A stretch of 64,000 bases of DNA from Allorhodopirellula solitaria (GTDB taxonomy: Bacteria > Planctomycetota > Planctomycetia > Pirellulales > Pirellulaceae). A program made the position numbers and the translations under genes. The stretch spans positions 367,003 to 431,002 of the forward strand of contig NZ_SJPK01000002.1 in NCBI RefSeq assembly GCF_007859855.1. Reading direction: 5' to 3'. Of the stretch, positions 1 through 64,000 are shown in pieces. Position 1 is the first letter of the stretch; every line of letters begins with the position of its first letter. The notes under the pieces are model-generated. The model ran no database searches, was not told the origin of the DNA, and saw nothing but the letters and a program-made list of their open reading frames with translations.

Positions 1-23
1 GCCAGCGCTGTTACTCTGTCCAT

Positions 24-96
24 GCGGAAACTCCGTTCTCCGAGGTGACGAGGTTGTAATTCAAGTCACTTTATGAACGGTTTTCCGCTTTTTTTA
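24..96 (+). terminator. Nested hairpin followed by T-run (putative intrinsic terminator)
   Basis: The arm GCGGAAA plus CCGTTC (24-38) can pair with GAACGG plus TTTTCCGC (75-88), leaving a small bulge. Inside the loop GTGAC and GTCAC form a second stem. Seven T residues follow at 89-95. This looks like the 3' end of a plus-strand transcript starting to the left of the window, since no gene in the window ends here. The long loop makes the call tentative. Confidence 0.45.
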
Positions 97-169
97 TAGA
101 TCAATCCTTAACTTGATGCCTATGAGGTCAGCGGATCGCCACCTACGGCGTCTCGTTGGTCGTGGAACG

Positions 170-300
170 TCGACCCCGAAGTGGGGCGCAGATCCCGTCC
201 TGAGTGATTTTCAACCCCCATTCGGGGTTGGCCCTTGAGGCTCGCGTCGTATCCGGTGGTGTTCGCTTGCGCTCAAACCACCGGCTATTTTCTATCATCC
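170..300. repeat. Degenerate copy of the 234-bp array unit
   Basis: This stretch carries, in the same order as the array at 54.8-57.7 kb, a GACCCCGAAG block, the CAACCCC/CGGGGTTGG hairpin, and GGTGGTGTTCGCTTGCGCTC followed by AAACCACCGGCTATTTTCTA. Intervening sequence is diverged and the rest of the unit (CCGCATTCGCGG, CCGGGGAT) is missing. The region 1-364 has no convincing gene; short ORFs here are products of the repeat. It is probably a decayed solitary copy left downstream of the minus-strand gene that ends at 365. Confidence 0.75.
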
Positions 301-364
301 CTGGCAGCTTGTCTGACAGGAAATCAGGCCGACAAACTTTGCTGTCACGCGGTGCAAGCCGGAT

Positions 365-3220
365 TCAAAGCCCCGTCTTGGAATTCGTCCTCGCAATTTC
401 GACGACGAGGTCAGCGACGACGCGATTGGAATACTGAGTCAGCGTTCCATCGGCACCGCGGAACCACTTCAATACCGGGGTTTGGTAGTCGGCAGGCGGA
501 TAGGTGGGTGGACGATCGTTTCCCGTCCCCCAAGCCGTGCTCCGCCAGTGCGGAGCGGCAGCAGGAGCGTTCGGATCGGCCGGTGCGAGATAGAATTCGC
601 CGCCCAGGGCACAACGCAGGTCACTGCCGAGGATCACGCGCGTCTGTTCCATTGCCTCCTCCGGTGCAACGTCGAGTTGACTGCTGAGCGAGGCGAGGAA
701 ATCGGCCGCCGCAGCACTGCTCGTCGATGCTCGGCGATAGAGAAACTCGTTGACCCAGCCTTCGAGTTGGCTGCCATGAAGATTGCCCACATGAGCGCGG
801 ACTTGGGCCGAGTCGTCGGTCTCCTCCGCGGCAAGTTGTGAGATAGCCGCAGTCAACAGAGCCGGATCAAACGACAGGATACTGAACTCACCCCCGGTGA
901 AACGGTAAACACCCCCGAGCAATCGGGTCATGTTCGGACCCACCGTTTGGCCGCGACCGATGCCGAGCGGCAAGCGGTCGAGCATGCCCGGCAGCGGCCA
1001 GGCCCCGAGATAGCCGGGCAGGGTCTGCAAGGCTTGGTAGCTACCGAGGATCCCATCAAATTCTTCCGGCTGAGCGGGATGAGAGTCTTTGATCCCGACG
1101 AACAGGTGTGTCGGCGGGCCGAGCACGTCACTGGCCACGTGCGCCTGCACCGCGACGATGTCATCGGCAGCAAAGCGAATGGAAGCCGTCGTGGGCGGGC
1201 CGAGTCGCTGAGCCCAGGAGCCGTAGTTCTCAGGCTGCCACGGCGCCACCTCCGCATGCACAGTCAATCGTTCGCGGCGTTCGGCGGAGTCGCCCTGCGC
1301 GGCTTGCCCCGCACCGGCAGCAACCTCGGCCTCCCGTTTGACGCTGACAAAGATCGGGTCGAGGCTGCCGAACTGCTGGGCATAGGCAGCCGCGATTTCG
1401 TTGTACCACTCGGCTTCGCTCGCCGTCACGGTTTCAATCGGATTGTCAGGGATCGGTAGGAACGTGCCACGAGCACCACGCCGCGTATCGAGGACACGGT
1501 CGCCGGCGGCAAACACGCCGCTCCCATCGGCACGCTCACCAAATCCCAACGGCAGGAAGCCAGCGTCAATGAGCGGATCGATCTCACGGACGGGCTCATA
1601 CCCAGGTGTGGCTTGATCGGCCGCCGCCAGACGCGCCAGGTACACCAGGGCAATATCGGCCTCGGACTGCATTCGTCGCCGCAATTCAATCAAGTACTGT
1701 GGCGTCAGCAGACCCTGCAGCATCTCGGGTGAGAAATACACGAAAATGGTATCATCGATACTCAGTGGATGAAGGCTGCGGGCGGTTCGAAACGCTTTCG
1801 TTTTCGCCAGGGAATCACCGGTCTTGCCCACCTCGAGAAATCGTTCGGCAATCGCTTTGCTGTTGGTGACACAGATGAAACCGTTTTGTTCGACCATGTA
1901 AGAGCGGACGGTGTTGTCGCTCGATCGCAACAGGGTGCCGCGGCCGTTCGGCATGGTGACGTTCGTCAGGGAAAGGGTTTCGGAGCCATTGGCCAATTTC
2001 TTGCGATCGCTGTTGAAGCTCGACCGCAGCAGGTACGCATTGGCGGCTTGAAAAACCACACCCATCGCAGCGCCGTCGTTCAAGTAGAGGTCGCGGCCGA
2101 TGACCGCTTGGTCGGCGATGATGGAGGGGCCGAGCATCCGCCCCATCACGGTCGTCTGCAATCCGAGTTGCTTCGTCAAACGCGCCGTGCCGTCGTTGGA
2201 CAATCCGCTCAGGGAGATCATCTGAGACAGGTCGCCGCCATACTCGTCGGTGAGATCTTGGAACCAGAGGAAATTTTTGAAGTTGCCATAGCGGATGTAA
2301 AAACACTCCGGGGGTACATGGCTCGCCATCGCTTCGGTCTCGACCTCGCTTAGGTTCGGGGCGAGGTGGGATGCCGAGGGGGTTTCTTGCCAGCTGATCG
2401 GCGCAGGCAACGGGAGGGCAGCAACATCGGCTGCTGCGGGTAGGTCGGGAGCATCGAGATCTCGGCCAGCAGCCGCTGATGCAAAAACGCGGTTGGAAAC
2501 ACGAGCCGCACCGCTGATCCAGTCCAATGTCATTAGGAGCGGATCCTGCTCCACCTCGCTGTCGGTGTTTCCGTACCAGTCCGGGAGCGGCAGTCCCAAT
2601 CGTCCCGAGAGCATGCCGACCAAGTAGGTGGGCAGCCAGGGCGGGGTGTCGAGCGATTCGATTTGTTGTCGGCTGTGGTTGGCGAAACCTGCCCACCAAG
2701 CCAAAAGTATCTGCTGACGTCGCGGCGAGTTGGGCTGAGGGCGAACTTCATACGAGCCTACGGCCCCGTCTCGATCGACGACCTCGACCGAAAATGGCTG
2801 ATCACCTGAGAACAAAAATGTGATCCGGCGAGCAACCGTTTCCTGTTGGACCTCGTCGCCATTGGCGACCTCCCGGATCAGATTGCTGACCCGACCGAGC
2901 AAACGGCCTTCTCCGAAGCGGGGCAATGGCCGCTCCGATGGCAACTCGGAGGCGCGCACCTGCACGTTTTCGCTGACGGGGAAATAGCGTTGACGGGCCG
3001 GTTGTTTGAGTCGCAGCGGCGGCGGGCCTTGGCCAAGAACCGGACGCCGCAGCGGAATCTCGATGGTGGCGATGCCATAGGGAGTTCCCGAGACCGCCGT
3101 CACGCGAGGCGCCTGGATGGCCGGTGACGCGGGGTTGGCATACTGAGCTGCCGAGGGACCGGGAAGGAACCCCATCCCGCTGGCTAGGAACAAAGCGATC
3201 ATCCGGAATCGTGGCGACAT
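365..3220 (-). CDS. Large exported protein of unknown function
   Basis: The reading frame encodes about 951 residues. I place the start at the ATG at 3220, although a TTG lies one codon upstream. The N-terminus has a basic tip, a hydrophobic core and an Ala-rich end (residues 1-26, ending near PSAAQ), which fits a Sec signal peptide. The remainder is soluble-looking with no transmembrane segment and no motif I recognise. It is probably a periplasmic or surface protein. The gene is alone on the minus strand, divergent from argH, with about 165 bp between them. Codon use matches its neighbours, so I take it as real. Confidence 0.8.
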   Translation of the reverse strand: MSPRFRMIALFLASGMGFLPGPSAAQYANPASPAIQAPRVTAVSGTPYGIATIEIPLRRPVLGQGPPPLRLKQPARQRYFPVSENVQVRASELPSERPLPRFGEGRLLGRVSNLIREVANGDEVQQETVARRITFLFSGDQPFSVEVVDRDGAVGSYEVRPQPNSPRRQQILLAWWAGFANHSRQQIESLDTPPWLPTYLVGMLSGRLGLPLPDWYGNTDSEVEQDPLLMTLDWISGAARVSNRVFASAAAGRDLDAPDLPAAADVAALPLPAPISWQETPSASHLAPNLSEVETEAMASHVPPECFYIRYGNFKNFLWFQDLTDEYGGDLSQMISLSGLSNDGTARLTKQLGLQTTVMGRMLGPSIIADQAVIGRDLYLNDGAAMGVVFQAANAYLLRSSFNSDRKKLANGSETLSLTNVTMPNGRGTLLRSSDNTVRSYMVEQNGFICVTNSKAIAERFLEVGKTGDSLAKTKAFRTARSLHPLSIDDTIFVYFSPEMLQGLLTPQYLIELRRRMQSEADIALVYLARLAAADQATPGYEPVREIDPLIDAGFLPLGFGERADGSGVFAAGDRVLDTRRGARGTFLPIPDNPIETVTASEAEWYNEIAAAYAQQFGSLDPIFVSVKREAEVAAGAGQAAQGDSAERRERLTVHAEVAPWQPENYGSWAQRLGPPTTASIRFAADDIVAVQAHVASDVLGPPTHLFVGIKDSHPAQPEEFDGILGSYQALQTLPGYLGAWPLPGMLDRLPLGIGRGQTVGPNMTRLLGGVYRFTGGEFSILSFDPALLTAAISQLAAEETDDSAQVRAHVGNLHGSQLEGWVNEFLYRRASTSSAAAADFLASLSSQLDVAPEEAMEQTRVILGSDLRCALGGEFYLAPADPNAPAAAPHWRSTAWGTGNDRPPTYPPADYQTPVLKWFRGADGTLTQYSNRVVADLVVEIARTNSKTGL

Positions 3221-3386
3221 CAAGTTTTCAGTGCTCAGGGTGGGAGAATGAAGGACTTCGACCGGAGTGACCGGTTTTCAGCCAGGCGGGTTTGAGGCAT
3301 CCTACAGGGAGGTGCGCCCGCGTGTCGGACGGTCGTCAACCGCTCGCTCTCTCCTTATTTCGCCCACATTCGCTTGAAAGTCAACC

Positions 3387-4763
3387 GTGGCTAGCCCTTC
3401 CCGCAGCGGTGTTTTTGCCGCCCAAACCGATCAACGACTCGAAGCCTATGCCGAAAGCATTACTTTCGATTCGCGGCTTTATCAACAGGACATTCGTGGC
3501 TCGATCGCTCACGCCAAGATGCTCTGCAACGTAGGTTTGATCAGCGAAGAGGAACTCACGAGGATCTGCGAGGAACTCGAGAATATTCGCGGGCAATTCG
3601 ATCGCAGCGAATTGCCGCTGCGTTTTGAGCTCGAAGACATCCACATGCATGTCGAGCAAGCGTTGATTGATGCGACCGGCGACGTGGGGCGGAAACTGCA
3701 TACCGCCCGCAGTCGCAACGACCAGGTCAGCACCGATATCCGGATATGGATCCGCGAATCGCTCGATGCCATTGACGCTCTGCTGCTTGACCTCCAGCGT
3801 GCTTTCCTGAGCCGCTGTGAGGATGACTTCGATGTGATCCTGCCGGCTTACACGCACCTGCAGCGCGCCCAACCCGTGCTCGCCCCGCACTACTGGCTCG
3901 CCTACATGGAAAAGTTAGAGCGGGACCGTGCGCGACTCGCCGATTGCCGCCGCCGCGTCAATCAGTGCCCCCTCGGCATCGCTGCGGTCGCCGGCACGAC
4001 GCTGCCGATCGACCGCCAACAGACCGCCGAAGCCCTGGAGTTTGAAGGCATCACCGCGAACAGCCTCGACACGAGCAGTGACCGTGATTTTGTCATCGAA
4101 TCCTCTTTCGTGCTGTCGATGATCGCATCCCACCTCAGCGGCTGGGCCGAAGAGTGGATCCTGTGGAGTACCGTCGAGTTTGATTTCATCGCCATCGGAC
4201 AGGAATTCTGCACCGGCAGCAGCATCATGCCGCAGAAGGTCAACCCCGATACACTCGAACTGACCCGGGGCAAGTCGGCACGCGTCATGGGCGCCCTGCA
4301 AACGCTGATGCTGCTCGTGAAAAATCTGCCGCTGGCCTACAACCGCGACTTGCAAGAGGACAAACCACCCCTGTTTGACTCCTTTGACACGACACGGGCG
4401 ATGTTGGAACTGGCGATTCCGATCGTCGCCGGGGCGAAGCTAAAACGGGATTCCATCGCGGCCCGGATCGAAAAGGGGTATCTCGACGCAACCACGTTGA
4501 TGGAATGGATGATCCGCAAGGGCATGCCGCAGCGAACGGCCCATCACCTCGTCGGCGCGATCGTGGGCGAAGCGATGTCCCGCGGTGTGCCGCTGGCTGA
4601 ACTGCCGATCGAAACCCTGCAAGGACTCAGCAGCGAGATCGACGAGAGCGTCTATGAGGTGTTGGGCACCCAGAACGCCGTCGCTGCGTTCTGTAGCGAG
4701 GGATCGACCGCCCCCCATCGTGTTCGCGAGCAGATTGACCTTTGGAAAAAGCGACTGGGGTAG
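3387..4763 (+). CDS. argH: Argininosuccinate lyase
   Basis: This protein cleaves argininosuccinate into arginine and fumarate, the last step of arginine biosynthesis in the cytoplasm. The 458-residue length is usual for the family. The fumarase/aspartase superfamily signature GSSIMPQKVNPD starts at residue 277 and carries the catalytic Ser loop. Earlier motifs such as RSRNDQVSTD (around residue 110) and the THLQRAQP region are also typical. It is the first gene of a plus-strand run leading into hemX-like and hemA genes, 40 bp before the next start. No other arginine gene is in the window. Confidence 0.97.
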   Translation: MASPSRSGVFAAQTDQRLEAYAESITFDSRLYQQDIRGSIAHAKMLCNVGLISEEELTRICEELENIRGQFDRSELPLRFELEDIHMHVEQALIDATGDVGRKLHTARSRNDQVSTDIRIWIRESLDAIDALLLDLQRAFLSRCEDDFDVILPAYTHLQRAQPVLAPHYWLAYMEKLERDRARLADCRRRVNQCPLGIAAVAGTTLPIDRQQTAEALEFEGITANSLDTSSDRDFVIESSFVLSMIASHLSGWAEEWILWSTVEFDFIAIGQEFCTGSSIMPQKVNPDTLELTRGKSARVMGALQTLMLLVKNLPLAYNRDLQEDKPPLFDSFDTTRAMLELAIPIVAGAKLKRDSIAARIEKGYLDATTLMEWMIRKGMPQRTAHHLVGAIVGEAMSRGVPLAELPIETLQGLSSEIDESVYEVLGTQNAVAAFCSEGSTAPHRVREQIDLWKKRLG

Positions 4764-4803
4764 GCAATGTCCGGATAGGCATCTCTTTGTGTAGGATACG
4801 GCA

Positions 4804-5763
4804 ATGCTCCCCATTCTTCATCAAATATCGATCACTTGTTTCACGACCAGCTACGCGATCGCGCTCCTGATCGAGCTGCTGCGGCTGGTCGGCCGGCGTG
4901 TGCCTGGACGCGGTTTAGCGGAGCTGGTGATGATGGCGATTGGGATTTTTACCCACGTTGCCTATCTTTCGCTGCGGGCGACTGCGGACATCCCGGGCGG
5001 CGGCGCCGGCACGGCGGACGGGCAGGTGATCGAGGCCGGGCGGTTGGCGACGTGGACCGATTTTTCGTTGATGGTCTCCCTGGGGCTGGCGATCTGCTAT
5101 TTCGTTCTTTACCTACGCCGTCCCGATACCGTCATTGGCTTCTTCTTTCTGCCTGCCATTCTCGGCTTGATCGCGTTGGCGATCTCGGTGCGGCATCTGC
5201 CCCCATTTGACCGCGGGGAAGCCACAGCGTTTTGGCGAAACGTGCATGCGATTTCGATGATGCTCGGATCCGCTGCAGTGCTGTTCGGTTTCCTCGCCGG
5301 TGCGATGTACCTAGTCCAGTCGTGGCGTCTGAAGCACAAACGGGCTGGCTCGGCACTGCGATTGCCCACCCTGGAGACGCTGCAGAATCTCAATCGCCGT
5401 TGTCTCGTGATCAGCACGGTCGCCGTGGGCGTGGGATTGGTATCGGGCGTCGTGATGAACCTCAACCGCTGGGGGGAGATTCCCTGGACCAACCGCGGCA
5501 TCATGCTATCGGGGGTTCTGTTCGTGTGGTTGGCCTCGGCGACGATGGTGGAATATTTCTATGCTCCGGCGAGCCGGGGCCGCAAAGTCGCCTACCTGAC
5601 CTTGGCGAGTTTCGGGTTCCTCGTGCTGGCCATGTCGGGCGTGTTGACGACTCCTCATGGAGGCGCGGCGCATCCTGCCGGGGTCAATGCAGAAACGGTA
5701 GGTGACGAAACGTCTCCGGCCGATTTGCCTGCCCCCGCCGACCGGCAGCGAGGTGACGCATGA
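4804..5763 (+). CDS. Cytochrome c assembly / HemX-type membrane protein
   Basis: This is a 319-residue polytopic inner-membrane protein with about eight hydrophobic segments. It resembles the CcmC/CcsA/HemX superfamily, whose members handle heme during cytochrome c maturation or influence glutamyl-tRNA reductase levels. Its stop overlaps the hemA start in an ATGA arrangement at 5760-5763, so the two are probably translationally coupled. The hemX-hemA order is known from Firmicutes and supports the HemX reading, though a CcsA role cannot be excluded. The C-terminal tail (about 30 residues) is hydrophilic and probably dispensable. Confidence 0.85.
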   Translation: MLPILHQISITCFTTSYAIALLIELLRLVGRRVPGRGLAELVMMAIGIFTHVAYLSLRATADIPGGGAGTADGQVIEAGRLATWTDFSLMVSLGLAICYFVLYLRRPDTVIGFFFLPAILGLIALAISVRHLPPFDRGEATAFWRNVHAISMMLGSAAVLFGFLAGAMYLVQSWRLKHKRAGSALRLPTLETLQNLNRRCLVISTVAVGVGLVSGVVMNLNRWGEIPWTNRGIMLSGVLFVWLASATMVEYFYAPASRGRKVAYLTLASFGFLVLAMSGVLTTPHGGAAHPAGVNAETVGDETSPADLPAPADRQRGDA

Positions 5764-7085
5764 CGCTGCATATGATCGGCTGTTCGCATCACGATGCCGC
5801 AGTCGAAGTTCGTGAACAGCTCTCGTTCTCATCGGAGCATTCCTCGCAGGCCCTTGCCACGTTCAGCGAGCGGTTTGATGGCGCTGAGCTCGTCGTCCTG
5901 TCCACCTGCAATCGTGTGGAACTCTATGCCGCGGGCGGACCATTCGGTTCCGGCTTGACTGCGAGCGAGTCCGCTTCGGGATCGTGGTCGGACGAGCAGG
6001 TACGCACAGCGTTGATCGAGTTCGTAGCTGAATGCTTGCAGAAACGTGCGGAGTTTGTGGGCGAACACATGATCGTTCGCCAGGGCCGTGAGGCCGTCGA
6101 TCACTTGTTTCTCGTCGCCGCGAGCCTCGACAGCATGGTGGTCGGCGAGGCGCAGATTCTTTCACAGGTGAAACAGGCCTATGACTTGTCGAATCTCGCC
6201 GGTGCGACGGGACCGCTGACCCATGCCGCCTTCCAGGCTGCCAACCGAGCGGCCAAACGCGTGCAGACCGAGACCACCATCCACCGCCGGCGGTTGAGTG
6301 TGCCGAGTGTCGCCATCGGCGAGGTGGTCCCTGAGGTGTTTGAGACACTGCGCGGAAAACGCGTTGTCTTGTGCGGTGCGGGTGAGATGGCCGAAGAGAC
6401 GTTGCGGTACCTCAAGAGCGGTGGTAGCAATGATCTGTGTATCGTCAATCGCGGCCAAGAGCGAGCTGCGGCCCTCGCACAGGTCTTCGATGCGCAAACA
6501 GCGCCACTCGACGAACTCTCCGATCAGATTGTCGCCGCCGATCTGTTAATCGGTACGACATCGGCCGAAGAGCCACTCGTCGATGCAGCTACGTTTGCGA
6601 GGCTCAATGCCCAGCGAGGCGGGCGGGTCCTACTCGTGCTCGATCTCGCCGTTCCACGTGATTTTGAGCCGGTGATCGGCGAGGAGCCCGGCGTCTACCT
6701 GTACCAGATCGACGACCTGCAAGCGGCGTGCAATCGCAATCGACGCGAACGCGAAAAACAATGGCCCAAAGCCAAGGGGATCCTGGACGAAGAGGTCCAG
6801 CGGTTTTTTGATGTCTTGCAACAGCGGGCCACCGGTCCAGTTATTCAGCGACTCCGCCAGCGTGCTGATCAAGTCAAAACGGCTGAGCTGGAAAGGCTGC
6901 TGGGCAAACTCAATGGCTGCAACGACCCCGCGATCACCAAGGAAATTGAAAAGTCCTTTGATCGACTCACCAACAAACTATTGCACCCGCCCATGGCTTC
7001 GCTGCGTGATGACGCCGCCGCAGGCCATTCGCGGGGGCTGCTCGAAGCCCTCCGACATCTGTTCAATCTCGGCGACGATTTATAA
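5760..7085 (+). CDS. hemA: Glutamyl-tRNA reductase
   Basis: HemA reduces glutamyl-tRNA(Glu) to glutamate-1-semialdehyde with NADPH, the first committed step of C5-pathway heme synthesis. The 441-residue protein carries the N-terminal catalytic motif STCNRVELYA, with the active-site Cys near residue 50. The HMIVRQGREAVDHLFLVAAS and GEAQILSQVK motifs follow, then a Rossmann NADPH-binding segment (LCGAGEMAEE) and a helical dimerisation domain at the C-terminus. The start overlaps the hemX-like stop. An insertion around residues 60-80 slightly lengthens the catalytic domain. Confidence 0.97.
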   Translation: MTLHMIGCSHHDAAVEVREQLSFSSEHSSQALATFSERFDGAELVVLSTCNRVELYAAGGPFGSGLTASESASGSWSDEQVRTALIEFVAECLQKRAEFVGEHMIVRQGREAVDHLFLVAASLDSMVVGEAQILSQVKQAYDLSNLAGATGPLTHAAFQAANRAAKRVQTETTIHRRRLSVPSVAIGEVVPEVFETLRGKRVVLCGAGEMAEETLRYLKSGGSNDLCIVNRGQERAAALAQVFDAQTAPLDELSDQIVAADLLIGTTSAEEPLVDAATFARLNAQRGGRVLLVLDLAVPRDFEPVIGEEPGVYLYQIDDLQAACNRNRREREKQWPKAKGILDEEVQRFFDVLQQRATGPVIQRLRQRADQVKTAELERLLGKLNGCNDPAITKEIEKSFDRLTNKLLHPPMASLRDDAAAGHSRGLLEALRHLFNLGDDL

Positions 7086-7273
7086 GGTTCTTGCCGATTG
7101 GCCCACGTTTTCAGTTATATTAGGACGCGGTGTCCTGCGTACGTCTTGGCACCAACCCAAGACTGTCGGTGCCACCTCCTCCGCAGCGGGCGGAAGCCCC
7201 GACTCAACGGATTCGTGTTTGCGGCAGTCCAGATCTTCTGCCTCTCCATTCTCCCACTCTCTCTCCACTGAAT

Positions 7274-8038
7274 ATGCTTTACCGCCAACGATTTGTCCTG
7301 CCTCTCACCATTTCGGCCCTCGCACTGTCGACAGCATTCATGTCGGCCCCTCATGCCACCGCCCAGGACGCCGGTCTTGCTGAGAAAGCTGCTGCGGTCC
7401 CACGCACCCTCGAGGGCGGTGAGGTCACCGAGTTGTTTGATGGCGAAACGCTCGACGGCTGGCGGGGCCGCGATGATCTGTGGTCGGCTGAAGACGGTGC
7501 GATTGTTGGCCGGACGACCAAAGAGGATCCGATCAAACAGAATACCTTTTTGATTCTCGATGAAGAGATCCAAGGTGATTTCGAGCTCACTCTGCAGTTC
7601 AAAATCGATGGCGGTAACTCAGGGATCCAGTATCACAGCCGGGTTCTCGACGAAGACAAGTTCGTTGTCTCGGGTTACCAAGCCGATATTGACGCAGCGA
7701 ACCGCTATGCGGGTATCCTGTACGAAGAGAGAGGACGCGGCATTTTGGCTCTGCGTGGCCAAGAGGTCGCGATCACAGAAGACGGGGAGAAACAAGCCGA
7801 AACCGTTGCCGATGCCGCTGAACTCGGCAGAGGCATCCATCCGGGCCAGTGGAATGATTACCGGATCGTGGTTCGCGGTCACCAACTCGAACACTTCATC
7901 AACGGAGCCCTCACGATGCAGGTGACCGACAACCAAACCGATCACTGGCGTGATTCCGGCGTGATCGCGCTGCAGCTGCACCAGGGCCCGCCGATGACGG
8001 TGAGGTTTAAAAAGATCACGTTGCGGCAATGGAAATAG
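7274..8038 (+). CDS. Exported DUF1080 (3-keto-disaccharide hydrolase-like) protein
   Basis: I place the start at the ATG at 7274 because it begins a clean signal peptide (MLYRQRFVLPLTISALALST, then an Ala-rich end); upstream codons in the same frame look non-coding. The mature part, about 220 residues, matches the DUF1080 family: an ELFDGETLDGWRG opening, a middle section with GNSGIQYHSR, and a final YRIVVRGHQLEHFINGA segment. The fold is concanavalin-like and several members act on sugars; the family is strongly expanded in planctomycetes. It is probably periplasmic or surface located. The downstream sigma factor gene starts 8 bp after its stop. Confidence 0.9.
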   Translation: MLYRQRFVLPLTISALALSTAFMSAPHATAQDAGLAEKAAAVPRTLEGGEVTELFDGETLDGWRGRDDLWSAEDGAIVGRTTKEDPIKQNTFLILDEEIQGDFELTLQFKIDGGNSGIQYHSRVLDEDKFVVSGYQADIDAANRYAGILYEERGRGILALRGQEVAITEDGEKQAETVADAAELGRGIHPGQWNDYRIVVRGHQLEHFINGALTMQVTDNQTDHWRDSGVIALQLHQGPPMTVRFKKITLRQWK

Positions 8039-8045
8039 CCTTCCG

Positions 8046-8684
8046 ATGACCAAATCCATTTGGCCGCAAGGTGACAAGACCGACGTGCTGATCCAATCGG
8101 CACGCGGGGGCGATCCCGATGCGGTCAATCAGTTGCTCGACCGACACCGCGCCGCGATCCATCGTCTCGTCGAGATGCGACTCGATCGAAGGGTTCAGCA
8201 GCGGGTTGACGTCAGCGATGTCGTTCAAGATGTTTTGGTCGATGCCAGTGGTCGACTCGATCAGTACCTGAGCGATCCTGGCATGGCGTTTCACCTCTGG
8301 TTGCGGCAAATCGCATGGGACCGGATCATCGACACTTACCGGCGACACCGCGTCAGCGCCAAACGCAGCATGGACCGGGAACAGCCCATCAACCGCGGGG
8401 CGATCGATGAGTCGACGATGAACCTTGCCATCCAGCTCAGTGATCCGGGGCTGGGCCCCGCGGCAGTCGCGACTCAGCACGAGATTGCCCGCCACGTCGA
8501 AACCGCCATTGAAACGCTCGAGGACGCCGACCGAGAGGTGATCTTAATGCGTCACTACGAACACCTATCCAACCTCGAGATCTCCGAGGTGCTCGGCCTG
8601 CAACCCGCTGCGGCGAGCATGCGATACCTCCGTGCCCTCCGCCGCCTCCGCAGCGTGCTCGAACAAGAAGATGAAACGGGATGA
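8046..8684 (+). CDS. ECF-type RNA polymerase sigma factor
   Basis: The 212-residue protein has sigma region 2 (about residues 30-105, with DVSDVVQDVLVDASGRLDQY and FHLWLRQIAWDRIIDTYRRH) and sigma region 4 (about 150-205, with an LSNLEISEVLGLQPAAASMR helix-turn-helix). It would direct core RNA polymerase to a specific promoter set. It sits between an exported DUF1080 gene and a Sua5-phosphatase fusion whose ATG overlaps its stop (ATGA at 8681-8684). No anti-sigma gene is adjacent, so its control is not evident from the sequence. Regulon unknown. Confidence 0.92.
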   Translation: MTKSIWPQGDKTDVLIQSARGGDPDAVNQLLDRHRAAIHRLVEMRLDRRVQQRVDVSDVVQDVLVDASGRLDQYLSDPGMAFHLWLRQIAWDRIIDTYRRHRVSAKRSMDREQPINRGAIDESTMNLAIQLSDPGLGPAAVATQHEIARHVETAIETLEDADREVILMRHYEHLSNLEISEVLGLQPAAASMRYLRALRRLRSVLEQEDETG

Positions 8685-9985
8685 TCTACGACCTGCAGCA
8701 AACCGATGATCCCCGCGACGTCATCCATCGCAGTGTCCAGGCATTGGCCGAAGGCGACATCATCGGACTACCGAGCGAGACGGTGTACGGCGTCGTTGCC
8801 AGCGCGCTATGCCCTGCCGCGGTCCAGAAATTGGCGGACCTGGTCGGTGGCCCCGCCGGGGATCCAGCGATCCCGAAGGCACCGCCGGGGCAAATGATAC
8901 CGCCGGGGCAAATGATACCGCCGGGGCAGATTGCACTGTGTGTGCGCAGTTCCGAGGCGGCTGGCGACTTCCTAGTTCCGCGCACCACGCTCGCCCGACG
9001 ATTGCACGAACGTTGTTTCCCAGGGCCACTGACTCTGATCGCCGATTGCGACCGCAAACACTCGGCTGTGGGGATGCTACCAGCATCGGTGCAGCGGATA
9101 CTGCACCGATTTGCCCGTCCAGAGGGTGAAACCACCGGCGAGCCGACTGGCGCGACGTCGCCGGTTGCGTTTCGCTGTTCCAATCACCGGTTGCTCAGCC
9201 ACATCCATCGATATCTCACGGCGCCCTTGGTATGGGGAGAGTTTTCGAGTTCCGACGATTCCGCCATCACCACGGCAGCGAGTCTCGATGATCATTTGTC
9301 TCAGCAAGCTAGCCCTCATCCATTGCCGGTGCTGCTAGACGATGGTGTCAGCCGCTATGGTGGAGTGGGTACCATCGTTCAATTGTCAGGGAATTCTTGG
9401 CAAATCCTGAGAAAAGGAGTGATCCAGCGAGCCGCTATGAACCAGTTTGTGAAACCAGTGATTGTGATCGTGTGTACGGGCAATACGTGCCGCAGCCCTA
9501 TGGCGGAGGCATTGCTTCGGGATATTTTGGACCGTCGATTTGGGCGTGAAGACGTCGCCCGGGTGCTCTCGGCCGGCGTTGCGGCACAGCGTGGGCACGG
9601 GGCCAGTCCCCAATCGGTCGAGGTCATGGGCCGCCGCGGTTTGGATTTGACCGGACATTGCAGCCAACCGCTCGACGATCCGCTGATGTCGATGGCCGAC
9701 CTCGTGCTGACGCTCACGCGCCAGCACCGCGATGCGATCCTGGCCGCATGGCCCAATCGCAAAGGGCGTATCCACACGCTCCGGCGGGATGGGGGGGATG
9801 TTAGCGACCCGGTTGGAATGCATGTCGACGTCTACGAACAATGCGCCGACCAGATTCGTGACGAGCTGGAGAAATGGGTGGATACTCTCGATGAGGATTT
9901 TTTCCCATCAACGCCTGACAAAGTGACGTCGGAGGGCCATAATGGAAGCGACGGCCCGGACGCCCCTGAAATCCCCGAGGAGTAA
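8681..9985 (+). CDS. Fusion of Sua5/YrdC-like domain and YwlE-type low-molecular-weight phosphatase
   Basis: The 434-residue protein joins two enzymes. Residues about 1-245 resemble Sua5/YrdC/TsaC, which makes threonylcarbamoyl-AMP for tRNA t6A: an LPSETVYGVVAS motif is clear. The usual KxR-P substrate loop is replaced by GGPAGDP and a PPGQMI tandem repeat, so activity is uncertain. Residues about 255-410 are a low-molecular-weight phosphatase with a VCTGNTCRSPMAEALL P-loop and a C-terminal DP motif. Thr at the fourth position after the catalytic Cys is the YwlE hallmark that favours phospho-arginine over phospho-tyrosine. rpiB follows immediately, matching Bacillus ywlC-ywlE-rpiB order. Confidence 0.85.
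   Translation: MIYDLQQTDDPRDVIHRSVQALAEGDIIGLPSETVYGVVASALCPAAVQKLADLVGGPAGDPAIPKAPPGQMIPPGQMIPPGQIALCVRSSEAAGDFLVPRTTLARRLHERCFPGPLTLIADCDRKHSAVGMLPASVQRILHRFARPEGETTGEPTGATSPVAFRCSNHRLLSHIHRYLTAPLVWGEFSSSDDSAITTAASLDDHLSQQASPHPLPVLLDDGVSRYGGVGTIVQLSGNSWQILRKGVIQRAAMNQFVKPVIVIVCTGNTCRSPMAEALLRDILDRRFGREDVARVLSAGVAAQRGHGASPQSVEVMGRRGLDLTGHCSQPLDDPLMSMADLVLTLTRQHRDAILAAWPNRKGRIHTLRRDGGDVSDPVGMHVDVYEQCADQIRDELEKWVDTLDEDFFPSTPDKVTSEGHNGSDGPDAPEIPEE
8882..8935 (+). repeat. Three-copy 18-bp in-frame tandem repeat
   Basis: The unit CCGCCGGGGCAAATGATA occurs twice exactly and a third time with changes at the 3' end. It encodes PPGQMI, PPGQMI and PPGQIA inside the Sua5-like domain. Being a multiple of three it does not break the frame. 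It lies just where YrdC proteins normally have the substrate-binding loop. Confidence 0.95.
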
Positions 9986-9989
9986 TCTG

Positions 9990-10505
9990 TTGAAAATTGG
10001 TTTAGCGAGCGATCACCGCGGCGTGCATATCAAGGCACGGCTCGTGCAAAGTTTGACGCATGAGGGGTATGACGTTTTCGATGCAGGCACCGATTCTTCC
10101 GAACCGGTGGACTACCCGGATTTCGCCATCAAGGTCGCACAACGGATTGCCCACGGCGAGCTCGATCGCGGTATCTTGATTTGCGGTACGGGCATTGGCA
10201 TGTCGATTGTCGCCAATAAATTCCCCGGCGTGCGCGCCGCTTCGTGCTATGACGAGGTGATGGTGGAAATGTCGCGGCGGCACAACGATGTCAATGTGCT
10301 GTGCTTGCCCGGTGATCTCATCGGCGAACGATCGATTGATGATTTGGTGATGATGTGGCTGAACACGGAATTTGAGTGTGGTCGTCATGGCACGCGGGTG
10401 GCGAAGATCTGCGAACTCGAATCGACGCTTGGCAAGACGGCGCATCCGAGGTGTGGTTCAGCCGCCGAGCAGGTGACGACCGCCTCGCCCACCCGCACAA
10501 GCTGA
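9990..10505 (+). CDS. rpiB: Ribose 5-phosphate isomerase B
   Basis: RpiB interconverts ribose 5-phosphate and ribulose 5-phosphate in the pentose phosphate pathway. The protein (about 171 residues) has the family motifs SDHRG near the start, the CGTGIGMSI anion-binding loop with its catalytic Cys, and a RRHNDVNVLCLPG segment. I prefer the TTG at 9990 because a GAGGAG ribosome-binding site lies about 8 bases upstream and conserved sequence begins there; an in-frame ATG at 9942 is inside the previous gene. The C-terminal 20 residues are variable. It follows the Sua5-YwlE fusion by 4 bp. Confidence 0.95.
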   Translation: MKIGLASDHRGVHIKARLVQSLTHEGYDVFDAGTDSSEPVDYPDFAIKVAQRIAHGELDRGILICGTGIGMSIVANKFPGVRAASCYDEVMVEMSRRHNDVNVLCLPGDLIGERSIDDLVMMWLNTEFECGRHGTRVAKICELESTLGKTAHPRCGSAAEQVTTASPTRTS

Positions 10506-10519
10506 GCGGGCGAGCTTCC

Positions 10520-11602
10520 TTGGCAACTCCGAGTCCTCCGCCGCACACCTTTCCCCGGTCATGGGACGACCTGATCGGTCACCAGCAGATTCGTGCCGCG
10601 ATTGGCAGTGCGATCGCCAAGCGGCGGCTCGGTGGGAGCCTGCTGTTTGTCGGGCCTCCGGGCGTTGGCAAGACCGCCACGGCATTGCTCTTGGCGCAGA
10701 CCGTGCTCTGCCGGCGCAACCCATCCTCGAGTATGCGCCCCTGCGGGGAGTGCTCCGACTGCGCCCAGGTTCGCGCGGCGACGCACCCCGATTTGATTCA
10801 GGTTTCCAAGCCCCCTGATAAAACTTTGATCCCCCTCGAAGTACTCATCGGGCCCGTTGAAGCGCGCTTGCAGGAAGGGTTCTGCCATGACGTACACCTG
10901 CGTCCCATGCAGGGCGAACGCAAGGTCGCGATCTTACATGATGCGGACTTCCTCAATGAGGAAGGCGCCAACTGCTTGCTCAAGACCCTCGAGGAACCGC
11001 CCTCCAATGCGATCATTATCCTGATCGGTACCAGCGAACAGCGTCAATTGCCGACGATTCGCTCCCGCTGCCAAACGATGCGTTTCACCAGCCCCACGGG
11101 GGACGCAGGACGCGACTTGCTGCGCCACCACCTGAGTCGTTTGAGCGAAGCCGATGTCCCGCCCCCGGCTGTCAGCGATGCTGTGCTCGACGAAGCCATC
11201 GAGTTGGCTGCGGGTGACCTGCAAGTCGCCGCCAGGCTCGCCAGTGGTCAGAGTAGTGAAATTCGAGGCAAACTGCTTGCCCAGCTCAGCTCTCCGGTGC
11301 CCGATCCGGTGCTCGTCGCAAGGTGCATCCACTCGCATCTGGATTCACTCAGCAAGAAGGAGGCATCGCTACGCCGCGCCGGGCTACGTGATCTGTGCTC
11401 GATCGCGGTCCAGCACTATCGCGGTGAACTGCGTGGGGCCGCCCGCCAGGGGCAGTTCCATGGCGAGGCTGCTCGGCGTTTGGATCGCACCCTGCGTGTT
11501 TTCCGTGAAATTGACCGCAGTGCCAACCTGAACGCCTTGATCGACTGCTACGCCGCCGATCTCTCGCTCGCGGTGACAGCCGACCGCGGCGATATCGGCT
11601 AA
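10520..11602 (+). CDS. holB: DNA polymerase III delta' / clamp-loader subunit
   Basis: This AAA+ subunit helps load the sliding clamp onto primed DNA. About 360 residues are expected from the TTG at 10520, 14 bp after rpiB; upstream codons in this frame overlap rpiB. Residues 10-50 show a DDLIGH start and a Walker A motif GPPGVGKTAT. A zinc-type cluster (C-x8-C-x2-C-x2-C) follows, then a Walker B-like segment and LLKTLEEPPSN. The C-terminal half is helical as in delta'. The intact Walker A means it could also be classed as gamma/tau-like, but it lacks the long tau tail. Confidence 0.9.
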   Translation: MATPSPPPHTFPRSWDDLIGHQQIRAAIGSAIAKRRLGGSLLFVGPPGVGKTATALLLAQTVLCRRNPSSSMRPCGECSDCAQVRAATHPDLIQVSKPPDKTLIPLEVLIGPVEARLQEGFCHDVHLRPMQGERKVAILHDADFLNEEGANCLLKTLEEPPSNAIIILIGTSEQRQLPTIRSRCQTMRFTSPTGDAGRDLLRHHLSRLSEADVPPPAVSDAVLDEAIELAAGDLQVAARLASGQSSEIRGKLLAQLSSPVPDPVLVARCIHSHLDSLSKKEASLRRAGLRDLCSIAVQHYRGELRGAARQGQFHGEAARRLDRTLRVFREIDRSANLNALIDCYAADLSLAVTADRGDIG

Positions 11603-11632
11603 GCGATCTTCGGGCCGTCGGGCCTCGCTTAG
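11599..11632. terminator. Palindromic hairpin between convergent genes
   Basis: CTAAGCGA (11599-11606) pairs perfectly with TCGCTTAG (11625-11632), with an inner GGCC/GGCC stem. It spans both stop codons of the convergent holB and the minus-strand exported gene. There is no T-run, so this is a candidate bidirectional, possibly Rho-assisted, end point. Confidence 0.45.
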
Positions 11633-13098
11633 AACTGAATCTGATATTTGTCGGTCATTGTCCGGCGAATCTCAGCGGTCAGTTTGTCAATCTGGGACAG
11701 CACGCTGCGGTAGTCGGCGTAGGCCGCTCCCTGCGCTCGAGCGCTCGTCACGGCTTGATAGTCCGACGAGGAGTTCGGGTCGTAATAGCCGCTGGAGGAA
11801 TACCCGGCACCGCCACCATAGAAGCCACCGCTGTAGCCGCCGACATTGTAGGAACTGCCACTGGACAGGGATTGCTGAGCTTTCATCTGGCCAGCCTGGA
11901 TGTTGGTTTGGCGAACGTTCAACGCGTTGCCACGCAACAGGCTGGCGACATCGCTGGAGTACTTCAACATAACCGGGTCAACGTTCAGGGTTCCCATCTC
12001 ATCGATCTGGCGGGCTTGCTGGTCGTTCCATTTTGCCATTCCCCCAGTCGTCTGGGACTTGTGCTTGCGGATTTGCTCGACGCGTTTGGTCACGTCGTCA
12101 AAATAGTGTTTGGTCGTGTAGGCGACGCGATCGGCCTCACTGCCAGGGGAATCGCTAAGCGTGATCAGTTTGTCGGACACGCTCTCGGCCGCGCCGAGCA
12201 GACTGAAAATGTTCAAGATGCCGGTCAGCGACGCTTCGGAAATGGGCCCTTGGAAGGAAAGACGGTTGCCATCGACCTTGGGTTTCCAGGTCAAGACTTC
12301 GGGGGCGGCCGTGCCGCTCCGCTCGAGGATCTCGGCCAGCAGGTCGCTGGCGATTGGCGTCAGGCTCGCCGGCGATCGCTCAAAGTCGACGGCCAAGATG
12401 CACTGCGAAAGGCTCTCGCGGCCGATGATCACGCTCACTCCTCGGACGCTCGCCAAAATACTCGCGACGGTTTTGGGAGGCTGGGCCTGGAGGGAATCAA
12501 AGTTCTTGAGTTTGGCTGCAAGAGGCACGGCCGATACCATGTGGTTGAGATCAGCCGCCATCATCATCGACAAGTACGATTCTGGTTGATCAGAAACCTT
12601 GGACAGATAGCTGGATTCACTCACGGAGCCACCCGGGGTGATCCAACGTCCCAACATCGAGCGGTCAGCGGGTCGGAGGAACCCTAAACGATTTTCCTTC
12701 ATGGGCACCAAATAAGACTGCCGAGGCGACCAGACGACGTCGTGGCCCACGATCGAGTCGACGTATCCCGACACCGTTGCGGCGATCTGTTTGGCATCCA
12801 CTGGGACCTTGAGTGTCGCGTAACCGGCTTCCCAACGCGGACGCAGGTTGGCGAAATCGAGATCCGAGACCAACCACATTTCGCGAATGTTATCGGTCAC
12901 ACGAGTCGAAATCTCAGCATCCTCGGTGAGTTGATTGAGCGCGGGGATGTTCAAATACAAAACCGAATTTGCCGGGGCGGGTGACCGCTGGAGCAGCTCG
13001 GTGAGTTTGGACTCCTTCTCCTGGGCACGGCTCGGCGTGCAGTAGAGCGTGGTGGCAACCAGCAGAATAGCGACGGCGCGTTTACGAAATGATGTCAT
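11629..13098 (-). CDS. Exported protein of unknown function with Gly/Tyr/Ser-rich segment
   Basis: The 489-residue protein begins with MTSFRKRAVAILLVATTLYC, a clear signal peptide, and ends with a helical stretch (about residues 450-485). The central part has no motif I recognise. Residues about 415-450 are rich in Gly, Ser and Tyr (YSGGFYGGGAGYSSSGYY) and likely disordered. It converges on holB with the stops only 26 bp apart. Its location is probably periplasmic. I could not assign a function. Confidence 0.8.
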   Translation of the reverse strand: MTSFRKRAVAILLVATTLYCTPSRAQEKESKLTELLQRSPAPANSVLYLNIPALNQLTEDAEISTRVTDNIREMWLVSDLDFANLRPRWEAGYATLKVPVDAKQIAATVSGYVDSIVGHDVVWSPRQSYLVPMKENRLGFLRPADRSMLGRWITPGGSVSESSYLSKVSDQPESYLSMMMAADLNHMVSAVPLAAKLKNFDSLQAQPPKTVASILASVRGVSVIIGRESLSQCILAVDFERSPASLTPIASDLLAEILERSGTAAPEVLTWKPKVDGNRLSFQGPISEASLTGILNIFSLLGAAESVSDKLITLSDSPGSEADRVAYTTKHYFDDVTKRVEQIRKHKSQTTGGMAKWNDQQARQIDEMGTLNVDPVMLKYSSDVASLLRGNALNVRQTNIQAGQMKAQQSLSSGSSYNVGGYSGGFYGGGAGYSSSGYYDPNSSSDYQAVTSARAQGAAYADYRSVLSQIDKLTAEIRRTMTDKYQIQF

Positions 13099-13427
13099 GA
13101 GTGAAGCCAGCGTTCAGGGACGGACGAGTTGCCTGCACAGTGTAGTTGAACCCATCCGCCCTGACAGTCCATCGGGGAATCAAAAATCGCCAGCCGACTC
13201 GATCGCCGATCGCTGCCCCATCTCAGCGGAATGTCGCGAACCGTCCTGCCGCAGATTTGTGCAAAGAAACAGTCCTCCGCCGCTGGAAAACCCTGCGACA
13301 CCCCTTCATACTCAACACGTGGAAACCATCCGCGATGTACCACCTGATCCGCGGGAACGGGTATTTCACGATCGGTGCATTCGTTTCGCCGTCCCGCTGC
13401 ACCACGCGACTCCACGTGGAGACTCCC

Positions 13428-13790
13428 TTGCCTATCAACCATTTCGCCTTCGAGTCCATCGGGCCAACGCTCAACAGCATCGTTCTCGTGTTCTTGATCG
13501 TTTTTGCCCTAATCTTGCTCGGATTCGTCGTCTTCCTAGCAGCCTTGCCAGGCCGGATTGCCAAAGCGAGAAACCACCGCCAGGCGGCATCGGTCAACGT
13601 TCTCGGTTGGCTCGGCTTGCCGACGGGGGTGCTGTGGGCGATTGCTTTGGCGTGGGCGTACTATCGTACCGAGCCAGTACCACCGAGGGCGAACGCTGCC
13701 GCTGACTTGAAGAGTCTGTCGCGGCAAATCGCAGGGCTAGAAGAAACCGTTCGCCAACTAGAGTCCATTCGCCACGGAGATACCCCATGA
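13428..13790 (+). CDS. DUF3302 (YiaW-like) inner-membrane protein
   Basis: About 120 residues with two hydrophobic helices, separated by a conserved PGRIAKARNHRQ loop and followed by a LGWLGLPTGVLWAIALAWAY segment; this pattern is that of DUF3302/YiaW. I choose the TTG at 13428 because TGGAG lies 6 bases before it; longer in-frame starts at 13146 and 13335 lack conserved sequence. The C-terminal part (about residues 90-118) is a predicted coiled coil. Its stop overlaps the next start as ATGA. In E. coli yiaW lies beside yiaV, an HlyD-family gene, as here. Biochemical role unknown. Confidence 0.75.
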   Translation: MPINHFAFESIGPTLNSIVLVFLIVFALILLGFVVFLAALPGRIAKARNHRQAASVNVLGWLGLPTGVLWAIALAWAYYRTEPVPPRANAAADLKSLSRQIAGLEETVRQLESIRHGDTP

Positions 13791-13987
13791 TCGTCGCGAT
13801 TCTTGTCTGTGCCTACGTGATCTATCTCTATCATTCCTTGAAAGAGTCACCCGGGGACATCGGCGAGCCGCCGGCCGCCGATCCTGACGTCGGCGAGTCG
13901 AGCAGGGATTCTGCCGATGCATTGGCCGCGCGGCTCGCAGCCCTGCAGCGTCGGCTCGATGCCCTTGCCCAAGGAGCCGAACGATGA
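13787..13987 (+). CDS. Small single-pass membrane protein
   Basis: This 66-residue protein has one N-terminal hydrophobic helix (MIVAILVCAYVIYLYHSL) and a C-terminal amphipathic heptad-like helix (ADALAARLAALQRRLDALAQ) that could form a coiled coil. Both its start and stop overlap the neighbouring genes in ATGA arrangements, which is strong evidence for translation in an operon. It resembles the coiled-coil tail of the preceding DUF3302 protein, so the two might interact. Function unknown; probably an accessory part of the adaptor system. Confidence 0.75.
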   Translation: MIVAILVCAYVIYLYHSLKESPGDIGEPPAADPDVGESSRDSADALAARLAALQRRLDALAQGAER

Positions 13988-15111
13988 TCTGGATATTGGG
14001 GGGGATTTACTGCGGTGCCCTGTGGTTGATCTTTGCGAAGTGGAAACTGGTCCGGATGTCGCTACCGGTCGCAGTCCTGGCCGCATCGGTCGGCCCCACT
14101 GCTTTGCTGATCCTGCTGTTCTGTGCCCAGTACTTTCATCCCTACACCCAAATGGCCAAGGTGTTTGAACGTGTCACCCCCATCGTGCCTCAACTCAGCC
14201 AACCGGGGCGGGTGACGGATGTGGAGGTCGCTCCCAACATTCCTGTCCGCAAAGGAGAAATATTGTTTCGGGTCGACACGGTTCCCTATCAGAATGCCGT
14301 TGAGCGTTCGGAGGCAAGGCTTGCCGAAGCCATCCAGAATCACAAGGTTGCCGAAACGGCCGTGGAAGTGGCTCGCGCGAGAATCGATCGTGCCACGTCG
14401 GAACTGGAGTTCGCAACGCGCGAGCGGGATCGCCAGAAGGAACTCATCGAGCAAGGTGCCGGCAGCGACCAAGAATACGAATCTGCCATCAACCGGCACG
14501 CCGAGGCTGTCGCGGTTGCGGCCCAAGCCGCCACCGAGCTGACCCAGTCCAAATTGTCCGTGGAGGTTGCTGAAACACAGACTACGCAATCCGAGACGGC
14601 CCTAGCCGATGCGCAGTACGATTTGAAACAGACCACCGTGACTGCTCCGAGCGATGGGTTTGTCAGCAATCTGCAGCTCCGCGAAGGGATGCTTGTCGGA
14701 GGTCCAGCCAGTACCGCCGTAATGAGTTTTGTAGCGGACCGAGATGATTTCAATCGGAGCGTGATCGTCGCTTCGTTCAAGCAGAAAAACTTCCTCCGAA
14801 TCCACCCCGGTCAGTATGCCGAGGTCGCGTTGTATAATTATCCCGGTCGCATCTTTACCGCCCGTGTCCTCAATCGCATCGATGTGTCAGGAAGCGGCCA
14901 AATGGCAGTGTCGGGAAATCTCCCGGAGAATCTCGGCGGAACCCAAGTGACCACCTTTCCCGTCCGCGTGCGACTCGATAACGCCGACGACATCCACATG
15001 CCAGGAGGCTCACAAGCCAACGTCGCGATTTACACTGAAAGTGTCCAATTCGCCGGAATCCCCATTATGTTTTTGATTCGTGCTCAGAGTTGGTTACGAT
15101 ATCTCCAGTAG
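13984..15111 (+). CDS. HlyD-family membrane fusion / efflux adaptor (YiaV/YibH-like)
   Basis: The 375-residue protein has two N-terminal membrane helices (about residues 3-18 and 25-47). A lipoyl-like half-motif follows (QPGRVTDVEVAPNIPVRKGEILFRVD), then a long alpha-helical hairpin (about 105-215) rich in Glu/Ala/Gln, the second lipoyl half (TTVTAPSDGFVSNLQLREG) and a beta-barrel. Members link inner-membrane transporters to the periplasm or form secretion adaptors. No ABC or MFS partner is adjacent, so the transported substrate is not evident. It is the last gene of the translationally coupled trio. Confidence 0.9.
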   Translation: MIWILGGIYCGALWLIFAKWKLVRMSLPVAVLAASVGPTALLILLFCAQYFHPYTQMAKVFERVTPIVPQLSQPGRVTDVEVAPNIPVRKGEILFRVDTVPYQNAVERSEARLAEAIQNHKVAETAVEVARARIDRATSELEFATRERDRQKELIEQGAGSDQEYESAINRHAEAVAVAAQAATELTQSKLSVEVAETQTTQSETALADAQYDLKQTTVTAPSDGFVSNLQLREGMLVGGPASTAVMSFVADRDDFNRSVIVASFKQKNFLRIHPGQYAEVALYNYPGRIFTARVLNRIDVSGSGQMAVSGNLPENLGGTQVTTFPVRVRLDNADDIHMPGGSQANVAIYTESVQFAGIPIMFLIRAQSWLRYLQ

Positions 15112-15159
15112 TTCTCTCTTTGGTAGCGTCTATTTTTGTCTAAGAAAAGAAGGTTTGTG

Positions 15160-16044
15160 ATGCGATTTCAATCGGTTCGGCACGGAATCGCCGCAGCAAT
15201 GTTGATCCTGGTGTGCACCCCGGTCCACGCAGGTGCGGAGGATGCCGAGGTGCAAGATGCGATCAAGGAATACATTGCAGCCTTCAATGCCAAGAACGCC
15301 GAGGCGTTGGCGGTGATGTGGACCGAAGACGCGTCCCACGTCGATCATGCTATGGCGGAGACGACATCGGGTCGCGACGAGATCATGGCGGATATCCAGG
15401 CCGTTTTTAAACAGCCTGAAGACGTCAAACTTTCTGGGAGCATTGATTCGGTGCGGATGATCACCGCGGAGGTGGCTAGGGTCACCGGCGAGGTTGGGGT
15501 CATGGTCAGTGGCGAGGAACCGTCTCTGAACCGCTACTCAGCAATCGTGGTCAATAACGAAGCGGGTTGGCAAATCGATTCCATGGAGGAGATGCCGATC
15601 CCGACTCCAGTGTCGAGTGCTGCTGCCCTGACACCTCTGGAGTGGCTTGTCGGTGATTGGACAGACGAGAGTGGAGAGGATCCCGTACAAACCCATGTTC
15701 ATTGGGCCCTTGGCGGCGGTTTCCTTATTCGCACTTGCACCAGCGAAGCGGCGCAGTCCACTCAGATTATCGGTTGGGATGCCCGCGGCGGAGAAATTCG
15801 CTCCTGGACATTCCATAGCGATGGGTCGCACGGCGAAGGGGTCTGGAGCCCAAGTGGCGACGACTGGATGATTCGCAGCACCCAAACGCTCGAAGATGGC
15901 CGCATGGCTTCAGGGACCTATGTTTTCCATCGCGAGGGCGATGATGCCTTCACCATTAAATTGATGGGGCGGGAGATCGAAGGTGAACCCCAAGTGCCAT
16001 CCGATCCCGCTCGAGTGATTCGCACCCCCGGTTCGACTCAATAG
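15160..16044 (+). CDS. Exported SnoaL/DUF4440-like (NTF2-fold) protein
   Basis: I place the start at the ATG at 15160, with AAGAAGG 6 bases upstream; an in-frame TTG at 15136 is less likely. The 294-residue protein has a signal peptide (residues 1-24). Residues about 28-145 resemble the SgcJ/EcaC NTF2-like family (IKEYIAAFNAKNAEALAVMW, with TSGRDEI). A second beta-rich part (about 155-290), with LEWLVGDWTDE, is like the lipocalin-type domain often found after SnoaL in planctomycetes. Members bind small molecules, but no substrate can be deduced. The next gene lies 60 bp downstream. Confidence 0.82.
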   Translation: MRFQSVRHGIAAAMLILVCTPVHAGAEDAEVQDAIKEYIAAFNAKNAEALAVMWTEDASHVDHAMAETTSGRDEIMADIQAVFKQPEDVKLSGSIDSVRMITAEVARVTGEVGVMVSGEEPSLNRYSAIVVNNEAGWQIDSMEEMPIPTPVSSAAALTPLEWLVGDWTDESGEDPVQTHVHWALGGGFLIRTCTSEAAQSTQIIGWDARGGEIRSWTFHSDGSHGEGVWSPSGDDWMIRSTQTLEDGRMASGTYVFHREGDDAFTIKLMGREIEGEPQVPSDPARVIRTPGSTQ

Positions 16045-16103
16045 TGATCCCGCGCCAGCCCCACCCCATCAATCTGTTCGGTACTGTTCCCGAGGACCAC
16101 GTC

Positions 16104-18134
16104 ATGCGACATCTCAAACTACTTTTCATGGTCGCGTTGGCCGTCGCGTCGACATGGATCGGCGCCCCCGAAGTGATCGCCAAAGGGTTCAAAGGCGGCT
16201 CCCAAGGCCGTGGCGGGGGCGGAGGCGCTTCGCGAGGCGGGGCACGCCATGCCAGCATGCCCAACCTTGGTAGCAGTGGGCGATCTCGACCCCAACCCTC
16301 GATCAGTCGGCCCAGTTCGAGTCGCCCCAGCATCAGCCGCCCCAGCACAAGTCGCCCCAGCACGAGCCGGCCTAGCTTCAACCGGCCGACGACCAGTCGA
16401 CCCAATATCAGTCGCCCGGGCGGTCCGCAGCTCGATCGACCGAATCTAGGTGGCTCGATTTCAGGTGGCCTGAAACCAGCGACGCGGCCGAGCACGCGAC
16501 CGAATTTCCCCTCGACCCTGCCAGGCACGAAGCCCAGCCTACCTAGCGCGCGGCCGGGTAACCGACCCGAACGCCCCGCCACGTTGCCGGGCAACACGCT
16601 GCCCGGAAACCGACCCAATCGTCCGTCCACGTTGCCGGGCAAGAAACCGTCTCTGCCAGGGAACAAACCCAACCGGCCAAGTTTCCCCAGCCTCGACAAT
16701 GGCGGCCGCCCCGGCCGGTTGCCAGGCCACGCAGATCGCCCCTCGGCTGGCGACGTGGGGGATTTTCTCGGTATCGGCGGCGGGGTTCATCCAACCACCC
16801 TGCCCGGTAAACTGCCTAACAGACCCGACATCGCCAATCGCCCCGACCGACCTGGGAACAATCGGCCTGGAATCGATCGACCCGGCAACAACCGCCCTGG
16901 GAACGATCGGCCAGGGAATAATCGACCTGGGAACGACCGACCCGGGAACGACCGACCTGGGAATAACCGACCTGGGAACGACCGACCTGGGAACAACCGC
17001 CCTGGGAACGACCGACCGGGAATTGATCGACCGGGCAATAACCGCCCTGGAAACGATCGACCCGGAAACAATCGACCCAATAACCGGCCCAATAGCAGGC
17101 CCAACAATCGTCCGATCAATATCGGCAGTTTGAATGTCGGCAATCAGGTCATCAACAACCGACCGACGTGGAGCAATATCGACCGGACTTCCGTCAACCG
17201 AATTCAGAATCGCTGGGGCAACCAAATCGGCGGTCTCCATGGCTGGGCGGGCGCACGCCCTGGGCGAATCAATCAATGGCACTCATGGGGCAATGACGTT
17301 CGATTCCGCTGGAACGGCTATCATCATCACAACAATTGGTTCGCAGGCGATTGGTGGTACAGCCATCCCGGTGGGCTGTGCCCCTGGCACTACTACCATA
17401 GTTTCAACCGATACCCATGGAACTATTGGTGGCGACGTCCGACCTGGACTGCGGCATCGTCATGGTTCACTTGGTCCGCTCCCGCAACCGTTTGGTCACA
17501 ACCGATCTATTACGATTATGGGTCCGGTGGGAATGTGACGTATGAGAACAACAACGTTTACATCAATGGCGAAGAGGTCGCGACGGCCGATGAGTTTGCC
17601 CAGAGCGCTGCAGCTCTCGCGACGGTCACACCTCCTGTTTCCCCGGCGACCGAAGGTGGTGAAATCGCTGCCGAGGACGTGGCGGGTCAAGAGGTAGCCG
17701 ACAGTGATGCAGCCGACAGTGACCAGTGGATGCCGTTGGGGACGTTCGCATTGTCCACCGACGAAGATGATGTCGAACCCACTCGGCTCGTGCAGCTCGC
17801 AGTGGATAAATCGGGGATCATCTCAGGAACGCTGTACAACCGTGAAACGGATCAAGCCGACGCGATCCAAGGGCGGGTCGACAAACAGACGCAGCGAGTC
17901 GCCATGCGTCTGGGATCTACCGACGAGATCGTTGCCGAGACAGGTCTCTACAACCTGACCCAAGACGAGGCGCCGCTGTTGGTTCACTTTGGCACCGATC
18001 GCGTCGAGAACTACGTCCTAGTCCGCTTGGAAGAGCCCGAGGAACCTGCAGATTCGGCTGACGCGGAGGCGGATACTGTCGGTGATGACAGCGCCGCACT
18101 CGACGACGCTGGTTCGGCTGATACTGGCATCTGA
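16104..18134 (+). CDS. Exported low-complexity protein with RPGNN/RPGND repeats
   Basis: About 676 residues from the ATG at 16104 (a GTG at 16044 overlaps the previous stop but lacks a signal peptide). After the signal peptide (about 1-26) come a Gly/Arg/Ser-rich stretch, a PSTSRPS-type repeat, and a run of near-perfect RPGNNRPGND units at about nt 16840-17080. A Trp/His/Tyr-rich segment (WNGYHHHNNWFAGDWWYSHP) follows, then a globular C-terminus (about 470-676) that includes GNVTYENNNVYINGEEV. The C-terminal pattern recurs in exported planctomycete proteins; function unknown. A hairpin terminator follows. Confidence 0.82.
   Translation: MRHLKLLFMVALAVASTWIGAPEVIAKGFKGGSQGRGGGGGASRGGARHASMPNLGSSGRSRPQPSISRPSSSRPSISRPSTSRPSTSRPSFNRPTTSRPNISRPGGPQLDRPNLGGSISGGLKPATRPSTRPNFPSTLPGTKPSLPSARPGNRPERPATLPGNTLPGNRPNRPSTLPGKKPSLPGNKPNRPSFPSLDNGGRPGRLPGHADRPSAGDVGDFLGIGGGVHPTTLPGKLPNRPDIANRPDRPGNNRPGIDRPGNNRPGNDRPGNNRPGNDRPGNDRPGNNRPGNDRPGNNRPGNDRPGIDRPGNNRPGNDRPGNNRPNNRPNSRPNNRPINIGSLNVGNQVINNRPTWSNIDRTSVNRIQNRWGNQIGGLHGWAGARPGRINQWHSWGNDVRFRWNGYHHHNNWFAGDWWYSHPGGLCPWHYYHSFNRYPWNYWWRRPTWTAASSWFTWSAPATVWSQPIYYDYGSGGNVTYENNNVYINGEEVATADEFAQSAAALATVTPPVSPATEGGEIAAEDVAGQEVADSDAADSDQWMPLGTFALSTDEDDVEPTRLVQLAVDKSGIISGTLYNRETDQADAIQGRVDKQTQRVAMRLGSTDEIVAETGLYNLTQDEAPLLVHFGTDRVENYVLVRLEEPEEPADSADAEADTVGDDSAALDDAGSADTGI
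16840..17080 (+). repeat. Short tandem repeat encoding RPGNN/RPGND
   Basis: Near-identical 15-base units (CGACCTGGGAACAAC and variants) repeat about 15 times in frame. Both strands stay open across it, which creates long false ORFs on the minus strand. The number of units is likely to vary between strains. Confidence 0.9.
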
Positions 18135-18167
18135 AGAGAATTCCAAACGCTGTTCTCTACTCATCGG

Positions 18168-18209
18168 TTCGCTCCTGCGTGTGCATGTCACACGCCGAAG
18201 CGAAGTTTT
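18168..18209 (+). terminator. Two-step hairpin with short T-run
   Basis: TTCGCT pairs with AGCGAA, and inside it GCGTGTG pairs with CACACGC; GTTTT follows. It lies 34 bp after the stop of the repeat protein and before the convergent minus-strand gene. It is a good candidate intrinsic terminator for the plus strand. Confidence 0.6.
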
Positions 18210-18286
18210 GAAATGAGAGAACCGCGGCATCCACACGCGTTCCTCTGTCAGCTCGTCCACTACGACAGAAATTGATCGTGCGTTGC

Positions 18287-18973
18287 TTACTCGGCCCCAC
18301 TGCTCCATTGGATCCAGTGGACCGTGGCCCAGCGATCTGAGCCATCCTCGCCTTGATAAAATTGCAAACTCAGCTGCGGCGACAATGATTCGGGATCCGG
18401 CAACGTGGTCTTACCGGCGAGGGTCCAATTCGGCGACGTGGGGTTGCGAAAGGAGCCACGGATTTCTTGACCGCTGACCTGCAAACGCAACTGAACGAGC
18501 GGATCGGCATAGGGAATGATCGCGATCGTTTGCGTTCTGTCGTGTTCTTCCCGACCCATCACAATGTTGGTCACCCCATGCTCGATTTCTAGCCCCAGCT
18601 TGACCATCGAGCTATCGCTGTAGTACCAGACCAGGTCCGCTTGCTCCCAGCGTTTTTTGGGAAGGTGCGTCAATTGAACGCTAACCTGAACGGCATCGTT
18701 CCCGTCTTCGCGAAGCGGGTAAAGCAGGACGTTCTTTGCGTCATTCGCTGGCCCCCACATGTTCCCAGGCTCGATCAGAACCTGGAGCCCTTCTTTTGAA
18801 AACCGCCAGCCCGATTTGTTTTCTCGCAACCAATGCCATCGCTCACCGAGCAAACTCCCTTCGGACGCATCGCGGAAATCCTCTCTGATTTCGAACACTT
18901 GACCCACACTGACTGCCGGCCGGAGTGCGAATAGAAGGCTCATCAAGGCCAACCCAAGAAAACGACTCATCAT
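18287..18973 (-). CDS. Exported DUF1349-like (concanavalin fold) protein
   Basis: The 228-residue protein starts with a signal peptide (MMSRFLGLALMSLLFALRP, ending near residue 24). The mature part resembles DUF1349: it opens with FREDFRD-like residues, then has WHWLRENKSGWRF, a central DLVWYYSDSSMVKLGLE block and a final VHWIQW strand. These proteins adopt a lectin/glucanase-like beta-sandwich and are related to the C-terminal domain of GH43 beta-xylosidases. It could bind or act on a polysaccharide, but the catalytic residues are not evident. It converges with the repeat-protein gene. Confidence 0.75.
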   Translation of the reverse strand: MMSRFLGLALMSLLFALRPAVSVGQVFEIREDFRDASEGSLLGERWHWLRENKSGWRFSKEGLQVLIEPGNMWGPANDAKNVLLYPLREDGNDAVQVSVQLTHLPKKRWEQADLVWYYSDSSMVKLGLEIEHGVTNIVMGREEHDRTQTIAIIPYADPLVQLRLQVSGQEIRGSFRNPTSPNWTLAGKTTLPDPESLSPQLSLQFYQGEDGSDRWATVHWIQWSSGAE

Positions 18974-19141
18974 TTGAATCCACCTTCACTTATCTCAGTA
19001 CGTAAAACGGATCTTGATCGTGACGCCCAAAAAAACGGTATCCTGATGAATATCGCTTAGGTCCGTGTCATGCGTTTCGGGCCCCGTTTTCACTCCAGGC
19101 AAGTTATCGACACCGCTTGGCATTTTAGGGACACGTCACAC

Positions 19142-20077
19142 ATGCAGTCACGAATCTTCATCACCAGTATCCTAGTCGTTTCTTTGATGGCCCAGGCGGG
19201 CGGCACGCCGAGATTGTTTGCCGACGACCCGCCAGCACCATCTGGCCTAGTTGAACTGCGAAGTGGGGCTGACTCCGCTGAGGCGGCCTTGGATGCGATG
19301 GTGGCCGCCTCCAATACTGGGGATGATCAAGCAGCGATGTTGATGATCGATCCTGCTATCCGTCCACTGTTGCGCCCCAACATTGCGATCGAGCGTTTTG
19401 CAATCGATTCCTACCTTTTTGAAATCGGGATGTTCGGAGAACCAGACGGCAATGTCGGTGGCATCTTGTTTTGGTTCACACTCCGAGATCTGGTTCGCAT
19501 CCGCAGTGTCAAGCTACTAGAAACACGAGTCGTCGATGACAAACGAGTCGTGTTCACAGTTCTGACGACGGAGAAAAGCTACCACGGAGAAGAGCATATC
19601 CACAAAGTTTGTCAGTTTCTGGCAATTCAGCGTTCTGACCGTTGGTACCTGTTCCGTCCGTTCGGCATGTTGTCGCACTTACTTCAAGGAAGGTCCCCAA
19701 TGTCAAGTTCAGACGAGCAACTGTCGCTGCTGCTTGTCCATAGACCCTGCGACGAACGTACCAATCGAGAGGACGCGGATTACGAACTGGAATATTTGCT
19801 TCCCATTGAGCTCATTCACGAACACTTGGTTGCGGCAGCAAAGGATCCAAAGATCAAAGAGTACAACGAAATAGCTGAAAACGTCCAGAGATCCTACAAC
19901 AACATCGTCAACCGAGCGAAGCGTGGTGACTATGAGTCGCGGAGCCAATTGAAATCTGCGATGGAACCATTGGAAGAGTGGGTAGACACGCTCTCGGAGG
20001 TGACGTTCTCGCTGGAACCGGGATTGCGCGAGTTCGGCGCGAAAAACCTGCCCGTCAAAGACTCAGTGCGACAGTGA
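19142..20077 (+). CDS. Exported protein of unknown function
   Basis: I start at the ATG at 19142, which gives a proper signal peptide (MQSRIFITSILVVSLMAQAG); an upstream ATG at 19070 in the same frame has none. The mature part of about 285 residues begins with an NTF2-like pattern (SAEAALDAMVAASNTGDDQAAMLMID) and ends with a helical region of about 70 residues. It is probably periplasmic. No family could be assigned with confidence. The MITE-like element lies 35 bp downstream. Confidence 0.7.
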   Translation: MQSRIFITSILVVSLMAQAGGTPRLFADDPPAPSGLVELRSGADSAEAALDAMVAASNTGDDQAAMLMIDPAIRPLLRPNIAIERFAIDSYLFEIGMFGEPDGNVGGILFWFTLRDLVRIRSVKLLETRVVDDKRVVFTVLTTEKSYHGEEHIHKVCQFLAIQRSDRWYLFRPFGMLSHLLQGRSPMSSSDEQLSLLLVHRPCDERTNREDADYELEYLLPIELIHEHLVAAAKDPKIKEYNEIAENVQRSYNNIVNRAKRGDYESRSQLKSAMEPLEEWVDTLSEVTFSLEPGLREFGAKNLPVKDSVRQ

Positions 20078-20111
20078 TTCGAGCAGCGCGGTTCGAGGAA
20101 TGTAGAATGGA

Positions 20112-20427
20112 GTAAAAAAGGCTCATCCGACGGAAGCGTGCGCTGGAGGTTTTGGAGGAATGGCTCCAGTATCCAATGATTGATTTGTCGGAGGTGATAG
20201 TGGATCTTAGACTGGAGCTGGCGGGAGAAACGGAGCCGAGCTCTGCAGAGGTGCTGGCTTGGCAAGGGATATCTCGGTCGATGGTACGCCAATGGTGTTG
20301 CCGGTCCCTGTCGGACATTCGTTCGTCAGGGACGCATTTTTGTAAGATGATTGGATACGAGAGCCATGCCTAGAGAAACCTTCCCCCTGTGCTCCGCGCA
20401 CGCTTCCGTCGGATGAGCCGTAAACAA
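20112..20427. mobile_element. 300-bp MITE-like element with perfect 24-bp inverted ends
   Basis: The left end (20120-20143, beginning GGCTCATCCGACGG) is the exact reverse complement of the right end (20396-20419, ending CCGTCGGATGAGCC). The element is exactly 300 bp. The flanking eight bases, GTAAAAAA on the left and GTAAACAA on the right, match at 7 of 8 positions, as expected for an 8-bp target duplication. It has no transposase. Its only ORF (20152-20373, 73 codons) shows no recognisable domain. It lies directly upstream of a broken gene. The remaining bases of the 20078-20556 interval show no other feature. Confidence 0.8.
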
Positions 20428-20556
20428 TCGGTACGTCATGATCAGAGACCGCGAGCGGAATACAACCGCGACGGCAAAGACGGTCAGTGATCAAATGCGG
20501 CAATAACCGGGAGCCAGAAGAATCGCATTCGGTCTCCACGGACGAGTAGCCCCTTC

Positions 20557-21863
20557 TTGACAACAGAACATTCGCCGTCGCTGAGCCATGTGTATGTTGA
20601 GTCGCCCTCGGTAGGACGTCCGTGCCTCGCGGTGACACGAGACGACCAAGGTCGACGGGTGGTGCGTGCTCAACCGAGCGAGACGATGCAGGGATCGGTC
20701 ACGTTTCTCGACGAGGAGGGGGCCGACGCGGACGGCGGCCAGTCAATCGATTGGCATGGTCTCGTGATCACATTCATGACCGAGGAGACCGATGATGGTT
20801 CCTTTGCTTGGTCGGAAACCTCTTCGCAGTCATCGGGACGCTTTGCGACCGCTCCGCTACCCACCGGCAACTTAAGATCGGTCGCTGACGTGCCCGACTC
20901 GCTCCCGTTCACGCTTGAGCAGACTGCGGTTTACAATTTCAAACGCCCCGATCCCGGTCAGCCACTCGTGGTTCCGTTCGAACGAGCGACGATTGTGACA
21001 GGGGAATTGAATGCGGCGGGCAGTGACCGGCCGCTGAAAAATATCTTCATTCAGCTTACCGAACCGGGGCCAGCCGTTTTTAGCAAATCGGACGGCACGT
21101 TCGCTTTCCGGCACAGCCAGAGCCGCATTGGTTTTCTTCCCCGCGATGCATTGGGTCGACAGCTTATGCCTCGTGCGGCCTTCACTTATCCGCAAGGCTT
21201 CCCGGTCGATCACAAGCTGGATCTCACGCCGACGGTCATGCAGCCAGCATCCCGGGCGGTCGGGAAAGTCGTTGACCCAGCGGGAGACCCGGTCGCCGGC
21301 GCCACGGTGACCTGCGGTTACATGGTGGGGCCATTTGACAACCAGACGACGTACTATACAGACCAGGCGGGCGAGTTTCGATTTACTGAGGTGATTGACG
21401 GAGCCGACGTGATCCTGACGGACACTGCCGGTCAGCAACGGACGCCCGCGCCAGTGCGTTTGGTCTTGAGTGATGACAGCCGGTGCGAGCGGCTGAGCCC
21501 ATTTCGAGTTGGGATCCGGAGATGGCCGAATGGCTTCTGTTTGCCGCGATTTGGAATTGTGATGTCGAGAGCACCATCCTGCCCATGAACGTGACCTGTC
21601 AACTTGCCGCCGAGTTGGCGTCCCAGGACCGAGTGATCGCCAAAGCGTTAGTGAGTCCGGCATTCGAGGATTGGTCTTGGTTGTTCGATACCTATGATGT
21701 CCGTGTGATTTTTCAGCAAACCCCTCCGATCAATGCCGCCGCGGCAATCGACCCAGAGTGGGCGATCGAACTGGCCGCGGATTTGTTCAAACGGCATTTC
21801 CATGACACACCCTCGCGGAAGTATGAAACGATCCATTCGATCGTGGGCGAGTGGACTCGATAA
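20557..21863 (+). pseudogene. Broken carboxypeptidase-regulatory-like protein
   Basis: The first frame (20557-21588) contains a carboxypeptidase-regulatory-like beta-sandwich (about nt 21240-21440) with the typical GKVVDPAGDPVAGATVTCGY and TDQAGEFRFTEV segments, but no signal peptide or proper start. Around 21480 coding character shifts to the next frame, where 21483-21863 encodes a plausible C-terminus (WLLFAAIWNCDVE...). A frameshift near 21475-21490 and a lost 5' end would explain both. The MITE-like element and a degenerate repeat copy flank it. Loss of function is likely but not proven, since two separate ORFs could be translated. Confidence 0.6.
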
Positions 21864-21867
21864 CGGA

Positions 21868-21915
21868 CGTTTCCAGTGATGTTCGCTTGCGCTCAAACCC
21901 CTGGCTACTTCTAAA
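21868..21915. repeat. Fragment of the 234-bp array unit
   Basis: GTGATGTTCGCTTGCGCTCA followed by AACCCCTGGCTACTTCTAAA matches the array segment GGTGGTGTTCGCTTGCGCTC...ACCACCGGCTATTGTCT. It is only about 45 bp, lying between the broken gene and the convergent lipoprotein gene. With the copy near 0.2 kb it shows the unit is dispersed. Confidence 0.75.
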
Positions 21916-21978
21916 GCGTCTTCGGCGTAGAACAGCTTGTGGGCAGAGGACAGGATCCCACATCCCTTAACGCAATGT

Positions 21979-22935
21979 TCAGTGGCGAGGCGTTTGCCAT
22001 TGAACGGGCCGATTGGCGGTCGACATCGAGGGTTGATTCGCAGCGGGGGAAGCATCGACGAATCCGGCACCGGACGTCGGCATGGGGGCGGGTGCGTTAG
22101 GAGGATTCATAGGCACCGGTGCGGCGCCGTTGGGAACTATCGTGTTGGGAGACGAGCTGTTTGGGGGAGGTGCCCAGCCGTTAGCGTCGGCGCTCGACGT
22201 AGGCGTGAGGTTCGTGGCGGGGTATTGTCCCGGCTGAGCCGGCTGTTGCGGCGTGCTCGCTTGCGGGTAGCTCGCTTGCGGCGTGTAACTCGGCGCGTAG
22301 TTTGGCTGAGCAGCAGCCCCCATCGGACTGGCGTAGCCCATGGTTCCGGTATATCCCGGTGGCGGAGGCGCTCCCGTCAGATCATTGACCGGCATTCCGC
22401 CGCTGCGCACGCCCGTGGCAGCATCGTTAGACAAGTCCATGGCTGGGTTGATATTGGCAGTGGGATAGGCGCCGGTTTCGTGCCAAGACGAATTGCCCGC
22501 TGGCGTAGCGCCCTGGATGCTGGCCTGCGTCCCGGGAGCCCCCCCAGCGACTGCGATTTGGTTGGTGTTGCCAGCATCGTTGTAGGACATCGGCGCGATA
22601 TTCGGTGGCGCGTAGTTGGCGGGCATCGCGTTGGTTGCCCCGCCAGCCTGGCCGGCAGGGGTGCCGTAGGAGCCGGTGGCCGGAGGTGGCACTCGGGCCG
22701 AGGCACCAAAGGGGCCCAGCGCTGGCATCGCGGGGCCCGTCGTCGACGTTTGGCCTGGCAGCCCCGAAACGGGAGCCATCGTGGCTCCTCCCGCGGGTGC
22801 GCCGGTTTGCTGACATCCCGTATGGAGCAGCAGCATCGATACACATCCCGCGACGAGGCAGCACGTGGTGCCCAGCGGCTGGCGGCTCGCGTGGGGCAAC
22901 GACAGTGGAGCGTGTTGGTGAGATTTGAACATCAT
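21979..22935 (-). CDS. Pro/Gly/Ala-rich putative lipoprotein
   Basis: The 318-residue protein starts with a basic segment and a hydrophobic stretch ending in LLLHTGCQQ, a lipobox-like site with the Cys near residue 42, so it is probably lipidated after export. Beyond that it is almost entirely low complexity: runs of Ala, Pro, Gly, Asn, Gln and Tyr with GAPAGG, YAPSYTPQ and PPGYTG motifs. No globular domain is evident. It may be a surface-anchored disordered protein. Base composition suits its neighbours. Confidence 0.7.
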   Translation of the reverse strand: MMFKSHQHAPLSLPHASRQPLGTTCCLVAGCVSMLLLHTGCQQTGAPAGGATMAPVSGLPGQTSTTGPAMPALGPFGASARVPPPATGSYGTPAGQAGGATNAMPANYAPPNIAPMSYNDAGNTNQIAVAGGAPGTQASIQGATPAGNSSWHETGAYPTANINPAMDLSNDAATGVRSGGMPVNDLTGAPPPPGYTGTMGYASPMGAAAQPNYAPSYTPQASYPQASTPQQPAQPGQYPATNLTPTSSADANGWAPPPNSSSPNTIVPNGAAPVPMNPPNAPAPMPTSGAGFVDASPAANQPSMSTANRPVQWQTPRH

Positions 22936-23155
22936 GGGGATGTTTCCGATCGATCAATCGAGTGGGCTCGAGCGGCACGAAACATCTTCGCAATCGCTTG
23001 GTTCATTCGGCTTTAACAAATCTTGATATTTTGTCGAAAGAGCAGAATCAGTCAGCGATCAGGGCTGTTTCGTTTCCGCTTTCCATGCAGTGCGGTCGAA
23101 GACTATGGTGAGAGTGACCATTCGAGAGATCGCAGCTCCTCAGAGTACCCCGCCC

Positions 23156-26125
23156 ATGATGCGTCCTTTTCTACTGATCGTTTCCCTGCTCGTAACTTTG
23201 CCTGCCACGAGGTGCTGCTGGGCACAGCAGCGCGCTCAGGAGGCTGCCCAGGAACAACCCGCTGCGAATCCGCCTCGGTACTGGACGACCCAGTGGGCAT
23301 TTGAGGACATCGACGCGGGAAAGCTGGTCTCGCGTCTGGCGAGGATCGGGATCGACATCGGCGTGCCTCTCGACGGGAAGGTCACGGTGCAGTTCGAAGT
23401 CGGTGTGCCCTGGACGGCGCTCGGCGACGGTGCCGCGTATCGATTCGATGGCACTCTCCGCAGCCCATCACTGCGTGTGGATACGATCCGCTGTGACGAC
23501 CTCCGAGCCGACGTGAGATATCGCAGCGGCAAGGTCAGCCTGAGCAACCTGCGGACGCGACTCACGACGGCGACCTCCGACGTCGCGGGAGTGATTGACG
23601 GCGAGGGGACCGCTGAACTGATACCACGCGGTGACGTGACGGCCAAACTAAACGTCAAAGACATCGCCCTCCGTCCGATCACCGACCTGGTAATGAAGGT
23701 GCGCAGCGGTTCGGCGAACACGCTCATTCAAGCCGGAACGGTATCGGGCAACGTGCAGTTCGCGGCCCCGCTCGATGCGATTTCGGATGTCTCGTCCTAC
23801 GAATTACAGGCCAACCTGCAGGGTGACTCCTTGCAACTCCAGGGACTGCCTCCAGCCTCTCTCGATATCCGTGACGTTTCGATTGAGTCCAGCACGCTGA
23901 ATCTGGGGCGATTTGAACTCTCCGCGACGGATGATGAGTTTGACTCACTTCGGTTGCAGGGCACGGCGGTGCTACCGCTCGCTGGGGTGGGGCCATTCCA
24001 AGTGGACGTGGCCGGCGACGATATCCCCACCCAGAGCGTTGCTGCTTTCTTCCAATCCGCGAGCGGCCAGGCCGGTACCTCAGACGCCTTTGCATGGGTG
24101 CAAGGCAAACTGGACTTCCGCGGCCAGGGGAAGGGGCGATTGGCCGCCTCCCTTGCCGACAGCCAGTGGGATATTCAAGCCGCCGTCGCCTCACCCGGAC
24201 TCCGGGTTGCTGGTGTGGATCTAGGGATCCTTGAGCATGAGATTCATCTCAACCCCAGCCATTTACAGGTTCAGCCAACTCGTACTGACGGTGAGTTGCC
24301 TGCACAGATGAGGGTTCGCCGGATCGCTTGTGACTACGTCGTCGAAGCGGACGCGGTGCGCCTCGATAGTCTGGACGCGGAACTTTTTGGCGGAAGCCTG
24401 ACGGGTTCGGGCAGTGTCCCTTTCAGTGGACAGGGCCTCGTGGTGGCCGATGTGAAGTTTGCAGATATCCGCCCCGTGATTCGATTGCCCCTGTCCACAG
24501 CCAATCCTCCTGATTTTTCAGCATCGTTCGCGGGCGATTTGAAGTGGCGGGTGCCGGTCGGCTTGCTCGATCAACCGGCGTCGCACCAGGGCACCGCTCG
24601 GCTGGATGTCGCCAACATGCGTTTGGGCGACGAGGCACTCGGCGAACTTTCCCTTGAACTGTCTGCTGATCAAGGCGAAGTGTCACTGCGTGGCGATGGT
24701 CGAGTTCTCGATGGCACCGTGCGGATCGACATGGCGGCGGCAACATCGCCGGAGGATCGCTGGTCCGACGTGATCGGTCGATTGCACCGCTCGAACATAC
24801 GACTGGGCAACCTCCCCATCGGCTCGATGTTGAGGCTCGCCGGCATGACTCATTTGAATGTTCAAGGTGATCTCTCCGGTGAAGTCAGCGGTACTTCTCT
24901 TCCACAGCTTGGTCGCTCGGGAGCTGACACCCAGTGGGAACTGAATGTTACGAATCTGCGACATGAAAATACGCTCGTATCGAGGCGAATCACCTCACGC
25001 GGTCGCTTCGATGGCCGTGTGCTGAGCATTGATTCGCTGGTGGGCGACTATGCCGGCGGATCGGCGCGGTCGAGCGGACGGATCGAGATCGATCGGCATA
25101 CCGGTGAGCTGCAGTTGCGAACAGACCTGACAGCTCGCATCGACCGCGTGGATGTCCATCGTGGGCTGCTTTTCGCCCCCGCGATCAGTGATCGGGCCGA
25201 GGGGAAAGTTTCCGCCACGGTGCGGGTGAGCGGAATTGACCAGGCGTTGCGAGTTCGCGGCAATGCGATCGGGCGCGATCTCGCCGTGAGCGACATCCCG
25301 TTAGGGACCGCTCGCAGTGGTATCCATTTGGACGCCGACATCGTGAATCGGCGTTGGAAGCTGCGGCTGCCGACGATCACCGCTCAAGTGGGAGGTGGGT
25401 CGTTGGATGGAGACGTGACAGTAGCCTCCTCCCAGCGAGGTGCCAGTGGCGTCGATCTATCGAGTCAGTGGAAAGCACGACGCGTCGATTTTTTTCGTTT
25501 GAGCGATCAGCTCGGGCAAGCCACCAGTCGGGCAACCGGTGAAATCACAGGTGATTTGAGCATCGGAGGCAAATCCGTTCGCTCGGTCGACGATATCGCC
25601 GGTCGCTTCCGATTCCGCTTGGGTGAGACGCGAGGCGGTGCCGTCCCGGGACTCGCCGGAGCCGGGCGATGGCTGGGGCCGGTATCTCTGGCGACCGAAC
25701 AATTTCATGTCGGGGAAGCCCGTGGTGTGATCGGAAACGGTGTCCTGACCATGGACGAATTTTGGCTGGGGGGCGATGCCGCCGTGGTCCGCGCCGATGG
25801 TCGAATCTTCTTGCGCAGCAAACGCATGGATATGGAGGCTTTGATCGCGACAGGTGACTATCGCGACATCGCCTTTGATCTCCAGCAATTGGCCGAGCAG
25901 TACCTGCTGCGCACGCTGCTGCCGGGGTCGGTCATCCTCGATATTTCGGATCTGCTGCGCGACCGCACCCTGGTCGTCCGGATTTTGGGCCGCATCGATC
26001 ATCCGATTGTGCGGCTGCAAACCGCCAAAACGTTCCGCGAAGAAGCAGCCCGTTTCCTGATTCGCGAGAGCAGTCGCTTGATTCTCACCAGCGCCGGCGT
26101 CGGCGTCTTCGACGGGTTCGACTGA
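23156..26125 (+). CDS. Large AsmA/TamB-like exported protein
   Basis: About 989 residues from the paired ATGs at 23156/23159, which begin a signal peptide (MRPFLLIVSLLVTLPATRCC); ATG codons at 23105 and earlier are alternatives. The rest is a beta-rich repeated pattern (GxLRADVRY, LDGDVTV, GGSARSSGRI, RADGRIFLRSKRMDMEAL). A C-terminal DPxxL-free tail ends in FREEAARFLIRESSRLIL. This is typical of AsmA/DUF3971/TamB-like proteins that span the periplasm and help lipid or protein transport to the outer membrane. It is probably a bridge-like protein, inferred from fold pattern only. Confidence 0.75.
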   Translation: MMRPFLLIVSLLVTLPATRCCWAQQRAQEAAQEQPAANPPRYWTTQWAFEDIDAGKLVSRLARIGIDIGVPLDGKVTVQFEVGVPWTALGDGAAYRFDGTLRSPSLRVDTIRCDDLRADVRYRSGKVSLSNLRTRLTTATSDVAGVIDGEGTAELIPRGDVTAKLNVKDIALRPITDLVMKVRSGSANTLIQAGTVSGNVQFAAPLDAISDVSSYELQANLQGDSLQLQGLPPASLDIRDVSIESSTLNLGRFELSATDDEFDSLRLQGTAVLPLAGVGPFQVDVAGDDIPTQSVAAFFQSASGQAGTSDAFAWVQGKLDFRGQGKGRLAASLADSQWDIQAAVASPGLRVAGVDLGILEHEIHLNPSHLQVQPTRTDGELPAQMRVRRIACDYVVEADAVRLDSLDAELFGGSLTGSGSVPFSGQGLVVADVKFADIRPVIRLPLSTANPPDFSASFAGDLKWRVPVGLLDQPASHQGTARLDVANMRLGDEALGELSLELSADQGEVSLRGDGRVLDGTVRIDMAAATSPEDRWSDVIGRLHRSNIRLGNLPIGSMLRLAGMTHLNVQGDLSGEVSGTSLPQLGRSGADTQWELNVTNLRHENTLVSRRITSRGRFDGRVLSIDSLVGDYAGGSARSSGRIEIDRHTGELQLRTDLTARIDRVDVHRGLLFAPAISDRAEGKVSATVRVSGIDQALRVRGNAIGRDLAVSDIPLGTARSGIHLDADIVNRRWKLRLPTITAQVGGGSLDGDVTVASSQRGASGVDLSSQWKARRVDFFRLSDQLGQATSRATGEITGDLSIGGKSVRSVDDIAGRFRFRLGETRGGAVPGLAGAGRWLGPVSLATEQFHVGEARGVIGNGVLTMDEFWLGGDAAVVRADGRIFLRSKRMDMEALIATGDYRDIAFDLQQLAEQYLLRTLLPGSVILDISDLLRDRTLVVRILGRIDHPIVRLQTAKTFREEAARFLIRESSRLILTSAGVGVFDGFD

Positions 26126-26187
26126 TGGTGGGTCGAGTGCTGACCCTTGGATTAGCAGGGGCGAAGCAGGTAAGCCCCAAATGTTCC

Positions 26188-26739
26188 TCAGCCAGACACG
26201 AGTGCCGAGGCGTGCCGGATGATCGGCAGGACACACTGGTTCATGGCGGTGGTGACGGCTCCTGTCGATCCGGGCAGCGCGAAGACGACAAGATGGCCAA
26301 TGCGGCCCGCTGTCGCTCGGCTCAACATACCCTTGGGACCAATCTCAGCAATCGAGAGGGCCCGGAAATGCTCACCGAATCCTGGAAGACTGACCTCGAG
26401 CAGCGATTCGATCACATCGACAGCCATATCGCGTGGGGCGATGCCCGTGCCGCCTGTGGAGATGATCGCATCAAGGGAATCGTCGGCCGCTAGCGCAGCG
26501 ATTTTTTCACGCAGCGGTTGGGCATCATCGGACATCACCAATCGCTGGGCCACGACATGCCCTCCCTCCTGAAGAAGTTCGGCAACTCGGTCACCGCTGC
26601 GATCTTCCGCGAGTGAACGCGTATCGCTCAGCGTGATCACCGCGACTCGCAGGGCGGCCTCGATGTTCACGTCGCGGCACCCGCAATCAGGAGAGTCACA
26701 CGTATGCTGTGGCGAATGGTTGGGCATGGGGGACACCAT
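26188..26739 (-). CDS. moaB: MoaB/MogA family molybdenum cofactor biosynthesis protein
   Basis: This 183-residue protein has the MoaB/Mog fold: RVAVITLSDTRSLAEDRSGD near residues 28-47, the STGGTGIAPRDM molybdopterin-binding loop, and a C-terminal ALPGSTGAVTTAMNQ segment. Members adenylylate molybdopterin (Mog) or have a related role (MoaB); the sequence does not settle which, so the symbol is the general one. An N-terminal extension of about 27 residues has two Cys (CDSPDCGC). It lies 45 bp upstream of a Rieske gene's stop, on the same strand, and converges with the AsmA-like gene. Confidence 0.88.
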   Translation of the reverse strand: MVSPMPNHSPQHTCDSPDCGCRDVNIEAALRVAVITLSDTRSLAEDRSGDRVAELLQEGGHVVAQRLVMSDDAQPLREKIAALAADDSLDAIISTGGTGIAPRDMAVDVIESLLEVSLPGFGEHFRALSIAEIGPKGMLSRATAGRIGHLVVFALPGSTGAVTTAMNQCVLPIIRHASALVSG

Positions 26740-26784
26740 GGGGGCAATGGAGAGATGAGGGGCAGACGCAATGGCCTAGCAAGT

Positions 26785-27231
26785 TCAATTCTGTTGGTCT
26801 GACTCGTTCTCGACTGGCATTTGGATCTCGACGCGATCATTGAGCTGGCGAACCGGAAACGATTGCTGCAGCGGCTGGCGATTGATCATTTGAATCCCGG
26901 TGGCTAAGTCATATTGCCAGCCGTGCCAGGGGCAGGTCACGCAGCCATCCCGCACGATTCCGGCAGCGAGCGGACCGCCTTGATGCGAGCAGATTCCGTC
27001 CATCGCGAACCAGGATCCCGCGTGTCGAAAGACCGCGATCACACGTCCGGCGAGAAGAACTTCGACGGCAATGTCCTGATCGGAATCAACTTGGCCCCGC
27101 GATATCGTTTTGACGTCCGCCGTCGAGCCGACCTCCTCGTCGGTGATCTCAAGGGCGAGTCGCCAGTCACGATCGTCCGCCTCATCGGCTGTGTCAGGCG
27201 GCGGTTCGTCATGGGGGTTGGGTACAGGCAT
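26785..27231 (-). CDS. Rieske [2Fe-2S] protein (NirD/ferredoxin-like)
   Basis: The 148-residue protein carries a Rieske cluster site: C81-S-H83 in CSHQGG and C100-x2-H103 in CPWHGW, with GIVRDGCVT between. The N-terminal 25 residues are acidic and probably disordered. Such small soluble Rieske proteins pass electrons to oxygenases or act as NirD-type subunits. There is no oxygenase in the window, so the partner is unknown. It lies on the minus strand between moaB and a divergent M16 peptidase gene. Confidence 0.92.
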   Translation of the reverse strand: MPVPNPHDEPPPDTADEADDRDWRLALEITDEEVGSTADVKTISRGQVDSDQDIAVEVLLAGRVIAVFRHAGSWFAMDGICSHQGGPLAAGIVRDGCVTCPWHGWQYDLATGIQMINRQPLQQSFPVRQLNDRVEIQMPVENESDQQN

Positions 27232-27327
27232 AGCCGCATCTTACCCAGGGTGATGGCCGAGGCGGTAGTCGGGGCGTTACAATTGCAACACCACGACCCG
27301 TCTGCCACCCAAAAGGATTTCAAACAG

Positions 27328-30204
27328 ATGAAACGGCACCTTTCGCCAGCTCAATTTTGGCACTCGCACGATCGCATGGGCCGCCCATCGGCGCTGCGAC
27401 TGATCCCCGTCCTGGCGTGCGTCTGGCTCGCCGTCATGACGCTGCCCTGCGTTGCGGATCCCCCGCCGTCGGAGTCTTCGTCGGAATCAAAACCCAACTC
27501 AAAAACAACCCAGGACGACAACGTGGCCGACTCCGCCAGCCTGCCCAAGCCGATTCGCAGCGTCGAGGGAATCTCCCAATACGAACTCGATAACGGCGTG
27601 CAGATTCTGCTGTTCCCCGACGAGAGTAAAGAGGTGGTGACCGTCAACATGACCGTGTTCGTCGGTTCGCGTCATGAAGGCTACGGCGAAGCTGGAATGG
27701 CTCACCTGCTCGAGCACATGCTCTTCAAGGGGACGCCCTCTCATTCGGCCATCCCGAAATCCCTAACCGAGCGTGGAGCACGCTTCAACGGAACGACCTG
27801 GATGGACCGGACGAACTATTACGAGACCCTGCCCGCCAGCGAAGATAACCTGGAGTTCGCAGTCAATCTCGAAGCCGATCGGTTGGTCAATAGCTTCATC
27901 CGCGGCGAGGATCTCGCCAGCGAGATGACGGTGGTCCGCAACGAATTCGAACGCGGCGAGAATTCTCCCACCCGCGTGCTGATGCAGCGAATGGAATCGG
28001 CCGCCTACGATTGGCATAACTATGGCAAGTCAACCATCGGCAACCAAAGTGACATCGAGCGAGTGCCAGTCGTCAAGCTGCGAGAGTTCTATCGCAAGTT
28101 CTACCGGCCCGACAATGTGATGGTCATCGTGGCAGGCAAGTTCGACCCGGATCACGCCTTGGCTACCATCGAGAACGCTTTTGGACCGCTGCAGGTCCCC
28201 AGCAAACCGATCAATGAAACCTATACCGTCGAACCGCCCAAAGACGGTGAGCGAACCGTGGTGCTGCGCCGCGTCGGCGACGTCCAAGCCGTCGGTGCCG
28301 CCTACCATATCCCCGCCGGCAGCCATCCGGACTTCGCGGCCGTCAAAGCACTGACCGTGATCCTTGGCGACGAACCAAGCGGCCGCTTGTACCAGGCCAT
28401 GGTTCAATCGAAAATGGCTAGCCGCGTTTACGCGATGGCCTATGGATTCCGCGAGCCCGGGCTCTTGGTGTCGATCGCCGAAATCCCCGAAGACCATTCG
28501 CTCGAGCAAGCTCGTGTGGAACTGATCGAGGTGCTCGAGGATTCCTGGGGCGAGAACCCGATCACGGAGGCCGAAGTCGAGCGGGCGAAGTCTCAAATTT
28601 TGAAGCAACGCGACATGGCCAGTGCCGACACCGACCGCATCGCCGTCACCCTCAGTGATTGGGCCGCCCAAGGGGATTGGCGGCTCTATTTTCTCTATCG
28701 CGATCAAGTCGAAGCACTCACTGTTGAGCACGTTCGGGAAGTCGCCCAGAAGTACCTCGTCCGAAACAACCGGACCGTCGGCCTGTTCATCCCGAGCGAA
28801 GAATCCGAGCGCGTTAGCATCCCGGAATCGCCCGACCTCAACGTCGTGCTCAAAGACTATCGAGGCCGCGAAGCGGTCGCCGCTGGCGAGAGCTTTGACC
28901 CCGATCCCAACGTGATCGAGAAACGGGTGCTGCGCGGCGATTTGGTCGGCGGCATCGAGTACGCTCTGCTGCCGAAAAAAACACGGGGCGGTTCTGTTTC
29001 CCTGAAAATGGCAATCCGGTTTGGAACTCCGACGACGCTCAAAGACAAAATGGGCGCCGTCGAACTGCTCGGCCTCTTGATGGCACGAGGCACCACGGAT
29101 CTGTCCTACCAAGAACTGCAAGACGAATACACCCGGCTGAAGGCCGACGTCTCGGTCTATACGTTGATGGGACTGCTTAGCGTGGAGATCAAAACCAAAC
29201 AGGAAAACCTCGTCGAGGTCATCGAGCTCGTCGGCGATGTGCTCAAGACCCCACTGCTCGACGAGCAAGAGTTTGAACTCCTCCGGCAGCAAGCCGTCAC
29301 CAGCTTGCAGCAGAGCCAAACCGAACCGAATGCACTGGCGCCGCGCAAGGTCCAACAGATTTTGTCGCCCTATCCCAAGGACGACATCCGCTACGTGATG
29401 ACGATCGACGAAGAGATCAAAATGTACGAAGACGCCACGATCGAGCAGGTTCGCAACCTGCACGCGGAGTACCTGGGCAACCAAGCAGGCCAACTCGCTG
29501 TCGTCGGCAACTTCGAACCCGCCGACGTTCTCGACGCCGTCAAGGCACAACTTGAGGGTTGGACCACCGATGAGCCGTATGTGCGGATCGACCGCCCTGC
29601 ACACCCCGACGTGCCTGGACAAACCGTCACGATTGAGACCCCGGACAAGTCCAACGCCCTGCTCTACAGCAGTGAGCAGTACACTCTGTCGGATCTCGAT
29701 CCTGAGTACTCCGCGCTCACGCTCGGTAATTTCGTCCTCGGCGGCGGTTCACTGAGCAGCCGATTGGCAGATCGAGTTCGGCAACAAGAAGGTTTGTCCT
29801 ACGGGGTTCGCAGCGGACTATCGCCGAGACCCAAAGACGAGCGAGTTGATTTGACGATCTATGCGATCACCAATCCGGATAACAAAGACAAATTGATGAA
29901 GGTTATTCGTGAAGAGATCGACCGATTGATTGCCGATGGTGTGACGCAACAGGAACTCGCTGCTGCCAAGCAAGCTTATCTGCAAGCAGCCCGGATCTCC
30001 CGTACCGGCGACGCATCGCTGGCAACGATGCTGCTGATGTCCCTCTTCACCGACCGCACCATGTCAGCGGTCGCTCAACAGGAACAACAGATTCGCGACG
30101 CCGAAATCGAGCAAGTCAACGCGGCGATCAAGAAGTACATCGATCCCGAGAAGCTCGTCATCGCCCTCGCAGGCGATTTCAGCTCGCAAGAAGAGAAGGA
30201 ATAG
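27328..30204 (+). CDS. Exported M16 family zinc metallopeptidase
   Basis: About 958 residues from the ATG at 27328 (AAAAGG lies 11 bases upstream; the frame continues upstream across the divergent gene but not as coding). A signal peptide (about 1-44) is followed by an active N-terminal M16 unit with the inverted zinc motif H126-LLE-H130 in HLLEHMLFKG. A C-terminal M16 unit (about 520-950) lacks this site, as in pitrilysin-type pairs. It probably degrades peptides in the periplasm. It converges with the L,D-transpeptidase gene; a strong hairpin lies between. Confidence 0.95.
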   Translation: MKRHLSPAQFWHSHDRMGRPSALRLIPVLACVWLAVMTLPCVADPPPSESSSESKPNSKTTQDDNVADSASLPKPIRSVEGISQYELDNGVQILLFPDESKEVVTVNMTVFVGSRHEGYGEAGMAHLLEHMLFKGTPSHSAIPKSLTERGARFNGTTWMDRTNYYETLPASEDNLEFAVNLEADRLVNSFIRGEDLASEMTVVRNEFERGENSPTRVLMQRMESAAYDWHNYGKSTIGNQSDIERVPVVKLREFYRKFYRPDNVMVIVAGKFDPDHALATIENAFGPLQVPSKPINETYTVEPPKDGERTVVLRRVGDVQAVGAAYHIPAGSHPDFAAVKALTVILGDEPSGRLYQAMVQSKMASRVYAMAYGFREPGLLVSIAEIPEDHSLEQARVELIEVLEDSWGENPITEAEVERAKSQILKQRDMASADTDRIAVTLSDWAAQGDWRLYFLYRDQVEALTVEHVREVAQKYLVRNNRTVGLFIPSEESERVSIPESPDLNVVLKDYRGREAVAAGESFDPDPNVIEKRVLRGDLVGGIEYALLPKKTRGGSVSLKMAIRFGTPTTLKDKMGAVELLGLLMARGTTDLSYQELQDEYTRLKADVSVYTLMGLLSVEIKTKQENLVEVIELVGDVLKTPLLDEQEFELLRQQAVTSLQQSQTEPNALAPRKVQQILSPYPKDDIRYVMTIDEEIKMYEDATIEQVRNLHAEYLGNQAGQLAVVGNFEPADVLDAVKAQLEGWTTDEPYVRIDRPAHPDVPGQTVTIETPDKSNALLYSSEQYTLSDLDPEYSALTLGNFVLGGGSLSSRLADRVRQQEGLSYGVRSGLSPRPKDERVDLTIYAITNPDNKDKLMKVIREEIDRLIADGVTQQELAAAKQAYLQAARISRTGDASLATMLLMSLFTDRTMSAVAQQEQQIRDAEIEQVNAAIKKYIDPEKLVIALAGDFSSQEEKE

Positions 30205-30210
30205 TTGGCT

Positions 30211-30257
30211 GGCGAGGCCGGCGAACCCGTTCAGGCGGGTTTGCCTGCTGGCCTTGC
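30211..30257. terminator. Long two-part hairpin between convergent genes
   Basis: GGCGAGGCC pairs with GGCCTTGCC, and inside it GGCGAACCCG pairs with CGGGTTTGCC around a TTCAGG loop, with only G-T wobbles and a short internal bulge. It fills the gap between the M16 and L,D-transpeptidase stops. There is no clear T-run, so it is probably a bidirectional or Rho-assisted end. Confidence 0.55.
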
Positions 30258-30266
30258 CGCTGCGGT

Positions 30267-31574
30267 TCAGCGGATGGTGACCGAGGAACCTTCGGAGAGA
30301 ATTCCGAAGACGTCGCGAGAGTAGTTACCCGCGATGCTGATACAGCCCTGATCGGTTGCCTCGTCGTTTTGAGGGCTGCCATGCAGGCTGATGCCTTGCC
30401 CCAAGTCGATCCACATCGACCCATAGGGGTTGCGTGGATTGCCCGGGGGGACGGGGGTGCCTGCCATGTCGTAGTAGGTCTTGGCGGACTTTTTCTCTTG
30501 GATCGTGTAGCTACCGGTTCGTGGTGAGGGGTCGCTGCCAATTCCCACGGGGAAACGGCCTGCGTACAGGTCACCTAGAAAGAGCGTCATCTCGTGATTC
30601 TCGAGATCCACGTCTGCGCGGAACGGGCCGCGGACGACTTTGAGATCTGTTCCCGGCAGAACCGTGACGGGATCACTGACGCCGTTGATGTTGGCGAGCA
30701 GCTGCCAGGGGACGTCGTACTTTTTAGCAATGTCCATCAGCGTTTCGTTGCCACCGACGCGGTGGGGTTCCTCGAGCAGGTGTTCCGAGGAATAGATCAC
30801 GTCGCGTGCGAGCGGATCGAGTCGGCTGAGCAACTGCTCGCGTTGTTTTTGGCTGAGATTGGGTGTTTCGTAGAACAGGCTCAACGTCGCCAGGGCTTCG
30901 CGGCGTCGGTCTTCTTGAAACTGCCGGTCCGCGGTGGCAATGGCGTTGGCGAGTCCTGCATCCGCGGTGTCGGTTGCCGGAGACGAGGTGTTTTCGGGCG
31001 ACTGCGGCGCGTTATCCAGCGACTCGGGCAATCCCATCTCAGCGGTTTCGTTGGGATCGGGCAGGCTAAAACTCGAGCCCGTCGACGGGTATTGGCGGTT
31101 CGGGTCGGCCGCGACGCTGGCGGATTCGCCAGCGGCGACCACCGGCAAGCGGCTGGCGACGGGTGGAAGTTCATCATTCACATCGACATCGCTGAGTTGG
31201 AACGAAGGCGTCTCGGGCGGGCCGCCGGGGCCAGCGAGCGCGTCGTTGTTAGCTCGGTCGCCAGGGCCTCCTAGAGAGCCTGGATTCCCTCGCCGCCCTG
31301 GTCCGTGCTGAGCCGGGTCGGCGGGGTCCATTGGGGGGCCGAGCATCCCGGATGCCATGGGCGAGTCGCCCATGCCTTCGGGGGTCCCGGTATCGATCCC
31401 GAAATCGGCGAAATCGTCGGGCAAGCCATCGCTGAACTCGCTGTTTTCAGACTCCACCAGCACCGATTGCAGGCCGGGTGGCAAGGAATCAGGCGGCGTC
31501 GTCATGGAGACGTAGGCTCCGTAGAGCACAGTCATCATAAGCACGACGATGGCGGATGTTTTGAGCGTTTGCAC
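30267..31574 (-). CDS. LysM and L,D-transpeptidase (YkuD) protein
   Basis: I place the start at a GTG at 31574, preceded by GGGAGA on the minus strand; it begins a membrane or signal segment (residues 6-24) and gives 435 residues. A disordered Pro/Gly/Ser region (about 30-235) precedes a helical part, a LysM (HRVGGNETLMDIAKKYDVPW) and a YkuD domain with HGSPQNDEATDQGCISI, whose catalytic Cys is residue 411. It would cross-link cell-wall or link proteins to peptidoglycan, consistent with planctomycetes having peptidoglycan. The presence of the active-site Cys and His supports activity. Confidence 0.92.
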   Translation of the reverse strand: MQTLKTSAIVVLMMTVLYGAYVSMTTPPDSLPPGLQSVLVESENSEFSDGLPDDFADFGIDTGTPEGMGDSPMASGMLGPPMDPADPAQHGPGRRGNPGSLGGPGDRANNDALAGPGGPPETPSFQLSDVDVNDELPPVASRLPVVAAGESASVAADPNRQYPSTGSSFSLPDPNETAEMGLPESLDNAPQSPENTSSPATDTADAGLANAIATADRQFQEDRRREALATLSLFYETPNLSQKQREQLLSRLDPLARDVIYSSEHLLEEPHRVGGNETLMDIAKKYDVPWQLLANINGVSDPVTVLPGTDLKVVRGPFRADVDLENHEMTLFLGDLYAGRFPVGIGSDPSPRTGSYTIQEKKSAKTYYDMAGTPVPPGNPRNPYGSMWIDLGQGISLHGSPQNDEATDQGCISIAGNYSRDVFGILSEGSSVTIR

Positions 31575-32111
31575 GGCGGTCTCTCCCTGCCGGTGGATGT
31601 TCGGGGTGCACGTCCGGCTGCCAATCGCAGCGAGTCGTGTTAAGTGAACATATGTGCGTGGAAACGAAATAGCGATAAGCCCACAAATCCCTGCGGGCCC
31701 GCTTCGTGCCCCAAGGCATAGCGAATCGGGGCTGGACGGTTCCAGAGCAAATCGTGGATTTTCAATTTGTTGAGAAAATGCAACGGTTGTGGCGACTGCG
31801 AAACAGGCTTGGCAATCTAGCGAAACTGTCCCAACGGACCTCGTGTAAAAGTCCACTTTTTTCAGGGTTTTTTCCACAATTTTCTCAAGTCCTGCCTAGG
31901 CTATTACAGCGTGGATATTGCTTTGAGTTACGGCATCTGCTTGGCAAAGCTTCTCCATCGCAAACGAAGTGGGTGGATTTCCTTTGGCCTCGCTCAATCG
32001 AATAATCCGGCCGGTGGTTTGTTGCCACCGCACGGGGAAAAGATTGACCTGCCAGTCCGAATGCTACTGTCCACGATGGCTACTACAAGCAGCACTATGA
32101 AACTGACGGTC
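31575..32111. other. Intergenic region between divergent genes
   Basis: About 540 bp lies between the L,D-transpeptidase start and the likely start of the exported repeat protein. It should hold the promoters of both. It has an A/T-richer patch near 31845-31890 (CACTTTTTTCAGGGTTTTTT). Short ORFs here have no conserved sequence. I see no RNA gene or riboswitch. Confidence 0.5.
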
Positions 32112-33842
32112 ATGAACATCATGCAGAAAAAACACCTCGCCTCGCTTTTCACTCGCTCCAACGGTGCCGCTTTGCTGGCCTCGCTGATGGCCGCTGGGAT
32201 CCCTGCTGCCTCGGCCCAGGATGCCTGTTGTTTCCAACCCGCTTACCGTCTCGAGTGCGAAACGGTGATGCAGCCTGAAACCGTCGAGCGCACGCGGGTG
32301 ACCTACGAGACCAAAATGGTCGAGGAAGAGGTCACGAGTTTCCGCCCTGTGCTCCGGACGCGGACCGAAGAACGCACCTACAAAGTTGCTCGGCCCGTTA
32401 CGGAAACGAGCTACCGGGAAGAACGTTACACGATCTACCGACCTGTTACCGAAACCTCCTATCGGGACGAAACGGTGACCCAGACGCGATATGTCAATGA
32501 AACGGCAGAGCGGGAAGAGCAGGTCACGACCTACCGGCCGGTGACCGAAACGCAGATGTACCAGCAGCAATACACGGTGCAGCGGCCGGTGACTGAAACG
32601 CAGATGGTCCAGCGTCAGTACACCGTGCAACGCCCCGTCGTCGAGACGCAGTATCAGTCCGAAACGGTGACGTCGTTTCGCCCAGTGACGACGACTCGCC
32701 AGCAGACCATTGACGCAGGTGGATTCGTGCCCCAGACAACTGTCACCCCGGGAGCGGTACAGAACACCATGGCGTGGAACCCGCGGGCCTATGCCGTCCC
32801 TGGACCGCTGGGGATTTTCGCGCGAGTCAAAGGGGCACCCGTGATGGCTCAAACCTTTACTCCGCCGACCACCCAAACCCAAATGGTCTATCGGCCCAAC
32901 TACATCACTCAGGATATTGCCCAGACCTCCTTTGTGCCGCAGTCGCGCCAGGTTCAACGCCCGGTGCAGGTCACCCGGATGCAATCCGAAGTCGTCACGC
33001 AGAACGTGCCTGTCCAGGTGCAGCGTATGCAGTCTGAAGTCGTCACGCAGAACGTCCCCGTGCAAAAGACCCGAATGGTTCCTGAGACGACGACTCGAAA
33101 GGTGCCGTACACGATCCGCCGTCCGATCACCGAAACGACCACTCGCAAGGTGCCCGTCGAGCATAAACGCTGGGTCGCCGAACAACGCATTCGCAAGGTG
33201 CCTGTGCAGAGCACGCGAATGGTCTACGAAACCAAGACGGAACCGATCACGGTGAAGTACTACGAGCAAGAAGAGGTGCGTCGAAAGGTCATGCGTCCCG
33301 TGACCGTTGCGAAGTACGAGCCCTACACTGTTCAACGCATGGTGCCCCGCCGAGTCGTCCAACGGATTCCCTTGTCGTACGTCGATCCGTTCAGCTCCGC
33401 GATCAGCAGCGGCTACTCGTCTTTCTCGCCAGTGATCGAGTCAACGACCGAGTGCGTCCCGTTTGAATCCTCAAGCGTTCAGGAACCTAGCGATTCGGTG
33501 CGGAGCAATCGAGTGAGTCCAGACGACGGGGATTCGGTGCTCGAAGCCCCTGCCCAGAACGACAGCGACGTTCCCCAATCCCGGATGGGCCGTGTTGAGA
33601 TCGACGCTCCCGAGCGAGGGTCCGAAGGCACGCCGAGTTCGTCGGATCGTGATGCCGATGGCGGCTACGGAAGCGAAGACGAACCCCAGACCTTGCCCGA
33701 TCCGCGAGACGCAAATCCGGTCGAGACACCAGAACTCGGTGCCCGCCAAACCGGTTGGCAATCGCGGAATTCCGTGTCCAACCCCGTCCGTCCGATCGCC
33801 CATCGCGTCCAGTGGAACCCAACTTTTGCTCGCGAGATTTGA
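32112..33842 (+). CDS. Exported protein with tandem YRPVTETQ-type repeats
   Basis: About 576 residues from the ATG at 32112; several in-frame ATGs (32061, 32076, 32097, 32121) are possible and no ribosome-binding site decides between them. A signal peptide ends after ASAQ, followed by CCFQP. Residues about 50-215 and 290-430 are made of repeats built on YRPVTET-x(3-6)-Y/R and VPVQ-x-TRMV/VETK. They are rich in Thr, Val, Arg and Gln and suit a beta-structured fibre. The C-terminus (about 450-576) is acidic and disordered. Function unknown; probably envelope-associated. Confidence 0.8.
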   Translation: MNIMQKKHLASLFTRSNGAALLASLMAAGIPAASAQDACCFQPAYRLECETVMQPETVERTRVTYETKMVEEEVTSFRPVLRTRTEERTYKVARPVTETSYREERYTIYRPVTETSYRDETVTQTRYVNETAEREEQVTTYRPVTETQMYQQQYTVQRPVTETQMVQRQYTVQRPVVETQYQSETVTSFRPVTTTRQQTIDAGGFVPQTTVTPGAVQNTMAWNPRAYAVPGPLGIFARVKGAPVMAQTFTPPTTQTQMVYRPNYITQDIAQTSFVPQSRQVQRPVQVTRMQSEVVTQNVPVQVQRMQSEVVTQNVPVQKTRMVPETTTRKVPYTIRRPITETTTRKVPVEHKRWVAEQRIRKVPVQSTRMVYETKTEPITVKYYEQEEVRRKVMRPVTVAKYEPYTVQRMVPRRVVQRIPLSYVDPFSSAISSGYSSFSPVIESTTECVPFESSSVQEPSDSVRSNRVSPDDGDSVLEAPAQNDSDVPQSRMGRVEIDAPERGSEGTPSSSDRDADGGYGSEDEPQTLPDPRDANPVETPELGARQTGWQSRNSVSNPVRPIAHRVQWNPTFAREI

Positions 33843-33998
33843 GAACGAAGCCAGGCGGATGATGACATCTGAACAAGAATTTCACATAAGAATCGATCCG
33901 CGATAACGCCTCCGGCAGGTTGATCCAGGCGGCGGGAGAAAACGGCGGACAGATTCTTAGACCTTGACGTCAGGCGATAGAGTTGCGAAACCCTGCGC

Positions 33999-34029
33999 AG
34001 GAGCTGTCTTGAATGGTGGCTCCTTTTTC
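33999..34029 (+). terminator. Hairpin with T-run ahead of glmS
   Basis: AGGAGC pairs with GCTCCT around a 14-base loop and is followed by five T residues (34024-34028). It lies 157 bp after the stop of the repeat protein and 88 bp before glmS. It may end the upstream transcript or act as a leader attenuator. The short stem makes this tentative. Confidence 0.35.
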
Positions 34030-34116
34030 GCGTTTCTTTTCCCGACGTTTTCTTTTCTTGACCCAGGGTGGCTCTCTTGCGATTGCCATCTTCGACAGGA
34101 AGGCTGTAGCTGTACG

Positions 34117-35970
34117 ATGTGTGGAATTGTTGGATATGTTGGTGGCGACGATGCCGCAGATTTCCTCGTCGAGGGGCTCCGTCGCCTGGAATACAGGGGC
34201 TACGACAGTTCTGGTGTAGCGATTGCTAGCGACGACGAGATCCACGTCACCCGCGCGGTCGGCCGGATCCAATCCCTCGCAGATCGTTTAGGCGACCCTC
34301 CCGCTGGCACGCTCGGTCTTGGTCATACGCGTTGGGCGACCCACGGACCAGCCACCGAGGTCAATGCACACCCCCACGTGGGCGGAAACGGCGAAGTCGT
34401 GCTTGTCCACAACGGGGTGATCGAAAACTATCAGTCGCTCAAAGATGGGCTGCTCGAGAAAGGCTATGTCTTCCAGTCGGCGACCGATTCGGAGGTCATC
34501 GCGCACCTCATCGCTGAAGGGCTCGCTAACACGCCGGCGACCGAGGGGCAGCCGCATGCCCGCTACGTCACCGCGGTGCAGTGGGCGATCGCTCAATTGC
34601 GAGGGACTTATGGATTGGGAGTCGTTTTTCGTAATAAGCCCGGGTTCATGATCGCCGCCCGCTTCGGCAGCCCGTTGGTGATCGGCGTCGGGCGGGGCGA
34701 GTATTTTCTGGCCAGTGACGCATCGCCGATTGCTGGCCGAGCTGATCGTATCGTGTACCTCGCCGACCACCAGCTCGCTGTGCTGACTGCGGACGGGTTC
34801 TCCGTCCTGCATCGCGACAGCGGTAAGGTGCGTGTTGAGATCCAGCCCCTCGAGGCTGAATCCGGTGAAGTCAGCCTCAATGGCTACGAGCACTACATGC
34901 TCAAGGAGATCTACGAGCAGCCCGATGCGTTGCGAAACGCGATGCGCGGACGTCTCAACGACCAAGATGCCACGGCCGTCTTCGGGGGTCTCAACCTCAC
35001 CCCACAGCAGCTCCGCAGCGTCGAACGAATCATCCTCACCGGATGTGGCACGAGTTGGCACTCGGCGCTAGTGGGTGAGTACATGATCGAAGAACTGTCG
35101 CGAATCCCGGTCTGTGTGGAGTACGCGAGCGAATTGCGGTATCGCAATCCGCCGATCGAAAACAACACTCTCGTGTTCGGAATCACTCAAAGTGGCGAGA
35201 CCGCCGATACGCTCGCGGCGCTCAACGAGACCAAGCGGAAGGGGCACCGCACCCTGGCAATTTGTAATGTCGTCGGCAGTTCCATCGCCCAGGCTTCCGA
35301 TGGAGGGGTGTACCTGCACGCGGGGCCTGAGATTGGTGTCGCGAGCACGAAGGCTTTCACGAGCCAGTGCTGCGTGCTGGCGATGCTCGCCCTGTATTTT
35401 GGGCGGATGCGGCATATGAGCTTTGAGACCGGCCAGCAAATTATCGAGGATTTACGGCGGTTGCCCGCCATGATCGAGCAGGCGTTGACCTGCGACAACG
35501 AAGTCCGCCGTGTCGCCGAGAAGTACCAATCGGCAACCAATGTGCTGTACCTCGGACGCCGATACAATTTTCCCACAGCTCTCGAGGGAGCCCTCAAACT
35601 GAAGGAAATCAGCTATATCCACGCGGAAGGCTATCCAGCGGCCGAGATGAAACACGGCCCTATCGCGTTGGTCGAAGAGGAAACTCCGAGCGTGTTCATC
35701 ATGCCTCGAGGGACCACGTATGACAAAGTATTGTCCAATATGGAGGAGGTAAAGGCGCGCGGAGGCCCCGTAATCGCAATCGCAAGCTCCAACGACACAG
35801 AAATTCGCAAAATTGCTGACGATGTGATCATGATTCCCGAAGCTCCGGAGTTCCTCCAGCCGATTGTATCTGTCGTGCCACTGCAATTGCTCTCCTATCA
35901 CATCGCCGTTCTGCGGGGTTGCGATGTGGACAAACCACGTAACTTGGCGAAGAGTGTAACGGTTGAATAG
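34117..35970 (+). CDS. glmS: Glutamine--fructose-6-phosphate aminotransferase
   Basis: GlmS makes glucosamine-6-phosphate from fructose-6-phosphate and glutamine, the entry to cell-wall aminosugars. I start at the ATG at 34117, with AGGAAGG 14 bases before it. Mature enzyme requires Cys2, and the sequence begins MCGIVGYVGG. The 617 residues cover the class II glutamine amidotransferase domain (2-240, with GHTRWATHG) and two SIS domains, ending in the family-typical LAKSVTVE. A frame extension upstream to 33964 is not conserved. No glmS ribozyme was seen in the leader. Confidence 0.97.
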   Translation: MCGIVGYVGGDDAADFLVEGLRRLEYRGYDSSGVAIASDDEIHVTRAVGRIQSLADRLGDPPAGTLGLGHTRWATHGPATEVNAHPHVGGNGEVVLVHNGVIENYQSLKDGLLEKGYVFQSATDSEVIAHLIAEGLANTPATEGQPHARYVTAVQWAIAQLRGTYGLGVVFRNKPGFMIAARFGSPLVIGVGRGEYFLASDASPIAGRADRIVYLADHQLAVLTADGFSVLHRDSGKVRVEIQPLEAESGEVSLNGYEHYMLKEIYEQPDALRNAMRGRLNDQDATAVFGGLNLTPQQLRSVERIILTGCGTSWHSALVGEYMIEELSRIPVCVEYASELRYRNPPIENNTLVFGITQSGETADTLAALNETKRKGHRTLAICNVVGSSIAQASDGGVYLHAGPEIGVASTKAFTSQCCVLAMLALYFGRMRHMSFETGQQIIEDLRRLPAMIEQALTCDNEVRRVAEKYQSATNVLYLGRRYNFPTALEGALKLKEISYIHAEGYPAAEMKHGPIALVEEETPSVFIMPRGTTYDKVLSNMEEVKARGGPVIAIASSNDTEIRKIADDVIMIPEAPEFLQPIVSVVPLQLLSYHIAVLRGCDVDKPRNLAKSVTVE

Positions 35971-36070
35971 ATTCTGAGTTGTGCACAGAATGGGATGGAT
36001 TATCCTTCCCTCTGACGAAACTCTTTTCTTCACTCATCTTCTAATTTTTCAGCGACGGGATAACAGTACC

Positions 36071-36271
36071 ATGGACAATCGAGGTCTCAGTTTCAATTCA
36101 CGCAAAGCCCTGACGGTCAATATTGGCGAGAACGCCGCGATGGAGCTCTCCGATCTACTCTCACAGCTCGTCAGTGAGGTCGAAGAACTGCGTCGAACCA
36201 AGGTGAGTGTGACGCGGATCGTCCCGAATCAGCATGACCGGATCCACGAACTGATTGAAGAACCGGTTTAG
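36071..36271 (+). CDS. Small hypothetical protein
   Basis: The 66-residue frame from the ATG at 36071 encodes MDNRGLSFNSRKALTVNIGE then a helical region (AAMELSDLLSQLVSEVEELR) and a short hydrophilic end. It is acidic and largely helical with a coiled-coil look. An alternative start at 35981 adds residues without signs of conservation. It lies between glmS and leuC. The codon use fits the genome, so it is probably expressed; function unknown. Confidence 0.55.
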   Translation: MDNRGLSFNSRKALTVNIGENAAMELSDLLSQLVSEVEELRRTKVSVTRIVPNQHDRIHELIEEPV

Positions 36272-36388
36272 TATCTTGCGGCGCCCCCAGAGCCCGTGTT
36301 TTGAGGGGAGATCTTGACATTTCAGCGATGAGTGCCGACAGTGTGAGCGATAGCTCGCGAGAAGTGTTTCTCGCAGAATGTTCGCTCC

Positions 36389-36397
36389 TGGTATAAT
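36389..36397 (+). promoter_or_regulatory. Extended -10 promoter element ahead of leuC
   Basis: TGGTATAAT is a TGn plus perfect TATAAT -10 box ending 12 bases before the leuC ATG at 36410. No good -35 is present at 17 bp, as tolerated for extended -10 promoters. If used, transcription would begin almost at the start codon, giving a leaderless or near-leaderless mRNA. Confidence 0.35.
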
Positions 36398-36409
36398 TCC
36401 CGCTGCTCG

Positions 36410-37867
<1,458 letters not shown>

Positions 37868-37952
37868 CCTACCCCGTTTATTTCTCACACTTACTTCATT
37901 CACCTACTGAGCTGCTGACGAAACGTTAGCGGCTCCAAGCCGAAGGCTTCCG

Positions 37953-38546
37953 ATGCAACACTTCACTGTCCATCAAGGCGTTGTCGCGACGATCGATCGC
38001 GCCAACATCGATACCGACGCGATTATCCCAAAGCAGTTTCTCAAGCGAATCGAACGGACTGGTTTTGGCCAGTTCTTGTTTTATGATTGGCGTTTTCTCG
38101 ATGACGGCACGACCGAGAACCCCGAATTCGAGCTCAACCGAGTGAATGTCAAAGGAGCGTCGATCCTGATCGCGCGCCAGAACTTTGGTAGTGGCAGCAG
38201 TCGCGAGCACGCCGTCTGGGCACTCGACGATTATGGGTTCCGCGCCATCATTGCCCCCTCGTTTGCCGATATTTTCTTCAATAATTCGTTCAAGAACGGA
38301 TTGTTGCCGATCGTGTTGAGCGAAGCCGACGTGGAAGAGCTGTTCCAGCGGACTGCTCAGGGCAACCCGTATCAACTCACCGTCGATTTGGAAAATCAAA
38401 CAGTGTCGGACGGGGCCGGGTTCGAACGGTCTTTCGAGATCGACGCCAGTCGCCGTGAGAAGCTGTTGCACGGCCTCGACGACATCGCCCAGACGCTGCA
38501 GCAGGAAGACAAAATCACTGCGTACGAAGCGAATCTGGTCTCCTAG
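37953..38546 (+). CDS. leuD: 3-isopropylmalate dehydratase, small subunit
   Basis: LeuD supplies the substrate-binding swivel domain of isopropylmalate isomerase. The 197 residues contain the family hallmark [14 protein letters not shown] and the opening [20 protein letters not shown]. Its order after leuC and the 85-bp gap suggest a joint transcript. The protein is of normal length. Confidence 0.96.
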
Positions 38547-38599
38547 GATCCACCGCCGAGCGTGGTCGCAGCAACGGAGGCGGCGACCAGGCGACGATC

Positions 38600-38632
38600 T
38601 GGGGACGACGTGGGGACGACGTGGGGACGATC
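38600..38632. repeat. Three-copy 11-bp tandem repeat
   Basis: GGGGACGACGT occurs three times (the last with a change) in the leuD-TM2 gap. The surrounding 38547-38810 region has no gene or clear RNA. Confidence 0.8.
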
Positions 38633-38810
38633 GGAGGCGGCGGGGCGGCCGATTTTGACTGGCACAGAATATGCATCCAGAACGCACCTGTTGATTGCTG
38701 TGACTGCCAAAACAGCGCGAGAACACGCGCCCGGATTGGTGTCAAACCCAGCCTAATAGGTTATCGCATCATGCCTATTTCGGCTCCGTCCCTTTGATTG
38801 CAGAGCATCC

Positions 38811-39260
38811 ATGTCTCCATCGCAGCCACACGTTGCCTCCCCCGACGATTTTCATTCTTCACGAAGTCAGCCAGCGGAATTTTCACCGCCGACCCACCCG
38901 GTCTTGATAGGTTACCTCTTCTGGATTATTGGCTTCACGGGTGCCCACCGTTTCTATTACGGGAAGCCTTTGACGGGGGCCCTCTGGTTTTTTACCGGTG
39001 GATTGCTGCTGATCGGTTGGATCGTGGACCTGTTCTTGATCCCCGCCATGTCCGAAGAGGCGGAGTATCGCTACCCGGCTCGCGAGACGGACTACAGCAT
39101 CGCCTGGATCCTGTTGATCTTCTTAGGACTGTTCGGCGCCCATCGGTTTTACATGGGAAAACTGCTCACCGGACTGGTTTACCTGGTCACCGGCGGCTTG
39201 TTCGGCATCGGTTACATCTACGATATCTGCACGCTCAACGATCAGATCAAGTTCTCTTGA
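38811..39260 (+). CDS. TM2-domain membrane protein (two TM2 units)
   Basis: The 149-residue protein contains two TM2-type hairpins: residues about 30-80 (GYLFWIIGFTGAHRFYYGK, then GALWFFTGGLLLIGWIVDLF) and about 95-148 (LLIFLGLFGAHRFYMGK, then GLVYLVTGGLFGIGYIYDI). Each has the GAHRFY(Y/M)GK signature. It is an inner-membrane protein of unknown role, with four membrane helices. Duplicated TM2 units in one chain are seen in several bacteria. The N-terminal 30 residues are soluble. Confidence 0.92.
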   Translation: MSPSQPHVASPDDFHSSRSQPAEFSPPTHPVLIGYLFWIIGFTGAHRFYYGKPLTGALWFFTGGLLLIGWIVDLFLIPAMSEEAEYRYPARETDYSIAWILLIFLGLFGAHRFYMGKLLTGLVYLVTGGLFGIGYIYDICTLNDQIKFS

Positions 39261-39444
39261 CGGCATTTGATTGAGTTTCACGGAATCGCTCTTTCGGCAA
39301 AATTGCCATTTCGATTAAAGTCGATGCAGGAAATTTTTATGGCGAAGGATCCCGCCAGGGGCAGGAGTGCCCCAGGCCTTCGCTGAAGTCGGTTGGTACC
39401 CGGGTGGGTGCCAGCTATCGCACCCATGGAATGGAGCGTCCGCG

Positions 39445-42400
39445 ATGTTGTTGGATCGAATCGAAATTGACAGTCATGGTCCCTTGAGCCATGTGGAGTT
39501 GGGACCCCTGTCTCACCATCTCAACGTGGTTCTGGGGGCGCCCGGATCGGGCAAGACCGCGATCGGTCGATTCATTCGCGATTCACTGATCGACCGCGAC
39601 TACCCTCGGGGCATGCTTAGCGGTTCGGCGGGACGCGTGGTCTGGGTCCACCAAAACGGCTGGATTCATTGTCGCCGCGAGCAAGACGGATCCCCGGGTG
39701 GCCGACGCAATGTTGAATTTGAGTCACGCGGTGAAGTGGCCGGCTCATGGAACGGTTACACCGACGGCTGGTTTGACGTTGCTGCACCGGGAGCGGGCCG
39801 TCATGGCAACGCGGCCGGCACGCGTCAGGGTCAGTCCTCTCTGGCTTCGCGAACGCTCGGCAATATCCGCATACCGGAATCCATCGTCGATGGCGTGATG
39901 GTCGACACGACGATCAGCAGTCCCTCTCGTGTTGTCGCTGCCTGCATCTCGGCTGGATTGGATCAACCCAATCTGGCTCCCCTGCCCTTCGAGAACGAAA
40001 CCTCTCATTTCAATGAACGCGGCTTTGCGCACGAGAGCGGTTCTGTTTCGCCCGCGGCGCTCGATGACCGCCGGCGCCGCGCGATGCGAGCCGAACTCGC
40101 TGACGTGGAAGCCGAACTGGGGAAACGATTGGCGAGTGAGGGTGTCTATCACCGCGGCGTCGATGGCGTTGGCGAACCTGAACACATCGCGGCGTGCAGC
40201 GCCAGTGAGATCGAAACGCTCAGCCGGCATCGCGATGACTGCCTTCGTCGACGAGATGAGTTACTGCGGCGGCGTAACGAGTTGATCGCCCGTCGTGATG
40301 CGGAGCTACGAGAGCGTCATCATCATGGCGTGACCGGCTCGTACGATGCCAGCGAGTTCGGCCCAGTCGATTCGTCGCTCCACTCCCGACGAGCCGATGC
40401 CCACTGGATCGCTCGGGATGCTCGATTGCGAGCCCTCCATCAGCGTGCCGATTCGCTCCGCAGTCGTGCTGCGGCACTGCAGCGATGGATGGCCGAGCTC
40501 GACAGCCATCTCGATCGGCAGGGGAACTACCCGGCATCGACGATGGAGCCCGGTTACGGCTACGCTACTGCGGCATCGTACACTCTTCCCTCGGCGTGGC
40601 AGTCGGTGTCATCGGAGGAACTGCAGAACTGCATTCGCCAAGCTGACCAAGAGATTGTGTCGCTACGCCGCGTGCTCGCAGACGTGCGATCCTTGCGTGA
40701 TCTTTTGAGTGCCTCGGGACGAACCGACGCGACGGTCCCCGAATCGTACGACTGGCTCGACGACGGCTGGCTGCGAGGCCGACGGTATGGTTACTTCGTC
40801 CGCGCAATGGACCATTATCGCAGCGATCGCCCCTGGTCCGACTTTTATGCATCGGCCTATCAACCGCTACGCCCCGTTGACGATCTCGCCATGCGGATCG
40901 AATCAACCACCCGTCATCTCGATTGGTTGCTCTCACGGTTTGAGAAGCCCTCGGCGGCGGCCGGTCACCCCTTGGACCCACACTCTTGGCTCGTCGAAAA
41001 TGAACGCGATGGTGCCATTGAGCAATCACTGCGCCGCGTACGCGAGCAACTGCGCCATCGTGACTATGTGCAGCCCTCCTATCTCGACGCGACCACCGCT
41101 GAGCTGAACCGAACTCTGGATCACCTGCTCGCTCGCCGTCGCCGCGTGGTCGAAGCGTTGGCGGGCCAGTCGCTCGCGACTCGGCCTTCGTTTTCTCGGT
41201 TCACGAGCCACCATCCCGACTGGACGTCCGAACGCAGTGCCGCGGTCGAAGAGCTTGCGAGCGTCGAGCAAGAATTACGTGTCGTTCTAGACCAGACCGC
41301 CGTGCTGCGACATGCACAACGTTTCCTACCCATCGTTGATTCAGTCTATTCGATTGGGATGGGCAGAACGGCTGGGCGAGGGCACGGCTACGAGGCGGAC
41401 ATGACCGGGCGTTTCGATGCAATTACTGCGGAACTGCGTTCGCTCGATACAGAAATCGCTGGCTGCCACCGGAGCATCGAAGGTTTCGATCGAGAGCTCC
41501 AAGCGGCGAGGCCTCGGCGATCTGCCCCGAGCGTGCAACTCAATTATCATTCCCATGATGACATCACTCGGCTGCAGCGTCGCCGCGACGAATTGATTTC
41601 AGAATTGAATCGCTGCCGCCCGCAACTGCGAGATGAATCTTCGCTGGCTGAACTTTCCAGCCGCTGGTTGGTTCGGCTTTCCAACGGTCGTCACCGGCTC
41701 ATCCGCTGGTCCACGTCGCCGATCGCGGCCGACCGCTACACGTCGTTGGCGTCCGATCGGGGCAATCCCGTCGATCCTGATAGCGTGCCCGGTCGCAGTG
41801 TCGCGGTATCGATTGACAATGCGGATGAACGAAGCGTACCGGCGACGACTCGCGCTGTCGCGGCCCTGGCGATCCGCATGGCAGCCGGCGAGCTACTGGG
41901 CCGGATGGGGCATGGGATTCCTTTGGTTCTCGAAACGCATCGCGAGCTGTTTGCTGACTACGCGTCCAATGGGCAATCACGCACAGCCGGTCACTCGAAC
42001 TATCCCTACGCAGCGGACGCTGGCGCCTATGAGCATTGGACGGCCGAAGGGATCAGCGGAGACGCGATCGCCTCAGCCCTGGCGGATTATTCCGCCGCCG
42101 GTCGGCAACTGTTGATTCTGACTGAGCACAATCCGTTGGCGAACTACCTGCAACGCTGTGGTGCCCGTCATTTTGCCTTGCACACGCAGCGGGTCGTGCA
42201 TGCTCACCGACCGCTGTGGCGGGGTGGTCAGCGTGACGATCGTTATAGCGGGCCGCACACAATCGGCGTCGACGGCTTGCCGGCCGAGCAATTTGGCCGT
42301 GCAGGTGAACCGGACTGGACCGATGCAGGACGTGTCAATCAAGAATTCGATCACGCCTGGCGGGAGAGCGCTGGCCTGCGAGGCGAGAGCTATCACAGTT

Positions 42401-43962
42401 CGACCGCGACGGACGTGCCCGCCGCCGGTGCAGCATGCCGCGACGGGTACTACTACACCGACCAGAGCTCGACGGTTTCGACAAACTCGCCGATGTCCCA
42501 ATCGCGGGCGGCCCAATCGCGGGCGGCCCAGACGTCTGATGTGGCACAGAGCCTCACGGCCCGTCACCATAGCTCAGCGATTTCCGATGTCGACGACGTC
42601 CCCTTCTTCCTGACCGTGGACAGCCCGATTGATGCCGCGCCTTCGATGGATGCAGTTGCCGCTGAGCGACTTCGACGGATCGGTATTTCGCATATCACGC
42701 ACTTGATGAACCAAGACAGCAACCGCCTGGCCGATACACTCGGCTTGGCCGGTGTGGATGCTCGCACGGTACGTCGCTGGCAAGCGGAGTGTCGCTTGAT
42801 GTGCCGCGTGCCTCAACTCCGGGGTTTCGATGCTCGAGTGCTGGTCGGATGCGGAATCACCGATCCGGCTCAACTCGCGGCGATTCATCCGACGGATCTC
42901 CTCGATCGAGTAAAAACATTCCTGGCAACCGAACGCGGCCAACGTATTCTATTGTCGGGAACGAGCTATGAGTTGTCACGAATCACGAGTTGGATCGCTT
43001 CGGCGAACGACAGTGTTCACACGAACTTCCGCAGTCGCACGGTCGACGGGCGAGGTGTCCGGACGCGTGTGGCCCGTGAACAGGCCGATGCGCCACGCCG
43101 CAGTCGGCGTGGATCCACGAAAACGCAGTATGTCGACAACGGCGATGCCGATTTGACAGACGACGATTTTGATCAAGAGCGTTATGAAGTCCAAGTCGAA
43201 CGGCGTGCTGAACGGATCGTGGACGATCTCGACGAGCTCACTCGAGACTACGATTCCGAAGGCAGTGACCGTCACCGGACAGGCGAGGAAAAACGCAGTC
43301 GCAAACGCTCGACGGAATCCCGGTCAACCTCCCCGTCCCCCGCTTCATATCGGATGACGAGCGAGGCGGCGACGCGATCACAGCGTGCAGAGCGGAACTC
43401 GCGACGGAAGGCCGAGCGGAGTGGGGCGACGCAGAGTCGACGCAGTTCGTCCGCACGGAGCGAGGGAAAGCAGCAGAGTCGGAAGCAATCCAGCGAGCGA
43501 ACCGAAACCTCGACCGAGACCACATTACGTTTTTATCTCCACCGCGCCGATGACGTGGTCGATGCTCCATCGATTGGACCTCGTATGGCTGAACGGCTCA
43601 ACCGGATCGGGATCGTTACCGTCGACGATCTGTTGCAGGCAGACGCCGCCGAGATCGCTGAGAGGCTCGATTACCGACGCGTCGAGACATCGACCGTTAT
43701 CGAGTGGCAACAGCAGACGACTTTGGTGTGCCGTGTGCCGATGATGCGTGGCCACGATGCCCAGTTCCTCGTCGCTGCCGGTGTCACGACCGCAGAAGAG
43801 TTGGCTCAGTGCAGTGCCAGTGAGCTATTCGAGCTCGTCGATGCGATCGCCCAGTCGAGTGAAGGCAAACGGATTGCTCGCGGCGGTGCGTTGCCTGATC
43901 TGGAGGAAGTCACTCAGTGGGTCCAGTTCGCGAGCCAGCATCGCTCGTTGCAAGCAGCGTAG
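39445..43962 (+). CDS. Giant SMC/YhaN-like ATPase with two DUF4332 domains
   Basis: About 1505 residues from the ATG at 39445. Residues 1-40 form a Rad50-like start: MLLDRIEIDSHGPLSHVELG, then GAPGSGKTAIG (Walker A). A very long region (about 210-750) rich in Arg, Leu and Glu is coiled-coil-like. At about 800-920 lies an ABC C-lobe: PLVLETHREL takes the place of Walker B (normally LD-D/E), and LLILTEHNPLANYLQRCGAR resembles the H-loop. Two DUF4332 (helix-hairpin-helix) domains follow at about 1052-1190 and 1361-1500, separated by a basic Ser/Arg-rich linker. It likely binds DNA; the role is unknown. Confidence 0.82.
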   Translation: MLLDRIEIDSHGPLSHVELGPLSHHLNVVLGAPGSGKTAIGRFIRDSLIDRDYPRGMLSGSAGRVVWVHQNGWIHCRREQDGSPGGRRNVEFESRGEVAGSWNGYTDGWFDVAAPGAGRHGNAAGTRQGQSSLASRTLGNIRIPESIVDGVMVDTTISSPSRVVAACISAGLDQPNLAPLPFENETSHFNERGFAHESGSVSPAALDDRRRRAMRAELADVEAELGKRLASEGVYHRGVDGVGEPEHIAACSASEIETLSRHRDDCLRRRDELLRRRNELIARRDAELRERHHHGVTGSYDASEFGPVDSSLHSRRADAHWIARDARLRALHQRADSLRSRAAALQRWMAELDSHLDRQGNYPASTMEPGYGYATAASYTLPSAWQSVSSEELQNCIRQADQEIVSLRRVLADVRSLRDLLSASGRTDATVPESYDWLDDGWLRGRRYGYFVRAMDHYRSDRPWSDFYASAYQPLRPVDDLAMRIESTTRHLDWLLSRFEKPSAAAGHPLDPHSWLVENERDGAIEQSLRRVREQLRHRDYVQPSYLDATTAELNRTLDHLLARRRRVVEALAGQSLATRPSFSRFTSHHPDWTSERSAAVEELASVEQELRVVLDQTAVLRHAQRFLPIVDSVYSIGMGRTAGRGHGYEADMTGRFDAITAELRSLDTEIAGCHRSIEGFDRELQAARPRRSAPSVQLNYHSHDDITRLQRRRDELISELNRCRPQLRDESSLAELSSRWLVRLSNGRHRLIRWSTSPIAADRYTSLASDRGNPVDPDSVPGRSVAVSIDNADERSVPATTRAVAALAIRMAAGELLGRMGHGIPLVLETHRELFADYASNGQSRTAGHSNYPYAADAGAYEHWTAEGISGDAIASALADYSAAGRQLLILTEHNPLANYLQRCGARHFALHTQRVVHAHRPLWRGGQRDDRYSGPHTIGVDGLPAEQFGRAGEPDWTDAGRVNQEFDHAWRESAGLRGESYHSSTATDVPAAGAACRDGYYYTDQSSTVSTNSPMSQSRAAQSRAAQTSDVAQSLTARHHSSAISDVDDVPFFLTVDSPIDAAPSMDAVAAERLRRIGISHITHLMNQDSNRLADTLGLAGVDARTVRRWQAECRLMCRVPQLRGFDARVLVGCGITDPAQLAAIHPTDLLDRVKTFLATERGQRILLSGTSYELSRITSWIASANDSVHTNFRSRTVDGRGVRTRVAREQADAPRRSRRGSTKTQYVDNGDADLTDDDFDQERYEVQVERRAERIVDDLDELTRDYDSEGSDRHRTGEEKRSRKRSTESRSTSPSPASYRMTSEAATRSQRAERNSRRKAERSGATQSRRSSSARSEGKQQSRKQSSERTETSTETTLRFYLHRADDVVDAPSIGPRMAERLNRIGIVTVDDLLQADAAEIAERLDYRRVETSTVIEWQQQTTLVCRVPMMRGHDAQFLVAAGVTTAEELAQCSASELFELVDAIAQSSEGKRIARGGALPDLEEVTQWVQFASQHRSLQAA

Positions 43963-44388
43963 TCAGAATAGGCGTTGATAGCAGGCGAAGAAAATCCACG
44001 CGTGAAGGCCCAGCAGCATGGCTGCGGCGATCACGCGGGATGAGAACAGCCCGACGGTGGCCAGGGCGCAGCCCAGGGTCGCCACGATCACACCGCCAGC
44101 GGGAAAGAGCCCGAGGCAGGCTAGGGCGCAGATCGCCACCCAGGCGGATGCCCAATTGGCTGCCCGCAACACTCCCCATTGAGGATCCAGGACCAGCTCA
44201 GGTGTCGCCGAAGACACCGTATCGCTTGGCTCGGACGAATGGGCAAAGGGGCTGCCCCGGCGGACTGGTTCCTCGTTTGCAGATACCTTCTCCACCGGTC
44301 TCGCACTTTCGTCGGATTCACCGCGAACCGGCAGCTCAGCAGCCATGCCGTCGGTCGCGTCGCCGTCGTTTGTGGGAGGTTGGGACAT
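43963..44388 (-). CDS. Membrane protein of unknown function
   Basis: From the ATG at 44388 (a TTG at 44427 is an alternative) the protein has about 141 residues. The first 70 are hydrophilic and acidic, then come three hydrophobic stretches (ANWASAWVAICALACLGLFP, GGVIVATLGCALATVGLF, RVIAAAMLLGLHAWIFFAC). It converges with the giant ATPase gene with the two stops almost touching, which leaves no room for a terminator. No family could be assigned. Confidence 0.6.
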   Translation of the reverse strand: MSQPPTNDGDATDGMAAELPVRGESDESARPVEKVSANEEPVRRGSPFAHSSEPSDTVSSATPELVLDPQWGVLRAANWASAWVAICALACLGLFPAGGVIVATLGCALATVGLFSSRVIAAAMLLGLHAWIFFACYQRLF

Positions 44389-44452
44389 CGATGAGTTGAA
44401 TTTGTTTGTCAAATTTTGCGGCTGCAATCATGTTCTGTGCCGCTTGGGACGG

Positions 44453-44485
44453 TTATCCTAGTACATGCTCTTATCCTAGTGCATG
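44453..44485. repeat. Two-copy direct repeat before the PVC cytochrome gene
   Basis: TTATCCTAGTACATG (44453-44467) and TTATCCTAGTGCATG (44471-44485) differ by one base and have an 18-bp period. They lie in the divergent intergenic region and could be paired operator sites or a chance duplication. Confidence 0.6.
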
Positions 44486-44572
44486 TTGCCGGAATTGTCT
44501 GGTTTGCCTCCGTTGAATTGTGGCAGATTCTCCGGTCATCCTCTATCGCTGCCATTTCGATCTAATCGTCTT

Positions 44573-47500
44573 ATGTCACATCCATTGCTGTCTCGTTATT
44601 CTCGCCCAGGCGATCGTTTGTCTCGCCCCCATCGAATGATTACTTGTCTACTTGCGATCGCCGTCGGGTCGATGGCGGGTCGAACGACACCGGCGGCTGA
44701 GTCGACGGACTCGAATCGGTCGACGGCCGCGGTCGCCGACGTGGCCGATGCCTCCAATGAGCCTGTCGAGGCGATGTCGGCAATTCGTGTCGAACCGGAT
44801 TGGCAGATCAGGCTGTTCGCAGCAGAGCCGGATATTGCCAATGTGGTCGCCTTGGATGTCGATGCCCGGGGGCGAGTGTACGTTTGCGAAACCTTTCGCC
44901 AGAACCGCGGGGTCACCGACAACCGGGCTCACGACGAAGCCTGGGTGCTCGCTGATCTCGCGGCTGAAACAGTTCAGGATCGTATTGACTACCACAAGCG
45001 ACTGCTCGGCGAAGGGGCAGCTGCGTATGCACAGCAAGAGGACCGGATTCGTCGTCTTGTCGACGAGGATGGAGACGGCAAAGCGGACCAGAGCACGATC
45101 TTTGCCGATGGCTTTCATGCCTTGGAAGAGGGCACCGGCGCAAGCGTGCTGGCCCATGGCGAGGACGTGTATTACACGTGCATCCCGAAGCTGTGGCGGA
45201 TGACCGATGCCGATGATGATGGGACTGCTGATCAGCGGAGTGTTCTGTCGGATGGTTATGGCGTCCGCGTGGCATTTCGAGGGCATGACCTGCATGGCCT
45301 CACGATGGGGTATGACGGACGATTGTACTTTTCGATCGGTGATCGCGGTTTTCATATTTCCACACCCGATGGACGTATCCTCTCGCATCCCGACCAGGGC
45401 GCTGTGTTTCGCTGCGAGCCCGATGGCAGCGACTTGACGATTTACGCCCGCGGCCTGCGCAATCCACAGGAACTCGCTTTCAACGATTACGGCGACTGGT
45501 TCACGGTCGATAACAACAGCGATAGCGGCGACAAAGCGCGTATCGTGCAGTTGCTCGAGGGCGGTGATAGCGGATGGCGAATGCACTACCAATATCTTCC
45601 CGATCGAGGTCCCTTCGGACGCCAGAAAATTTGGGAACCGCATCACAACGACCAACCGGCCCACCTCGTTCCGCCGATCGCCAACTTCACCGATGGTCCT
45701 TCGGGGCTTGCGTTCTATCCTGGTACTGGGTTTGGCGATCGCTTGAAGAATCGATTCTTGGTGTGTGATTTTCGTGGGGGCCCCAGCAACAGCGGCATCC
45801 GATCCTTCGAACTCAACCAAGCCGGTGCGTTCTACGAACTCGGCGAGAACGACCAACCCATTTGGAATGTGCTGGCGACCGACGTTGCCTTCGGGCCCAG
45901 TGGAGAATTACTCGTCAGCGACTGGGTCAACGGATGGGATGGACTGGGCAAAGGCCGAGTCTATCGGATTACGGATCCATCCCAACGCGATGCCCCGGTC
46001 GTGGCAGAGGTCCAGGAGATGTTGGCGTCGGGTGTCGAGCAACTCGATGCCAGTACGCTCGCGTCTCGGTTGAGCCACGTCGATCGCCGCGTTCGCTTGG
46101 CTGCGCAGTGGGAATTGGCGCGTCGAGGTGAGGCGGAATCGCTGATCCAGGTTGCCCTCGACACCACCCTCGATCCGCGCTTTCGGCTGCACGGATATTG
46201 GGGCGCCGAACATGCTGTCCGGTTGCAGGACGACCAGCGTCTGCAGGTGCTCGAGGCCCTTCGTGTGGGTTTTGAGGACGCCAGCCCCTGGATTCGCGCC
46301 GCCAGTTGTCGCTTGGCAGCCGACCAACATGACGTCGATTCGATTGAGCAGCTCATCGATGCTGTCGACGACGACGATGCCCGTGTCGCCTACCACGCCA
46401 TGATGGGGTTGGCCGAATTGCTAGCCGGTGATCAGCCAGGCTCAACAGATGCTCTCCAGAACGCGTCGATGTCCAAGATCCTCAAGCGGGTCGAGCTGAA
46501 TGCCAACCGAGATCCCTCGCTGCGGCACGCCGCGATCCGTTTCATGGCTGCTGTTCCCGAGGTGGCGTCGCTCGTCAATCTGCAAACTCACCACTCCATC
46601 GACATCCGCCGCGCCGCCGTAGCGGCCCTGCGAAATCGTCGCAGTGAGAAGGTTGCCGAGTTCCTAGGCGATGCTGAGACGCTAGTCGTTGCTGAGGCTG
46701 CGATGGCGATTCATGACGCGCCCATCCCAGTCGCTCAAGAACGTTTGGCCGAGATGATCAGTCGGCCTGACCTACCGATTGATTCTGAACCGTTACTCAG
46801 GCGGGTGCTCTCGGCTGGATTCCGAATTGGAACGCCCGCCGCGGCGGCAGCCATCGCGGAGTTTGCGGCATCGGACCGCTCGCCGCAGTGGGCTCGAATT
46901 GAAGCGATCGATTCACTCGCCGATTGGTCCGACCCTGGGCCGTTGTGCCGGGTGTCCAACAAGTACAACCCGTTGCCGCCCCGACCTGTGCCAGGCAACA
47001 AACCGCTACCCGGCAGTCCGCGATCGCCCAGTGCGGCGAACGAATCCATTGCCAAAGTCGCCATGACCGGCCGCATCGATGAGCTGATGCTCGCCAGTGG
47101 CCCGGTCCGCGAAAAAGCGATCGACGTGGGTTCGACGCTCGGGATCGCGAAAATATCACCGAACCTGGTCAAGCGATTTACCGATAAATCGCTCAACCCG
47201 TCCAAGCGGGCAGCAGCCTTGACGGCGTTGTCTCGATTGGAAAAGCCACTCGCGATCGAACTCGCTCGAGAAGTCGACTTGGAACAGCCCACTGCCATCG
47301 TGCTGGCGAGTCTCCGTGTACTCGGACGCTACGACGCCGCCGGATCTCTCGAACGATTGGTCACCGCGACGAAGAGTTCCAGCCAACCGGTGCGAGGATT
47401 GGCGTGGGACCTGATTGCGGCCAACGATTCGCCCCACGCGGGAAAGTACATCTCGATCGGATTGCAGGACTACCTCAGCGGTGAGTTGCCCAGCGACGTG

Positions 47501-48070
47501 CGGCTCAATGTTGCTGAAGCGGCCCGCCGTCGCCTACCGGGGTCGGAGGCGAAGATCGCAGCCTATGAAGAAAAGTTGCAGTCCACCGAACCACTCGCCG
47601 CTTGGTTCGACAGCCTCAACGGAGGCGACGCCGACGCGGGTAAAAAACTCTTTTTCGGAAAGACTGAGTTGTCCTGTGTGCGGTGCCATCAAGTCGACCG
47701 GGCAGGTGGGGAAGTCGGGCCAAACCTGACCACGGTTGGGAAAATTCTCTCTCGTCGCCAGCTTCTCGAGTCGATCTGCCTGCCCAACGCGAGAATCGCC
47801 GAAGGCTTTGAAACAGCGGTCATCGCTGATGAGGATGGCAGTGTATTCATTGGAATCGTCGCCTCGGAAGACGACGACTGGGTCGAGCTGATCGCCGCCG
47901 ATGGTGCCCACCACCGGATCGAGAAAGAACTCATTGTCGCTCGCAAGAAAGGCCAATCCTCGATGCCTCTCGGGTTGGCCAACCTCATCTCTGCCCGTGA
48001 GCTCCGCGATCTCGTCGCCTACCTCGCGAGCTTGCAGGTTGACCCGCGTGCCGCCTCGGACATCGAGTAA
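44573..48070 (+). CDS. PVC-type heme-binding protein with beta-propeller dehydrogenase domain
   Basis: About 1165 residues from the ATG at 44573 (44636 also begins a signal-like segment). After the signal, residues about 60-440 form a planctomycete membrane-bound dehydrogenase/NHL-type beta-propeller (IRVEPDWQIRLFAAEPDIAN and LRNPQELAFNDYGDWFTVDN). Residues about 470-1000 are HEAT-like helical repeats. The end is a PVC-type cytochrome with CVRCHQ (C1035-x2-C-H) and GGEVGPNLTTVG. It is probably a periplasmic heme protein that oxidises a sugar or alcohol. These fusions are a planctomycete/verrucomicrobial hallmark. Confidence 0.93.
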   Translation: MSHPLLSRYSRPGDRLSRPHRMITCLLAIAVGSMAGRTTPAAESTDSNRSTAAVADVADASNEPVEAMSAIRVEPDWQIRLFAAEPDIANVVALDVDARGRVYVCETFRQNRGVTDNRAHDEAWVLADLAAETVQDRIDYHKRLLGEGAAAYAQQEDRIRRLVDEDGDGKADQSTIFADGFHALEEGTGASVLAHGEDVYYTCIPKLWRMTDADDDGTADQRSVLSDGYGVRVAFRGHDLHGLTMGYDGRLYFSIGDRGFHISTPDGRILSHPDQGAVFRCEPDGSDLTIYARGLRNPQELAFNDYGDWFTVDNNSDSGDKARIVQLLEGGDSGWRMHYQYLPDRGPFGRQKIWEPHHNDQPAHLVPPIANFTDGPSGLAFYPGTGFGDRLKNRFLVCDFRGGPSNSGIRSFELNQAGAFYELGENDQPIWNVLATDVAFGPSGELLVSDWVNGWDGLGKGRVYRITDPSQRDAPVVAEVQEMLASGVEQLDASTLASRLSHVDRRVRLAAQWELARRGEAESLIQVALDTTLDPRFRLHGYWGAEHAVRLQDDQRLQVLEALRVGFEDASPWIRAASCRLAADQHDVDSIEQLIDAVDDDDARVAYHAMMGLAELLAGDQPGSTDALQNASMSKILKRVELNANRDPSLRHAAIRFMAAVPEVASLVNLQTHHSIDIRRAAVAALRNRRSEKVAEFLGDAETLVVAEAAMAIHDAPIPVAQERLAEMISRPDLPIDSEPLLRRVLSAGFRIGTPAAAAAIAEFAASDRSPQWARIEAIDSLADWSDPGPLCRVSNKYNPLPPRPVPGNKPLPGSPRSPSAANESIAKVAMTGRIDELMLASGPVREKAIDVGSTLGIAKISPNLVKRFTDKSLNPSKRAAALTALSRLEKPLAIELAREVDLEQPTAIVLASLRVLGRYDAAGSLERLVTATKSSSQPVRGLAWDLIAANDSPHAGKYISIGLQDYLSGELPSDVRLNVAEAARRRLPGSEAKIAAYEEKLQSTEPLAAWFDSLNGGDADAGKKLFFGKTELSCVRCHQVDRAGGEVGPNLTTVGKILSRRQLLESICLPNARIAEGFETAVIADEDGSVFIGIVASEDDDWVELIAADGAHHRIEKELIVARKKGQSSMPLGLANLISARELRDLVAYLASLQVDPRAASDIE

Positions 48071-48087
48071 GAATCGTCTGAGATCCG

Positions 48088-49383
48088 CTACTCGATTTCT
48101 CGTTCGCCGTCGCTCAGAGATTGTTGGAGGACCTGCATCGTTTCTCGTTGGCGTTTCTGTACGAACGCTTTAGCTTTCTCCGTCTTGGCTTGAGCGGCGG
48201 CAAAATCGCTGGCCATCGCCAGAACAGCGTCGGGGATGGCGGCTGCTTCGGATTCAATATCCAGATCAAACAGCCATTCATCCAAACCGATGTCTCGCCA
48301 CATGAATCCTTTGCTCGTCTGCTCGGCGAAGCGGCAAACGATCGCAGGGATGCCGTTGCCAACGGCCATAATGGGTGAATGCATCTCGCTACCAAACAGC
48401 CCTGCGCTGCGGACGTAGACGCTGAGCGCTTCATCGGTCAGCCAAAAGTTTTTCCGCCAAACCACGCGTCGCTGTACATCAGCAGGGAGCTTGTTGTAGA
48501 GGTTCTCTTTACCAACAGTCATCTGCGTCATGTCTTCCGGACAGAGCAAGACCTTTCGATCGGTTTCTCGAATCACACGGATAATTGCTTCGCGGATAGG
48601 CGCGTGGTCGTGTTCCCGCATCGCCTCGTTACGTGCAACGCGATCGGGATTTGCTTTGCGATGGTCACCGGGGATGGTCCAATAGGGTGTGTAGCGAAGT
48701 CGCGAAAGGCAACACAGAAAATTGCCAGGCTCCAGTCCGTTTGCGGCAAGGAACTTCTCCGCCTTCTCATCGGCCCGTAGATCGCAGGCGAATGCACCAT
48801 CGGGACCGAATTCCATCACGGGACAGTTCACGCCTTCTTCCTTCGCCAATTCGAGCGACACCGAGTCACGAAAGAATACGAATTCCGCATCGCTGAGTAG
48901 ATGGTCGGCGCCCCCTGACCGATACGAACCGTGGGTTATCCCATAGACACCGAATGGTTTTCCGGTGTGTCTGGTGAAGGCAGCGACATCGCGGGCTGCT
49001 ACTAGCGAGGGCCCCGAGCCATGCAGGAGGAAGTCTGTGGTCGCAATGGCCGCTTGCAGATCATCATTGGAGGCTCTGCCCGTATCGTTGATTGTCCCTT
49101 TGACAATCTTCAGTTTGGGGAACCGCGCGTGTTCCATGGCGGCGACTTCCTCGGTCAGGTTCCCCGACGCCCACAAGGTCACCTCCACATCCGGAAGGTG
49201 TTCCTCTAAGAGTGCTAGCACACCCGGTGTGTGCGCGATGTCACCAATATTGACGCATTGCCATGAAGAGCGCAGCAGAACACGTGGCCGACGTGAGGGA
49301 CTGCTCGCCGGTAGGCGATGGGCGATCGCGGCAACCAATGAAAGGGCAGAGCATTGGGAAAGGAATTGTCGACGTTTCATCAT
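48088..49383 (-). CDS. Polysaccharide pyruvyl transferase family protein, Tat-type export signal
   Basis: The start is the first of two ATGs (49383/49380), with GGAGG 7 bases upstream on the minus strand; the protein has about 431 residues. The N-terminus MMKRRQFLSQCSALSLVAAI has a KRRQFLS twin-arginine motif. The rest matches the PS_pyruv_trans family: SSWQCVNIGDIAHTPGVL near the start, a glycosyltransferase-B-like middle, and a final FWLTDEALSVYVRSAGLFGS block. Such enzymes add pyruvyl ketals to polysaccharides, normally in the cytosol, so export is unusual. It converges closely with the PVC cytochrome gene. Confidence 0.85.
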   Translation of the reverse strand: MMKRRQFLSQCSALSLVAAIAHRLPASSPSRRPRVLLRSSWQCVNIGDIAHTPGVLALLEEHLPDVEVTLWASGNLTEEVAAMEHARFPKLKIVKGTINDTGRASNDDLQAAIATTDFLLHGSGPSLVAARDVAAFTRHTGKPFGVYGITHGSYRSGGADHLLSDAEFVFFRDSVSLELAKEEGVNCPVMEFGPDGAFACDLRADEKAEKFLAANGLEPGNFLCCLSRLRYTPYWTIPGDHRKANPDRVARNEAMREHDHAPIREAIIRVIRETDRKVLLCPEDMTQMTVGKENLYNKLPADVQRRVVWRKNFWLTDEALSVYVRSAGLFGSEMHSPIMAVGNGIPAIVCRFAEQTSKGFMWRDIGLDEWLFDLDIESEAAAIPDAVLAMASDFAAAQAKTEKAKAFVQKRQRETMQVLQQSLSDGEREIE

Positions 49384-49454
49384 GGAAGGTCCTCCGAGCG
49401 TACTCATTCTTGAATCCAACTTCGCGTATCGCTTCATGGTACCAGCGTCGTTAC

Positions 49455-50663
49455 TCAGGCGAGGATGATTCTCACATAGTTGATGACGATCGCGATGAGG
49501 ACTGCATAACCGACGATCGCGATCGCATGCACCCACAGCGGCGTAACGTAGACGCCCATCAACTCACGATTTCGACCGATCGCGAGGATTAAGAAACCGA
49601 GCACGGGGAATGCGATCACTGCGACACCTTGCGCAAATCGCAATAACTCAATCGGCGAACCATCGAAGACCAAAACAATCGCCAACCCGACAAGGATGGC
49701 GATCGCTGTGTAGATTCTGACCGGACGGCCTTCCATTTTTGTTTCTTGATTCAAGCCATCGGCCAGCAATGTGCCGCCGATCAACGGATTGACGATCAAT
49801 GACGACAGACTGGCGAAAAAGAATCCGAAAGTGAATAGATAGAAAGCGAAGGAGCCAACGAGTGGTTCGAGTTGCATCGCCATCGCTTGGGCTGAGAAGG
49901 TATCGGCGCCCTGCATCACGGCGGCACTGGTTAACAGAATGATTGTCGAGATCAATCCCAACACGCTGATCCCAATCAAACTGTCAATGCTCTCCGAGGC
50001 TAAGTGCTCCGTGCCCCAGGCTTTCTCACGCATCAGATAGCCCTGGTAAACGGCGCCGACGACCGAGAACGTTGTCGCCGCCATCCCCAGAGTCAGCAGC
50101 GCCGCGTCGGCATCGGGAAAATTGGGGATCAGGCCATTCGCTGCCTCGGGGACGTCGATACCAACCATCAGCAGCGTTCCGGCGAACGTCACGAGCATCA
50201 GCCCGACGACTACTTTGACGAGCAGTTCGAGTTTCTCGTAGAGGTTGGGCAGGAAAACCAGTGCGAGTCCAACGAGCGTGAACACGGCCGCCCAGACCCG
50301 GAAGTCGCCCCCGAGGATCGCCGCAGCTGCAAATCCGACCGCTGCGCTGTTGCCGGCTTGAAAGGCGAGCACGGCCAAAAACCCACCGAAGCTACCCAGG
50401 GCGGCCAATCCCCGGCCGTAGGCCTGCCGGGTCAAGTCGAACAGTGTCCGCCCCGTCACCAATCCGATCCGCGCGGCAATCCATGTGAACACCAGCATGA
50501 AAATGGTACCGATCGCGGGTACCCACAGCAGTTGATAGCCATAGGTGCCGCCGGCGATGGTGTTCAGCGTCAAGCTGCCCGGCCCGATCACGACCGTCGC
50601 CAAAATCAATGCAGGACCGATGTGGTCCATCCAGCGAGCGTGTTCTTGCGGTTGGTCAGTCAT
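49455..50663 (-). CDS. NRAMP-related divalent metal transporter-like protein
   Basis: From the ATG at 50663 (AAAGGA 4 bases upstream; a GTG at 50687 is an alternative) this encodes about 402 residues with about 11 membrane helices. The TM1 region reads IGPGSLTLNTIAGGTYGYQL, aligning with the NRAMP DPGN segment but with Gly and Ser in place of the metal-binding Asp and Asn. The TM6 region has VVGAVYQGYLMRE rather than the usual MPHN. It belongs to the NRAMP/SLC11 superfamily but its ion, or even whether it carries a metal, is uncertain. Confidence 0.87.
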   Translation of the reverse strand: MTDQPQEHARWMDHIGPALILATVVIGPGSLTLNTIAGGTYGYQLLWVPAIGTIFMLVFTWIAARIGLVTGRTLFDLTRQAYGRGLAALGSFGGFLAVLAFQAGNSAAVGFAAAAILGGDFRVWAAVFTLVGLALVFLPNLYEKLELLVKVVVGLMLVTFAGTLLMVGIDVPEAANGLIPNFPDADAALLTLGMAATTFSVVGAVYQGYLMREKAWGTEHLASESIDSLIGISVLGLISTIILLTSAAVMQGADTFSAQAMAMQLEPLVGSFAFYLFTFGFFFASLSSLIVNPLIGGTLLADGLNQETKMEGRPVRIYTAIAILVGLAIVLVFDGSPIELLRFAQGVAVIAFPVLGFLILAIGRNRELMGVYVTPLWVHAIAIVGYAVLIAIVINYVRIILA

Positions 50664-50726
50664 AGTATCCTTTGAGTTCTCGGCCACTGCCTGATGGAGT
50701 TTTACCCAAGAACATACCAGACATGG

Positions 50727-51755
50727 TCATGAGCCAACGTAGCGATCGAACAGTGAGCGAGCATGGGGGATGTCGCGGACGCCGCTGATCACGGCTCGCC
50801 CATCACGAAACAGGGTCACGGTTCGCTCGTCGGGTAGCGATAAGCGAACGAAGAATCGAGACGTTTTGACGGTTCCGATGGACTGCCAAGCATTGGACAT
50901 GCGTTGCAGATCAACTCTTTGTCCCGAGCCGGCGATTTGCACTGCATCGCGGCCACAGAGCGATTCGGCTGAAACATCTTCTTCTGCGTCGAGGAAGTCA
51001 TAGCGGCGGAGGCCACAGGCTGGGCAACTCGGATCGGCCGACAGCGCGATCGAGCGAAACTGATTGTGCCATAGATCGACCGACAAAATCTCGCTGCGAA
51101 CGTTCGAACGGTTTCCCGATATCCACTTGATCGCTTCGCAGACCTGTAGGCTAGCGATCAGGTGGGTCGCAGGGGCGATCACGCCCGCCGTATCGCATGT
51201 CGCGGTTTCACCAGGGGCGGGTGGGTGTGGTAGCAGGCATCGCAGGCAGGGGGCTGCGCCCGTGAACAGGCGGACTTGCCCGTTCGCGCCGATGCAGCCG
51301 CCATGTATCCAGGGCGTTTGCGTTTTCAATGACCAGTCATTGAGCAATAAACGGGCGGCGAAGTTGTCGGTCGCATCGATGACGATGTCGGCACCCTCGA
51401 GCTGCTGCGAGATGTTGGCAGGGGTGATGTCGACCACGTGCTCCTCAATGTGGATCGACGAGTTGATCTGACGCAGATGGTGGGCGGCGGCTTCGACCTT
51501 GGCCGCTCCGGCCTCGGCATCGGCTTCGGTGTAGAGGCTCTGCCGCTGGAGGTTGCTCCATTCGACGAGATCACGGTCGATCAGGCGTAGCCTGCCTACG
51601 CCGGCGCGAGCGAGTTGGTCAGCGGCCACCGTACCGAGGGCGCCGCAGCCGAGTACGGCGACGTGCGCCGCCTCGATTCGTTGTTGTCCCAATTCACCGA
51701 TCGGGTCGAACTGCGACTGGCGGAGGTAGCGTTCGTGGGACCTCGATACGGTCAT
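50727..51755 (-). CDS. ThiF/MoeB/HesA-family adenylyltransferase
   Basis: The 342-residue protein has the E1-like adenylation domain: GQQRIEAAHVAVLGCGALGT at the nucleotide-binding loop, LIDRDLVEWSNLQRQ and DATDNFAARLLLND. Two Cys pairs, CLRC and CPAC, form the structural zinc site. A C-terminal part (about 265-340) adds a small extra domain. Members activate the C-terminus of ThiS or MoaD for sulfur transfer. It lies 40 bp downstream (minus strand) of the rnpB region and upstream of the NRAMP-like gene, but shares no pathway with them. The presence of moaB 25 kb away makes molybdopterin a possible role. Confidence 0.9.
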   Translation of the reverse strand: MTVSRSHERYLRQSQFDPIGELGQQRIEAAHVAVLGCGALGTVAADQLARAGVGRLRLIDRDLVEWSNLQRQSLYTEADAEAGAAKVEAAAHHLRQINSSIHIEEHVVDITPANISQQLEGADIVIDATDNFAARLLLNDWSLKTQTPWIHGGCIGANGQVRLFTGAAPCLRCLLPHPPAPGETATCDTAGVIAPATHLIASLQVCEAIKWISGNRSNVRSEILSVDLWHNQFRSIALSADPSCPACGLRRYDFLDAEEDVSAESLCGRDAVQIAGSGQRVDLQRMSNAWQSIGTVKTSRFFVRLSLPDERTVTLFRDGRAVISGVRDIPHARSLFDRYVGS

Positions 51756-51802
51756 GGGGCGAAGAATTGAATGAATGTGAACCGTCGGCGTATTTAAGAA
51801 CG

Positions 51803-52246
<444 letters not shown>

Positions 52247-52252
52247 CGCTCT

Positions 52253-52281
52253 AGAATCCCCCGAAATGCAAGCGGTGACAA
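52253..52281 (-). promoter_or_regulatory. Promoter of rnpB
   Basis: On the minus strand TTGTCA (52276-52281, five of six matches to TTGACA) and GATTCT (52253-52258, three of six matches to TATAAT) are 17 bp apart. The RNA 5' end predicted from helix P1 falls 7 bases after the -10 box, as expected for a sigma-70 promoter. It therefore starts the rnpB transcript. Confidence 0.6.
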
Positions 52282-52300
52282 GCCGTCGGCAAAAACCAAA

Positions 52301-53128
52301 TCAGCCGGCCTTTTCTTCCGCTGAGCTCGGTCGCAGGTAGTCCGGCACGAGCTCGATCGGATCAGTTGTCTCGCCGCGGGCGAGCATCCCAGCGGCCACG
52401 CGGCCGACGCCGACTGCCCGTACCTCCTCGTCGTCGCACCAACTGTCGGGGCCAAGACGGACATCAGTCGAGGCGAAAACGGAACGATCGCCCGCGAAAA
52501 TGAAATTATTTTCTGCCTTCTTTCCATTGGCATCACCTGGCCTCGGCGCTGCGGTTAACACTTCCGCTTTCCAATCGTCGGCAGAAACGATTCCTGTCTC
52601 CGCTGCTTGTCCTGGCACGAACCTGCCCCGGTAGACTTGACCGCGATAGGCCGCCAGCCCCACCAGAACGGGACGCCGCTGCGGGGACTGCGATGCGGGA
52701 GACGCTGTCATGGCCGGTGCCAGTTCCGCGATCGCGGCGAGGGAATTCACCGCCACGAGCGGGATTTGGAGCGCATAGGCCAGTGTTTTGGCGGTCGTTA
52801 CCGCAATTCGTAAACCTGTGAACGAGCCCGGTCCCGATGCCACGGCAACGCTGCCGAGCGAATCGAGCGAACCGTTGGAGAGAAATTCGGAGGCCAATTC
52901 GTCGATCGTCTGCGCCAGGCAGGCGGCTGCACGTGAATGGCGAGCAAGCGACCGAGCAGCAATTACACTGGTGCCCGCCAGCAATGCGATCGACCCTTCC
53001 CGGCCGATTACTTCGATGGCGAGCGAGTTTGCGGTCGACGATGGGGCCGGCGGCCCGGATATTTCCTGCTGCATAGGTTGTTGCACAAATTTCATAAACG
53101 CTACAATCCCCTCGTCGCGATCCATCAT
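52301..53128 (-). CDS. tsaB: tRNA threonylcarbamoyladenosine biosynthesis protein TsaB
   Basis: TsaB is the scaffold partner of TsaD in making t6A at A37 of tRNAs. The 275-residue frame has the YeaZ motifs: SLAIEVIGREGSIALL near the N-terminus, and SGPGSFTGLRIAVTTAKTLA around residues 93-112. A C-terminal extension ends in IELVPDYLRPS, a tail common in TsaB. Starts at 53128, 53095 and 53074 are possible; conserved sequence begins only after residue 30, so the shorter ones are attractive. It lies just upstream of rnpB on the same strand. The Sua5-like fusion at 8.7 kb would supply an earlier step. Confidence 0.92.
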   Translation of the reverse strand: MMDRDEGIVAFMKFVQQPMQQEISGPPAPSSTANSLAIEVIGREGSIALLAGTSVIAARSLARHSRAAACLAQTIDELASEFLSNGSLDSLGSVAVASGPGSFTGLRIAVTTAKTLAYALQIPLVAVNSLAAIAELAPAMTASPASQSPQRRPVLVGLAAYRGQVYRGRFVPGQAAETGIVSADDWKAEVLTAAPRPGDANGKKAENNFIFAGDRSVFASTDVRLGPDSWCDDEEVRAVGVGRVAAGMLARGETTDPIELVPDYLRPSSAEEKAG

Positions 53129-53232
53129 GGGATGATCGGGAAGCTCGATGGCCGTTTGTCAGTGAAGACAGACCGCTGCGGGTGTGATTGCTATTTTATT
53201 GATTCGAGTTAACTACGGGTTCGAGAGTTTTC

Positions 53233-53991
53233 GTGAAGCGAGCATTGATCAGCGATATCCACGGCAACCTGGAAGCCTTGCAGGCCGTGATGGCCGACAT
53301 TGATGACATCGGTGTCGACGATATCTATTGTCTGGGTGACATCATCGGCTATGGACCCAATCCGTGCGAGTGCCTTGACGTCGTGATGCGGCGCTGCAAT
53401 CGCACCATTCTGGGCAATCATGACCAGGCGGCGTTGTTTGACCCCGATGGGTTCAACCCCATGGCCCTGCGGGCAATCTATTGGACGCGTGACCAGCTCG
53501 ATGCGGGCAATGGTAGTCAGTCTCAGGTCAATGCCCGCTGGGATTTTCTCGGCGAGTTGCCCCGTTTCGTCAACGATGAACCCTATCGCTTCGTCCACGG
53601 ATCGCCGCGAGACCCGACTAACGAATACGTGTTCCCCGAGTACGTTTACGACACTCGCAAAATGGAGATACTGTTCGGCAAGATCGACCAGTATTGCTTC
53701 ATGGGACACACCCACTTGCCCGGCGTCTTCACCACCTCTTGCGAGTTCATCTCGCCAGAGGAATGCGATCACACGTATTCCCTCGGATCGACCAAGCTGT
53801 TAGTCAATGTCGGCAGCGTCGGCCAACCCCGTGATGAAAACCCTCGCGCCTGCTACGTCATTCTCGATACTGACGCCAAAACGGTGACCTATCGACGCGT
53901 GGGCTATGATTTCAACGCCACAGCGGAAAAGATTTACTCCCATCCCGATCTCGACAATGCGCTCGGCGACCGACTCAAACGAGGACACTGA
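53233..53991 (+). CDS. Calcineurin-like metallophosphoesterase (copy 1)
   Basis: The frame starts at a GTG at 53233 and encodes 252 residues. The metallophosphatase metal-binding motifs are all present: SDIHGN (residues 7-12), LGDIIGYGPNP, GNHD and GHTHLPG. Family members are YfcE-like phosphodiesterases or act on protein phosphates; the substrate is unknown. The gene is a tandem paralogue of the next one with the same length and closely similar sequence. The two are 4 bp apart and likely cotranscribed. Confidence 0.93.
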   Translation: MKRALISDIHGNLEALQAVMADIDDIGVDDIYCLGDIIGYGPNPCECLDVVMRRCNRTILGNHDQAALFDPDGFNPMALRAIYWTRDQLDAGNGSQSQVNARWDFLGELPRFVNDEPYRFVHGSPRDPTNEYVFPEYVYDTRKMEILFGKIDQYCFMGHTHLPGVFTTSCEFISPEECDHTYSLGSTKLLVNVGSVGQPRDENPRACYVILDTDAKTVTYRRVGYDFNATAEKIYSHPDLDNALGDRLKRGH

Positions 53992-53995
53992 ACGG

Positions 53996-54754
53996 GTGAC
54001 ACGCACTGCAATTTTGAGTGACATTCACGGCAACCTCGCAGCGCTCGAGGCTGTGATGGCAGACATGGAATCACAGCAGGTCGATCGCGTCGTCTGCTTG
54101 GGCGATGTGGTCGGCTACGGCCCGCAACCCTGTGAATGCCTAGACCAGGTCATGAAGTTCGATTTCTGCGTGCTCGGGAATCACGACAGCAGCTCACTGT
54201 TCGATCCCGAAGGGTTCAATGTGGCGGCCGAGCAAGCGATCTTCTGGACCCGGGCGGAGTTGGAAAAGGTCGGTGATCAACCGGAGCTCAGTCGGCGGCG
54301 GATCGACTATCTATGCGGGTTGCCCCGGACAGTTCGCGAGAACGATTGGCTATTTGTACACGGTTCGCCGCGTGGCCCAACCAACGAGTACGTCTTTCCC
54401 GAAGACACTCAAAATGCGAAGAAGATGGAGAAGCTCTTTTCGCTCGTGCCGCGTCTGTGCTTCCAGGGACACACGCACGTGCCAGGCGTTTTTACAGTCG
54501 ATCATCGCTTCATCCGCCCCGCCGAAACCGGGACCGGCTACTCGCTGGCCGACCCGCACGCGAAGCTGATGATCAACGTGGGTAGTGTCGGCCAGCCCCG
54601 CGATAGTGACCCCCGCAGCTGCTATGTGATCGCCGATCACGAAGTCCTCGAGTTCCGCCGCGTCGAGTACGACATCGAACGCACTGTGAAATTGATCGAA
54701 GCCGAAAGCGATCTCGACAATTTTCTCGGCTATCGGCTCCGTGAAGGACGCTGA
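53996..54754 (+). CDS. Calcineurin-like metallophosphoesterase (copy 2)
   Basis: I start at the GTG at 53996 because GAGGA lies about 10 bases upstream and conserved sequence (RTAILSDIHGN) begins there. The protein has 252 residues, the same as copy 1. Motifs: SDIHGN, LGDVVGYGPQP, GNHD and GHTHVPG. Shared stretches such as FVHGSPR-PTNEYVFPE and NVGSVGQPRD show recent duplication. The stop is followed directly by the repeat array. Substrate unknown. Confidence 0.93.
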   Translation: MTRTAILSDIHGNLAALEAVMADMESQQVDRVVCLGDVVGYGPQPCECLDQVMKFDFCVLGNHDSSSLFDPEGFNVAAEQAIFWTRAELEKVGDQPELSRRRIDYLCGLPRTVRENDWLFVHGSPRGPTNEYVFPEDTQNAKKMEKLFSLVPRLCFQGHTHVPGVFTVDHRFIRPAETGTGYSLADPHAKLMINVGSVGQPRDSDPRSCYVIADHEVLEFRRVEYDIERTVKLIEAESDLDNFLGYRLREGR

Positions 54755-54765
54755 GGCGTTTCCGG

Positions 54766-57710
54766 CGCCAACCACCGGCTATTGTCTAGAACCGCGTTCG
54801 CGGTAAAAGGGCGTCCTCGCGCATCCCAAAGGGTTCATCAGACAGTAGCCGGGGATAAGCGGAACGTCATCCCCGGTCATCGAACCGGCATACCCCACCG
54901 ACCCCGAAGGTGGTCGCAGCATCGAGTTGGAGCGACAGAGGCGGAACGGAAGGGGTATCCTGAAAACGAAAGGACCATCATTCACCCAGCTACTGAGGTA
55001 CTGCCATGTCGACCTTTCACAGCATCAACCTTCACGTCACTTTTGCGACCAAGCATCGCACACCTTGGATCAAGAGCGAATGGATCGGACGGTTGCATGA
55101 ATACCTAGGCGGTGTTGTCAAGCAACTCGATGCCAAGCCGTTGAAGATTGGGGGTATCGAGGATCATGTCCACTTGCTGTTTGGCATAAAACCCACCCAC
55201 CAACTATCGGAGTTTATGCGTGAGCTGAAGAAGGCTTCTAGCAAATGGGTGCATGAGACGATTCACTATCCGCCATTCCAGTGGCAAGACGGCTACGCAG
55301 TTTTCTCCGTCAGTCCGCCGAGCTGCATCGCGGTGTCTCGATACATTGCCAACCAACGGGCGCATCATCGAAAGCGATCGTTTCGCGAAGAACTGATTTC
55401 CATGCTCGACGAGGCCGGTATCGCGTACGATCCCAAGTATCTCGAGTAAGCGGTGGTGTTCGTTGCACTCAAACCACCAGCTATTGTCTATAACCGCATT
55501 CGCGGTAAGAGAACGCAGCGATCCATCCCGAAGGGATCATCAGACAATAGCCGGGGATAAGCGTAACGCCATCCCCGGACACCGAGCTAGCATACCCCAC
55601 CGACCCCGAAGGTGGTCGCAGCATCGGACATGGACGATCTTCAACCCCATCCGGGGTTGGCTCTTGCGTTTGTCGATGGTTCCCGGTGGTGTTCGCTTGC
55701 GCTCAAACCACCGGCTATTGTCTGAAACCGCATTCGCGGTAAGAGAACGCAGCGATCCATCCCGAAGGGATCATCAGACAATAGCCGGGGATAAGCGTAG
55801 CGCCATCCCCGGTCATCGAACCGGCGTACCCCACCGACCCGGAAGGTGGTCGCAGTATCCGACGCGGACGATCTTCAACCCCATTAGGGGTTGGCTCTTG
55901 CGTTTGGCGATGGCTCCCGGTGGTGTTCGCTTGCGCTCAAACCACCGGCTATTGTCTGAAACCGCATTCGCGGTAAGAGAACGCAGCGATCCATCCCAAA
56001 GGGATCGACAGACAATGGCCGGGGATAAGCGTAGCGCCATCCCCGGTCACCGAACCGGCATACCCCACCGACCCCGAAGGTGGTCGCAGAATCCGACGCG
56101 GGTGCTCTTTAACCCCATCCGGGGTTGGCTCTTGCGTTTGGCAATGGCTCCCGGTGGTGTTCGCTACGCTCAAACCACCGGCTATTAGCTGTAACCGCAT
56201 TCGCGGTAAGAGAGCGTCCAGGCACATCCCGGAGGGATCATCAGACAATAGCCGGGGATAAGCGTAGCGCCATCCCCGGTCACCGAGCTAGCGGATCCCG
56301 CCGACCCCGAAGGTGGTCGCAGAAGCCGGACGCGGATGCTCTTCAACCCCATCCGGGGTTGGCTCTTGCGTTTGTCGATGGTTACCGGTGGTGTTCGCTT
56401 GCGCTCAAACCACCGGCTATTTTCTATAACCGCATTCGCGGTAAGAGAGCGTCCAGGCACATCCCGAAGGGATCGGCAGACAATAGCCGGGGATAAGCGT
56501 AGCGCCATCCCCGGTCATCGAACTGGCATATCCCGCCGACCCCGAAGGCGGTCGCAGAAGCCGGACGCGGACGATCTTCAACCCCATTCGGGGTTGGCTC
56601 TTGCGTTTGTCGATGGTTCCCGGTGGTGTTCGCTTGCGCTCAAACCATCGGCTATTGTCTGTAACCGCATTCGCGGTAAGAGAGCGTCCAGGCACATCCC
56701 GAAGGGATCATCAGACAATAGCCGGGGATAAGCGTAACGCCATCCCCGGTCACCGAGCTAGCGGATCCCGCCGACCCCGAAGGTGGTCGCAGCATCCGAC
56801 GCGGATGCTCTTCAACCCCATCCGGGGTTGGCTCTTGCGTTTGGCGATGGCTCCCGGCGGTGTTCGATTGCGCTCAAACCACCGGCTATTGTCTGTAACC
56901 GCATTCGCGGTAAAAGCACGTAGCGACACATCCCGAAGGGATCGACAGACAGTAGCCGGGGATAAGCGTAGCGCCATCCCCGGTCATCGAGCTGGCATAC
57001 CCCGCCGACCCCGAAGGTGGTCGCAGCATCCGACGCGGATGCTCTTCAACGCCATCCGGGGCTGGCTCCTGCGTTTGTCGATGGTTACCGGTGGTGTTCG
57101 CTTGCGCTCAAACCACCGGCTATTGTCTGTAACCGCATTCGCGGTAAAAGCACGTAGCGACACATCCCGAAGGGATCGACAGACAGTAGCCGGGGATAAG
57201 CGTAGCGCCATCCCCGGTCACCGAACCGGCGTACCCCACCGACCCCGAAGGCGGTCGCAGCATCCGACGCGGATGCTCTTCAACCCCATCCGGGGTTGGC
57301 TCTTGCGTTTGGCGATGGCTCCCGGTGGTGTTCGCTGCGCTCAAACCACCGGCTATTGTCTGAAACCGCATTCGCGGTAAGAGAACGCAGCGACACATCC
57401 CGAAGGGATCATCAGACAATAGCCGGGGATAAGCGTAGCGCCATCCCCGGTCATCGAGCTGGCATATCCCGCCGACCCCGAAGGCGGTCGCAGAAGCCGG
57501 ACGCGGATGCTCTTCAACCCCATCCGGGGTTGGCTCTTGCGTTTGGCAATGGTTACCGGTGGTGTTCGCTTGCGCTCAAACCATCGGCTATTGTCTGTAA
57601 CCGCATTCGCGGTGAGCGGGCGTCCTCGCACATCCCGAAGGGATCATCAGACAATAGCCGGGGATAAGCGTAGCGCCATCCCCGGTCACCGCATTCGCGG
57701 TATGGGTCAT
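54766..57710. repeat. Structured tandem array, 234-bp period, about 10 units
   Basis: The landmark CCGCATTCGCGGT recurs at 55494, 55728, 55962, 56195, 56430, 56665, 56899, 57133, 57366 and 57601, intervals of 233-235 bp, with a left copy (CCGCGTTCGCGGT) at 54792 and a truncated right end. Each unit has stems such as CCGGCTATTGTCTG with CAGACAATAGCCGG (55711-55724 and 55775-55788), CCGGGGAT with ATCCCCGG, CAACCCC with GGGGTTG, and GGTGGT with ACCACC. There are no spacers, so this is not CRISPR. A Y1 transposase gene lies inside the left end. Long ORFs across it arise because the period is 78 codons. Confidence 0.95.
55006..55449 (+). CDS. tnpA: IS200/IS605-type Y1 transposase (RAYT-like)
   Basis: The 147-residue protein is a single-domain HUH/Y1 transposase: H54-V-H56 in EDHVHLLF holds the metal, and Tyr113 in YIANQ is the likely nucleophile. 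It has the usual length for IS200 TnpA. Such enzymes cut and rejoin single-stranded DNA at subterminal hairpins; REP-associated relatives (RAYTs) act on dispersed palindromes. Part of an array unit ends about 85 bp upstream (near 54920), and the array resumes at GGTGGTGTTCG just after the stop. There is no tnpB. Intact active-site residues suggest it may still function. Confidence 0.92.
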   Translation: MSTFHSINLHVTFATKHRTPWIKSEWIGRLHEYLGGVVKQLDAKPLKIGGIEDHVHLLFGIKPTHQLSEFMRELKKASSKWVHETIHYPPFQWQDGYAVFSVSPPSCIAVSRYIANQRAHHRKRSFREELISMLDEAGIAYDPKYLE

Positions 57711-57751
57711 CCAAAAAAAATCGCCGCTCAGGTTGGACCTGAGCGGCGATT
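57711..57751 (-). terminator. Intrinsic terminator of the giant surface protein gene
   Basis: Read on the minus strand, AATCGCCGCTCAGGT and ACCTGAGCGGCGATT form a perfect 15-bp stem around a 3-base loop, followed directly by eight T residues. It lies 33 bp after the stop of the surface-protein gene. It is the clearest intrinsic terminator in the window and separates that gene from the repeat array. Confidence 0.93.
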
Positions 57752-57783
57752 GGGGGCAATCCAGAGAGGGCTGGAATTGCTAA

Positions 57784-60700
57784 CTAGAAGCTATTGAGCA
57801 ATTCGTCAATCGCATCTTCGTATTCTGGATAGAGGTCCGTGATATCGTTGACGTCGTCGACATCGGTGAAGACGAAGTCGTTGACGCCGCCATACAGATC
57901 GACGCGAACGTCGCTGCCGGTGTCGAGCACGGCCAAGTGTTCGGCACTCACGGTTGCCGATTGTGCCGAGAGGTCGTCTTGGACGATCACGAGCAAGGCT
58001 TCGTCGCGTTCCTCGTTCATCAGCAGTTCGACGTACTGGGCGTTGCCGAAGTCACGGCCGACTAGGACGGCATTCTGCACCAAGGTGTTGTTGGCTGATT
58101 CGCTGAAGAAGAAACTCGATGTTTCGCCCACGGTGACGGTCGGTGGCAATCCTTCACGGTGGGGATCAGTCGTCAGGGCGTTGCGACCGGCGTAGTACTG
58201 CGAACCGAGGTCTTCAATCACAAAGTCTGCGGAGACTTCGAGAGGGACCTGGCTTCCCGCTGGGATCGAGACAGGGATCACCCCATCGGCACCTTCCCCG
58301 GTAACCACCATGCCGGGAGCGAGTTCGAAGCGAACCTCGTACTCTCCGGGCGGAACGTTCTCAAAGGTGTAGCGTCCATCGCGATCGGTAACCGCAGTGG
58401 TCTCCGTTCCCTGGGACGCTCCCACGCCGACCAAGTGGACCCGCACGCCGACGAGCGTGGTTTCGCCCGATTCGTACTCACCACTGTATGTTGGATCGGC
58501 ACCCGAGGAGGCCACGTCAACGATATTGGAGATCGAGTCCAGGAACAGCTGGCCGGTGACTTCCGAACCGACAACGACAGTGTCGTCGACCGTGATCGAA
58601 ACGGTGGCTGTATCGCTGCCGCCCTGTCCATCGCTGAGCGTGTAGACGAACGAATCGGAGCCCACGTAGTCGGTGTCAGGAGTGTAGGTGACGACGTTGT
58701 TGGTAACCAAGACGGTGCCGTTGGCGGGCTCATCACCTGCTTCCACGGTGACGGTGACGGTGTCGGTCTCGCCACCCGGGTTGGGCGTGTCATTGGTCAA
58801 AACATCGATCTGTGTGGCGGTGTCCTTCAGCACGGTAGCCGAATCATCATTGGCAATCGGTGCGTCGTTGACTGGAGTGACCGTGATTGCAATCACGCCG
58901 GTGTCGCTGCCAGCCGAGTTGGTGGCTTGGTAGGTGACGGAGTCCGAGCCGAAGTAGTCGGCATCGGGTCTGTAAGTCAGAATTCCGTTGAGCAGCTCTG
59001 CAGTACCGTGACTGGCACTGCTAACGAGAGTGATCGTCGCGGTGTCGCCGGGATCGGTTGTGACAAACTGGTTCAAGTCGGTCGAGCCAACTTCGTCCTC
59101 AGCAACAAGCAGCGTCCCGTCACCAGCAACTGGTGGAGCGAGCACGTCGGTGACCGTGATCGATACGGTTGCTTCAACAGCGGGAGCGACCCCGTCACTG
59201 ACGCTAACGCGGAAGGAATCGGTACCGACGTAATCGGCGTCGGGCGTGTACTGAACGAGGCCGCTGGCTAGCAGCACGGCGGTGCCGTTGGCAGGAGCGG
59301 TGACCACGGCTGCGGTTAGGTCGGTGGAATCCACATCCGTTGCATTGTCGACGACGTCGATGTCAACCGAGCCATTCTCAGCGACCGTTGCCGAGAGATC
59401 GCCCAATACGGGAGCGTCATTGACGGCATTGACCGTAAAGGTGAGAGTGCCCGTGTCCGATCCGGCCGCGTCAGTGGCACTGTAGACAACCGTGCCCGTT
59501 CCGTTGGCGTCCTGGGTCAGGTCAAGGACCAAGTCACTGCCATTGATGGTGGCCACACCCAGGTTGCTGGCCTGCGTGTCGATCGTGTAGGTGACCGAAC
59601 CGGCTTCCGACGTGGTCAAGGCTGCGAGGTCGACGGTAACGTCGCCGGAGTCTTCGTCGACGGCGGGCACGTTCTCGTCATCGGCAACCGGTGGGCTGAG
59701 CACGTCGACCACGGTCATGCTGATCGTGCCGTTGCTCGAGACGCCGCCATCGGTGTCCGTGACGATGTAGTCAAAGCTGAAGTTGCCCTCAGACGCGTTG
59801 CCGAGGGATTGGACCACAATCTGATTGTTGACTACCGAGGCAGTTCCCAGCGGTGAGAACGTTTGATCGGGCAGCGAGACGATCAAATCGTTTGTCGCTG
59901 TTTCGACATCCGAAGGACCGGTTTGTCCTCCACCAGGCTGGAGCACATTGATCGTCCGCGAGGCCATTTCGTTGACGTCGAAGGCCAGTGGCGGTGCGAC
60001 AGGGATGTCGTTGACGGCCGTGATCGTGACAAAGACCGTGCCGCTGTCACTGCCGGCGTCGTTGCTCGCCGTGTAGGTGATTGGCACGAGACCGTTATCG
60101 TTCTGTGCCGGTGTGTAGAAAATTTGGTCGCCGTCGATGCGGACGGATCCCCGATCCGTTGGCGCGGTGGCACTGTCGAGCGAGATGTTGTTATCGCCGC
60201 TGTTGACCGTGATCAGGCCGTCATCACTCAGGTCGGCCACCAGGACTTCACTGGTTGGACCACCACCGTTGTCTTCGTCAATCGTGATGCTCTTATCGGC
60301 GGCTGAAATGCCAGTGTCCACGTTGGCGACGTTGACGGTCACGGTGGCTGAATCGCTGAGCCCACCGGTGTCTGTGATCGTGTAGGTGAACGTGTCGGTT
60401 CCCGAGGCAGCACCGGCGTTGGGGGTGTAGCGAATTTCATCGCCTTCGATAGCGATCGTGCCGAGTGTCGGGGCGAGCGTGCCAGCGGTGACCGTCAATT
60501 CGCTCAGCGGCTCAGAGAAATCTCCGCCCGCATCGTCATTGGCGAGCACGGGGATCAGAATGCTGCTGCCGACGTCGACGGACAGGCTACCGGAATCTGG
60601 GTCATCGTTGGCAACCGGTGGATCGTTGACGGCATCGATGTTGACGGTCACGGTCGCCGTCGCGGTCCCGCCTGTTGGCGTCGATGCAGTGTAGACGACC

Positions 60701-62424
60701 AGGTCGGTGCCGAATTTATTGGCATCGGGCACGTAAGTCATCACACCGAGAGTGTCGATCGACGCCGTTCCCAGAGCACCTTGTCGGGCCGGAACGTCGT
60801 AGGTGACCGTTTCACCCTGGACCACACCGTCGACTTGCAATTGCACGGTGTCGCCTGTGGAATCTTCCGCAACGGGCAGGGTAGCGTTATTGGCCGTCAA
60901 CTCATCGACGTCTTCGCCGACCACGTTGAGTTGGAATTCGGAACGCTCGTCGAGACGAATGCGATCTGGCGAAACGGTTTCTTTCCCGTTGTCGGTGCCG
61001 TAGACCAGCACGCCTTCAAAGCCAACTCGAGGTTCGACTTTGTCCAGTTTCACGCCCACGTTGGTGGCCGCACTGACGGCTCGCACTGGGATGCTGAATG
61101 CATCGTAGGCTGTCGTGAAATCATAATCGCTGATGATGTCGGTTAGTTTGCCAACCGGACCAAGCGTTCCGACTTCATCGAAAACATCGGTGCCGTTGCC
61201 ACCGACGTCGATGTCAAACGAGCCGATATTGCGATCTTGACCGTAGATCAAGGGACCCAAGCCATCATTGAGCGACGGATTCGGCGGCACGTTGCGAGCA
61301 TCGTTCCGCATGAACGTCTCGTAGCGTGAGGTCAGGGTGAGCGGGTTGAACGAGCCATCGGGCAAGTTCACGTTCTGTTCAAGGGTAGGAACCGTTTGGT
61401 CGGCACCGTTGATGACCAAGCGGGTTTCCAAACGCGGCACGTCGACGTTAGCCAGGTCCAGGCCGTTGTACTCGATGCGGACCAGGAACGCGCTGGTCGC
61501 CGATGTCGTACCCGCGCTAACATCAATCTCGTCTGCAGTGATGTTCAGCTCACCTGGGTCGCTGCTCAATTCCACGATTGTGTCATTGATGAAGGCCTCG
61601 GTATCGGAGTCGCTGTTGCCCAGGAAATCCGCGAGACTGGCCGAGACAACGTCCGATGGATCGTCGGCGTAGAAGAATTCGATCGAGCTGTTGGGCGTCG
61701 ATGTGTTGTCGAGGATCGTACGGTCAAAGTCGAAACCCTGGATCTCCCCAACGGCAGGCACGAGAACGTCGGACTGATTGACGAGAATATTAGTGACGAC
61801 CTGGAACACACCGAACGAACTGCTTCGCCCGCGGTCGTCTTGGACCGCCACTTCCAGTTTGAAAATGTCGTCCTGATCCACCGTGTAGCGAACGCCGGTC
61901 GCACCGTCTTCGGTCGTGTAGGTGCCGTCTTGCGTGAGGGTACTGTCGTCAAGATTCCGTGGGGTCAGCTCAAACCGGACGTCATAGTCCGCGGCACCCT
62001 CGGGGCCGTTGAGGCGGTTGATCACCTGCAGAGAATCCAGTGCCGAGACCATGTGGTCAGCATTCACATCGACAAAACCCACGCCCAACTCGACAGCACC
62101 CGAAGGCTCGCCTTCGGAATTCTCGTTCATGTAGTTGATCACACGCAGTGCGTCGAGCGCTGTGACCTGGCCGTCATTGTTGACGTCAAATTTGTTCCAG
62201 TAATTGTGCCCCACCGCGTAGTCGTCGACGTCTTCGACGGGTGGAAACTGAAAGCCGTCGCCGAAGTCACCCGCGAATAGTTGTCGCTTCTCCAGCATTT
62301 CCGTCAGCAAGCGACGATTGTTCGATTGGGAACCACGCGACCGATCTTCGCTGGCTCGGCGTGACTTCGTCGGCTGCACGCGGCGAAGGAGGTGACGCAG
62401 ATTGTTCATCTGTTTTCTCGGCAA
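57784..62424 (-). CDS. Giant cadherin-like surface protein with dockerin and SdrD B-like domain
   Basis: The 1546-residue protein begins with a basic region and the planctomycete extracellular motif MLEKRQLFAGD (residues 43-53). A dockerin-type calcium pair follows at about 80-140 (FDVNNDGQVTALDALRVINY and VDVNADHMVSALDSLQVINR). Residues about 500-1280 are tandem cadherin-like/Ig-like repeats with recurring VNDAP and DxVGTDSF-type segments. A SdrD B-like domain at about 1285-1400 (GQLFLDSISNIVD, then RYTFENVPPGEYEVRF) precedes a unique C-terminus. It is likely secreted and surface bound, perhaps as an adhesin or scaffold anchor. A strong terminator follows. Confidence 0.92.
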   Translation of the reverse strand: MPRKQMNNLRHLLRRVQPTKSRRASEDRSRGSQSNNRRLLTEMLEKRQLFAGDFGDGFQFPPVEDVDDYAVGHNYWNKFDVNNDGQVTALDALRVINYMNENSEGEPSGAVELGVGFVDVNADHMVSALDSLQVINRLNGPEGAADYDVRFELTPRNLDDSTLTQDGTYTTEDGATGVRYTVDQDDIFKLEVAVQDDRGRSSSFGVFQVVTNILVNQSDVLVPAVGEIQGFDFDRTILDNTSTPNSSIEFFYADDPSDVVSASLADFLGNSDSDTEAFINDTIVELSSDPGELNITADEIDVSAGTTSATSAFLVRIEYNGLDLANVDVPRLETRLVINGADQTVPTLEQNVNLPDGSFNPLTLTSRYETFMRNDARNVPPNPSLNDGLGPLIYGQDRNIGSFDIDVGGNGTDVFDEVGTLGPVGKLTDIISDYDFTTAYDAFSIPVRAVSAATNVGVKLDKVEPRVGFEGVLVYGTDNGKETVSPDRIRLDERSEFQLNVVGEDVDELTANNATLPVAEDSTGDTVQLQVDGVVQGETVTYDVPARQGALGTASIDTLGVMTYVPDANKFGTDLVVYTASTPTGGTATATVTVNIDAVNDPPVANDDPDSGSLSVDVGSSILIPVLANDDAGGDFSEPLSELTVTAGTLAPTLGTIAIEGDEIRYTPNAGAASGTDTFTYTITDTGGLSDSATVTVNVANVDTGISAADKSITIDEDNGGGPTSEVLVADLSDDGLITVNSGDNNISLDSATAPTDRGSVRIDGDQIFYTPAQNDNGLVPITYTASNDAGSDSGTVFVTITAVNDIPVAPPLAFDVNEMASRTINVLQPGGGQTGPSDVETATNDLIVSLPDQTFSPLGTASVVNNQIVVQSLGNASEGNFSFDYIVTDTDGGVSSNGTISMTVVDVLSPPVADDENVPAVDEDSGDVTVDLAALTTSEAGSVTYTIDTQASNLGVATINGSDLVLDLTQDANGTGTVVYSATDAAGSDTGTLTFTVNAVNDAPVLGDLSATVAENGSVDIDVVDNATDVDSTDLTAAVVTAPANGTAVLLASGLVQYTPDADYVGTDSFRVSVSDGVAPAVEATVSITVTDVLAPPVAGDGTLLVAEDEVGSTDLNQFVTTDPGDTATITLVSSASHGTAELLNGILTYRPDADYFGSDSVTYQATNSAGSDTGVIAITVTPVNDAPIANDDSATVLKDTATQIDVLTNDTPNPGGETDTVTVTVEAGDEPANGTVLVTNNVVTYTPDTDYVGSDSFVYTLSDGQGGSDTATVSITVDDTVVVGSEVTGQLFLDSISNIVDVASSGADPTYSGEYESGETTLVGVRVHLVGVGASQGTETTAVTDRDGRYTFENVPPGEYEVRFELAPGMVVTGEGADGVIPVSIPAGSQVPLEVSADFVIEDLGSQYYAGRNALTTDPHREGLPPTVTVGETSSFFFSESANNTLVQNAVLVGRDFGNAQYVELLMNEERDEALLVIVQDDLSAQSATVSAEHLAVLDTGSDVRVDLYGGVNDFVFTDVDDVNDITDLYPEYEDAIDELLNSF

Positions 62425-63082
62425 TACGGTGTGATGGGCTGGGTCGATAGGAACTTTTGACGCTCATGCGCAGGCAGACAGCGTAATTACAAAAACTGTA
62501 AGCTGGTAGGGAATTTCGATGAGCATTGCCATATTACCTAGGACGCCTACGTTATCAACGTTATCGGCGATTTCAGCGGCAGCCATTAGGCAGAAAGTTG
62601 GCAGTGGTGATGAATAGACGAATTACTCCTGGTGAAAGTTCCAGAAAAACTCATGGAATTCGTCTCAGCTGCCGGGTTCCCCCCTCTCGACAAGCTATTC
62701 ATCTTATCGTCACTGGGGGCGGTTGAGCTGTTGAATGTTTGCGAAAACCGCGGGAATCGGCCTGTCAGCGTCCAGCCCAGTGACGCTTGCCCCGGTTATT
62801 ACAATCAAGAGCCTAGACACGTATGCGTGGGCTGTTAAAGAGTTGGGATTGACTCGGCGATTGCTTGCGCAGGTTGTCGTCCGCTCTATTCACGCCCGGA
62901 GCGAGTTCCCCTCCTTTATCTAGTCCCCCCCCCTTTTTTTCTCTCTCTCTCGACCCCGAAACGGGGGGGGGGCAGGAGAGGCTCCATGGTTTCGCAAGGG
63001 AGGAGGCAAGAGTGCAATTCGAAAACAAGCTGACAGGGGATCCGGTTTTGTGGGTAATGACCAGGCTATTCGGTGCCGCTGC
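62425..63082. other. Intergenic region between surface-protein and kinase genes
   Basis: This region of about 660 bp should hold the promoter of the minus-strand surface-protein gene. It has several overlapping short ORFs (for example 62632-62838) without recognisable domains or good starts; I do not call them genes. A homopolymer/dinucleotide tract lies at 62925-62972. No RNA gene was seen. Confidence 0.5.
62925..62972. repeat. Homopolymer/dinucleotide tract
   Basis: Nine C residues, seven T residues and five CT units run into a small CCCCG-AAA-CGGGG hairpin that ends in ten G residues. Such tracts slip easily in replication and sequencing. They lie between genes and break no frame. Confidence 0.9.
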
Positions 63083-63997
63083 TTACTTGACGAAGGCCGA
63101 ATCGATTTTCTTGCTGAGTTTGAGAAACTCATCGATCGACGCGAGACGCTGATCGACGTTGGGTTCGATCATTTTCATGATCATGCGAGCGAGTCGTGGG
63201 TCCACGTCGGGCCGCCGCTCGAGCAAATCGGTGGGTTCGGACGTATCATGCTGGAGGGCAGCGCGTCCGGAAACGATTTCACCCTGCCAGGGATGCATGA
63301 ATGTCAGCAGGCAGTAAAAGGTCACCCCGAGAGAGAAGATGTCCACCCGGCCATCGGTGTGGCGACGACGCACGATCTCCGGAGACATGTATAGCGGCGT
63401 CCCCGTCCGATTCCCCGGGGCCATGAATGGTGGGGTAGACGGCACGGTGAGGCCAAAATCGATGAGTTTAACCCCCGAGACAACCTGTTGATCTTCATTG
63501 GGCACGGTGCAAATGAAGTTCCGGGGGCAGATATCGCGGTGGATAAATCCGCTCTGGTGGACGTAGGACAGGGCTTCGGCCATCTCGCGCATCAGCATCA
63601 GCTGCACGCCGTCGATGTATTCGAGTCGTTTGCGGACGATGACATCCTGCATGCTCGGCCCGCGGACGTATTCCATCACCAGGATCCGTTGACCCTTGAT
63701 CGTGATCCCGTGCTCGTACGTTTTGGCGATCAGCTCGTGCTGCATCTGCATCGCGATTTCGCCTTCGGTGGGCTTGTTGAGGCCCTTGAAGCGGGCTTCG
63801 AACAGCTCAAATTTCTCGGGATCGAGAATCTTGACGCCGACATCTTCCTTGCGTTCGAGGTCATAGGCGACGAAGAAGTTGCTCATCGTGCCGGTGGCGG
63901 CGGTACGCGAACGTGCAAACCGCGCGTCGACGTCGATTTTTTTGAGTGACGGGCTGCCACCGGAAAAGATACCGCGTAGGGAATCGAGCAGGCTCAC
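63083..63997 (-). CDS. Serine/threonine protein kinase, divergent
   Basis: The 304-residue protein has a protein kinase fold: K56 in VGVKIL (ATP-binding Lys), an alpha-C Glu near 78-80, HRD at 153-155, DFG at 180-182 and a FSLGVTFYCLL segment. The catalytic-loop Lys of HRDxKxxN is replaced by Cys (HRDICPRN), and the glycine loop is poorly conserved. It may be active, as other planctomycete kinases show this loop, or be a pseudokinase. No membrane segment is present. The ATG is 3 bases from the window end, so the upstream context is unknown. Confidence 0.88.
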   Translation of the reverse strand: MSLLDSLRGIFSGGSPSLKKIDVDARFARSRTAATGTMSNFFVAYDLERKEDVGVKILDPEKFELFEARFKGLNKPTEGEIAMQMQHELIAKTYEHGITIKGQRILVMEYVRGPSMQDVIVRKRLEYIDGVQLMLMREMAEALSYVHQSGFIHRDICPRNFICTVPNEDQQVVSGVKLIDFGLTVPSTPPFMAPGNRTGTPLYMSPEIVRRRHTDGRVDIFSLGVTFYCLLTFMHPWQGEIVSGRAALQHDTSEPTDLLERRPDVDPRLARMIMKMIEPNVDQRLASIDEFLKLSKKIDSAFVK

Positions 63998-64000
63998 GGC

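What the first reader, a model, noticed from the sequence alone, without database searches (positions are those of the whole stretch)
54766..57710. A 234-bp multi-hairpin tandem array with an embedded Y1 transposase
About ten near-identical units with a 233-235 bp period sit beside and around an IS200/RAYT-like transposase. RAYTs normally associate with short palindromes (REPs/BIMEs). Here the unit is about ten times longer and holds at least six inverted repeats. The DNA or RNA form of such a unit would be highly structured, so it could be a substrate of the transposase, a replication or recombination hot spot, or a transcribed structured RNA array. I infer the transposase link from proximity; it is not proven.
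Basis: partly seen in the sequence, partly recalled or inferred. Interest (0 to 1): 0.8.

Follow-up and report, generated by a model that had tools for sequence, protein, structure and literature searches.

The report
Tandem hairpin array around transposase gene
A small single-strand-DNA transposase gene sits inside a tandem array of its own probable DNA target, an inverted pair of two-hairpin repeats, and the same two-hairpin pattern flanks many relatives of this transposase in several bacterial phyla, which gives a poorly understood enzyme group a testable DNA partner.

Summary
In detail: a 234-bp unit, 9.6 copies, at 55451-57691, with a partial unit on the other side of a 147-aa Y1 transposase gene (55006-55449). 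The unit is composite: hp1 - about 12 nt ending in TAG - hp2 - stuffer - hp2' - CTA... - hp1'. The gene occupies the stuffer slot of one unit.

The protein carries the motifs of TnpA-Y1 subclass 1.2, a group published as having no REP partner (PMC6006769). Over 118 loci of this group, tandem arrays are about 190 times denser within 150 bp of the gene than beyond 600 bp. Hairpin pairs 11-13 nt apart lie within 600 bp in 73 of 103 loci, against 4 of 144 distant windows, 0 of 23 long class-2 Y1 genes and 1 of 12 IS200 genes. One stem shows compensatory changes.

I read it as a REPtron-like system with a bipartite, TAG-tagged repeat, amplified locally. Copies only partly track the transposase, and arrays without a transposase exist. 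Cleavage by the transposase is inferred.

The parts
54770..54923 (+). partial unit upstream of the gene (half of hp2' A, hp1' B, hp1 C, TAG linker, hp2 E, hairpin F)
   Evidence: 88% identity to unit positions 24-177
55006..55449 (+). tnpA, 147 aa, Y1 HUH transposase with subclass 1.2 motifs: DHVH (aa 53-56), WQ (93-94), YIANQRAHH (from Y113)
55450..57691 (+). tandem array: nine full units of 233-235 bp and one partial unit
55683..55714 (-). unit 2: hairpin A = hp2' (stem 8)
55715..55726 (-). unit 2: 12-nt linker CTATTGTCTGAA, i.e. a TAG foot read on the - strand
   Evidence: sequence
55727..55740 (-). unit 2: hairpin B = hp1' (stem 5)
55741..55758 (.). unit 2: B-C joint, the most variable stretch of the unit (mean departure 0.24)
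55759..55771 (+). unit 2: hairpin C = hp1 (stem 5)
55772..55784 (+). unit 2: linker CATCAGACAATAG, TAG at the foot of hp2
   Evidence: general pattern
55785..55812 (+). unit 2: hairpin E = hp2 (stem 8); compensatory changes among homologous copies
55835..55852 (+). unit 2: hairpin F
55876..55893 (+). unit 2: hairpin H in the stuffer; in the first unit tnpA takes the place of this region (unit positions about 177-234)
131..296 (+). solitary, truncated dispersed copy (part of hp2, F, stuffer, H, A, linker), cut at its left by the end of an inserted repeated sequence; limits read by eye

Best explanation
The unit is the DNA partner of the transposase it surrounds, and the locus is a REPtron-like system built on a TnpA-Y1 subclass 1.2 protein. 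SHOWN: each side of an element is a two-hairpin module, hp1 (about 13-15 nt) - linker of about 12 nt ending in TAG - hp2 (about 20 nt or more), and two modules face each other around a stuffer. In one unit the stuffer is tnpA; in the other units it is about 60 bp with further hairpins. Related dispersed elements occur over the genome. The gene is often inherited at a fixed chromosomal site while the array beside it grows and shrinks. INFERRED: TnpA recognises hp2 through the TAG foot (its conserved WQ motif is shared with TnpAREP groups that recognise GTAG), with hp1 one helical turn upstream as a second contact. It cuts and rejoins these modules as single-stranded DNA, probably during replication. 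That disperses tnpA-less elements, and slippage, unequal recombination or TnpA-made joints between identical modules turn a unit into a tandem array.
For: Arrays of period 60 or more: 35 TRF rows in 29 of 118 loci within 150 bp of the gene (100 per 100 kb) against 0.53 per 100 kb beyond 600 bp. Hairpin pairs 11-13 nt apart within 600 bp: 73 of 103 loci against 4 of 144 distant windows. The gap histogram peaks at 12 nt near the gene and is flat far away. TAG ends 138 of 242 linkers. Controls: class-2 Y1 0 of 23, IS200 1 of 12 without TAG, a second subclass 1.2 set 12 of 17, 8 with TAG. Among the 85 loci with no array within 600 bp, 58 still have the pair, so it does not depend on arrays. In 25 of 28 array loci the unit lies on both sides of the gene. 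Nearest modules are oriented 5' side + 54, - 18; 3' side - 52, + 24. hp2 covariation: 97.2% of cells paired, 3 pairs with changes on both sides, covariation score reached by 0 of 500 shuffles. An exact core motif: 97 and 4 copies in the two genomes with the closest transposases, 0 in 11 others. Orthologous genes share the chromosomal site in 19 of 29 testable pairs, by my reading, and L094, L096 and L097 carry about 4, 1 and 1 downstream units at one site.
Against: No cleavage, binding or excision was or could be tested. Arrays without any transposase exist (4 loci chosen for clustered motif copies). A genome lacking one transposase lineage holds 17 of 38 exact copies of the module typical of it. 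One transposase of this very genome (C8) has lost H and Y catalytic residues (QVH, F for Y) yet still has its array. In Bacteroidota the two-hairpin pair is rare (4 of 22 loci; little changed by a looser GC limit). 35 of 118 loci have no 11-13 nt pair, and outside the genus arrays are a minority (12 of 80; 1 of 17). Within the array itself there are no compensatory changes.
Confidence: 0.68

Rival explanations
1. Passive amplification. Hairpin-rich DNA left by old insertions is amplified by replication slippage or unequal crossing-over, without any present role of the transposase, which is carried along.
For: Arrays without a transposase occur. The C8 transposase is catalytically broken but arrayed. 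Array copies differ mostly in spacers and look like ordinary tandem copies. One relative (L071) has tandem copies of the gene itself, about 1 kb apart.
Against: Does not explain why modules with one geometry (12-nt gap, TAG) flank subclass 1.2 genes in several phyla but not class-2 or IS200 genes, nor why the module sequence follows the transposase lineage also at some non-syntenic sites (60-92 bits). It can be true for the array step alone.
Confidence: 0.2
2. Structured RNA: the array is transcribed and acts as a repetitive regulatory or scaffold RNA.
For: Stable folds on both strands; conserved stems; some - strand hairpins score as terminator-like (7 of 9 sites are hairpin E).
Against: No Rfam match in the array region reached its gathering score; the best repeated one, fluoride riboswitch on the - strand, stayed at 15-18 bits against 34. 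No sigma-70-like promoter was found (0, expected 1.7, weak evidence). In the stem variants, read by eye with the rows, G-T and C-A combinations on the + strand are 6 and 6, so no strand preference that an RNA would leave (12 cells only). Modules occur in both orientations.
Confidence: 0.05
3. The dispersed elements of this genome are MITEs of another transposase (their outer inverted repeats GTAGTGGACGAGGCGACGAG...), and the tnpA array merely borrowed related hairpins.
For: Many dispersed copies have long outer inverted repeats that the window array lacks. These repeats were not found beside the Y1 genes of this genome that were checked (13 sequences, some the same locus twice).
Against: The inner order C-E-F-stuffer-H-A-B and the TAG-tagged modules are the same as in the array. 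No other transposase with these ends was identified, but none of non-Y1 type was looked for.
Confidence: 0.07

Closest known systems
TnpA-Y1 subclass 1.2 (Quentin et al. 2018, PMC6006769; abstract, passages and sections 12, 13, 17, 18 read)
   Same: DH[IV]H, WQ, Y---Q--HH, median 148 aa, 1.7 copies per genome with low mutual identity; the window protein is 147 aa with DHVH, WQ, YIANQRAHH, and this genome has three diverged copies.
   Different: Published as 'REP: no', mostly Cyanobacteria and Bacteroidetes, generally without terminal secondary structures. Here two-hairpin modules flank most members found in Planctomycetota, Verrucomicrobiota and Acidobacteriota.
REPtrons and BIMEs of class-2 TnpAREP/RAYT (PMC6006769; PMC8266576, passages and section 29; PMC2817692, search listing only)
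   Same: Gene flanked by tagged palindromes in inverted pairs, dispersed copies, one repeat family per transposase, tandem copies frequent, gene stable rather than mobile.
   Different: Different transposase class; a two-hairpin module with a fixed spacer of about 12 nt instead of one hairpin; TAG with a free base before it instead of GT[AG]G; units near 234 bp; gene inside a unit.
TIRtrons/TIRYT and planctomycete GTAG repeats (Di Nocera et al. 2013, PMC3733652; abstract, passages and section 16)
   Same: Tyrosine transposases flanked by long inverted repeats, some self-complementary and repeated in the genome; Rhodopirellula baltica named as rich in both; large REP clusters with tandemly reiterated singletons or dimers.
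   Different: In the parts read, no two-hairpin module with fixed spacing, no array with the gene in a unit slot, no link to subclass 1.2 (defined later).
IS200/IS605 insertion sequences and their MITE/PATE derivatives (PMC3119063 for PATE, search listing only; otherwise recalled)
   Same: Nearest solved structures are IS200/IS605-type TnpA; hairpin ends; tnpA-less copies share ends with the tnpA copy.
   Different: Not multi-copy near-identical; no tnpB was seen beside the window gene; rare on plasmids; fixed sites in many orthologous pairs.

Membership tests
TnpA-Y1 subclass 1.2 | HuH = DH[IV]H, W motif = WQ, Y motif = Y---Q--HH | tested here: met
   Window protein DHVH, WQ, YIANQRAHH. Over 118 loci: DHxH 113, WQ 117, Y---Q--HH 112.
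TnpA-Y1 subclass 1.2 | separate from subclass 1.1 by sequence | tested here: met
   126 such proteins split from 11 IS200-type and 26 class-2 proteins in a FastTree tree, support 0.76. No reference sequences of the paper were at hand.
TnpA-Y1 subclass 1.2 | low copy number with low mutual identity | tested here: met
   Three copies in this genome, 34-41% identical to the window protein.
TnpA-Y1 subclass 1.2 | specific C-terminal domain (30 aa HMM) | not tested
   The paper's HMM was not available; a conserved C-terminus is visible.
TnpA-Y1 subclass 1.2 | descriptive: generally no flanking REP or terminal structure | tested here: not met
   83 of 118 loci have an 11-13 nt two-hairpin pair. It is a 'generally' statement, not a defining residue, so membership stands on the protein.
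RAYT / TnpAREP (class 2) | Y---NP motif and RAYT family score | tested here: not met
   Y---Q--HH; NF047646 23.1 bits against a cut-off of 80.
REPtron / BIME organisation | tagged palindromes flank the gene in inverted orientation, with dispersed copies | tested here: met
   Orientation counts; 90 of 97 exact core motifs lie outside the array.
REPtron / BIME organisation | GT[AG]G tetranucleotide at the foot of a single hairpin | tested here: not met
   TAG is conserved but the base before it is G in only 33% of 110 12-nt linkers; a second hairpin is present.
REPtron / BIME organisation | TnpA cleaves and rejoins the repeat | not testable with these tools
   Needs protein and oligonucleotides.
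IS200/IS605 insertion sequence (subclass 1.1) | recent multi-copy mobility, near-identical copies at different sites | tested here: not met
   19 of 29 testable ortholog-like pairs share a site (my count); 2 plasmid records cover 80% of the query against 725 for a 1.1 query; no relative found in viral contigs. L071 has three adjacent copies, a tandem duplication.
TnpA-Y1 class 3 | NHVH, YV[VI]xEQ, median length 178 | tested here: not met
   Motifs differ.
Structured non-coding RNA of Rfam | match at gathering score | tested here: not met
   10 matches at E up to 1 in 54700-57800, none at its gathering score.

The most novel reading that the evidence does not exclude
Subclass 1.2 TnpA proteins are the engines of a third kind of repeat-transposase system, besides IS200/IS605 elements and class-2 REPtrons. 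It has a bipartite target: a small guide-like hairpin one helical turn from a TAG-tagged main hairpin, both held by one TnpA dimer. Inverted pairs of this target make a self-amplifying satellite that disperses tnpA-less copies and builds tandem arrays, in Planctomycetota, Verrucomicrobiota, Acidobacteriota and other phyla.
Probability: 0.33. Interest if true: 0.8.

Novelty: new variant of a known kind. Interest (0 to 1): 0.6.

Why it matters
Subclass 1.2 was described without any DNA partner and without IS behaviour, so nobody knew what it acts on. A sharp, sequence-independent geometry (hp1 - about 9 nt - TAG - hp2) gives a concrete substrate to test, in a protein group that sits between insertion-sequence transposases and domesticated REP transposases. 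If confirmed it bears on how transposases become domesticated, on the origin of REP-like repeats outside Proteobacteria, and on how tandem arrays of 100-350 bp arise in bacterial chromosomes.

Tried and rejected
Rejected readings. RAYT in the strict sense: motif and profile fail. Class 3: motifs differ. CRISPR-like array: the whole 234-bp period repeats, with no unique spacers. Known RNA family: none at gathering score. Outer inverted repeats of the dispersed elements as marks of another Y1 transposase: not found beside 13 Y1 sequences of this genome.

Led nowhere. Covariation inside the array: copies too young. hp1 stems of the homologous copies could not be counted because the loops differ in length and the alignments slip. 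A 1.1 control set from the phylum and from viral contigs gave too few loci, so plasmid loci were used. The insertion that cuts hp2 in 13 places could not be read: it lies in an assembly gap or at contig ends in the places looked at. No structure prediction was run: matches to solved TnpA sequences (E down to 1.5e-17) made it unnecessary. Not tested: strand bias against replication, RNA-seq.

Limits of the counts. The 80 named loci are the best 80 of 581 found with one conserved peptide pattern; they are mostly MAGs, and phylum labels were read by me from record titles. Loci near contig ends count as misses. The 118 genes fall into 106 clusters at 80% DNA identity, of which 74 have the 11-13 nt pair, 59 a TAG foot, 27 an array within 150 bp. 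Distant windows are partly coding; the class-2 and IS200 flanks are the fairer control but small. The IS200 control has no genome in common with most test loci. Hairpins were perfect stems with 60% GC or more, loops up to 14 or 18. The Mantel correlation of repeat similarity with protein identity (r = 0.66, 0 of 2000 permutations) is confounded by shared chromosomal sites. Rows dropped: 42 of 107 candidate control or second-set loci is not a figure I can give, 18 and more loci without a recognised motif were left out, and duplicates among class 2 and the window's own L228 were dropped.
Full report
WHAT IS THERE. The window holds one large tandem array, 55451-57691, period 234, 9.6 copies, 91% matches. 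A partial unit lies at 54770-54923, and between them is a 147-aa Y1 transposase gene, 55006-55449. Two other short Y1 transposases of the same genome are also set in tandem hairpin arrays of their own, with different units: C7 (period about 255) and C8 (period 100). The C8 protein has QVH for HUH and F for the catalytic Y, and is shortened. That three of three were arrayed made a survey worth while.

ANATOMY OF THE UNIT. In order on the + strand: A (hp2', stem 8), linker CTATTGTCTG.A, B (hp1', stem 5), a variable joint, C (hp1, stem 5), linker CATCAGACAATAG, E (hp2, stem 8), F, a stuffer with H, then A again. So each unit is an inverted pair of two-hairpin modules, hp1 - linker ending in TAG - hp2. 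Upstream of tnpA the unit sequence runs to position 176, and downstream it restarts at position 1-2: the gene stands where the other units have their stuffer. In 25 of 28 loci with an array of period 90 or more within 300 bp, unit sequence lies on both sides of the gene. In L067, L089, L095 and L100 the two sides meet within about 10 unit positions, as if the gene-free unit were simply the empty form.

DISPERSED COPIES. The exact core ACCACCGGCTATTNTCT occurs 97 times in this genome, 7 in the array and 90 elsewhere; 4 times in G007, which has the most similar transposase (84%); and in none of the other 11 genomes of the genus; the backward-read control pattern gave none (identities). With the whole unit as query, 12 of 13 genomes of the genus (not G005), 1 of 12 from other genera of the family and 0 of 15 from other families had a match at E 0.001. 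Many of these partial matches end near positions 58, 131 or 209-228, that is at module ends, by my reading of the table. Of 18 places read in 17 fetched loci, most keep the order E-F-stuffer-H-A-B, and several have long outer inverted repeats that the array lacks.

THE SURVEY. Homologs were found in 13 of 13 genomes of the genus; 38 regions were fetched, and 80 loci with record names from a scan of species genomes (the best 80 of 581). TRF rows of period 60 or more: 35 within 150 bp of the gene (100 per 100 kb), 6 at 150-300, 5 at 300-600, then 1, 1 and 3 in the outer bins, which is 0.53 per 100 kb beyond 600 bp, a ratio near 190. Overlapping rows can describe one array; by locus it is 29 of 118, namely 17 of 38 in the genus and 12 of 80 elsewhere. 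Hairpins with stems of 8 or more are 3.8 per kb within 150 bp and 0.2 per kb beyond 2.4 kb.

THE TWO-HAIRPIN MODULE. Near the gene the gap between neighbouring hairpins peaks sharply: 11 nt 44, 12 nt 114, 13 nt 48, with a second, broader rise at 20-27 nt; far away it is flat. By locus: 73 of 103 loci with 600 bp on both sides have an 11-13 nt pair there, against 4 of 144 distant windows of equal size. With loops up to 18, and gaps of 10-14 nt, 242 modules in 89 of 118 loci; 138 of 242 linkers end in TAG, and 66 of the 89 loci have such a module. The 110 linkers of 12 nt give the consensus GACAGNNNNTAG (T 0.78, A 0.85, G 0.89 for TAG; the base before is G 0.33, T 0.32, A 0.28). Nearest modules point hp1 outwards: 5' side 54 against 18, 3' side 52 against 24. 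Among 85 loci without an array within 600 bp, 58 have the 11-13 nt pair and 50 a TAG foot.

CONTROLS. Long class-2 Y1 genes, nearly all from the same genus: 0 of 23 with the pair, 1 of 23 with an array. IS200-type (1.1) genes, four from the class and eight from plasmids: 1 of 12 with a pair, without TAG, and 0 of 12 with an array. A second set of subclass 1.2 genes, 15 from the class and 2 from plasmids: 12 of 17 with the pair, 8 with TAG, 1 with an array; none of these 17 genes matched the 118 loci by megablast. So the module belongs to subclass 1.2, while arrays are common mainly in this genus. By group (11-13 nt pair / TAG foot / array within 150 bp): own genus 34, 25, 17 of 38; other Planctomycetota 21, 19, 2 of 25; Verrucomicrobiota 15, 13, 2 of 20; Acidobacteriota 5, 3, 0 of 6; Deltaproteobacteria sensu lato 3, 2, 3 of 4; Bacteroidota 4, 2, 5 of 22; three single loci 1, 2, 0 of 3. 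Bacteroidota are thus mostly negative for the pair, also with a looser GC limit, which may be why a study rich in Bacteroidetes and Cyanobacteria reported no REP. Cyanobacteria were not among the 80 loci.

THE PROTEIN. NCBIfam IS200 68.2 bits against a cut-off of 55; RAYT 23.1 against 80. A profile of 27 relatives finds IS200/IS605-type TnpA among solved structures (8 sequences, best E 1.5e-17). The motifs match the published subclass 1.2 row exactly: DH[IV]H, WQ, Y---Q--HH, median 148 aa, REP 'no' (section 18). WQ is invariant in the 27. The same paper says W94 and Q95 are well conserved in the TnpAREP subclasses with GTAG repeats; that a TAG foot goes with WQ here is suggestive, no more. In a tree the 126 proteins split from 11 IS200-type ones (support 0.76).

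IS IT MOBILE? Of 30 ortholog-like pairs (75% or more) from different genomes, 29 can be tested for shared outer flanks and 19 share them by my count. L094, L096 and L097 lie between the same neighbours at least on one side, with 4.2 downstream units in L094 and about one in the others. Non-syntenic pairs of one lineage still share repeats (60-92 bits), while diverged transposases of one genome mostly do not (median 0 in 44 pairs). Full-length relatives were found in 2 of 72,556 plasmid records against 725 for an IS200 query (looser in E), and none in viral contigs. This is the behaviour of a resident gene with its own repeats.

AGAINST THE SIMPLE STORY. The module TTAGCTCGGGGTGGAAGCCCCGAG of the L077/L078/L081/L083 lineage occurs in the four genomes with intact genes of that lineage (1, 17, 2 and 1 copies) and not in G011, whose gene is broken and whose modules differ slightly; but also 17 times in G002, which has no such gene. 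Similar CTCGGGG modules stand beside the different L086/L090 lineage. Four regions with clustered copies in G002 and G009 are tandem arrays (periods 197-315) with no hit of any of the genus transposases. So arrays can exist without a transposase beside them, and a module family can outlive or switch its gene. Whether TnpA makes arrays or they grow passively is open.

STEM EVIDENCE. Homologous copies of C-linker-E from the array (4), from this genome (10 dispersed) and from G007 (2): hp2 pairs in 97.2% of cells; 3 of 8 pairs with changes on both sides; 15 cells changed on both sides against 5.4 expected from shuffles; covariation 0.28 against 0.11, 0 of 500 shuffles as high; slid versions 0.03-0.05. 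The number of pairs changed on both sides is not above the shuffles (339 of 500 as high). I chose these copies by position, leaving out copies that lack the left side. Inside the array stems hardly vary, and the few changes are one-sided.

MECHANISM. See Best explanation for what is shown and what is inferred. The 12-nt spacing, about one turn of duplex DNA, is the main reason to think that one TnpA dimer holds both hairpins; that is a guess.

LITERATURE. PMC6006769 and PMC3733652 are the nearest; of the first I read the abstract, passages and sections 12, 13, 17, 18, of the second the abstract, passages and section 16, of PMC8266576 passages and section 29. In these searches and passages I saw no two-hairpin module with fixed spacing and no repeat partner for subclass 1.2. 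The library lacks most subscription papers, and supplements were not read. PMC3733652 already reports REP families and many tyrosine transposases with flanking repeats in Rhodopirellula baltica. That the genus here is Rhodopirellula is an inference: one relative, G004, has a single contig of 7,145,576 bases, the length I recall for R. baltica SH1.

VERDICT.

Noticed in passing
window 110-135 and 12 other places in G000: The end of a repeated sequence (TTAACTTGATGCCTATGA) abuts the same point of hp2 (GGTCAGCG) 13 times, so an unidentified insertion element seems to target this hairpin. In the window's copy the sequence beyond is an assembly gap.
   Followed up: partly
L071 4934-7392 (G002 C1:6437933-6440367): Three identical copies of a subclass 1.2 transposase gene in tandem, about 1 kb apart, with unit sequence between them: the gene-bearing unit itself can be duplicated.
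   Followed up: partly
L103 (G000 C8:108340-108777): A subclass 1.2 transposase with both catalytic motifs altered and a shortened end, still set in a 100-bp array.
   Followed up: partly
L279, L280 (G002), L281, L282 (G009): Tandem arrays (periods 197-315) built around the CTCGGGG two-hairpin module with no transposase hit in the 6-9 kb read; the repeated stretch includes ordinary-looking flanking DNA.
   Followed up: partly
gap histogram, 118 loci: A second, broader preferred spacing between neighbouring hairpins at 20-27 nt near the gene, about twice the first.
   Followed up: no
L005, L006 and other long Y1 genes of G000: The long Y1 genes (about 230-270 aa) looked at are bordered by GAAAA(A)GGTGACGGAGGTA-like inverted ends, reminiscent of the published TIRtrons.
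   Followed up: no
L018-L033 flanks in G000: Dispersed copies lie inside further layers of inverted repeats (GTAGTGGACGAGGCGACGAG and beyond), so repeats are nested.
   Followed up: partly
window 16844-17077: A 15-bp tandem repeat, 15.6 copies, unrelated to the hairpin array, with other short repeats in the same region.
   Followed up: no
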